Assembly (NCBI GenBank): GCA_026394075.1
Contig: JAPKYX010000088.1
Coordinates: forward strand, 1 to 39,017
DNA length: 39,017 bases
Reading direction: 5' to 3'
Origin: Acidobacteriota bacterium
GTDB lineage: Bacteria; Acidobacteriota; Terriglobia; Bryobacterales; Bryobacteraceae
In this document: positions 1 through 39,017 of the stretch, piece after piece
Position numbering within the stretch: the stretch's first letter is position 1
Layout: every line of letters begins with the position of its first letter
Notes under the pieces: generated by a model
Database searches by the model: none
What the model saw: the letters and a program-made list of their open reading frames with translations, nothing else
Told to the model about the DNA's origin: nothing
Translations under genes and position numbers: made by a program

Positions 1-60
1 CCGGACGCAATGCCACCCCGAGGCAGTGTTGACGGGTCCGGACCTGTGCTTTGATACGAG

Positions 61-1401
61 TTGGGCCAACTGAACCTCTCCTGGGACAATCCGCAGCGCA
101 CCTACAGTGTCAGCGACTTTACGGACCGCGTGACGCAACTGCTGCTGAACGAATTCCCGGACGTCTGGATCTCGGGCGAGATTTCCGGGGTCCGGCAGGC
201 GGCCAGTGGGCACTGGTACTTCACGCTGAAGGACGAGAACGCGCAGCTGAAGTGTGCCTGCTTCAAGATGTCTGCTCTGCGGCTGCGGGTGAAACCCACC
301 GAAGGCATGGCCGTGCTGGCGCGAGGCCGGGTGGAGGTCTATGCCGCGCGAGGTGAGTATCAGCTGATCGTTGATGCGCTGGAGCCGCGCGGGCTGGGCG
401 CGTTGCAGGCGGCGTTTGAAGCGTTGAAGAAGAAGCTGGCGCGGGAAGGTCTGTTTGACCCGGCGCGCCGCCGCCCTCTGCCCGACTATCCGCAGCGGAT
501 CGGTATTGTCACTTCGCCCACCGGCGCCGCGATCCAGGACCTGATCAACATCTTGAGCCGCCGCGCACCGGGTGTGGCCATCCGGCTCTATCCGGCTTTG
601 GTGCAGGGCGAAGGCTCGACTGAGCAGGTGTGCCGGGGGATCGACTACTTTGCCGATAGTGGCTGGGCGGAAGTGATCATCGTGGGCCGGGGCGGGGGAT
701 CGCTGGAGGATCTGTGGACCTTTAATGAAGAGGCGGTGGCCCGCGCCATCGCCGCGTCTCCGGTGCCAGTGGTTTCAGCTGTGGGTCACGAGACGGATTT
801 CACGATTGCTGATTTCGTGGCAGACTTGCGGGCTCCGACACCGTCAGCCGCCGCCGAGATCGTTACGCAGCAGTGGGCGGCGCTGCCGGAGCGGTTACGC
901 CGCGACACGATTCGTCTGGAACGCGGCATGGGCCAAGTGTTGACCCGCGCCGGGGAGCGGTTGAACCGGCAAGTGGCGGGCCGAGCGCGGCTGATGATCC
1001 AACTGCGCTTGAACCGATTGGCGCAACGCATGGACGACCTGGATTCCCGCCTTCGTCGCGGTGACCTGCGGCTGAAATTGCAGACCGCGGGCGGACGGCT
1101 GGAGCAGTTTGAGAACCGGGCTGCGGCGCTAGTGAAGGCACAGCTTACCGCCGCCTCAAGCCGACTGGAAGCGGTGAGAACGAATTCGGTGATGGCCATG
1201 CGGGAGATTCTGACCGAGAAGCGTCCACGCTTGGACCAGTTGTCGGCTGGACTCACGCAAATGAACCCATCGCGCGTGCTGGACCGGGGCTACGCCATTG
1301 TGCAAGGACCGGGCGGTGTGGTGGTGAAAAAAGCACCGCCCGCAGGCACGCCACTCAAGGTGCGTGTTGCGGGCGGGGAATTCAGCGCCAATTCAGAATG
1401 A
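61..1401 (+). CDS. xseA: Exodeoxyribonuclease VII large subunit
   Basis: Large subunit of the nuclease that degrades single-stranded DNA to short oligonucleotides together with XseB in the cytoplasm. The 446-residue product has the family's order: an N-terminal OB-fold nucleic-acid domain (about residues 12-110, with the WISGEISG start), then the catalytic domain with the GGGSLEDLWTFNEE and SAVGHETDFTIADFVADLRAPTPSAAAE-type motifs (about 215-270), then a long Arg/Leu-rich helical region and a short C-terminal domain ending in a GYAIV segment. Length is normal. An in-frame stop lies just upstream (52-54), so TTG at 61 is the first available start; no strong Shine-Dalgarno is visible. No xseB follows: the gene ends five bases from the convergent guaB stop. 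Confidence 0.95.
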   Translation: MGQLNLSWDNPQRTYSVSDFTDRVTQLLLNEFPDVWISGEISGVRQAASGHWYFTLKDENAQLKCACFKMSALRLRVKPTEGMAVLARGRVEVYAARGEYQLIVDALEPRGLGALQAAFEALKKKLAREGLFDPARRRPLPDYPQRIGIVTSPTGAAIQDLINILSRRAPGVAIRLYPALVQGEGSTEQVCRGIDYFADSGWAEVIIVGRGGGSLEDLWTFNEEAVARAIAASPVPVVSAVGHETDFTIADFVADLRAPTPSAAAEIVTQQWAALPERLRRDTIRLERGMGQVLTRAGERLNRQVAGRARLMIQLRLNRLAQRMDDLDSRLRRGDLRLKLQTAGGRLEQFENRAAALVKAQLTAASSRLEAVRTNSVMAMREILTEKRPRLDQLSAGLTQMNPSRVLDRGYAIVQGPGGVVVKKAPPAGTPLKVRVAGGEFSANSE

Positions 1402-1406
1402 CGCCC

Positions 1407-2870
<1,464 letters not shown>

Positions 2871-2935
2871 GTGTACCCACCATTGTAGCGGGCTGCGGTT
2901 GGGGCGTCCGTTGGCGTGTGCCAAGTGCGCACTCG

Positions 2936-3586
2936 TTAGAATGTGGTGCGTGGTGTCTTGGCCGCGCGGGTGGCGCTGCTGGTTAACACGTTCCAATGCT
3001 CGGCTAGCGGGCTCCGATTCGCGCGCATCCATTCGCGCGTCGCCGCTGGCATGGAATCCCAACAGAGAGTGTCCTCACGAAGCAGGCGCGCCCGGTCGAG
3101 TTCGCGGACGGCCAACAGTCCGCCGGGCGTATCGACGCCAGCAACTTGCAGCAGGAAGCCCAATCGATTCTGCAGATCTTGAAGTTTGGCTTGACGCACC
3201 ATCGAGCCGAAGTCGAGTTGATCCTCGAATGCCGTCACAAGCCAGGGTAGGGCCTCAACCACGCGCGCGTCAGCGTCCGGTTGGGCGAGGACCGCCATCA
3301 GTAGACCGTCCGGCCGGGGTTTGCGCCTTGCCTTCTCAACGTGAGCAAAGTCCGGATAGCCAAGGCTGCTCAACTGAGCGCGGAAGAGATTGTCCGACGA
3401 GCGTTGATCGAAAGGGAGGGGCTCACCGTGTCCACGGTCGGCCTTCATCCGGTTACGCAGCGCCGCCGTCAAAGGCCGCGCCCCCTTTTCGAGAAGTGAC
3501 AGATAGGGCTGAGACACCCCAAGCAAAGACGCCGCAGCCACCTGCGTTAGCCCGTTTCGCTTTCGCCACCGTAACACGTCCGCCAT
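2936..3586 (-). CDS. XRE-family helix-turn-helix transcriptional regulator
   Basis: Predicted DNA-binding regulator of 216 residues. Residues 1-45 form a Cro/C1-type helix-turn-helix ([23 protein letters not shown]). The rest, about 60-216, is Leu/Arg-rich and predicted helical, with no domain I recognise; it may sense a ligand or partner. The start ATG at 3586 has a GAGG Shine-Dalgarno a few bases upstream. A perfect 12-bp palindrome (TGTAATATTACA) lies 24-35 bases upstream and is the obvious candidate operator. The gene ends 65 bp before guaB on the same strand, so the two may be co-transcribed. XRE proteins with long C-terminal parts are often antitoxins, but no toxin partner is visible next to it. 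Confidence 0.85.
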
Positions 3587-3609
3587 ATGGCCTCATTGCA
3601 AGGGTAGCA

Positions 3610-3621
3610 TGTAATATTACA
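3610..3621. promoter_or_regulatory. Perfect palindrome upstream of XRE gene, candidate operator
   Basis: TGTAATATTACA is a perfect 12-bp inverted repeat 24 bp upstream of the XRE start codon, in otherwise GC-rich DNA. It contains a -10-like TAATAT on the minus strand, so a bound repressor would block RNA polymerase. Autoregulation by the adjacent XRE protein is an inference from position and symmetry. Confidence 0.45.
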
Positions 3622-3803
3622 AGCGGAGCGAAGAACGCAGAAGCCCGCCATATTGACGCACTGGGTTGTTTTCAGGGGCAACGCGCGGGGTGGCGAGGGT
3701 TCGCCTAGCAGGAGGCAAGAACCGGGAAGAACGAGAGTGCTGGAGATCGTGTCAGAAGCGCCCTGCCGGACCCGATTGACTCCATCTCCGCCACCATGCA
3801 ACG

Positions 3804-3828
3804 AAAAAAGCGACCCTGGAGGGTCGCT
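3804..3828 (-). terminator. Rho-independent terminator of tRNA-Leu
   Basis: Read on the minus strand, an 8-bp perfect stem (AGCGACCC/GGGTCGCT at 3809-3816 and 3821-3828) with a four-base loop is followed by a run of T residues (the A run at 3804-3809 on the plus strand). It lies 27 bp past the tRNA 3' end, the expected place for its terminator. Confidence 0.85.
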
Positions 3829-3854
3829 CTATCGCTGTAATCTATTGATGTTAT

Positions 3855-3941
3855 TGGTGCGGATGAGAGGACTTGAACCTCCACTCCCTTGCGAGAACTA
3901 GAACCTGAATCTAGCGCGTCTGCCAATTCCGCCACATCCGC
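3855..3941 (-). tRNA. tRNA-Leu (anticodon CAG)
   Basis: An 87-nt class II tRNA on the minus strand. The acceptor stem GCGGATG pairs with CATCCGC; the anticodon stem CTAGA/TCTAG closes a seven-base loop TTCAGGT that gives anticodon CAG, decoding CTG, the dominant Leu codon here. A long variable arm and the T-arm (GGTTCAAGTCC) are present. The 3' ACCA is encoded in the DNA (3855-3858). It appears transcribed alone, with its own terminator downstream. No integrase or att-like duplication is seen beside it. Confidence 0.96.
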
Positions 3942-4041
3942 ATGTGTCGCGGCTCCGAGTGGGGCCGCTGGTGGCAAACTCCTAGTATCGCTGATTTGGG
4001 TTGCGAATGCAACAGCAATGCTCGGGTGGGGGCGGGGCTGG

Positions 4042-4578
4042 TTAACGGGGGGTGAGGCTTAGGAGGGGTTGGGTGGCGGGGGCGCCGCGGTGGTTGAATT
4101 CCAGGTCGCGGCGGTCGGCGGAGTCTTGCTTTACTTTCACTACGTTTACCTGGTCGGCTAATTCCGCCAGCAGGATGCGGTTGGTGAGTTGGAGGTCGGC
4201 GATGCCTTCCGCCCAGGGGATCTCAAGGTAGGCGGCGACGAAGTGGGTGCGGACTTCCAGGCCGACCCAGTGGTGCGGCAGGAGTTTGCCTTGGGGGGTG
4301 CGGAGTTCGAAGTGAGTTTTCAGGTAGTCCTGCACGAGGCGTTCGGCTTCCTTTGGCTTGTCGAGCGTGGTGGCGGGGCCGTGCCGGTCTTTGAGCAGGC
4401 GCTCCAGGTCATCGGCGTGGATCCAGATGATGACCTCAAACTTTTTCTTGGCCGTGATGTAGTCGAGTTGCGCGATGGAGGAGTGGAAGGTGTGGGCCGC
4501 TACGGGGCTGGTGGAGAGGGGTAGGCAGAGACCAGCCAGTGCCATGATCGTTATGGCCTGTTGGGCTATGCGACGCAC
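4042..4578 (-). CDS. DUF6702-like secreted protein
   Basis: Small exported protein of about 178 residues, similar in pattern to the DUF6702 family: a signal peptide followed by HTFHSSIAQLDY and a beta-rich domain with conserved His/Trp positions. Function is unknown; such genes often sit near M1-type peptidases, as here. I chose the GTG at 4578 because it gives a proper signal peptide (MRRIAQQ, hydrophobic core ALAGLCLPL, likely cleavage after SPVAA). The ATG at 4545 would lack the basic n-region, and longer starts (4686, 4815) would run through an interspersed repeat and into the upstream M1 gene. The Shine-Dalgarno is weak. It lies about 145 bp downstream of the M1 peptidase gene on the same strand and may share its transcript. 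Confidence 0.65.
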   Translation of the reverse strand: MRRIAQQAITIMALAGLCLPLSTSPVAAHTFHSSIAQLDYITAKKKFEVIIWIHADDLERLLKDRHGPATTLDKPKEAERLVQDYLKTHFELRTPQGKLLPHHWVGLEVRTHFVAAYLEIPWAEGIADLQLTNRILLAELADQVNVVKVKQDSADRRDLEFNHRGAPATQPLLSLTPR

Positions 4579-4632
4579 GCAGCCGTGGTCCCGAAAGGGG
4601 GCAGGGCGGGCCTGCTGATTGCGGCTGGCGGT

Positions 4633-4665
4633 AGACCGCTCCGTTGCCGTCGCGGCTCGGTATGG
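4633..4665. repeat. Interspersed intergenic repeat, copy 1
   Basis: The stretch agaccgctcc-N6-gtcgcggctcgg-tatgg matches a second copy at 8776-8807, with the same two blocks and a loop of different length and sequence. It lies between two genes. The conserved-arm, variable-loop arrangement in intergenic DNA resembles REP-like small repeats. Confidence 0.55.
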
Positions 4666-4723
4666 GGCAGCGGTTGGTTGACGCATTCGCGCTTCTTCAG
4701 CAGGCCATTTTCGGTTTGGCTCC

Positions 4724-7042
4724 CTATTGTTGGGGGGCACCGGTGGATGGGGCGGCTGGCTTGGGGGCGGCATCCTGCATCGGGTTCTTGGGGCGCGACT
4801 GTTTGAAGAGCTCAAACTGGCGCTTCACGGGACGGCGCGGGAAGTAGTTGTTGGCTAGATCCGTGTCGGCGGTTTCCAGGTGGGGGTCGAGCACGATCTG
4901 CTTGATCTCCTTGGGAGTAATGACCAGTTTGGAGACGGCGGCGTTGTTGCGGCGCCAGATTTCGGCGGGGATGCGCATTTCGTCTTTGGTGCCGTCGGTG
5001 TACTCAAAGGAGAGGATGACGGGCATGACCAGTCCACCGAGATTTTTGAGGTCGAGGAGGTAGAAGTTGTCGCCGTTTTCGAGCAGCTTCTTTTCGGTGT
5101 CATCGAGACCGGCCAGGAACTTCTTGTAGTCGTCCTTGTCCTTGTCGGTGACGGCCGATTCGTCGTAGGAGTTGTAGAAGTCCTTCAAGGCCGGGTTGGC
5201 GTCGAGCAACTTGGGCAGAGACTTGTTGCGCTGGGCGGAGAGCGTTTCCGGCACTTCGTCCTTCAGCCGTTTGCTGACCGGCTTTTCGATCTCGGGATTC
5301 TTGGTGCCCATCCGGTACATCCGGACGTTGTCGATGGAGATGTCGGTACGGTCAGTGGAATAGAACCAGCCACGCCAGAACCAATCGAGATCGACGCCGG
5401 TTGCGTCCTCCATGGTGCGGAAGAAGTCGGCCGGGGTGGGGCGCTTGAACTTCCAGCGGCGGCTGAATTCGCGGAAGGCGAAATCGAACTGCTCGCGGCC
5501 GAGGATGGTTTCGCGCATGATGTTGAGGCCGGTGGCGGTCTTCTGGTAGGCGTTGGCGAACAGGTTTTGCACGGACTCGGAGTTGGTCATGATGGAGTCG
5601 TGCATGGGGCCGGTCATGTAGCCGACGATGTCTTTGGGTTCGGCGTCCTGGGAGGGATAGTTGGCCTCCCACTCCTGCTCGGACAGGTACTGGAGGAAGG
5701 TGTTCATGCCCTCATCCATCCAGGTCCACTGGCGCTCGTCGGAGTTGACGATCATGGGGAAGAAGTTGTGGCCCACTTCGTGGATGATGACGGTGATGAG
5801 GCCGTACTTGGTGCGGGCGGCGTAGGTGCCGTCTTCGAGGGGACGGGGTCCGTTGAAGCAGATCATGGGGTATTCCATGCCGCCGTTGACGACGCCGTTC
5901 ACCGAAATCGCAGTGGGGTAGGGGTAGGCGAACGAGTACTTGCCGTAGACGTTGAGGGTGTGGATGATGGCGGCGGTGGAGTACTTCTCCCAGAGGGGAT
6001 TGCCTTCCTTGGGGTAGAGCGACATGGCCATGACGCGCTTGCCTTCCACCATGTGGCCTTGTGCGTCCCAGATGAACTTGCGGGAGGAAGCGAAGCCGAA
6101 ATCGCGGACGTTTTCGGCGTGGTAGATCCAGGTCTTCTTGCCCTTGGGCTTCGATGATTCAGCCGCTTTGGCTTCGTCGGGCGACACGATCATGACCGGT
6201 GATTTTGCCGTCTCGGCCTGCTTCAGGCGGGCGATCTGGGTGGCGGAGAGAACGTCCTTGGGGTTCTGCAAGACGCCGGTGGCGAGGAGCACGTGGTCAT
6301 CGGGCGTGGTGATGCGGACCTTGTAGTCGCCGAACTCGAGGGTGAATTCGCCGGCACCGAGATACTGTTTGTGCTGCCAGCCTTGGGCGTCATAGTAGGC
6401 GGCCAGGCGCGGGAACCATTGGGCGATGCAGTAGATCCAGTTGCCGTCCTTTTCGAAGAACTCGGCACCGCTGCGGCCGCCCAGTTTCTTGGAGGGGTTG
6501 ATGTTGTACTCCCAGTCGATGCCAAATTCGACGGTGCCGCCGGGTGGCAGGTCACGGGGCAGATCGACACGCATCATGGTGTTTTGGATGGTGTACTTCA
6601 TGCCGTCGCCGCCGGCATTCTTGACGGCTTTGATCTTGTAGCCGCCATCGAAGGTGGGGGCGAACTTGAGCTGTTCGAGCATCCGGTAGGGGAGATTGGT
6701 CAGGTCCGACATGGTCTGGGTGGACCGGGTGATGGAATCGGGCGAGAAGAGGTTCTGGTCCAGCTGGAGCCACAGATAGCTGAGGGTATCGGGCGAGTTG
6801 TTCTTGTAGGTAATCTTTTCGGTGCCGATGATCCGCTGCTTTTCGTCGTCGAGCTCCACTGAGATGACGTAGTCGACCTTTTGCTGCCAGTAACGGTGGC
6901 CGGGCGCGCCGGAGGCGGTGCGGTATTCGTTCGGGGTGGGCAACATGGTGCCCAGTTGGCCAAATTTGTCGGATGAGCCCTTCTGGGTTTGGGCCAGACA
7001 CGGGAGCAGAGTGAGAACGGCAAGGCCGAGCGCGCGAAACAT
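4724..7042 (-). CDS. Secreted M1-family zinc metallopeptidase
   Basis: Predicted exported aminopeptidase-like enzyme of 772 residues that would cleave N-terminal residues from peptides in the periplasm. The N-terminus (MFRALGLAVLTLLPCLAQ) is a signal peptide. Residues about 50-250 match the M1 beta-sheet domain. The active site is complete: the GMEYP variant of the exopeptidase motif at 388-392, HEVGH at 421-425 and the third zinc ligand Glu444 (HExxH-x18-E, in WMDEGMNTF). The C-terminal third is helical and ends in a Pro/Ala-rich tail. The start ATG at 7042 was chosen because it begins the signal peptide; the open frame extends further upstream only as antisense to dnaB. It is divergent from dnaB. 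Substrate is unknown. Confidence 0.9.
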   Translation of the reverse strand: MFRALGLAVLTLLPCLAQTQKGSSDKFGQLGTMLPTPNEYRTASGAPGHRYWQQKVDYVISVELDDEKQRIIGTEKITYKNNSPDTLSYLWLQLDQNLFSPDSITRSTQTMSDLTNLPYRMLEQLKFAPTFDGGYKIKAVKNAGGDGMKYTIQNTMMRVDLPRDLPPGGTVEFGIDWEYNINPSKKLGGRSGAEFFEKDGNWIYCIAQWFPRLAAYYDAQGWQHKQYLGAGEFTLEFGDYKVRITTPDDHVLLATGVLQNPKDVLSATQIARLKQAETAKSPVMIVSPDEAKAAESSKPKGKKTWIYHAENVRDFGFASSRKFIWDAQGHMVEGKRVMAMSLYPKEGNPLWEKYSTAAIIHTLNVYGKYSFAYPYPTAISVNGVVNGGMEYPMICFNGPRPLEDGTYAARTKYGLITVIIHEVGHNFFPMIVNSDERQWTWMDEGMNTFLQYLSEQEWEANYPSQDAEPKDIVGYMTGPMHDSIMTNSESVQNLFANAYQKTATGLNIMRETILGREQFDFAFREFSRRWKFKRPTPADFFRTMEDATGVDLDWFWRGWFYSTDRTDISIDNVRMYRMGTKNPEIEKPVSKRLKDEVPETLSAQRNKSLPKLLDANPALKDFYNSYDESAVTDKDKDDYKKFLAGLDDTEKKLLENGDNFYLLDLKNLGGLVMPVILSFEYTDGTKDEMRIPAEIWRRNNAAVSKLVITPKEIKQIVLDPHLETADTDLANNYFPRRPVKRQFELFKQSRPKNPMQDAAPKPAAPSTGAPQQ

Positions 7043-7264
7043 TGTTTCAGGGTAGCGAATCGGAGGCGGTGTCGGCAGCGGGCGGGGGCGGATGGGAAAC
7101 CAAAACATTCCGGTTGTGATTTGTCTGAGGAAGGAATGTGGAAAACGGTCGCCAGGTGATCCAGTGGCGAGACTTTGCTGCGGCTGGCGGTGAGGGGTGG
7201 TTCCCCACAGATAAAGGCTGCTCCGACTTGCGGTAGCCGGACTGTGACCGTAACGTAAGAAACG
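7043..7264. promoter_or_regulatory. Divergent promoter region between M1 peptidase and dnaB
   Basis: This 222-bp gap must hold promoters for both flanking genes. The only structure I see is an inverted repeat, ACATTCC at 7105-7111 and GGAATGT at 7133-7139, separated by 21 bases, about 65-95 bp upstream of the peptidase start. No convincing -35/-10 pair stands out. An operator role for the repeat is speculative. Confidence 0.3.
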
Positions 7265-8638
7265 ATGATGAATGCGTCGGCGACCGGTTATGAGCGTGGC
7301 CTTCCGGCCAATTTGGATGCGGAGCGACTGGTCTTGGGGTCGATTCTGCTGGAGCCGGAGAGTTACGTCTCGGTGGCCGGGCAGTTGCAGGAAGGGGACT
7401 TTTCGCTCGAATCCAACCGCCGGGTTTATCTGGCGATGGGCGAGATCTTTGAGCGGGGCGACCGGGTGGACCGGGTGACGCTGGCCGAGGAGCTGAACAA
7501 AAAGGGACAGCTGGAATCCGTTGGCGGGCTGAGCTATCTGGTCTCGCTGGACGAGGGGTTGCCGCAGATCTATGATCTGGAATCCTACGTCCGGATTGTC
7601 TTGCAGAAGGCGCTGCTGCGGAAGATCATTTTCACCTCGCAGCAGGCGATGGATCGCTGCTTCCTGCAGCAGGAAGACCCGGAGCAGATTCTGGGGGACA
7701 CCGAAGACGCGCTGCTCCGCATATCTGGTGCGTCGTCGCGGGACACGCTGGTTCGGCCGGGGCAGATCATTGACGAGTTTGACGGTGGGTTGGACTCGCT
7801 GCTGGATCCAGGAACGCGATTGAAGGGCGTGTCCACCGGGCTGATCAAGTTTGATGAGATGACGGGTGGATTGCGGGGCGGAGAACTGATTATTCTTGCC
7901 GCGCGCCCCGCGATGGGCAAGACGGCGCTGGCTTTGAATATTGGTCAGCACATTGCCACGAACAAGAAGAACCCGCAGGCGGTGGCGGTGTTTTCCCTCG
8001 AAATGTCGAAGGAGAGCCTGCTGACGCGTATGATCTGCTCGTCGGGACGGGTGGATCAGTCGAAGTTTCGCGCCGGGTTTCTGGGCGTCGAGGAGCGGCG
8101 GCGGCTGATGTCGGCGGCCACCGATCTGGTGGAAGCGCCTTTGTTCATCGATGATTCGGCTGGGGCCAACATCATGGACATGCATGCGAAGCTGCGGCGT
8201 TTGCAGGCGGAGCACGGGCTGGGATTGGTGATTGTCGACTACCTGCAGCTAATGACGGCGCGGGGGCGGCATGAGAACCGGAACCAGGAAGTGAGCTCGC
8301 TGTCGCGCGGATTTAAGCTGCTGTCGAAGGAACTGAATGTGCCGATGCTGGTGCTGAGCCAGTTGAGTCGTGCGACCGAATCCCGGCCGGGGGACCATCG
8401 TCCGCAATTGAGCGATCTGCGCGAATCAGGCTCCATTGAGCAGGATGCCGACATTGTCTGTTTTGTGTTCCGCGAGGAGTACTACAAGCAGGATCGGGAA
8501 GACCTGAAGGGGCAAGCGGAGCTGATCATCGCCAAGCAGCGTAACGGTCCAGTGGGCAAGGTGCCGTTGCTGTTTATGCATCAGTTCACTAAGTTCGAGA
8601 ACCCGATTGATGCGTTTGGCGAAGGGGATGGCAACTAG
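7265..8638 (+). CDS. dnaB: Replicative DNA helicase DnaB
   Basis: Hexameric 5'-3' helicase that unwinds DNA at the replication fork and recruits primase. The 457-residue product has the N-terminal DnaB domain (about 13-115, LPANLDAERLVLGSILLEP), a linker, and the RecA-like ATPase with Walker A AARPAMGKT at 212-220, the FSLEMSKE motif, a Walker B VIVDYLQLM, and the DLRESGSIEQDAD motif with an arginine finger downstream. Length and motif order are normal; no intein is present in the Walker A loop, a frequent insertion site in this family. Two adjacent ATG codons (7265, 7268) could serve as start. It is the chromosomal type and lies far enough from the phage-like cluster to be a host gene. Confidence 0.97.
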   Translation: MMNASATGYERGLPANLDAERLVLGSILLEPESYVSVAGQLQEGDFSLESNRRVYLAMGEIFERGDRVDRVTLAEELNKKGQLESVGGLSYLVSLDEGLPQIYDLESYVRIVLQKALLRKIIFTSQQAMDRCFLQQEDPEQILGDTEDALLRISGASSRDTLVRPGQIIDEFDGGLDSLLDPGTRLKGVSTGLIKFDEMTGGLRGGELIILAARPAMGKTALALNIGQHIATNKKNPQAVAVFSLEMSKESLLTRMICSSGRVDQSKFRAGFLGVEERRRLMSAATDLVEAPLFIDDSAGANIMDMHAKLRRLQAEHGLGLVIVDYLQLMTARGRHENRNQEVSSLSRGFKLLSKELNVPMLVLSQLSRATESRPGDHRPQLSDLRESGSIEQDADIVCFVFREEYYKQDREDLKGQAELIIAKQRNGPVGKVPLLFMHQFTKFENPIDAFGEGDGN

Positions 8639-8775
8639 GGGTACTGGGGGGGCCGATGACGGTCGGATCGGTACTTTTAGTTGGGCCGCTATCGCCGAAT
8701 TAGAAAACAGTCGGGATTCTGGGCTGTTGCAGGATTGCCACCAATAAACCTGGAAGCTGCGGAAAAGGGTTCGGC

Positions 8776-8807
8776 AGACCGCTCCTGCTGGTCGCGGCTC
8801 GGTACGG
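8776..8807. repeat. Interspersed intergenic repeat, copy 2
   Basis: Blocks agaccgctcc and gtcgcggctcgg-tacgg are separated by five bases; the same blocks occur at 4633-4665. This copy lies in the 234-bp gap between the convergent dnaB and ribBA genes, which holds no other recognisable feature. Both copies are in the same orientation and both are intergenic. Confidence 0.55.
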
Positions 8808-8872
8808 CTGCGGCTTTTGTTTGAAGCGCTGGGGATTTTTATGGGCACTCTGTCGGGCTAACTCTTCGGGGA

Positions 8873-9913
8873 CTAGCTGGGGATGGGGACTTGCTCGATT
8901 ATCTCGATGCCGAAGCCTTCCAGGCCGACGACCTTGCGGGGGTGGTTGGTCAGGAGGCGGATGCGGCGGAGGCCGAGGTCTACCAGGATTTGAGCTCCGA
9001 TGCCTGCCTCATGTTGCAGAGGGCGGGGAAGGGACGGTTGCCGGGTCTGGAGGAAGATGAGCGCGCCGGCGCCGGCTGCCGCGATCTGGCTGAGGGCGCC
9101 GCGGACGGTGGGGTCGGCGGAGAGGGCGTTGAGCAGATCGCCGTCACTGCGATGGACGCGGACGAGGGCGTTGTCCCGGGCGGCGGGGTGATCGAGCACT
9201 AGGGCAGTGTGGGTCCGTTGATCGACGGAGCTGAGATAAGAGACGGCTCGGAACTCGCCAAACTCGTTTCGGAGGGTGGATTCGCCGGTTCGTCGGATCA
9301 GGCTTTCGTGGGAGAGACGGTATCTGATTAGATCAGCGACGGAGATGATTTTCAGACCGTGCTGGACGGCGAACTCACGGAGTTGCGGCAGGCGGGCCAT
9401 GGTGCCGTCCGGGTTCATGATCTCGCAGATGACGCCGCCGGGGCGGAGTCCGGACAGGCGGGCGAGGTCCACTGCGGCTTCGGTTTGGCCGGAGCGGACG
9501 AGGACGCCCCCTTCTCGCGCACGGAGGGGGAACATGTGGCCGGGGCGTGCCAGGTCATCGGCGGTCGCTTCGGGCTTCATGGCCGTGAGGATGGTGTGGG
9601 CGCGATCTGAGGCGGAGATGCCGGTGCTGATGCCGAAGCGGGCGTCGACGGAAACGGTGAAGTTGGTGCCGAAGTTGGAGGTGTTGCGCTGGGTGACCAG
9701 GGGGAGGTCGAGCCGGTCGCAGAGGGCGGGGTCGAGGGCCAGGCAGATGAGTCCACGGCCGTGGGTGGCCATGAAGTTGATGGCTTCAGGGGTTATCAGT
9801 TCGGCGGCGAGGGTGAGATCACCTTCATTTTCGCGGTCTTCGTCATCGACGACGATGAGCATCTGGCCTTGGCGGAAGAGCTCGACCGCTTCCGGGATGG
9901 AAGCAAGGGGCAT
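8873..9913 (-). CDS. ribBA: 3,4-dihydroxy-2-butanone 4-phosphate synthase with degenerate GTP cyclohydrolase II domain
   Basis: Riboflavin synthesis enzyme of 346 residues. The N-terminal domain (about 1-200) is a complete RibB: the [11 protein letters not shown] acidic loop, the [12 protein letters not shown] motif and the HTGISASDR-region (here [11 protein letters not shown]), predicting conversion of ribulose 5-phosphate to dihydroxybutanone phosphate. The C-terminal domain (about 205-346) aligns with RibA, keeping [10 protein letters not shown]-like and [12 protein letters not shown] segments. However, the RibA zinc site (normally C-x10-C-x-C after RVHSE) reads [13 protein letters not shown] with no Cys. 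GTP cyclohydrolase II activity is therefore unlikely; the domain may be structural. Start ATG at 9913. It is divergent from the phosphatase gene and convergent with dnaB. Confidence 0.92.
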
Positions 9914-9936
9914 GGGGTACTATTCGAGTTTATCGG

Positions 9937-12369
9937 ATGGGGGGACACGTGAGATTACGGTTGCTGCTGTTGGCGCTAGGCATGGTGGCCTTTGGGTATC
10001 AAGGGTTGCTGTCGTGGAACCTGATCCAGGATGAGTTTGGTGACGGGCCGGTGTTGCGGCAGCCATTCCGGATGACGGGTGGGACGAATGTGGTGTCGCG
10101 GGTGCAGCCGGAGGCGGCGGAGGTGGGGCTGAAGGTCGGTGACCGGGTGGTCGAGGTGGCCGGGACTGCTTATCGGGGGTGGCATGACCTGGATCGCGCG
10201 TATGCCGGAATGAGCCCTGGCGGATCGTTGGCCTTGCGGTGGGAGGGTGACTCGGGCCCGCGAGAGGGCGCGGTGAAGGTGGTGTTTGAGCCGCGGGCAC
10301 CGGTGGCGGCGGGTACGGTGCTGATTGTGGTCTCAGGCATCCTGACGCCGGTGTTCTGCCTACTGACCGGATTTCTGGTGGCTGCCATCCGTCCGGGTGA
10401 CCGCAACGCCTGGACCTTGCTGCTGATGCTGTGGACGTTTGCGATGTTGAGCGCCGTCGGTGATTCGCCGGTGGGGCTGGTGCCGGGTTGGATGGGTGGC
10501 TTTATCGCGGTGTACCCGATGATGATCTCGTCGTTTTGGGGCGCGGCGATGGCGTTGTTTGCCTGGTACTTTCCGGGGCCCGTTCCGGTGGAGCGGAGAC
10601 GCCCGTGGATCAAGTGGCTGTTGCTGGCTCCGATTCTGCTCCATTCGGTCGTGGCCGGATTACTGGCCTACCGCAATGCGGAGGATTTGAGTTTTGTGGC
10701 GGACTTGGCCGCGATCTATGGGCGGCGGGTGAATTGGGGATTCTGGCTCTCGTCCATTGGGGTGGGTACGTTTTTTGCGGTGATGGGGTTCCGGAATGGG
10801 ACGGAGAAGAACCCGGACGCGCGACGGCGGCTGAAGCTATTGCGCTGGGGTATGTATGTGGCGCTGCTGCCGGTGTTCGCCACGATTGTGACGGGGCAGC
10901 TCTTGAACCGCAATCCGTTTGCCAGTGCGACGGCGTTTCCGCTGTGGGTGATTGCGCCGGTACTGGCGTTGATGTTTCTGTTTCCCGCCACGATGGCGTA
11001 CGTGATTGTGGTGGAGAAGGCGCTGGATGTACGGGTGGTCGTCCGGCAGGGGTTGCAGTATGCACTGGCACGGCGCGGGCTGATCGTGCTGCAGGTGCTG
11101 ATCATGTTCCTGGCGATCTGGCTGGCCGGTGATGTGATTCTGGACCCGGCGGCGAATCGGCCCAAGAGGTTGCAGGCGCTGGCACTGGCGATGGGTGTGG
11201 TGGCGTGGTCGAGGGTGGCGCTGGACAAGTTGCGGGTGTGGATTGACCGGCGGTTCTTCCGGGAAGCGGTGGACGCGGAGCGGGTGTTGACGGAACTGGG
11301 CGAGAGTGTGTCGAGCTATGTCGAGGCCAAGCCATTGGTGAAGCGGGTGGCGGACGTGGTGCGGGAGACGCTGCATGTGGACCACGTGACGATGATGCTG
11401 GCGGGACCCGGCGGGCTGGAGATGGCTTATGAAACCGGTGCTCCGGGTGCCTCCGAGCTGAAGGTTCCGTTGAAGGGCAAGGCTTCTACGTTTGGCGAGA
11501 TGATCTTGGGTCCGAAGCGGAATGAGGAGCCTTATAGTCCATCGGACAAGAGGCTGCTGGATAGCGTGGCGGGGCAGACGGCGCTGGCCCTGGAGCATAG
11601 CCAATTGACCCAAGCGGTGGCCGCCGAGGTGGCCAAGAGAGAGCGGATCAACCGGGAGCTGGAGATTGCGCGGGAAGTGCAGGAGCGGCTGTTTCCGCAG
11701 GTCCGGCCAAAGGTCGAAGGCATTGTGTATGCGGGGAAGTGCCGTCCGGCGTTGAGTGTGGGCGGCGATTACTACGACTTCCTGGAGCTGCCGGGAGTGG
11801 GTGTGGGATTGGCGATTGGCGATGTTTCCGGCAAGGGTGTGGCTTCGGCACTGCTGATGGCGAGTTTGCAGGCGTGCTTGCGAGGTCAGGTTTTGGGTGG
11901 CGAGCAGGACCTGGCGAAGGTGATGGCGAACATCAACCAGATGATCTTTGACGTCTCGCCGGTGAACAAGTACGCGACGTTCTTCTACGGCCAGTATGAG
12001 GCAGCGACGCGGACGCTGCGCTATGTGAACGGGGGCCACAATCCGCCGGTGGTGCTGCGCGGGAACGAAGTGATTCGGCTGGAGGATGGTGGTCCGGTGG
12101 TGGGGCTGTTCCGGCCAGCGCGGTACGTGGCGGGGTCGGTGGTGCTGGAGGCGGGGGACTTGCTGGTCGGGTTTACGGATGGGGTGAGCGAGGCGATGAA
12201 TCCGGCTGATGAAGAGTGGGGCGAGGATGCTCTAGTGGAGACGGTTGGGGCGGTGCGCGGCCAGAGCCCGGAGGCGATCATTGAGGCGCTGATCGCGGGG
12301 GCTGACCGCTTTGCTGCCGGGGCTCCGCAGCACGATGACATGACACTGCTGGTGATGAAGGTGGCTTAG
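9937..12369 (+). CDS. Membrane PDZ-GAF-SpoIIE (PP2C-type) serine phosphatase
   Basis: Predicted signalling phosphatase of up to 810 residues. In order: one N-terminal membrane helix (about 5-25), an extracytoplasmic PDZ domain (about 45-115, [23 protein letters not shown]), seven or eight further membrane helices (about 120-405), a GAF domain (about 435-560), a short coiled coil, and a C-terminal SpoIIE/RsbU phosphatase domain (about 580-808) with metal-binding motifs [17 protein letters not shown] and GFTDGV, ending in [11 protein letters not shown]. Such proteins dephosphorylate anti-anti-sigma factors; no anti-sigma partner lies nearby. Start: ATG at 9937, or GTG at 9949, which has a purine-rich stretch just upstream. 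It is divergent from ribBA with a 23-bp gap. Confidence 0.9.
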
Positions 12370-12608
12370 TCGAATTGATGGATTGGCATGCCACGCCGGT
12401 TTGGGTGCTGGCTTGGCTTTCTGCGGTCCGCGCTCAGAGGGTTGCGGCTGGGGTTGAATTGACGCCTTGGCAGCATCAAAAAGACCGCCTGATGGCGCAC
12501 GGTTGCGCCTGTGACGGCGATTGGTAATTTCTTTCTCTTTTCTTATCAATACGCTACAGCGTGTTTCCCGATGGCCTGCTGGGTGCCCCCGCTACTTTCG
12601 ATGCGGGC

Positions 12609-13094
12609 ATGGCACTTGAGAGCGGGAACAAATCGACAAAAACAAGCAAAGCAAACGCTCCTGGTGCGGCCGGGGTGGACGGAGTGCGGGCAGAAGTTCC
12701 GGCTCCTCCCAGTGACCAACCAAAACCGAGACCGGTGAGGAACCGGCGGGCGGGACAGGGGGCGGGGGCCAAGGGTGCGGCCGCCGCAGATGTCTCCAAA
12801 GATCCAGGTTTGGGTGGGACTGGTGGCGGAGGAGGTGGGATTGACGTCCCGCCGCAGGCAGAAGCTTGCTCCACACCCGAGGGCGCTGATGTAGAAGCCG
12901 GCGGCAAGATCGGCAGTGCGGAGGAAGTGCGGGGGTTGGTGACGAGGATGCGGGCGCGGTTGTTTGAGAAGGAGGAAGTGAAGCCGAGTGTGGCTGACTT
13001 TATCCGGCTCTTGCAGCTTTACCGCGAGATGGCGGGCGAGGGGCCGAAGGAGATCACGATCCGATGGATCGACAAAGAATCTCCCGGGAGATAG
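12609..13094 (+). CDS. Phage-type protein preceding terminase, possible small terminase subunit
   Basis: First gene of the head-tail cluster, about 161 residues. The N-terminal two thirds is low-complexity (Ala/Gly/Pro/Lys, with a run of seven Gly) and likely disordered. The C-terminal 65 residues (VRGLVTRMRARLFEKEEVKPSVADFIRLL...ITIRWID) form a predicted helical domain. It overlaps the large terminase gene by 31 bp, the usual place for a small terminase subunit, but no recognisable DNA-binding motif is present, so this role rests on position. The start is uncertain: ATG at 12609 or GTG at 12561, neither with a good Shine-Dalgarno. The 239 bp before it contain a small hairpin (GGCGCA/TGCGCC, 12494-12509) and a pyrimidine-rich tract, nothing else. 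Confidence 0.55.
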   Translation: MALESGNKSTKTSKANAPGAAGVDGVRAEVPAPPSDQPKPRPVRNRRAGQGAGAKGAAAADVSKDPGLGGTGGGGGGIDVPPQAEACSTPEGADVEAGGKIGSAEEVRGLVTRMRARLFEKEEVKPSVADFIRLLQLYREMAGEGPKEITIRWIDKESPGR

Positions 13095-14341
13095 GCTACT
13101 CGCCTTTGCCGAGCCAGCGGCGGTTCCACGATTCGGAGGCGCGGTTCAAGGGCTTCTCGGGGCCGATCGGAAGCGGGAAAAGCCAGGCGCTGTGTCAGGA
13201 GACGATCCGGCTGGCGTATCTGAATCCGGGCCGTTCCGGGCTGATCGGCGCTCCGACTTATCCGATGCTGCGCGACGCTACGCAGGCGTCGCTGTTGCAG
13301 GCGTTGGGCGAGAACGGGATTCCGTTTGAGCTGAATAAGGCCGAGCAAGTACTGACGTTCACGGACACCGGTTCCAAAGTGTTGTTCCGCGCAGTGGAGG
13401 AGTTTGACCGGCTGCGCGGGACTAACCTGGCCTGGTTTGGGATTGACGAGCTAACTTACTGCCCGGAGGGCGCCTGGCTGCAGTTGGAGGCCCGGTTGCG
13501 GGATCCGCTGGCGGGCAGGTTGTGCGGCTTTGCGGTGTGGACTCCGAAGGGCCGGGATTGGGTTTGGCGGCGTTGGATCGAAAGAAAGGTGGATGGATAT
13601 GAAGTTATCTTGGCGCGAGCTTTTGAGAATCGCTTTGTCCTGGATCGCATCCCGGACTTCTACGAAAGGCTGAAGTCGAGCTACGACGAGAAGTTTTTTG
13701 CCCAAGAGGTGCTGGGTGAGTATGTGCATCAGACGGAGGGCTTGGTTTACCACGCCTTTGACCGGGTGGCGCACGTAAGAGACGTTGAGGTGGAGGCCGG
13801 GCGTCCACTGCTGTGGGCGCTCGACTTCAACGTCACGCCGATGTCGAGTGTGGTGGCGCAGAGGATTGGGGATCGGGTGCGGGTGATCGATGAGATTGTG
13901 CTGCGCCGCGCCACGACGGTGGAGGCCTGCGAGGAGTTTCTGAACCGCTATGGCGATCATCACGGCGGCGTGGTGATCTACGGCGATGCGTCGGGGAACC
14001 GGATGCAGACGACGGGATCGAGCGACTACCAGATGGTCCGCGAGACTTTTGCGCGGTCCGGCGTTTCCTTTACGTACCGGGTTCCGAAGGCGAATCCGGC
14101 GGTGCGGGAGCGGACGAATCTGATGAACGTGATGTTGCGGGATGGGGCGATTGAGATCAGTGCCCGGGCTAGGGAACTGCTGCTGGACTTCGAAGAAGTG
14201 GAGTACAAGGCCGACAGCACAGTGATGGACAAGGAGCGAGATCCGAAGCGGACGCACATGTCGGATGCGCTGGGGTACTTGATGTGGCAGGAGTTCCATG
14301 GACGCGAGGGTGCCGGAGAACGGCCGGGGCGGCTGGTTTAG
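13064..14341 (+). CDS. Phage terminase large subunit
   Basis: DNA-packaging motor and nuclease, 425 residues. The ATPase domain has Walker A GPIGSGKS at 33-40 and Walker B LAWFGIDE at 122-129. The C-terminal RNase H-fold nuclease has its three acidic residues in the expected settings: Asp254 (LWALDFNVTP), Asp308 (VVIYGDASG) and Asp401 (THMSDALGY). All motifs are intact, so packaging activity may be retained. The start ATG at 13064 is preceded by GGAG at a good distance. It overlaps the preceding gene, suggesting translational coupling. Downstream is a perfect hairpin (14353-14372), then the portal gene. Confidence 0.93.
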   Translation: MDRQRISREIGYSPLPSQRRFHDSEARFKGFSGPIGSGKSQALCQETIRLAYLNPGRSGLIGAPTYPMLRDATQASLLQALGENGIPFELNKAEQVLTFTDTGSKVLFRAVEEFDRLRGTNLAWFGIDELTYCPEGAWLQLEARLRDPLAGRLCGFAVWTPKGRDWVWRRWIERKVDGYEVILARAFENRFVLDRIPDFYERLKSSYDEKFFAQEVLGEYVHQTEGLVYHAFDRVAHVRDVEVEAGRPLLWALDFNVTPMSSVVAQRIGDRVRVIDEIVLRRATTVEACEEFLNRYGDHHGGVVIYGDASGNRMQTTGSSDYQMVRETFARSGVSFTYRVPKANPAVRERTNLMNVMLRDGAIEISARARELLLDFEEVEYKADSTVMDKERDPKRTHMSDALGYLMWQEFHGREGAGERPGRLV

Positions 14342-14352
14342 CGGGGCTTGGC

Positions 14353-14372
14353 AGCGGTCTGGCTAGACCGCT
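14353..14372. repeat. Perfect hairpin between terminase and portal genes
   Basis: AGCGGTCT-ggct-AGACCGCT is an 8-bp perfect inverted repeat with a four-base loop. No T run follows, so it is not a standard terminator; it may act as a transcript stabiliser. Its AGACCGCT arm equals the first block of the intergenic repeats at 4633 and 8776, so it may be a partial copy of the same element. Confidence 0.5.
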
Positions 14373-14476
14373 TGCTGAGGCGCGCGGCGCAGTCGGGACA
14401 TTCAGCGTAATCCACAGACGAGGGCGGATTCAGTTGGCGAAGTAATTGGGGTTTGACGGAAACAGAGGAGAGACGA

Positions 14477-15856
14477 ATGTTCGCAGAACATCCGGAGTAC
14501 ATCGAGCAAAGGCCGGTATGGGAGAAGTACCGCGACCTCTATACGGGCGGCGAGCAGATGAAGCAGAACGCGTCTCACTATCTGCTGCGGCGTCAGAAGG
14601 AACCCGCCGAGGTTTACGGTGAGCGGCTGGAGCGCGTGTTCTATGAGAACTACATCGGGTCGATCATCGACTGGTATGCGGCGACGTTGTTCCGGCGGGA
14701 ACCCCATGTGGGCCTGGAGGGCGGCAACGGCGCGGGGCGTAGCTTCTTCAACGAACTGCAGGACGATTGCGACCTGCGCGGCACGAACCTGACGGACTAT
14801 CTGCGCGAACAGATCACGCACGCACTGGTGTACGGCGCGGCCTATACGCTGGTGGATTTTCCGAAGCAGGATGAGCCTGCCCGGAACCGGGCGGAAGAGG
14901 ATGCCTTGGGTGCTTCGAGAGCGTACCTGAAGAGCTACTCGCCGCTGGACCTGGTCAATTGGAGCTACGACTCCAAGGGGCATCTGGAGTGGGCGGTCCT
15001 GAGGACGGAGCGGCTTTGTCAGGAGCATGCTGAGCAGAGCGAGTGGGTCCGCGAACAGACCTGGACCTATTACGACCGGACGCGCTTCAAGACCTACTGC
15101 CTGCGGGGCGATGGGCAAGGGGAGCCGGAGCTGGTGGACGAGGGCTTGCACGGGTTGGCCAAGTTGAACCGGGTGCCGGTGTTCGAACTGCGGCTGAGTG
15201 AAGGCCTGTGGATGATGCGCAAGGCGGCGCTGGTGCAGGTGGAGCACTTCAATAAGTCCAATGCGCTGGGTTGGGCCTTGACGATGGGGCTGTTTGCGAT
15301 GCCGGTGGTCTATAGCGACCGCGAGTTCAAGCAGATGATCGGCGAAAGCTACTACATCCAGCTGGGGCCGGAAGACAAGTTTGGGTGGACCGAGCCGCAG
15401 GGGACGGTGTTCCAGTTGGCGGCCGACAACCTGTCACGACTTCAGCGTGAGATCTACCGGATCTGCTACTTGCTGAGCCAGGCGGGCGGCGCGTTCGCGA
15501 ATGGCCAGAGCCAGTCGGGGTTGAGCAAGCAGCGGGACTACGCGATCACGCAAGAGGTGCTGCGGGCGCTGGGTGATCGAGTGAAGGATGTGACGAAGTC
15601 GATTCTGCGATCGATTGAAGCGGTGCGGCAGGACGGGCTGGTGATTGATGTCGCGGGCCTGGATGAGTTTGACATTGGCGAGTTTGGCTCGATGTTGGAC
15701 GACGCGGAGCGGCTGCTGAAGATCGGGATTGACTCACCGACGTTGCGGGAACAGGTGCAGAAGCGGCTGGCGTTTAAGTTCCTGTCCGATATCCGGTCCG
15801 ACCTGAAAGACAGGATTGCCCGTGAGATCGATGCTTCCGTGGTGGGGCAGGAATGA
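14477..15856 (+). CDS. Phage portal protein (DUF4055-like)
   Basis: Predicted portal, the dodecameric ring at the capsid vertex through which DNA enters. The 459-residue protein has the typical portal pattern: an N-terminal segment (EYIEQRPVWEKYRDLYTGGEQ), a central alpha/beta region (ENYIGSIIDWYAATLFRREP), a long region ending with helices (LSRLQREIYRICYLLSQAGG) and an acidic C-terminus. The family call (DUF4055-like) comes from overall pattern and its position between terminase and scaffold/coat genes. I chose ATG at 14477, preceded by GAGGAGAG, over an upstream TTG at 14453. Its stop overlaps the start of the next gene (ATGATGA). Confidence 0.8.
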   Translation: MFAEHPEYIEQRPVWEKYRDLYTGGEQMKQNASHYLLRRQKEPAEVYGERLERVFYENYIGSIIDWYAATLFRREPHVGLEGGNGAGRSFFNELQDDCDLRGTNLTDYLREQITHALVYGAAYTLVDFPKQDEPARNRAEEDALGASRAYLKSYSPLDLVNWSYDSKGHLEWAVLRTERLCQEHAEQSEWVREQTWTYYDRTRFKTYCLRGDGQGEPELVDEGLHGLAKLNRVPVFELRLSEGLWMMRKAALVQVEHFNKSNALGWALTMGLFAMPVVYSDREFKQMIGESYYIQLGPEDKFGWTEPQGTVFQLAADNLSRLQREIYRICYLLSQAGGAFANGQSQSGLSKQRDYAITQEVLRALGDRVKDVTKSILRSIEAVRQDGLVIDVAGLDEFDIGEFGSMLDDAERLLKIGIDSPTLREQVQKRLAFKFLSDIRSDLKDRIAREIDASVVGQE

Positions 15857-16452
15857 TGAACGACGAGACGGCGGCGGAGGAACTCACTGGCGGGGTGCGT
15901 GAGGGGGAGGCGGTGGCAATCGATCGAACGCCAACTCTGGCCTCCCCCGGTGAACCGGAGGCTGCGGAGATCGAGGCCAGGGATGCCATTCGGGCAGAAC
16001 TGGCGGAGGAGCGGCGGCGGCGCGAGGAGTTGGAGGCGCGGCTGAATGGGCTGGTGGAAGAAACCCGCCAGGCGCAGGCCCGCGCTGAAGTGGCGGAACG
16101 GCATGCGGCACTGCGGACCGAGATTCAGCGCTGCGGGGTGGCCAAGGTGGACCTGGCATTCCGGGCCATCAAGGACGACATTGCGCGTGGTGAGGACGGG
16201 CGGTTGGTTGCCCGGACGGCAACAGGGGAGATGGCGCTGGGGGAGTATCTGAAGCGATTTGTGGAGGAGAACCCCGAGCTGCTGCCGGCGCGGATGACCG
16301 GCGGGTCTGGCGCGAGCCCGGCGGGACGGACCGTGGCGGGAAGTTCGCGCGTGGATCTGGACCGGATCAAACCAGGGATGAGTGCGGAGGAGTTGGAGCG
16401 AGTGCGGCAGGAGATAGCACGCGTTGCGGCTCAGTCTTTAAGGGGCCTGTAG
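15853..16452 (+). CDS. Putative capsid scaffolding protein
   Basis: A 199-residue protein located between portal and coat genes, the usual scaffold position. Residues about 35-95 are rich in Glu/Ala/Arg and strongly predicted coiled coil (EARDAIRAELAEERRRREELEARL); residues about 100-145 form a compact helical domain (VDLAFRAIKDDIARGEDGRLV...LGEYLKRFVEENPELLPAR); the C-terminus is flexible and basic. Acidic, helical composition and position match phage scaffolds, although no sequence family is recognised. It overlaps the portal stop by four bases, indicating coupled translation. Confidence 0.65.
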   Translation: MMNDETAAEELTGGVREGEAVAIDRTPTLASPGEPEAAEIEARDAIRAELAEERRRREELEARLNGLVEETRQAQARAEVAERHAALRTEIQRCGVAKVDLAFRAIKDDIARGEDGRLVARTATGEMALGEYLKRFVEENPELLPARMTGGSGASPAGRTVAGSSRVDLDRIKPGMSAEELERVRQEIARVAAQSLRGL

Positions 16453-16478
16453 CAGCCAGTGGAAGAAGTCAGAAGAAG

Positions 16479-16545
16479 CCGCTTGCTTGCGCGTGTGGCT
16501 CTGTAGCGGCAGTGCGTTACGGAGCTGCTCGTGGCAAGCAGGCGG
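16479..16545. repeat. Long inverted repeat upstream of coat gene
   Basis: CCGCTTGCTTGC at 16479-16490 pairs with GCAAGCAGGCGG at 16534-16545 (12 bp with one G-U wobble in RNA) around a 43-base loop, followed by GTTTT. It lies in the 207-bp gap between the scaffold-like and coat genes. It could be a weak terminator or an attenuating structure separating the early cluster from coat expression. Confidence 0.4.
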
Positions 16546-16659
16546 GTTTTGTCGCGGGCTGTTAGGGCTTAGTGGGCCGGTAGTGGGAAGGGCGGAGTAA
16601 GCCGCCCGGGCTGGCCATATCGGTGAAGGCAGAGAGTTAACTAAGGAGAACAAGAGTAG

Positions 16660-17571
16660 ATGCCAAACATTACTTCAGCCAACGTGGCTCAGGCGATTGT
16701 GAAGCTGGTGGCGGCCGAGGCGCTGCCGGCTTTGATGGGGAACCTGGTGATGGGAAACCTGGTGAACCGCGATTTCGAGCCGCAGATGGCGAATGCGGGT
16801 GACACGATCAATGTTCCGGTGGTGCCGTCGCTGACGGCCAACAACATCGGCGAAACGGGCACCGTTTCGACCCAGAACCCGAACCTGACCAATGCTCAGA
16901 TTGTGCTGAACACGCACTTGGAAGCATCGTTCCAGGTTCCGGACGTAACCAAGGTGCTGGCCTACCCTGACCTGCTGCGGACTTATCTGCAGCCGGCCGT
17001 GATTGCGTTGGCGGAGAAGGTGGAGACGGACCTGCTGGGTCTGGCGGCGAGCTTTACTGCCAATAGCCCGGTGGGTACGGCGGGGTCGGCGTTGACGGAA
17101 GCTTCGATTGAAGCTGCTGAAACGGCGCTGTTCAATGCCAAGGTTCCGCTGAGCCAGCCGCGCTATCTGGTGGTGGACGGCAGCGCGTACTCGAACCTGC
17201 GGCAGATCACGCGGTTCAGCGAGTTCCAGACGGCGGGCGAGGCCGGTTTGAAGACGCTGATCGACGGCGAAGTGGGCAAGCTGAAGAACTTCTACGTCTT
17301 CCGCTCTCAGTTTGTGAACAAGACGGGTTCGGCGCCGGTGACGACTTGGAACATGGGCTTTGCCAAGAACGCGCTGGGTCTGGTGATTCGCCGGTTGCCG
17401 CAGCCCCTGCCGGGCACGGGTGCGGTGGCCGAATACGCCGAACTGGGCAACTTTGGCATGCGCGTGGTGATGAGCTACCAGCCCAATACGCTGGCCCAGC
17501 AATTCACGGTGGACATTCTGTACGGCACTGGTGTTCTGCGGAACAACCACGGCATCGTCGTGCGGAGCTAG
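16660..17571 (+). CDS. Major capsid (coat) protein, P22-coat-like
   Basis: Predicted HK97-fold coat protein of 303 residues that forms the head shell. It matches the P22 coat pattern: MPNITSANVAQAIVKLVAAEALPALMGNLV at the N-terminus, MANAGDTINVPVVP, then the LNTHLEASFQVPD strand, a long helix (ALAEKVETDLLGLAAS), an insertion-like region with LVVDGSAYSNL, and a C-terminal Gly/Tyr-rich segment (MRVVMSYQPNTLAQQFTVDILYGTGVLR). Residues are uninterrupted. An AAGGAG Shine-Dalgarno precedes the ATG, stronger than most sites in the window, as expected for a highly expressed protein. A strong terminator follows at 17636-17681. Confidence 0.85.
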   Translation: MPNITSANVAQAIVKLVAAEALPALMGNLVMGNLVNRDFEPQMANAGDTINVPVVPSLTANNIGETGTVSTQNPNLTNAQIVLNTHLEASFQVPDVTKVLAYPDLLRTYLQPAVIALAEKVETDLLGLAASFTANSPVGTAGSALTEASIEAAETALFNAKVPLSQPRYLVVDGSAYSNLRQITRFSEFQTAGEAGLKTLIDGEVGKLKNFYVFRSQFVNKTGSAPVTTWNMGFAKNALGLVIRRLPQPLPGTGAVAEYAELGNFGMRVVMSYQPNTLAQQFTVDILYGTGVLRNNHGIVVRS

Positions 17572-17635
17572 GGCTGGTTGGAGCGGGCCGGAGATCCGGC
17601 CCGGGCTGAACCGTCGCCAGGCGGGCGTGAGAAGG

Positions 17636-17681
17636 GGCGGCGAGTGCTACCGGGGGCGGGGCACTGGCCGCCTTTTCTTTT
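17636..17681 (+). terminator. Rho-independent terminator after coat gene
   Basis: A 12-bp stem with one mismatch (GGCGGCGAGTGC at 17636-17647 against GCACTGGCCGCC at 17661-17672) and a 13-base loop is followed by TTTTCTTTT. It lies 65 bp after the coat stop. It would end or attenuate transcription from head genes, leaving tail genes with lower or separate expression. Confidence 0.75.
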
Positions 17682-17733
17682 GATGCGCATGGGTGTTGGG
17701 GGCAAGCGGGGCGAAGGCCGGGAAAGGAATGGC

Positions 17734-18039
17734 ATGGACGTCAAGGCATATTTCCAGAAGGTTCGGGGGTTGGAGAAGAGTCTCGGCGCGGGCACCGCGG
17801 TTGTCGTGAGTCTTGAAACGCCGGATGGCGGGCGGGCGGGCCGGGTGATGGAACTGCCAGTGGAACTGGCGGCCCGGATGATTGTCGACCGCCGGGCGCG
17901 AATGGCCGAGGCTGGCGAAGCGGAGCGGCACCGGGAGCAGGCGGAACTGGAGCGGGTGCAACGCGAGGCGCGGCAAGTTGAGCCACAGGGCCATTTTCTG
18001 GCCGAAATTGCTGATGCCCGCAAGAAGGGGCGGCGGTAG
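17734..18039 (+). CDS. Small cluster protein, unrecognised
   Basis: A 101-residue protein (MDVKAYFQKVRGLEKSL...). Residues about 1-45 look like a small alpha/beta unit; residues about 50-90 are a charged helix (AARMIVDRRARMAEAGEAERHREQAELERVQREARQ), probably coiled coil. No family is recognised. It follows the coat gene terminator and is seven bases from the next gene, so it is probably the first gene of the tail-connector transcript. The ATG at 17734 has GGAAAGGA upstream; longer upstream starts would read through the terminator hairpin. Confidence 0.65.
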   Translation: MDVKAYFQKVRGLEKSLGAGTAVVVSLETPDGGRAGRVMELPVELAARMIVDRRARMAEAGEAERHREQAELERVQREARQVEPQGHFLAEIADARKKGRR

Positions 18040-18046
18040 GTGACCT

Positions 18047-18805
18047 ATGGCTCTGTTTAACGATCAAGTGATCTCCACGATGGAGGATCTCCGCGCGTAT
18101 GAAAGTTCCGTGCTGGAGATGGCGAGTTCAGAGGGCGTTGACCTGACGGTGAAGCTGTCGGTGGCGCAGCGCGAGATGGCGGTGGAGATTGAGCGCTTCC
18201 TGGTGGAGCAATCGGCCGTCGACAGTCAGCCGGCCACGGTGACCCTGGACCAGGTGGTGGTAACCGAGGCGTTGAAGCAATGGCACACGCTGCTGACGCT
18301 GATGCTGAGCTACCGGGATGCATTTCACAACCAACTGAATGACCGGTACGAAAGCAAATGGAAAGAGTACGAGCGCCAGGCGGGCTTGAAGTCCACACAG
18401 CTGTTCGCGTTGGGCTTGGGCATCCTGAACACGCCACTGGCCGGGGCGGATCTTCCGTTAGTGGAATCTGCGCCGGGCGCGCTGGAAACAGGGATGTACG
18501 CGATCCGGGTGGTGTGGCAGAACGTCGCTGGTCAGCAGGGCAAGGCGAGTGAAGTGGTGCAGTTCGGAACCACTGATGGCTCGGTTCCAGTGGTAACGCC
18601 GCCGCCGGTTGTCCCGAATGCGACGGGGTGGAACGTGTATGCCGGTCCGCTGGATGGCGTGTTGACCCGCCAGAACGCGGCACCTCTGCTGGCGAGCGAG
18701 ACATGGACGATGCCGGCTGCCGGCCTGGTGGCGGGTAGCGCACTGGTGGAGAGCCAGAAGCCGGACCTCTACTTGCGTCAGAACCGGGCATTCCGGCGGG
18801 GCTAA
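18047..18805 (+). CDS. Head-tail connector-region protein with C-terminal Fn3/Ig-like domain
   Basis: A 252-residue protein in the head-tail joining region. Residues 1-125 are helical (DQVISTMEDLRAYESSVLEM; VTEALKQWHTLLTLMLSYRDAFHNQLNDRYESKWKEY pattern). Residues about 150-235 look like a beta-sandwich, with MYAIRVVWQN-type strand, a Pro-rich linker and GWNVYAGP, resembling fibronectin-III or Ig-like domains often displayed on phage particles. A similar segment occurs in the tail hub (SLYYAVAGVDADGRESDLS ... FHVYRGPNP). Exact role unknown: a connector or a decorated structural protein are both possible. AGGTGA precedes the ATG. Confidence 0.65.
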   Translation: MALFNDQVISTMEDLRAYESSVLEMASSEGVDLTVKLSVAQREMAVEIERFLVEQSAVDSQPATVTLDQVVVTEALKQWHTLLTLMLSYRDAFHNQLNDRYESKWKEYERQAGLKSTQLFALGLGILNTPLAGADLPLVESAPGALETGMYAIRVVWQNVAGQQGKASEVVQFGTTDGSVPVVTPPPVVPNATGWNVYAGPLDGVLTRQNAAPLLASETWTMPAAGLVAGSALVESQKPDLYLRQNRAFRRG

Positions 18806-18816
18806 GGAAGGAAACC

Positions 18817-19314
18817 ATGGCACAGGTAGCGAACACAGTGGCGCGAGCGGTGGGAGGAATCCTGAAAGCCGATACGGGAATTCCATTCGCGGTGGGATTG
18901 CTGGTGGCGCGGGAGCGGCTGCCGCACGATAGTCTGCCGGTGGCCCGGATCGTCGAGCGCAACATAGCCGCCGACACGCTGGAGAAGCAGGTGGGAGCAA
19001 TGTATCCCAGCATGCATGTCTATTGCGAGGCGCTGGAGAACCAGTTGACCGAGCGGTTCCGGACGTTCTCCGGGATGGCGAAGATGGCCATTGATGTGCG
19101 GGTTACGGGCGACCATCTGGAGTCCATTGAAAGCCAGATCCGGCACTATGTTGACGCGGCGACGCAGGTGCTGGACATGAACCGTGGGGACTGGGGCAAC
19201 GGAATGTTCTATTCGGGTGGCTATTCGGTAACGTTTGCCCCGATCCGGTCTGGCGGACGTAACTACCTGCAGACCGCAAAAGTGACTTTCAACGTTAACG
19301 TTAGTGCGAACTAG
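18817..19314 (+). CDS. Putative tail terminator or head-tail joining protein
   Basis: A 165-residue protein placed just before the tail tube gene, where siphophages carry the tail-terminator/completion protein. It is mixed alpha/beta, with a long conserved-looking middle (VYCEALENQLTERFRTFSG; IDVRVTGDHLESIESQIRHYVDAATQVL) and a C-terminal beta strand (TAKVTFNVNVSAN). No named family is recognised. The ATG has AAGGAAGGAAA upstream. The order coat - small proteins - this gene - tail tube supports the role. Confidence 0.6.
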   Translation: MAQVANTVARAVGGILKADTGIPFAVGLLVARERLPHDSLPVARIVERNIAADTLEKQVGAMYPSMHVYCEALENQLTERFRTFSGMAKMAIDVRVTGDHLESIESQIRHYVDAATQVLDMNRGDWGNGMFYSGGYSVTFAPIRSGGRNYLQTAKVTFNVNVSAN

Positions 19315-19327
19315 GGGCGCAAACAGA

Positions 19328-20500
19328 ATGCCAAGTTACATTTCATCCAATTCCCAACGCCTGTATGTGGCGCTGGAGCCCGAGTTTGGGCAGACGGCGG
19401 CGCTAACGGGTGCGCACCGCATCCCGGCGGTGAAGTTTGGAGCGCGGCAGCGTTCCGAGACTCTGGCCCGGCGCGACAAGACCGGGACGCGGACGTTTCG
19501 CGGAGCGCCGGCGAGCGGCCGGAAGAAGACCGACTTCAGCCTGAAGACCTACATGTCAGGGTGGGAAACGCAGACGGCGCCGCCGGCCTATGGGGCCTTG
19601 TTTCAAGGCGTCCTGGGTTCGGCACCGCAACTATATGCGGGCGCGGTCACGGGTTTGGGATCGACGGCCAAGAACATCGTGTTTGCCGGACCGCACGGGC
19701 TGAGTGTGGGGCAGGGAATCACTTTTGGTGGCGAGATCCGGTTTGTGGCGGCGATTGCTGATCCGTTGACGGTGGTTTTGAATCAGGGCTTCAGCACGAT
19801 CCCGGCGGCGGGCTCGCCGATGGGTGCCACGGCGAGCTACCGGCCGGGGAACCTTCTGCCGAGCATGAACGTGTTTGAGTATCGCAGCCCGGAAACGGCC
19901 TTGAAGCGGTTTGTCTCTGGCGGCGTCGTGGACCAGATGACGCTGACGGTGAACGGCGATTTCCACGAATTTCAGTTTGAGGGCGTGGCGCAGGATCTGG
20001 TTGATAGCGCCAGTTTCTCGGCCGGGATCGCGGGGTTGACGAACTTTCCGGCGGAGCCGGCGTATGCCGATTTCGACTATGCCGTCGTGCCCGGCAACCT
20101 GGGCCAGGCATGGTTGGGCAGCACGATGTCGAAGTTCTGCACGATCACGAATGCGCAGTTGACGGTGCAGAACAACGTGGAGGTTCGGGACACGGAGTTT
20201 GGGTGTGACTGTCCACTGGCCGCGGTGCCGGGTGACCGCGTGGTTTCGCTGACGTTCAGCTTGTTTGAGCAGGATGACGCGGCTACGCAGGCGCTGTATC
20301 AGGCCGCTCGGCAACGGACACCGGTGAGCGTGATGTTCCAGCTGGGGCAGCAGGCGGGGCAGTTGTTTGGGGTTTGGGTGACGGGCTTGGTCCCTGATAT
20401 CCCTGACTTCGACGACAGCGATACGAGAGTGATCTGGCGATTCAATGGCGCGCGCGCACAGGGGACGGTGGATGACGAGATCTACGTTGCATTTGGATGA
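19328..20500 (+). CDS. Putative major tail tube protein
   Basis: A 390-residue beta-rich protein. The N-terminus (MPSYISSNSQRLYVALEPEFGQTAA) and the C-terminal half with repeated strands (GGVVDQMTLTVNGDFHEFQFEGVAQD; DRVVSLTFSLFEQDDAATQALYQAA; FDDSDTRVIWRFNGARAQGTVDDEIYVAFG) resemble tail tube proteins, which stack as rings to make the tail conduit. Residues about 90-165 (LYAGAVTGLGSTAKNIVFAGPHGLSVGQGITF) look like an inserted beta domain. Four Cys fall in a C-terminal segment. The ATG at 19328 is preceded by AGGGGC; an in-frame GTG/other start 24 bases earlier would overlap the upstream gene. Position directly before the chaperone pair supports the call. Confidence 0.7.
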   Translation: MPSYISSNSQRLYVALEPEFGQTAALTGAHRIPAVKFGARQRSETLARRDKTGTRTFRGAPASGRKKTDFSLKTYMSGWETQTAPPAYGALFQGVLGSAPQLYAGAVTGLGSTAKNIVFAGPHGLSVGQGITFGGEIRFVAAIADPLTVVLNQGFSTIPAAGSPMGATASYRPGNLLPSMNVFEYRSPETALKRFVSGGVVDQMTLTVNGDFHEFQFEGVAQDLVDSASFSAGIAGLTNFPAEPAYADFDYAVVPGNLGQAWLGSTMSKFCTITNAQLTVQNNVEVRDTEFGCDCPLAAVPGDRVVSLTFSLFEQDDAATQALYQAARQRTPVSVMFQLGQQAGQLFGVWVTGLVPDIPDFDDSDTRVIWRFNGARAQGTVDDEIYVAFG

Positions 20501-20879
20501 GCCGGTGGGGGCATCGAGCTACGAAAGCGGAGTCAACCTGGCGTCAGTGCAGTTTCCGGGAGTCGAGTTCAGGGTGCGGCGGATGTCGTTTGGACGCCGC
20601 TTGGAGCTGATGCGGCGGGTGCGTGAACTTGCCCAGCGGATGGAGTTTGCCGAGGCTGGAGCTGGTTTTGCCGACAAGGTGGAGGCTTCACTGTTGGCGC
20701 TTGAAGTGGAGCGCCTGTATCTGGAGTGGGGGCTTGAATCGGTGAGCGGCCTTGAGCTGGATGGCTTGCCGGCCACACCACAAACTCTGGCCGAACGGGG
20801 CCCGGAAGGGCTTTGCCGGGAGATGATCCAAGCCATCAAGGCCGAGTGTGGCCTGAGTGAAGAAGAACGAAAAAACTAG
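20472..20879 (+). CDS. Tail assembly chaperone (gpG-like), upstream part of frameshift pair
   Basis: A 135-residue, mostly helical protein lying between the tail tube and tape-measure-like genes, the fixed place for the gpG/gpGT chaperone pair of long-tailed phages. It has an N-terminal strand region (VQFPGVEFRVRRMSFGRRLELMRRV) then helices (DKVEASLLALEVERLYLEWGL) and an acidic-basic C-terminus ERKN. The last codons cga-aaa-aac form a canonical slippery heptamer immediately before the TAG stop. ATG at 20472 has GGGGACGG upstream; it overlaps the tube gene by 29 bp. Without frameshift it yields the short chaperone. Confidence 0.65.
   Translation: MTRSTLHLDEPVGASSYESGVNLASVQFPGVEFRVRRMSFGRRLELMRRVRELAQRMEFAEAGAGFADKVEASLLALEVERLYLEWGLESVSGLELDGLPATPQTLAERGPEGLCREMIQAIKAECGLSEEERKN
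20870..20876 (+). promoter_or_regulatory. A AAA AAC slippery site for -1 ribosomal frameshift
   Basis: The heptamer is in the exact X XXY YYZ phase of the upstream chaperone frame and directly precedes its TAG stop (20877-20879). After a -1 slip the reading continues CTA GTG GTC..., precisely the frame of the next gene (20879-21208), giving a 245-residue fusion. A GAAGAAG purine tract lies just upstream and CTTCCA/TGGAAG (20887-20892, 20918-20923) could form a downstream stem. Signals and position match the known phage G/GT arrangement. Confidence 0.7.
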
Positions 20880-21208
20880 TGGTCGCCTTCCATTTCCAGT
20901 TCTCGGATCCAGCCGCGTGGAAGTGCGACTCATGCCGGAAGAGCGGACTGGATGTGGCCCGGAGGTGCGCGTTTCTTCCAGCGGCGCGCGTTGGTGGAAG
21001 GCGGGTTGTGTGGGCCCGTGGGCCCGTGGCGACGGAAGTGTGCCCGAAGTCGATGATCTCGGCGGAGAGCTGGACGCAACTGGAACAGTTTGGGGTCTGG
21101 AAGACGGTGGGATTGGGGCCAACCAGCCATCTGCCAGCAAAGCAGCTGGATGCTCTGCGGGTTCTTGATCAGGAATGGATGACGGAGAGACAGAATGCCG
21201 AACGTTGA
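20879..21208 (+). CDS. Downstream (T-like) part of tail chaperone frameshift product
   Basis: A frame of 109 residues that begins with GTG overlapping the previous stop by one base and lies in the -1 frame. It has a CxxC plus further Cys pattern (WKCDSCRKSGLDVARRC; EVCPKS), which could bind a metal, followed by SAESWTQLEQFGVWKTVGLGPTSHLPAKQLDALRVLDQEW. Likely made mainly as a fusion to the upstream chaperone through the slippery site; independent initiation at GTG is possible but its Shine-Dalgarno (GAAGAAG) is poor. In known phages the GT fusion recruits the tape measure protein during tail assembly. It overlaps the next gene by 14 bp. Confidence 0.65.
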   Translation: MVAFHFQFSDPAAWKCDSCRKSGLDVARRCAFLPAARVGGRRVVWARGPVATEVCPKSMISAESWTQLEQFGVWKTVGLGPTSHLPAKQLDALRVLDQEWMTERQNAER

Positions 21209-21776
21209 TTTGCAAGGCGAGTTGCTGACGATTGCGAGAGCCGGTGTGCCCGAGAACCTGGGGCTGATCCGGTCTCAACTGGAGCTACTGGCGGTGCTGA
21301 ACGCGCAGCAGCTGGCCTCGTTGCGGGACAACACGGATGCCCTGGGGAAGAACACCGACTCGAAGGGAGCGTCGAGCGCCGGCAACACGGCGAGAACGGT
21401 GGCCTCGACGTTCGGCGCGGGGCTTTTTCTGAGTCCCTTGATCTCTGGGCTGGCGCGGCTGTTCGGGCGCGGCTCTGAGGCGGCAGACCCAGAACTGCCG
21501 GCGTACGCGCGACCGGTGAAGGTGAACCTGGCCGCGGCGGTTGGGCCTGGTCCCGGGGGGCAGTTGAGCCGGTTTGACTATGACCAGTCCGGCACTCCGC
21601 GACGCGAGGTTAGTTCCGTGTCCACGGGGCCCTCAAGCTTGACTCAGAACGTGACTATTCAGATCCAGGCACTGGACAGCCGTTCCATCATGGACCGGCG
21701 AGACGACATTGCGAGTGCCGTGAGGGAAGCGATGCTGCAGTCGCATCCATTGAATGACGTTGTGGCGGAGTACTAG
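21195..21776 (+). CDS. Short tape-measure-like tail protein
   Basis: A 193-residue protein in the tape-measure position, directly after the chaperone pair. Residues 1-55 are a predicted helix/coiled coil (LLTIARAGVPENLGLIRSQLELLAVLNAQQLASL); 60-90 is hydrophobic (STFGAGLFLSPLISGLARLFG), like the membrane-active segments of tape measures; the C-terminus (VTIQIQALDSRSIMDRRDDIASAVREAMLQSH...NDVVAEY) has the pattern ending many tape measure proteins. Normal tape measures run to many hundreds of residues. Either this is a miniature tape measure, giving a very short tail, or a tail-tip cofactor. Start ATG at 21195 overlaps the preceding frame. Confidence 0.6.
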   Translation: MPNVDLQGELLTIARAGVPENLGLIRSQLELLAVLNAQQLASLRDNTDALGKNTDSKGASSAGNTARTVASTFGAGLFLSPLISGLARLFGRGSEAADPELPAYARPVKVNLAAAVGPGPGGQLSRFDYDQSGTPRREVSSVSTGPSSLTQNVTIQIQALDSRSIMDRRDDIASAVREAMLQSHPLNDVVAEY

Positions 21777-21778
21777 CG

Positions 21779-22138
21779 GTGGACATCTTTCCCAGGCTAC
21801 GTACGGATGCGGTGACGCAGTATCCGTTTGAGCGCACGCATCGGTATGCCACCGAGGTGATGCGATTCGTCGATGGCAGTGAGCAACGGTTTCGCCAGCG
21901 GGGACGGCCGATGCAGGAGTGGGCCGTGGAGCTGGATTTGCTTGATGCCGGTGAACTGCACCGGCTGAGGGAGTTCTGGGTGGCGATGGCGGGCAAGGCG
22001 GGGCTGTTCACGTTTCACGATCCTTGGGATGGAATCGATTACCCAGATTGTCAGTTTGTGAGCGATTCGGCCGTGTTCCAGATGAACGCTGAGATGCGGG
22101 GGATGACTAAGTTGAGAATCCGGCGGTTGGTGTCATGA
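21779..22138 (+). CDS. Distal tail protein, DUF2460-like, short copy
   Basis: A 119-residue protein (GTG start) with the layout FPRLRTDAVTQYPF ... WAVELDLLDAGELHRLREFWVAMAGKAGLFTFHDPWDG, matching the pattern of minor tail proteins at the tail tip (DUF2460-like; corresponding genes lie before the hub in gene transfer agents and siphophages). It shares this layout with the N-terminal half of the next gene, suggesting tandem duplication. It starts two bases after the tape-measure-like gene and its stop overlaps the next start (ATGA). Family name is from pattern memory, not a search. Confidence 0.6.
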   Translation: MDIFPRLRTDAVTQYPFERTHRYATEVMRFVDGSEQRFRQRGRPMQEWAVELDLLDAGELHRLREFWVAMAGKAGLFTFHDPWDGIDYPDCQFVSDSAVFQMNAEMRGMTKLRIRRLVS

Positions 22139-22929
22139 AGTTTTATCCACAACTGGTGACCGGGGCGACAGTGCAGTTTCCCCTGACGGCAACGAATTCG
22201 GCCCGAACGGTGGAAAACGAGCTGGCCGACGGTCGGCGGGTGCAATGGAGCGATGCCTCTGAACGCTTGTCTCGTTGGGTGTGCACGTATCAGGAGCTTC
22301 TTCCGTCAGAGTGGGCGGCGTTGCGGCAGCTGTTCGATGAGTGCGAAGGGCGGCTGGAAGAGTTTGTCTTTCCGGACCCGATGGGGAACTTGCTGGTGTG
22401 GAGTGAAGACTTCTCGCGTGCCGAGTGGATGAAGAGCGGGGTGAATCTCCAGGGTGCCGTGGCGGGTCCGCTGGGTGGGACAACTGGGACGCGCGTGGTG
22501 GCGACGGGTTCGGTGACGGGCGAACTGGTCCAGGCTGTGGCGTTGCCGGGCTGGTATTCCACCACTTTCAGCGTATGGGTGCGGAGCGAAGCGGCGGGCG
22601 TGATGGAACTGGTGCGCCGTTCGGGGGCGGTGAGCCAGACGGTGTCTGTGCGCACCGGTGCCAACTGGAAGCGAGTGAGCTTGTCCGGCACAACCGCGGG
22701 TGGCCCTGAGCCGAATCAGTTCGGACTGGCCGTTCCAGCGGGTGGTGCGATTGAGGTCTTTGGGGCGCAGTTGGAGGCGCAGCCGGCGGCGTCGGCCTAC
22801 AAGAAGACCTCAGCGATGAGCGGCCTGTATCTGGGGGCCCGGTTTGACGCTGATGAGTTGAGGCCCACGATGACCGCAGTAGACCGGGTGCGGGTGGCAG
22901 TTCCGATGGTGGCGCGGCGAGGCGTCTAA
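22135..22929 (+). CDS. Distal tail protein with carbohydrate-binding-like domain
   Basis: A 264-residue protein. Residues 1-82 repeat the layout of the preceding gene (FYPQLVTGATVQFP ... SEWAALRQLFDECEGRLEEFVFPDPMG). Residues about 85-210 look like a phage carbohydrate-binding jelly roll, opening with NLLVWSEDFSRAEWMKSGV and containing YSTTFSVWVRSEAAG and ANWKRVSLSGTT strands, ending at IEVFGAQLEAQP. The last 50 residues (YKKTSAMSGLYLGARFDADELRPTMT...) may anchor the domain to the tail. It is a candidate receptor-binding or surface-polysaccharide-binding component. It overlaps the previous gene by four bases and ends one codon before the hub gene. Confidence 0.65.
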   Translation: MKFYPQLVTGATVQFPLTATNSARTVENELADGRRVQWSDASERLSRWVCTYQELLPSEWAALRQLFDECEGRLEEFVFPDPMGNLLVWSEDFSRAEWMKSGVNLQGAVAGPLGGTTGTRVVATGSVTGELVQAVALPGWYSTTFSVWVRSEAAGVMELVRRSGAVSQTVSVRTGANWKRVSLSGTTAGGPEPNQFGLAVPAGGAIEVFGAQLEAQPAASAYKKTSAMSGLYLGARFDADELRPTMTAVDRVRVAVPMVARRGV

Positions 22930-25900
22930 ATGAGCATCTACACGATTAAGGAACAGGCTACGCCTGATACACCCATCCTGCTTTTTGAGTGCCGTTTGGC
23001 CAATGGAGCGGTGGAGCAGTGGGCGACGCACCGGGTGCGCGTTGGGGGCAAGGATTTTGAGGCCCTGGTGCTGGGGCACAATCTGTTTGAGGTGGGCGGT
23101 GGTGAGGACGGTGCGGAGGGGTTCTCCCGCATTGCGTTGACTCTCGCCAATGCAGATTCTCATTTCTCGCAGATTGAGCGCAATGGAGGCATCAAGGGCG
23201 CCCGACTTACGGTGAGCTTTGTGTTCTATGACCTGAAGGCGGATGTTGCGACCACCGCTCCGACGGTACTTTTCCGCGGCACGGCCAATCCGCCGGAGGA
23301 GTGTAGTGAGGCGCGATTCCGTGTCTCGTTCACCAGCAGATTGAACCTGAGCCGGATGCTGTTGCCAGCTGTCCGCATTCAGCGGCGATGCCCGTGGATG
23401 TTTCCGCGCACGGCGACGGAACGTCAGGAGGCCGTGAGCGGGCTTGACCGGGGTGCGTACTCTCCCTTTTTCCGCTGTGGCTACTCACCGGACCAAACTG
23501 GGGGCAGCGGCACGATGGTGGGGAACACTCCTTTCACGGCCTGCGACTACACGCGCACGCAATGCGAGGAACGCGGCATGTTCCGGCAGGATAATCAGGG
23601 CCGGGTTACGCGGCGGTTCGGGGGGCAGGAGTTTGTTCCGGCGAGCACGCTGGTGCGAGGCCATGGCGAGAGTGGCCGGCATGTTTCAATCCCGGAAGAG
23701 AACCAGGGCCGTTACAACGATTTCGTGCCGATGGTCTATGGGACCGCTTTCTACCAACCTCCGGTGGTCTTCGCCTCTAACGACGGCAACCTCACGCGCA
23801 TGGAAGTGCTGTTGGGGATGGGCGAGATCGCGGCTGTGCTGAAGGTTGTGGTGAACGGGTTTGAGATTCCGGCGGGACAGGCCGGTGCGAACATGACGGG
23901 CACGGGGTGGTTCAACCTGGTTAGCAATGGGAACCGCACCGGGGAGTTCAATGCCGACTACTCCACGGGATCTGGCCAGCCGTTGGGCGACCCATACGGT
24001 TCAATGGCGTACTTGTCCGTGGTTGTCCCGAATCGCATCAATGATGGCCGGTCGCTACCGAAGGTGGAAGTGCTGCTCCAGGGGCTGCGCGTCTCAACCT
24101 TCAATGGGGCGGGGAACTATGCCGGCGAAGCATTCTCGAGCAATCCGGCGTGGGTGTTGCTGGACGTACTTCGGCGATGTGGATGGGATCATGACGAGCT
24201 TGACCTGGTCAGCTTTGCCCAGGCGGCGGCGTACTGTGACGAGCCGCTAGTCTCGACAGACCTGAACGGCAATATTCAGAACATCAAGCGCTATGAGTGC
24301 AACCTGGTGCTGCGCCGACGCCGCAGTGCCGCAGATGTCGTGCGTGGCATCCGGGCGTCTTCCGCGCTGTACCTTACGTACGGGGCTGAAGGTAAGCTTC
24401 ATCTCCGCGTGGAGGCGGGACTGGCCCAGCAGCAGCCGCTGGCTCCGCTGGGGACCAACGCGACGGGTCCGCTGGGAAGTGGATGGCCAGCTTACGAGTT
24501 TGGCGATGGAAGTTACGGCTTATCGGGTATCTTGCGCCGTGACAATGGCGATCCGGCGATTCACTTGTACTCGCGGAGCACGGCCGATTCACCCAACAGG
24601 ATCAGCGTCGAGTTCCAGGATGCGTTCAACGACTATCAGCAGGACAGTGTGTCCCTTATCGATCCGGACGACGTGATCCGCGCGGGCCAGGAAGTGGCGG
24701 CCACCCTGAGTGCCGAAGGGATCCCTAACATCAACCAGGCCTTGCGAATTGCCCGGCTGCAATTGAACCGCTCGACCAACGGCAACACGTACGTTCAGTT
24801 CGAGACCAGCATGCGGGGATTGGGTTTGCGTCCTGGTGATCTGATCACGCTGACGTATCTGAAAGAGGGACTCGACCGGCAGTTGTTCCGCGTGCAGCGG
24901 ATCGCTCCCGGATTGAATTTTGCGCGCGCAACCATTACCGCGCAGATCCACGATGAGGCTTGGTATTCGGCGACTGCTTCCACCACGTTGGGCCGCAGAC
25001 GCCGCCGGGCTGCGAGCACCGGTGTGCCGAGGCCGCTAGTGGGGAACGTGATCGATGGCGGTGGGCGATCACAATTTGGCATCACGGAGTCTGCCAATGC
25101 GGGAACCGACGGTTCCGCCACGGTGGCGTTGACCGTGGGTTTCGCTCCGCCGGCGGCGGTGCTGTCCGGGCGCGCATCGATTCCGATCATCAGTTTCACC
25201 ACGCAGGTGGATTCCACGGGCGGACAACTGGCGGGTCCGCGGTCGCTCTACTATGCGGTGGCGGGAGTGGATGCTGACGGGCGTGAGAGCGATCTGTCGT
25301 TTGTGGTTCACGCCAGCATTCCCGCTAGCGCTAGCGCTGCCAGTGTCACGCTGAAGGGGCTCAGCTTCGACCCGCAGACCGCGAGTTTCCATGTCTATCG
25401 CGGACCGAACCCGCAGCAGCTTCAGCGAATCGCCACCGGCGTACCGCCGGCCACGCAGTTTGTTGATCCGGGTTTGGCGACCCAGGTAACTCCGGCTCCC
25501 GACGAAAGCTATGACCATGCCAACTTCTATTGGCGGCTGGAACTGGTGCCGGAAACCGCGGTGACAGTGGCCACGCCGACGACGGCCGGCAATGCCGCAC
25601 TAGCTTTGCTGACCAACGAGTTTCGCGGTGCCGTGGTGCGCATCACGGAAGGGAGGGGCGCGGATCAGGAGCGCGTCGTGATCGCTAACGACGCCACGAC
25701 GTTCGCTGTCAATCTGCCCTGGACCATCGTTCCGGATGCGACCAGCAGGATGACAGTGGCGGAAGCTGCCTGGCGGTTTGGGGCGACGACCCGCTCCGAT
25801 CGCGCCGTGTTTGAGGTGCCAAACCGGCAACACGCCACCGTGGAGATTACGGGGCGTTCCGCGAATGTCCGCGATGAAGAGAGCGAGCCGGCATTGGCTC

Positions 25901-26844
25901 CGCTGACACGCTGGCTGATCGGCGGCAGTGCCGGAAACGGGCTGGATCTTGAGGTTGCGCCGGAGCCCTTCTTTGGTCTTTCCACGATGGGCACGGGCGG
26001 TGTAGATGTCTTGAGCGTGGGGTTTGCTGACCTGGCGAATACTCGCTCTGCCACGGCGGCGACGCTGACGCTTCACTACTGGGATGAGATGGCCAGCCCC
26101 AGCCTCTTTGCCTTGAGCACGGGCCTGACGGCGGGAGCGACTCAGGTTCCCCTCAACAGGGCCGCGATCGCGGTTCCAGGTGCGTTGATCCAGGTGGATG
26201 GTGAAGTGATGCAGGTGGAAGAGGTGTTGAGCAACGCCTACCGCGTGACTCGTGCTGTCTCGCAGACTACCGCCGTGCCCCACTCGTCTTCGTCGGCCGT
26301 CTACCACCTGAAGCGGCATGTGGTCGTCATCCCCTTCGCCCGGGACTTCTTTGGCAGTCCCGCCAGCGGGAGCTTCTCGTACTCCATCTTCCTGCCCAAT
26401 GTTCGGATCGCCGCGGCCGACATGGTGGTGACGAACTCTCGCGGGGATAGTCCGGTCTCCCGCCGGGGTTTCACATTCAATGTCGAGCAGGGGCTTCGAA
26501 CGTTGAGTGGGGGGCAATTGGCGCTTCAAGTGGACGGCTACCTGGCGGTCCAGTCTTCGGCCGTCACACCGGTTGTGGTCAGTGAGGGTCGCGCAGTGCG
26601 GGACATCTTCGCCGTGGTGGCAGAGGCGCCGATGGGGCAACCGGCCGTTGCTCGCTTGAGGCGCAATGGCCAGATACTCTGCGACCTCACGATTCCGGCA
26701 GGGGCGAAGATCTCCAATGTCGTCGACGGCTTCGGGCTACCGCCCTTGACGGAGATGACGCAGTTGGGGCTGGACATCATCGCGGTGCCGCCAGCAAGCG
26801 ACGGTGCACCGGGCCGCGACCTGACCGTCACCATCCGACTCTAG
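22930..26844 (+). CDS. Giant tail hub / host-specificity protein (gpL-gpJ-like fusion)
   Basis: A 1304-residue tail-tip protein. Residues about 1-230 resemble the gpL/DUF2163-type tip protein, with Cys154, Cys183, Cys205 and Cys212 spaced like the iron-sulfur-binding cysteines of lambda gpL. Residues about 250-700 resemble the hub/gpJ region (VPMVYGTA, WVLLDVLRRCGWDHDELD, LRRRRSAADVVRGIRASSALYLTYGAEGKLHLRV, LGLRPGDLITLTYLKEGLDRQLFRVQRI). Residues about 740-860 and 1000-1200 are beta-rich, with an Fn3/Ig-like segment (YYAVAGVDADGRESDLS ... FHVYRGPNP). It ends with repeated-looking beta structure that could contact the host. The fused layout parallels the large hub proteins of gene transfer agents. 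It is the last gene of the cluster. Confidence 0.75.
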   Translation: MSIYTIKEQATPDTPILLFECRLANGAVEQWATHRVRVGGKDFEALVLGHNLFEVGGGEDGAEGFSRIALTLANADSHFSQIERNGGIKGARLTVSFVFYDLKADVATTAPTVLFRGTANPPEECSEARFRVSFTSRLNLSRMLLPAVRIQRRCPWMFPRTATERQEAVSGLDRGAYSPFFRCGYSPDQTGGSGTMVGNTPFTACDYTRTQCEERGMFRQDNQGRVTRRFGGQEFVPASTLVRGHGESGRHVSIPEENQGRYNDFVPMVYGTAFYQPPVVFASNDGNLTRMEVLLGMGEIAAVLKVVVNGFEIPAGQAGANMTGTGWFNLVSNGNRTGEFNADYSTGSGQPLGDPYGSMAYLSVVVPNRINDGRSLPKVEVLLQGLRVSTFNGAGNYAGEAFSSNPAWVLLDVLRRCGWDHDELDLVSFAQAAAYCDEPLVSTDLNGNIQNIKRYECNLVLRRRRSAADVVRGIRASSALYLTYGAEGKLHLRVEAGLAQQQPLAPLGTNATGPLGSGWPAYEFGDGSYGLSGILRRDNGDPAIHLYSRSTADSPNRISVEFQDAFNDYQQDSVSLIDPDDVIRAGQEVAATLSAEGIPNINQALRIARLQLNRSTNGNTYVQFETSMRGLGLRPGDLITLTYLKEGLDRQLFRVQRIAPGLNFARATITAQIHDEAWYSATASTTLGRRRRRAASTGVPRPLVGNVIDGGGRSQFGITESANAGTDGSATVALTVGFAPPAAVLSGRASIPIISFTTQVDSTGGQLAGPRSLYYAVAGVDADGRESDLSFVVHASIPASASAASVTLKGLSFDPQTASFHVYRGPNPQQLQRIATGVPPATQFVDPGLATQVTPAPDESYDHANFYWRLELVPETAVTVATPTTAGNAALALLTNEFRGAVVRITEGRGADQERVVIANDATTFAVNLPWTIVPDATSRMTVAEAAWRFGATTRSDRAVFEVPNRQHATVEITGRSANVRDEESEPALAPLTRWLIGGSAGNGLDLEVAPEPFFGLSTMGTGGVDVLSVGFADLANTRSATAATLTLHYWDEMASPSLFALSTGLTAGATQVPLNRAAIAVPGALIQVDGEVMQVEEVLSNAYRVTRAVSQTTAVPHSSSSAVYHLKRHVVVIPFARDFFGSPASGSFSYSIFLPNVRIAAADMVVTNSRGDSPVSRRGFTFNVEQGLRTLSGGQLALQVDGYLAVQSSAVTPVVVSEGRAVRDIFAVVAEAPMGQPAVARLRRNGQILCDLTIPAGAKISNVVDGFGLPPLTEMTQLGLDIIAVPPASDGAPGRDLTVTIRL

Positions 26845-26893
26845 ACAACCTGATTCGCGCGCAGCCACGTGGGAGCGATACAGTCGTTCTTGC

Positions 26894-28024
26894 GTGGTTG
26901 CTCTCGATCAGGTCTCGAAAATCTTCCCCCTCTACGGCCGTCCCACTGACCGGCTGCTGGAATCTCTCCCCTTTGCTCCCAACCTCCACGAAGACTTTCA
27001 GGCTCTTCGCGAGATCACACTCCAGATTGACCCCGGCCAGACCTTTGCGCTGATTGGGCCCAACGGGTCCGGCAAAAGCACTTTGCTGCAGATCATCGCT
27101 GGAATTCTCGAACCCACCTCTGGAACGATCCGGCGCGAAGGTCGAGTGGCCGCGCTGCTTGAGCTGGGGGCCGGCTTCAGCCCTGAATTCACGGGCCGCG
27201 AGAATGTTTACCTGACCAGTGAACTGATGGGCTTCTCCCGCCGCGAAACCGACCAGCGGCTGCCGGAGATCGCCGCATTCGCCGATATTGGCGCTTTTCT
27301 CGATCGCCCGGTGAAGGAGTACTCCAGTGGCATGTACGTGCGCTTGGCCTTTGCCGCTGCGGTCCATGTTGATCCGGATATCCTGATCGTGGATGAGGCC
27401 TTGGCCGTTGGTGATGTGCGTTTTGCGAATCGCTGTATGCGCAAGTTTGAAGAGTTCAAGCAGCGCGGCAAGACGATCTTGTTTGTCTCGCATGACCTGG
27501 GACTGGTGAAGCGGCTGGCGGATCAGGCGGCACTGTTGATTCAAGGCTCAGTGGATATGCTGGGGGCACCGCATGATGTCGTGAACCGCTACGTGGGCTT
27601 GGCTCTTGCCGGCGACCACCGGCAGGACGATCAAGGGTCACGGCACGGCGATGGAACCAGCCAGATCAGACGGGTTCGACTATTGGACCAGGCGGGACGC
27701 GAGACGGCCCTTGTGCGCAGTGGCGACGTGCTGGTGATCGAAATCACGGTCGACGTCCAACGAGCCTGCAGTAGCCTGGTGGCCGGTATCCTGATTCGGA
27801 GCCGCCTGGGGATGGATGTCTACGGCACCAACTCGCAGGTGGAGGGTCTGGCGATCGGTCCGCTGAACGCCGGCGATCAATTGGCCATCCGGTTCACCCT
27901 TCCTTGCGCGCTGACACGCCAGGAGTACAGCCTGACGGTGGCCACCCAGCACTCGGTGATCGATGCCCGTGATCTCGCGGGAGTCGCTAATCTGGAAGCG
28001 AAGGTGGCATGGAACAAACTCTAA
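26894..28024 (+). CDS. ABC transporter ATPase, Wzt-type polysaccharide exporter subunit
   Basis: ATP-binding subunit of 376 residues, of the class that powers export of O-antigen or teichoic-acid-like polymers. Walker A GPNGSGKST at 55-63, signature YSSGMYVR at 143-150, Walker B ILIVDEALAVGD at 163-174, and a His switch SHD. Residues about 240-370 are a beta-rich C-terminal domain of the Wzt type, which reads the polymer end. No Wzm-type permease lies nearby. It begins with GTG 49 bp after the phage hub gene and its 3' end overlaps the M24 peptidase start by 16 bp; the last residues (EAKVAWNKL) differ from the usual Wzt ending, so slight truncation is possible. Confidence 0.88.
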   Translation: MVALDQVSKIFPLYGRPTDRLLESLPFAPNLHEDFQALREITLQIDPGQTFALIGPNGSGKSTLLQIIAGILEPTSGTIRREGRVAALLELGAGFSPEFTGRENVYLTSELMGFSRRETDQRLPEIAAFADIGAFLDRPVKEYSSGMYVRLAFAAAVHVDPDILIVDEALAVGDVRFANRCMRKFEEFKQRGKTILFVSHDLGLVKRLADQAALLIQGSVDMLGAPHDVVNRYVGLALAGDHRQDDQGSRHGDGTSQIRRVRLLDQAGRETALVRSGDVLVIEITVDVQRACSSLVAGILIRSRLGMDVYGTNSQVEGLAIGPLNAGDQLAIRFTLPCALTRQEYSLTVATQHSVIDARDLAGVANLEAKVAWNKL

Positions 28025-29196
28025 GACTGACGGCGATGCAGGCCGAGCTCCGCGAACAGGGGCTGGATGGCTGGCTTTTCTTCGATCATCACCAGCGTGA
28101 CCCGCTGGCTTACCGCGTGCTGCGGTTTCAACCCGCGCAACAGGTCACGCGGCGCTGGTATTACTTCGTCCCCGCGGAAGGACAACCGGTGCGGATCGTC
28201 CACCGGATCGAGTCCCACGTACTGGACCCGCTGCCGGGCAGTTTAGTGGCCTACGCTGGCTGGTCTGCCCAACGGGCGGCTTTAGCCTCCTGCTTGAGCG
28301 GCTCCAAGCGCATCGCGATGCAGTATTCCGCCGACTGCGCCGTGCCTTATGTGGCCATGGTCGACGCGGGGACGGTGGAGCTGATCCGGTCGCTGGGCGT
28401 CGAAGTGGCCAGCTCGGCGGATCTGGTGCAGATCTTTGAGGCCACCTGGACTGCTGAGCAGTTCCAGCAGCATCGCCAAGCTGGCGTGTTGGTGGACGCT
28501 ATCCGCCGCTCCGCGTTCCAGTTTGCCGGTGACCGGCTGCGGCAAGGGCAGACGGTTGGCGAGATCGACGTCCAGCGCTTCATCCTGGAGGCGTTTGATC
28601 GCGAGGGGCTGTTTACCGATCACGGGCCGATTGTCGCCGTCAATGACCATGCCTCCGACCCGCACTATGAGCCGTCACCAGAGAAGTCTCGCCTGATTCA
28701 GAAGGGTGATCTGCTGCTGATCGACCTTTGGGCGAAGCTTCGCCAGCCGGGCGCGGTCTATTACGACATCACCTGGACCGGCTATTGCGGCGCTGTCCCG
28801 CCGGACCGCATGCAGAATGTCTTCCGCGTCGTCACCGGCGCCCGTGATGCGGCCATCAACCGTGTGCAAAGTGCGATAAGCGGGCACCAGCCGCTGTTTG
28901 GCTTTCAGGTGGACGATGCTGCTCGCGGGCACATCCAGGCGGCGGGGCTGGAAGAGTATTTCTTCCACCGCACCGGTCACTCGATTGGTGAAGACGTCCA
29001 CGGCACCGGTGCCAACATGGACAATTTGGAGACTCATGATGAGCGCCGCGTCATCCCGAGTACCTGCTTTTCGATCGAACCCGGCGTCTACCTGCCGGAG
29101 TTCGGCGTCCGCTCGGAGATCAACATGTTCATCGGTCTCGATGAGGCGGTTGTGACCGGTGAAATCCAGCGTGAGATGGTGATCGTCGGCGGATGA
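28009..29196 (+). CDS. M24-family metallopeptidase (Xaa-Pro aminopeptidase-like)
   Basis: A 395-residue pita-bread-fold peptidase that would remove N-terminal residues preceding Pro. An N-terminal creatinase-type domain (about 1-150) precedes the catalytic domain. The five metal ligands are present: Asp239 (LLLIDLW), Asp253 (YYDITWTG), His324 (RTGHSIG), Glu357 (FSIEPGVY) and Glu370 (RSEINMF). No signal peptide, so cytoplasmic. The ATG at 28009 lies within the end of the ABC ATPase gene, and its stop overlaps the next ATG (29193), so three genes form a translationally coupled set. Confidence 0.92.
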   Translation: MEQTLRLTAMQAELREQGLDGWLFFDHHQRDPLAYRVLRFQPAQQVTRRWYYFVPAEGQPVRIVHRIESHVLDPLPGSLVAYAGWSAQRAALASCLSGSKRIAMQYSADCAVPYVAMVDAGTVELIRSLGVEVASSADLVQIFEATWTAEQFQQHRQAGVLVDAIRRSAFQFAGDRLRQGQTVGEIDVQRFILEAFDREGLFTDHGPIVAVNDHASDPHYEPSPEKSRLIQKGDLLLIDLWAKLRQPGAVYYDITWTGYCGAVPPDRMQNVFRVVTGARDAAINRVQSAISGHQPLFGFQVDDAARGHIQAAGLEEYFFHRTGHSIGEDVHGTGANMDNLETHDERRVIPSTCFSIEPGVYLPEFGVRSEINMFIGLDEAVVTGEIQREMVIVGG

Positions 29197-30812
29197 TACG
29201 TGCTGCGCTGCTGCTTGGGGCCTGCTTCCTGGTGTTCCCACTGTGGGCGGCTGATGTCGTGCAGGTGGTGCGGGACGGCGATGCTTTTCGGCTGAAACTG
29301 GCTGACGGCCACGCGGACATCGATTGGGTTTCCGCCCATAGTTTCCGCTTTCGGCGGGACTGGTTGGCGGAGCCGATCCAGCGCCAGCCCTCCAGTGTGG
29401 ACGCGGTTCCGCTGCAAGTTTCTGAAACCCCAACGACGCTGGAGATCAAGTCCAGCGCCCTGATGGTGACGGTTGCCAAGCGGCCCTTGCGTGTTTCGAT
29501 CAAGTCAGCCAAAGGAGTCTGGCTTCTGCAGCAGGCGGGTGATGAGACTCGCGATGCGGATTCCGCCCGTATCTCGTTTCAGGCTGCCAGCACGGAGCGG
29601 TTCTTCGGCCTCGGGCCACGGACAGATCCGGAGTTAAACCTCAAGGGAAAGGTAGTCGACACCAATCGGCCCTTTCTCCTGTCGAGCCTCGCCTACGGGC
29701 TGTATTTCCCGCGGTCCGGCAACCATCGATTTGATTTCGCCAGCGCCGCCGGTGCCTACAGCATCACCGCCCAGGGCTCGCGGCGAATCGATTTTTACTT
29801 TCACTCTGGGAACAACCTGAAGGAAGTGCTGGACCAACACAGCTTGGTGGAACCCTCAGCGAACGAGCTCTTGCGGGAGCACGCTGGCTTCATCACTCCT
29901 GACCGGCGCCCCGCCTCCGCCACAACTCTACCCGGCACATTTCCGAATGCCCTGCGCGCCGCTCTCCATGCCAGCCTGTCTGGCCAGCCACTGCCGGCCT
30001 TTGATCTGACTGAGTATTCGGCGCTCGAAGGCATTCCGCGCCAGCGGGCGGAAATGTTGGCGGCGGTGATGCCCATCGCCCTAAAGCCCGGCTTCATGGA
30101 ACTGCAACCCGCCGCGCGTCAGCTGCGCGCCTCCCTGGAGCCGCATCTGGTCACCTACTTCCAGGAACTTGGCGACCGTGGCTACCCGGTGCTGCATCCG
30201 TTGCCCCTGCAGTTTCCGTTTGATCCAGAGGCCGCCGCGCACCCGGACCAGTTCATGCTGGGTGATGAGTTGTTGATCGCACCGCTGTTCGGCCAGGAGA
30301 GCCACCGATCCGTTTATCTTCCTCCAGGCCAGTGGACCGAACTCAAAAGTGGCCGGATGTTCCGGGGCCGCACCTCGATTGATGTCACAGCGGCTCCTGA
30401 TGAGTTGCCCCGTTTCGCCAAGAATGGAACAATCGTCCCCCTGCAGCGGGGCCCGATTCTCGAGATCCACTACTTTCCGCAGTTGGGCGCCGAGTACTTT
30501 CTGTGGGAGCCGGAGCTGCAAGCGATCACCCAGATCCACGCCGCGCCCGTGGCCGATGACCTGCGTTTGGAGATCGAAGAGAAAGTCGGGCGCGAGTACG
30601 AGTTCGTGTCGCATCACACCATCGCGCCCCAGGGCGTGATGGCTGGAACTAAACAGCTGACGCGAGCTGGATCGCTCGCTCAGCTGGGGCCCGATCAATG
30701 GTTCCACGATGCCTCCCGGTCCGAACTGCGTGTCCGCGTGCGCCCCAGCGCTGGTGACGACTTGATCGTGAATGCCAGCTTCGCCGTGCAGCCCTGGTTT
30801 GTTCCGCGATAG
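29193..30812 (+). CDS. GH31-like protein lacking the catalytic core
   Basis: A 539-residue exported protein (signal peptide MIRAALLLGACFLVFPLWAA). Residues about 25-235 match the N-terminal beta-sandwich of family 31 glycosidases (RFFGLGPRTDPELNLKG, LAYGLYFPRSGNHRFDF). Residues about 345-460 match the part after the barrel (HPDQFMLGDELLIAPLF, VYLPPGQWTELKSG, LPRFAKNGTIVPLQ). The barrel between is reduced to roughly 110 residues and I find neither the nucleophile motif (W-x-DMNE type) nor the acid/base Asp region. It is probably not a hydrolase; it may bind sugar or be decaying. No frameshift is visible, so the deletion is clean. It overlaps the M24 gene by four bases. Confidence 0.7.
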   Translation: MIRAALLLGACFLVFPLWAADVVQVVRDGDAFRLKLADGHADIDWVSAHSFRFRRDWLAEPIQRQPSSVDAVPLQVSETPTTLEIKSSALMVTVAKRPLRVSIKSAKGVWLLQQAGDETRDADSARISFQAASTERFFGLGPRTDPELNLKGKVVDTNRPFLLSSLAYGLYFPRSGNHRFDFASAAGAYSITAQGSRRIDFYFHSGNNLKEVLDQHSLVEPSANELLREHAGFITPDRRPASATTLPGTFPNALRAALHASLSGQPLPAFDLTEYSALEGIPRQRAEMLAAVMPIALKPGFMELQPAARQLRASLEPHLVTYFQELGDRGYPVLHPLPLQFPFDPEAAAHPDQFMLGDELLIAPLFGQESHRSVYLPPGQWTELKSGRMFRGRTSIDVTAAPDELPRFAKNGTIVPLQRGPILEIHYFPQLGAEYFLWEPELQAITQIHAAPVADDLRLEIEEKVGREYEFVSHHTIAPQGVMAGTKQLTRAGSLAQLGPDQWFHDASRSELRVRVRPSAGDDLIVNASFAVQPWFVPR

Positions 30813-30884
30813 TCAACTCCCCGCTCAGTCGCGCTTCCCGAACGTGGCCAGGCTTCGTGCTAGTCTTTCATTCGAGGAGGGTTT

Positions 30885-31409
30885 ATGACTCGACGTATTA
30901 TCCTCGCCACTGCAGCCACGGCTGCGGTAGCGATGGCTCAAGCACCCGCCGTCAAGCCCAGCGTCAAAATTGGCGATATGGCTCCCGATTTTGAACTTTC
31001 GGGCACTGATGGCAAGAAGCACAAGCTGAGCGCCTACCGCGGCAAAACCGTGGTCCTGGCATTCTTCCCGGCCGCCTTCACCGGTGGTTGAACGAAGGAA
31101 ATGACGGCGTACCAGGCTGGTATCGCCAAATTTCAGGAAGCTGGCGCGGCAGTTTTTGGCATCTCAACAGATTCGCTCCCCAGTCTCGGCCATTGGGCCA
31201 AGGAGCATATCAATGCAACATTTCCTATGCTGTCCGATTTCAGCACTCGCGACACGGTGAAGGCCTACGGCATCATGCTCCCCAATGGCATGTCGGCCCG
31301 CTTCACCTTTGTCGTCGATGCTGATGGCAAGGTGCAGCATATTGATGAGGCTGCTGCGGCCATTGACGTCACAGGTGCCGTCACGGCCTGCAGCCGGCTG
31401 AAGCACTAG
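30885..31409 (+). CDS. Secreted peroxiredoxin, probable selenoprotein (TGA = Sec69)
   Basis: Thiol/selenol peroxidase of the AhpC/TSA type, 174 residues when TGA at 31089-31091 is read through. The N-terminus ([20 protein letters not shown]) is a signal peptide. The peroxidatic motif is Pro62-x3-Thr66-x2-Sec69 ([14 protein letters not shown]), where the family has Cys. The frame continues through [24 protein letters not shown], the conserved Arg (SARFTFVVD) and C-terminal Cys169, a possible resolving residue and the only Cys. A SECIS-like hairpin lies 15 bases after TGA. GAGGAGG four bases before the ATG is a strong start. A terminator follows. Alternatives are a TGC/TGT to TGA nonsense change or an error; motif position and hairpin favour Sec. 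Expected role: peroxide detoxification in the envelope. Confidence 0.85.
31089..31091 (+). other. In-frame TGA at peroxidatic position (selenocysteine codon)
   Basis: TGA replaces the peroxidatic Cys codon in the peroxiredoxin frame; flanking codons give TGG-U-TKEM. Both sides of the frame align with one continuous family without a shift or gap. Confidence 0.8.
31106..31127 (+). promoter_or_regulatory. Bacterial SECIS-like hairpin
   Basis: Within the coding sequence, GGCGTACC (31106-31113) pairs with GGTA-T-CGCC (31119-31127) as eight base pairs with one bulged T around the loop AGGCT. The loop starts 22 bases after the TGA. Bacterial SECIS elements have a short stem, a bulged U and a small G-containing loop at about this distance (for example AGGUCU in E. 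coli fdhF), and are bound by SelB. Confidence 0.7.
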
Positions 31410-31434
31410 GAACATCTCATTACCGTGTGGGTGG

Positions 31435-31474
31435 TCGGCGGCTCAGGGCAACCTGATCCGCCGATTGCTTTTCT
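31435..31474 (+). terminator. Rho-independent terminator after peroxiredoxin
   Basis: A long stem (TCGGCGG at 31435-31441 with CCGCCGA at 31458-31464, and TCAGG at 31443-31447 with CCTGA at 31452-31456, one C/T mismatch between) closed by a GCAA tetraloop is followed by TTGCTTTTCT. It lies 25 bp after the peroxiredoxin stop. Confidence 0.8.
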
Positions 31475-31787
31475 GGTCACATCCTCATCGTCCGTGCTCG
31501 CCCGCCGCATCTCTCGGTCGAGTCTGCTTGGAATGGATCCGATGGTGCACTCCGTAATCAACTTCCCTTTTACAGAAATAAAAATATTCCAATATGACGC
31601 TATGACGTAGGCACATTTCGCAAAAATGATACACTCCCTGGTCCACTGGCCTACGCGCATGTCTTTCTATCCTGAACATAAAAAAGCACATAAGCGCCTC
31701 GCGACATTTCCTCATCCCGAATAGTGTGCAATGATGCAGATAAAAAGTTTAAATTGACCTGTCGGCGTACAGCCGTTAGCTTTAAAT
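31475..31787. promoter_or_regulatory. AT-rich intergenic region before GAF-ANTAR gene
   Basis: About 310 bp with no supported gene; short open frames on both strands lack family resemblance and Shine-Dalgarno sites. From about 31550 on it is conspicuously AT-rich compared with everything around it. A TTGACC at 31754-31759 with a weak -10 (TAGCTT, 31777-31782) would start transcription at about the next gene's ATG. Two A-runs (31679-31686, 31741-31746) could act as UP-type or curved DNA. Confidence 0.4.
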
Positions 31788-32546
31788 ATGGCTCCAGTCG
31801 GCATTTCGTCTGATCCCCCCGCTTCCCAAGTTTCCCTACTGCACAGAATTTCCAGCATCGTTAGCTCTGAGCTTTCGATAGACGAGATGCTGGGTGAGAT
31901 CGTCGGCCTCACCGTGCAAGTGACGCAGTGTGATGCCTGCCTCATCTACCTGATCGAAAAAGACTCGGACGAAATTGTGCTCCGTGCCTCGCAAGTTCCC
32001 CACAAGGAAGACCTCAGCATGCTCCGCATGCGAGTGGGTGAAGGCGTCACGGGCTGGGTGGCAGAACACAAGTCGGTCGTGGCGCTGGCGGAAAACGCCT
32101 CCGCTGACCGCCGGTTCAAGCGCTTCCAGGCACTCGTCGAAGATACGTACGAAGCTTTCCTGTCCGTCCCGCTGTTGACTGGTGGCGATGTGATTGGCGT
32201 TGTCAACGTTCACCACCGGAAGGCGCACTCCCACCTGCCGGAAGAAATTGCCCTGGTCACTTTCATCGGTGAGCAAATGGGCGGGGCCATCGCCAAGGCC
32301 TTCCTGGCCCAGCACAATGCCCGGCTTCTGGAAGAAACCCAGGAGATGAAGCGTCAGCTCGAGACCCGTAAGTTGGTCGAGCGGGCCAAGGGCATCCTGC
32401 AACATCGTTATCAGCTGACTGAGGAAGAGGCCTACCTGCGCCTCCGCAATGAGAGCCGCCGCCTCCGCCGGCCCATGAAAGATCTGGCCGAGGCGATCAT
32501 TCTCGCCGAAGATCTCAGCCGCACATCCTCCTCCTCTGAAGAGTAG
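31788..32546 (+). CDS. GAF-ANTAR response regulator (RNA-binding antiterminator)
   Basis: A 252-residue regulator. Residues about 18-165 form a GAF sensor domain (LLHRISSIVSSELSIDEMLGEIV ... GEGVTGWVAEH ... SVPLLTGGDVIGVVNVHH). A linking helix (about 165-192) leads to an ANTAR domain (192-246; LVERAKGILQHRYQLTEEEAYLRLRNESRRLRRPMKDLAEAII), which binds paired hairpins in nascent RNA to prevent termination. The C-terminus is Ser-rich. It senses an unknown ligand or redox signal and would act on transcripts elsewhere. No Shine-Dalgarno precedes the ATG and the upstream promoter-like elements would place the transcript start at or near it, so it may be translated leaderless. Confidence 0.9.
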   Translation: MAPVGISSDPPASQVSLLHRISSIVSSELSIDEMLGEIVGLTVQVTQCDACLIYLIEKDSDEIVLRASQVPHKEDLSMLRMRVGEGVTGWVAEHKSVVALAENASADRRFKRFQALVEDTYEAFLSVPLLTGGDVIGVVNVHHRKAHSHLPEEIALVTFIGEQMGGAIAKAFLAQHNARLLEETQEMKRQLETRKLVERAKGILQHRYQLTEEEAYLRLRNESRRLRRPMKDLAEAIILAEDLSRTSSSSEE

Positions 32547-32634
32547 GCGGACCCGTTACCCCGGACGCTATACTGCTGCTAGAGCGGCGGCGCGCCAACT
32601 CACCATTGCCTGACGCCCCGCTCTACGAACTGCC

Positions 32635-33609
32635 GTGCGCCCTTTTGAGCCGTTTTTCCGCAACCGCCATCTAGCCACGATCGCCGGAAATTTCTGGCCT
32701 CGTGACTTTTCCCATCGCCCCTTCCCGGAGACTCCTCGATTATTCGAAACCGAGCCCGGCATCCGGGTGCTGGGAATTGAGCAGTGCCCGCTGATCCCGT
32801 CCCCCAAAGGCGACCTGATCCTCCTGCACGGTCTCGAGGGCTCGCACGACTCCGGCTACATGATCTCCATGGCGCAAGCGGCGCTGGAGGCGGGGTTCCG
32901 GACGCTGCGTCTCAACATGCGCACCTGCGGGGATACGGAGCAGCACTGCCCAACGCTCTATCACGCGGGCCTCACCTCTGACCTGGCCGCCATCATCCGG
33001 CAGTACGCCCAGGAAGGCCGCGGACCCGTCCACCTGGCGGGCTTTTCACTGGGGGGCAATGTCGTCCTCAAGCTCACCGGTGAACTCGCCGCCGAGCCCT
33101 CGCTTCTTGCTGGAACGGTGGCCATCTCCACTCCCATCGATCTTGACGCCTGCTGCCGCCAGATGATGCGCTGGGAGAATCGCATCTATGAGCGCCGCTT
33201 CGTCGGCCGCCTGAAGGCTCGCTACCTGCGCCGCTGTGCCCAACACCCCGACATCTATTCCCCGGATGCGCTGCAAGGGGTGGAGTCAGTGATCGCCTTT
33301 GACGACCGCGTCACGGCCCAGCATTTCGGCTTCGGCTCCGCGGAAAACTACTACCGCACCCAGTCCGCCCAAAACTTCCTCGCTCGCATCGCCAGTCCCA
33401 CGTTGGTGGTACAGGCCGAGGATGATCCCCTGATTCCATTTCGGGTCTATGGGCATCCCGCGTTCCGGACCAACCCGCACCTGCACCTCGTCACCACCCG
33501 CCACGGCGGCCACGTCGGCTTTGTCTCGCGCCAGAAACCTCGCTTCTGGGTGGACGAGGTAGTCACTGGCTGGTTGCAGCAGCAGGCCGCAATCTCAGTT
33601 CGCCGGTAA
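32635..33609 (+). CDS. YheT-family alpha/beta hydrolase
   Basis: A 324-residue predicted esterase-like hydrolase of the YheT/ABHD1 group. The N-terminus FRNRHLATIAGNFWPR is typical of this group. It has the oxyanion region LLHGLEGSHDSGYM (63-76), nucleophile Ser138 in GFSLGGN, an acid in EDDPLIP and a His in HGGHVGF near the C-terminus. No signal peptide, so cytoplasmic. Substrate unknown; relatives act on short-chain or lipid esters. GTG start at 32635. It stands alone between the ANTAR regulator and the permeases. Confidence 0.88.
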   Translation: MRPFEPFFRNRHLATIAGNFWPRDFSHRPFPETPRLFETEPGIRVLGIEQCPLIPSPKGDLILLHGLEGSHDSGYMISMAQAALEAGFRTLRLNMRTCGDTEQHCPTLYHAGLTSDLAAIIRQYAQEGRGPVHLAGFSLGGNVVLKLTGELAAEPSLLAGTVAISTPIDLDACCRQMMRWENRIYERRFVGRLKARYLRRCAQHPDIYSPDALQGVESVIAFDDRVTAQHFGFGSAENYYRTQSAQNFLARIASPTLVVQAEDDPLIPFRVYGHPAFRTNPHLHLVTTRHGGHVGFVSRQKPRFWVDEVVTGWLQQQAAISVRR

Positions 33610-33732
33610 CGCCACGCGGCTCTCCGCCCGCCAGCTGAGCCGCGAACCTTCAACACAACTCGCCCCAGCATTCTTGGCCAGCCGTGTATCCGGAGGGAAC
33701 AAACCCGCGCCGGTTATCGTCTGGCTTGAACA

Positions 33733-34974
33733 GTGGCCGACAATTCCAGTATCCGTGAAGCCTTTTCCGTCGCGGTAGGTTCCCTCCGGGGATCGCTACT
33801 GCGCAGCTTTCTCACCCTGCTGGGTATCATCCTCGCCACCACCACTCTCATCGCCGTCATGTCGATCATCCACGGCATGGATCTCTACATCGCCCAGAAC
33901 GTCTCCGACATGGGCGCCGACGGCTTCCGCGTGCTCCGGATGGCGTTCGTCGGCAATTGGGACCCCAAGAAGTATCTCGAGTATCTGCGCAAGAACCCGG
34001 AGTTGACCCGGGAGGAGTACGCCTTCATCCGCCAGCAGTCGAAGCTGGTCAAAGAGATTGGCATGCAGACCTTCCGCCGCACCGATGTCACCATCACCGG
34101 CGACCGTCTGGACGGAGTCACGCTCCAGGGTGTCTCGCCGAACATGGCCTCCATCACCAACACCCAGATCGTCTCCGGGCGCTTCTTCACTGAAACCGAC
34201 AATACCCGCCACCTGCTGGTAGCCTTCATCGGGGCCGACATCAAGGACCGGTTCTTCCCCAACGTCGACGCGGTGGGGAAATCCGTCTCCATCGGCGGTC
34301 GCCCGCATCAGATTGTCGGCGTCGCCAAAGCCCAGGGCAGCGTCTTTGGCCAGTCGCGCGACAACTTTGTGATGATCCCCGTCGAGACGTACTTTAAGTC
34401 CTACGGTGCCCGTAAAGGCATTGGCTATATGGCCACGGCCATTGAGCACAGCTATCTCACCCAGGCCCAGGACGAGGTCCGGATGCTGATCCGGGCGTAC
34501 CGCCATCTGCGGCCGCAGCAGGACGACACCTTCGCCATTCTCTCCTCCGATTCACTGTCGCAAGCCTGGGATCAGATGACCGGTGCCATCGCTGCCACCG
34601 CCTTGGCCGTCGTCAGTGTCTTCATGATCGTCGGCGGCGTCGTGATCATGAACATCATGCTGGCGGTGGTGACGGAACGCACGCACGAAATTGGCATCCG
34701 CAAATCGGTAGGTGCCCGGCGCTCGGATATTCTGTGGCAGTTCCTCATTGAGTCTTCGGTGCTTTCGGGCACCGGCGGACTGGTCGGCGTAGCGATTGCC
34801 TGGCTCATCGCCGTCGTCGTCAGCGCCTCCACCCCTGTGCCAATGGCCATGCCCATCTCCTCGGTGGTCATCTCGGTCACGCTTTCCTCCGCGGTGGGGC
34901 TCTTTTTCGGCATCTATCCGGCCCGCCAAGCCGCCAAACTCGACCCGATCGAAGCGCTCCGGGTCGACAAGTAA
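33733..34974 (+). CDS. MacB/FtsX-type ABC permease, first of a pair
   Basis: A 413-residue membrane protein: one N-terminal helix (LLRSFLTLLGIILATTTLIAVMSII), a periplasmic MacB core domain (about 50-270), and three C-terminal helices of the FtsX domain (about 285-400; ATALAVVSVFMIVGGVVIMNIM, SGTGGLVGVAIAWLIAVVV, VVISVTLSSAVGLFFGIYPARQAA) with ERTHEIGIRKSVGARRSDIL. Such proteins couple ATP hydrolysis to periplasmic movements for export of peptides, lipids or drugs. GTG start at 33733. The partner gene begins 17 bp after its stop; no ATPase is adjacent. Confidence 0.9.
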   Translation: MADNSSIREAFSVAVGSLRGSLLRSFLTLLGIILATTTLIAVMSIIHGMDLYIAQNVSDMGADGFRVLRMAFVGNWDPKKYLEYLRKNPELTREEYAFIRQQSKLVKEIGMQTFRRTDVTITGDRLDGVTLQGVSPNMASITNTQIVSGRFFTETDNTRHLLVAFIGADIKDRFFPNVDAVGKSVSIGGRPHQIVGVAKAQGSVFGQSRDNFVMIPVETYFKSYGARKGIGYMATAIEHSYLTQAQDEVRMLIRAYRHLRPQQDDTFAILSSDSLSQAWDQMTGAIAATALAVVSVFMIVGGVVIMNIMLAVVTERTHEIGIRKSVGARRSDILWQFLIESSVLSGTGGLVGVAIAWLIAVVVSASTPVPMAMPISSVVISVTLSSAVGLFFGIYPARQAAKLDPIEALRVDK

Positions 34975-34991
34975 CCAACTCTGTTCTCAAG

Positions 34992-36233
<1,242 letters not shown>

Positions 36234-36368
36234 TTCCTGACCGTACACGGTCAACTGCTGCCGTCCGCTAGCGCCGGTCGGAGCTTTTGTCCCAGGAAAC
36301 TCATGCCCGGTGGACTGGCCCTCCACCTGCACCTAAACTCCGTTGTCCACTAAACCCACGGAGCCACC

Positions 36369-36812
36369 ATGAGCAAACTTTCCAGCTTTTTCGAAGGATC
36401 AGGTACGAACCTCGGCGTCTTCTACCCCAACCACTATCTGCTAGCCACCTTTCCCAACCTGGCCGATGCCCAGAACGCCCAGCACTTCCTCCAGATGTCA
36501 GGCTACGAGGAAGATCGAATGATTTCCGCATCAGGCCGCGACGTCATCAGTTTTTCCGAAGGCCGGGCCGCCGACAACGGATTGGTGGGGCTGCTAATGA
36601 CCGGCCTCTCCCGCCTGATCGGCACGGAAGCCGTCTATGCAGACCAGGACTTGGCGGAAGCCCGCAAGGGGTCGGCCTTCATCGCGGTTCATTGCCCGGA
36701 CGAAAAGAGCAAAGTGCACATCTGGAACTTGCTCGCCCCCCGCAACCCGCTGGTGGCGCGCTACTATACCCTGGCCGGAATTGAACATCTGGCCGGCGAC
36801 CAGGAAAATTAA
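36369..36812 (+). CDS. Small unrecognised cytoplasmic protein
   Basis: A 147-residue protein. It starts MSKLSSFFEGSG with no signal peptide or membrane helix and appears alpha/beta (YLLATFPNLADAQNAQHFLQMSGYEEDRMISASGRDVISF). The segment GLVGLLMTGLSRLIGTEAVYADQDLAEARKGSAFIAVHCPDEKS suggests a second strand-helix unit, perhaps a duplicated ferredoxin-like fold, as in small stress proteins. No family is recognised. ATG at 36369 has GGAG upstream. Its relation to the flanking permeases and nrdJ is unclear; it is on the same strand as both. Confidence 0.65.
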   Translation: MSKLSSFFEGSGTNLGVFYPNHYLLATFPNLADAQNAQHFLQMSGYEEDRMISASGRDVISFSEGRAADNGLVGLLMTGLSRLIGTEAVYADQDLAEARKGSAFIAVHCPDEKSKVHIWNLLAPRNPLVARYYTLAGIEHLAGDQEN

Positions 36813-36891
36813 TTGTCCCAACCCCTGGACAGCGTTTCCCGCTTTCTCTCGGTCGGGCAGACTCACCGAATCGTAACCTGATGTACGGCAT

Positions 36892-36925
36892 GTAGATATA
36901 GTTCTTGACGTACCACTACATATTG
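36892..36925 (+). promoter_or_regulatory. Candidate nrdJ promoter with NrdR-like boxes
   Basis: Two AT-rich 10-mers, GTAGATATAG (36892-36901) and CTACATATTG (36916-36925), each match eight of ten positions of the NrdR-box core (CTATATATAG). They flank a TTGACG -35 (36905-36910) with CATGAT as a weak -10 (36929-36934). NrdR represses ribonucleotide reductase genes, but its boxes are usually about 31 bp apart; here they are 24 bp apart. Confidence 0.3.
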
Positions 36926-37009
36926 GGGCATGATTACGAACGGGTGCGATCGGGGTCTAGGGGATCCCCTTGCGCCTTCTCAGGCAAAAAATAAGAGGTT
37001 TTCAGCATC

Positions 37010-39017
<2,008 letters not shown>

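Follow-up and report, generated by a model that had tools for sequence, protein, structure and literature searches.

An apparent stop codon at the catalytic position of a Bryobacteraceae peroxiredoxin almost certainly encodes selenocysteine

The apparent stop codon within a peroxiredoxin gene, an antioxidant gene in the genome of a Bryobacteraceae soil bacterium, is almost certainly a selenocysteine (Sec) codon at the catalytic position of the enzyme. The gene lies in the window, the whole 39,017-nucleotide stretch of DNA that was analysed. Our overall reading, which we hold at a probability of about 96% from sequence comparisons, is that the product is a peroxiredoxin with the AhpE/Bcp fold, probably exported, in which Sec69 would be inserted through SelB and a SECIS hairpin and resolved as a Sec-Cys couple, export and chemistry being the parts we infer. 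The involvement of SelB is suggested by the Sec machinery of the genome, the SECIS and the conservation of both codon and hairpin.

The peroxiredoxin frame and the Sec machinery

Translation of the gene meets one internal stop between its ATG and its TAG, the TGA at residue 69 (Table 1). Counted as a residue, the TGA falls within a match to the Pfam AhpC-TSA profile (PF00578, E 4e-36, residues 29-153), and the product has both the PxxxTxxC/U motif and the conserved Arg of peroxiredoxins; in a 45-row alignment residue 69 and R139 are invariant, and P62 and T66 nearly so. The first-pass annotation, made from the sequence alone, had described a peroxiredoxin frame interrupted only by a TGA at the position of the catalytic Cys, as we confirmed, and had let the frame run to 31474, which overshoots the TAG that closes it at 31409. 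An AlphaFold2 model of the protein has a mean pLDDT of 90.1, with values below 50 at residues 1-19, and its last helix (residues 163-172) contains Cys169.

Table 1. Features of the peroxiredoxin gene, in positions of the window
Feature	Position	Strand	Details and evidence
Shine-Dalgarno-like GAGGAGGG 5' of the ATG	30874..30881	+	by-eye reading
Selenoprotein peroxiredoxin frame (almost certain)	30885..31409	+	174 residues with Sec69; TAG 31407-31409; translation, Pfam, PDB matches, congener comparison
Signal-peptide-like N-terminal segment	30885..30938	+	18 residues; hydrophobic N-termini of homologues, pLDDT; putative cleavage after AMA
ACC GGT GGT directly 5' of the UGA	31080..31088	+	codon bias in Sec forms, absent from Cys forms
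TGA, Sec codon (almost certain), peroxidatic position (residue 69)	31089..31091	+	translation, codon in homologues
Bacterial SECIS hairpin, loop AGGCT	31106..31127	+	bulged T at 31123; folding, covariation, covariance model, published limits
Cys169 codon, sole other Cys	31389..31391	+	candidate resolving residue; translation, homologue alignment

The source genome (G000; 5.77 Mb in 302 contigs, 96.9% complete) has profile matches to SelA (473.6 bits), SelB (339.6 bits) and SelD (351.0 bits), together with two tRNA-Sec genes of anticodon UCA, called as tRNA-SeC by ARAGORN. The first-pass annotation had proposed searching for selA, selB, selC and selD and had named a lack of selB or selC as grounds against Sec; all four are present. 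The selD gene itself has an internal TGA, in AAG*ASKLSP, with a GGU-loop hairpin after it. Together, the UCA tRNA called as tRNA-SeC, the SelA, SelB and SelD genes and the TGA within selD make it very improbable that the UGA of the peroxiredoxin is decoded as Cys or Trp, a reading for which the presence of a second tRNA-Sec and a second SelA in this genome counts.

This second pair, the tRNA-Sec (64.3 bits, 24545-24636) and the SelA (26329-27426), lies in the last 5.4 kb of contig C99 (L106, L261). The second SelA is 43-45% identical to the SelA of the source genome and to those of G153 and G154, two genomes with one tRNA-Sec and one strong SelA each. Contamination was first suspected from tetranucleotides, since the right part of C99 has a correlation to the window of 0.911 compared to 0.96-0.97 for other stretches. 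Identity to the congener G154 is 92-96% across the left part of the contig, to roughly position 21,980, making an insertion or a chimeric contig likelier than contamination, and the second selC/selA pair is possibly an acquired Sec cassette or the product of such a chimeric contig.

We also noted, in further support of Sec decoding, three more frames with one internal TGA each among the 23 matches to the AhpC/TSA fold in the source genome. One encodes a YWUPYC protein (C253:17205-17606, L259), another a GSYTUPPF protein (C278:23766-24044, L260) whose motif we take to resemble that of deiodinase-like selenoproteins; hairpins with the loops GUG and GGU, respectively, follow them. The third is PrxQ-like, with DDTPGU (C146:11730-12089, L258), and no clean hairpin of that kind was found in its folded stretch.

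Sec and Cys forms across relatives

The best 80 of 280 loci from a contig scan were retained for codon reading, and the codon at residue 69 is TGA in 20, TGC in 43 and TGT in 17; thus the in-frame UGA stands where homologues have Cys. Within Bryobacteraceae, 235 of 237 genomes have a peroxiredoxin match at E 1e-10 or better. We read 130 loci base by base and removed five duplicate rows; the distinct family genes comprise 107 with TGA at the residue-69 codon, the window included, and 25 with Cys. In all 108 TGA rows (one a duplicate) the aligned stretch holds exactly one stop, at that codon.

The gene of a congener differs from that of the window at 37 of 525 bases but keeps the TGA, and the 42 bases from the TGA onward are identical. 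Codon differences between the two genes are 8 synonymous and 1 nonsynonymous upstream of the TGA and 25 synonymous and 1 nonsynonymous downstream, the latter ratio indicating that the readthrough product is under selection; on these counts the protein is preserved before as well as after the TGA. These comparisons bear on the possibility that the TGA arose by nonsense mutation, or is a sequencing error, in a Cys-peroxiredoxin gene that is decaying or misassembled. Translation with table 11 does split the frame in two, and a list of open reading frames of at least 80 amino acids gives its 3' part only (31101-31409). As the congener and another 105 distinct family genes have the same TGA, purifying selection acts beyond it and no TGA row has a second stop, we consider a mutation or error extremely unlikely. 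The first-pass annotation had looked to relatives for Cys at residue 69 and for a TGA conserved with the hairpin, as opposed to unrelated nonsense changes; Cys was found in other relatives, the TGA recurs in the congener and those 105 genes, and the hairpin core is shared by the Sec forms.

Among the matches listed, at least 121 genomes have the TGA form and 21 have Cys forms only, genomes with lower-ranking peroxiredoxin matches being in neither group. A strong selB or a tRNA-Sec was found in 119 of the 121 TGA-form genomes versus 15 of the 21 Cys-only genomes (Fisher p 1.2e-4), in a test that ignores shared ancestry and by a criterion adopted after the misses of selB alone were known. Strong selB alone, defined by a best E of about 1e-80 or better and present in 186 genomes (187 by the tally of the tool), did not separate the forms at the conventional level (104/121 versus 14/21, Fisher p 0.052). 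For two TGA-form genomes, G053 and G073 (79 and 80% complete), neither a strong selB nor a tRNA-Sec was found.

On a maximum-likelihood tree of 132 proteins, Sec and Cys must have interchanged at least 12 times, with 7 of these changes forced by well-supported branches, with a direction that is not readable from the tree. A single one of the 25 Cys genes, the TGC form L187 (G083:C18), keeps the hairpin core TACCAGGCTGGTA. Its retention in a TGC gene suggests that the core is a relict SECIS and that the change from Sec to Cys was recent. In two genomes, Sec and Cys peroxiredoxin genes lie side by side (G060:C135, L130; G123:C299, L138). Given the changes on one gene tree, these paired copies and the relict-hairpin form, Bryobacteraceae would, if our reading is true, be a natural series for studying the advantage of Sec over Cys and the decay of a SECIS. 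At least 121 of 237 sampled family genomes, counted by a TGA-containing match listed and with the position verified base by base in 107 genes, would then carry the Sec form of a probably extracytoplasmic peroxidase, and standard annotation would probably cut such genes in two.

TGA at the catalytic position was also seen in 17 loci for WTPVU peroxiredoxins in acidobacterial records (L032, L037, L038, L042-L044, L046, L047, L050, L051, L053, L054, L056-L058, L063, L074) and in two loci with FTGGU, L068 (Pirellulales) and L085 (Akkermansiaceae).

The SECIS hairpin and the codons around the UGA

Beginning at the 15th base past the TGA is the hairpin GGCGTACC-AGGCT-GGTA(T)CGCC, with 8 bp and one bulged T, exactly as first described; the fold of 31091-31131 agrees. 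The minimum free energy (MFE) of that fold is -12.0 kcal/mol (z -2.40, with 4 of 200 shuffles equally good), and it additionally pairs the A and U that close the AGGCU loop. Folding of this single sequence is modest evidence for a SECIS. The bulged base on the 3' arm, unlike the Escherichia coli fdhF element, counts against it. At the gathering threshold, the sole Rfam match in the window is to a tRNA (tRNA-Leu by a separate call), which is neutral on this point. PMC13188914 sets the limits of bacterial SECIS elements at a loop of 3-9 nt, a stem of 4-16 bp, a spacing of 16-37 nt and an MFE of -7.5 kcal/mol or lower; a G is among the first two loop bases, in most cases as N-G-G/U-N-N' with both N paired. 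The hairpin of the window is within these limits (A-GG-C-U loop, 8-bp stem, 22 nt from UGA to loop, -12.0 kcal/mol).

Comparative pairing across relatives provides what we regard as strong evidence for a SECIS. Pairing extends to 86.0% of cells in 65 diverged Sec elements, compared to 80.3% upon shuffling (0 of 500 shuffles as high) and at most 55.4% in slid controls, figures that related sequences can inflate and that take their structure from one of the 65. In six of the eight pairs both partners vary; additional pair types in the same elements are no more numerous than in shuffles (301 of 500 as high). Lower-stem pairs are often open in the Sec forms, being paired in 42 of 65 at columns 19/38 and in 35 of 65 at 21/36. 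All 105 distinct Sec sequences form the three core pairs, versus 7, 20 and 11 of 25 Cys sequences, and the loop starts with G followed by G or T in all 107 Sec rows. A near-invariant core with compensatory changes is thus common to the Sec forms and absent from most Cys forms. A covariance model built from the 65 elements, the window's own copy among them, scores 73.6 bits at 31089-31133, and the next-best place in the genome scores 15.2 bits. The six further places listed by the model (at most 15.2 bits) do not include the other candidate selenoprotein genes of the source genome, so the model is no general SECIS finder.

Constraint extends to the codons flanking the UGA. Where the usual amino acid is encoded, Sec forms precede the UGA with ACC (0.89), GGT (0.87) and GGT (0.83) and follow it with ACG (0.75), compared to ACC (0.52), GGC (0.71), GGC (0.48) and then ACC (0.52) as the matching codons of Cys forms and a pooled background of 0.19 for GGT. 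Further on, among Sec rows with Gly at +10 the codon is GGT in 102 of 103, versus 2 of 11 Cys rows, and all 79 Sec rows with Ala at +9 use GCT. We considered a mini-hairpin between ACC and GGU before the UGA, which has a mean probability of 0.067 (median 0.0), and protection of the SECIS core by GGT GGT, for which in-silico replacement with GGC GGC gives a mean core probability of 0.947 compared to 0.950 (a decrease in 10 and an increase in 13 of 106 sequences). With the mini-hairpin close to nil and the core hardly changed, neither explains the upstream bias.

The 17 more distant WTPVU peroxiredoxins lack the upstream bias. The codon before the TGA in 19 distant TGA genes is GTC in 10, GTT in 5 and GTA, GTG, GGG or GGA in one each; in the other TGA genes of the source genome it is GGT (the PrxQ-like gene and selD), ACT or TGG. 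We tentatively suggest, as a joint proposal that is doubtful at present, that ACC GGU GGU UGA ACG is part of the Sec-insertion signal of an exported enzyme whose Sec-Cys couple lies about 100 residues apart. With this bias, the idea of recoding signals beyond the SECIS has a concrete test case.

Neither the hairpin nor the codon constraint would have an explanation if translation truly ended at the UGA and the 3' part were made separately from the internal ATG at 31101, giving two polypeptides; this ATG begins 10 bases past the TGA and has AAGGA before it, but the split would cut the active-site motif and Met is found at that position in only 64 of 106 Sec rows, leaving such a split next to no chance.

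Predicted decoding, export and chemistry

With Sec as the preferred reading, a ribosome meeting the UGA at 31089 would insert Sec instead of terminating when SelB carrying Sec-tRNA(UCA) binds the hairpin. Reduction of peroxide by Sec69 of the mature enzyme would yield a selenenic acid, which may condense with Cys169 in the C-terminal helix to a Sec-Cys selenenylsulfide that some reductant would recycle. Cys169 had been singled out as the only other Cys of the protein, correctly, and a matching Cys is present in all homologues checked, at +95 to +107 in 108/108 Sec rows and 29/29 Cys rows (five duplicates included). Atypical 2-Cys peroxiredoxins of the Prx5 type have similar Cys spacing. The conserved Cys fits the selenenylsulfide route, short of proof, and as the partner is equally conserved in Cys forms it indicates nothing specific to Sec.

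The peroxiredoxin is probably exported, judging from its N-terminus. The N-termini of homologues are hydrophobic when start codons are chosen by script, and RRxhh, the minimal twin-arginine pattern, is found in the window protein and, with it counted, in 26 of 108 Sec rows. Nine neighbouring frames were scanned, of which two are without Pfam names and seven were named (a Wzt-like ABC transporter, an M24 peptidase, a GH31-like protein, a GAF-ANTAR regulator, an alpha/beta hydrolase and two MacB/FtsX permeases); no reductant for the peroxiredoxin is evident by Pfam among the nine.

Comparison with known peroxiredoxins

TxxU Sec-peroxiredoxins are a listed selenoprotein family in PMC13188914 and PMC9312934, both of which refer to Eubacterium acidaminophilum for the first such enzyme. 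In PMC1794560, 12 Sec-peroxiredoxins are tabulated, with Sec/Cys change events, and Acidobacteria are given four selenoproteins of three families. Like the TxxU Sec-peroxiredoxins, the window protein has the AhpC/TSA fold (PF00578), a peroxidatic Sec in PxxxTxxU and a SECIS just downstream; unlike them, it has a signal-like N-terminus and a C-terminal Cys at +100. It scores 69.4 bits against the NCBIfam PrxU equivalog NF040737, under the cut-off of 270.

The nearest solved fold, tied with other rows within 1 Z, is AhpE of Mycobacterium tuberculosis (5id2_D; Z 25.1, rmsd 1.6 over 150 residues, 33% identity), a Cys enzyme termed a 1-Cys peroxiredoxin in PDB titles, whereas the window protein combines Sec with a conserved Cys. 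The best PDB matches by sequence are the Bcp4-like 2ywn and 3hjp (Sulfolobus solfataricus), at E 3.5e-28 and 4.4e-23. PAAFT and TKEM are common to all three proteins; the position of Sec69 is Cys in 2ywn and Ser in the deposited 3hjp chain, and neither has the N-terminal extension, the alignments beginning at chain residues 4 and 2.

No paper title on a Sec-peroxiredoxin of Bryobacteraceae was found in open-licence PMC, which is weak evidence of absence. The protein is of a known kind, the TxxU Sec-peroxiredoxins, with a family-wide distribution in Bryobacteraceae that we did not find described in open-licence PMC. Less ordinary are the spread of the Sec form in the family, the at least 12 Sec/Cys changes, the Cys form with a hairpin core and the unexplained upstream codon bias.
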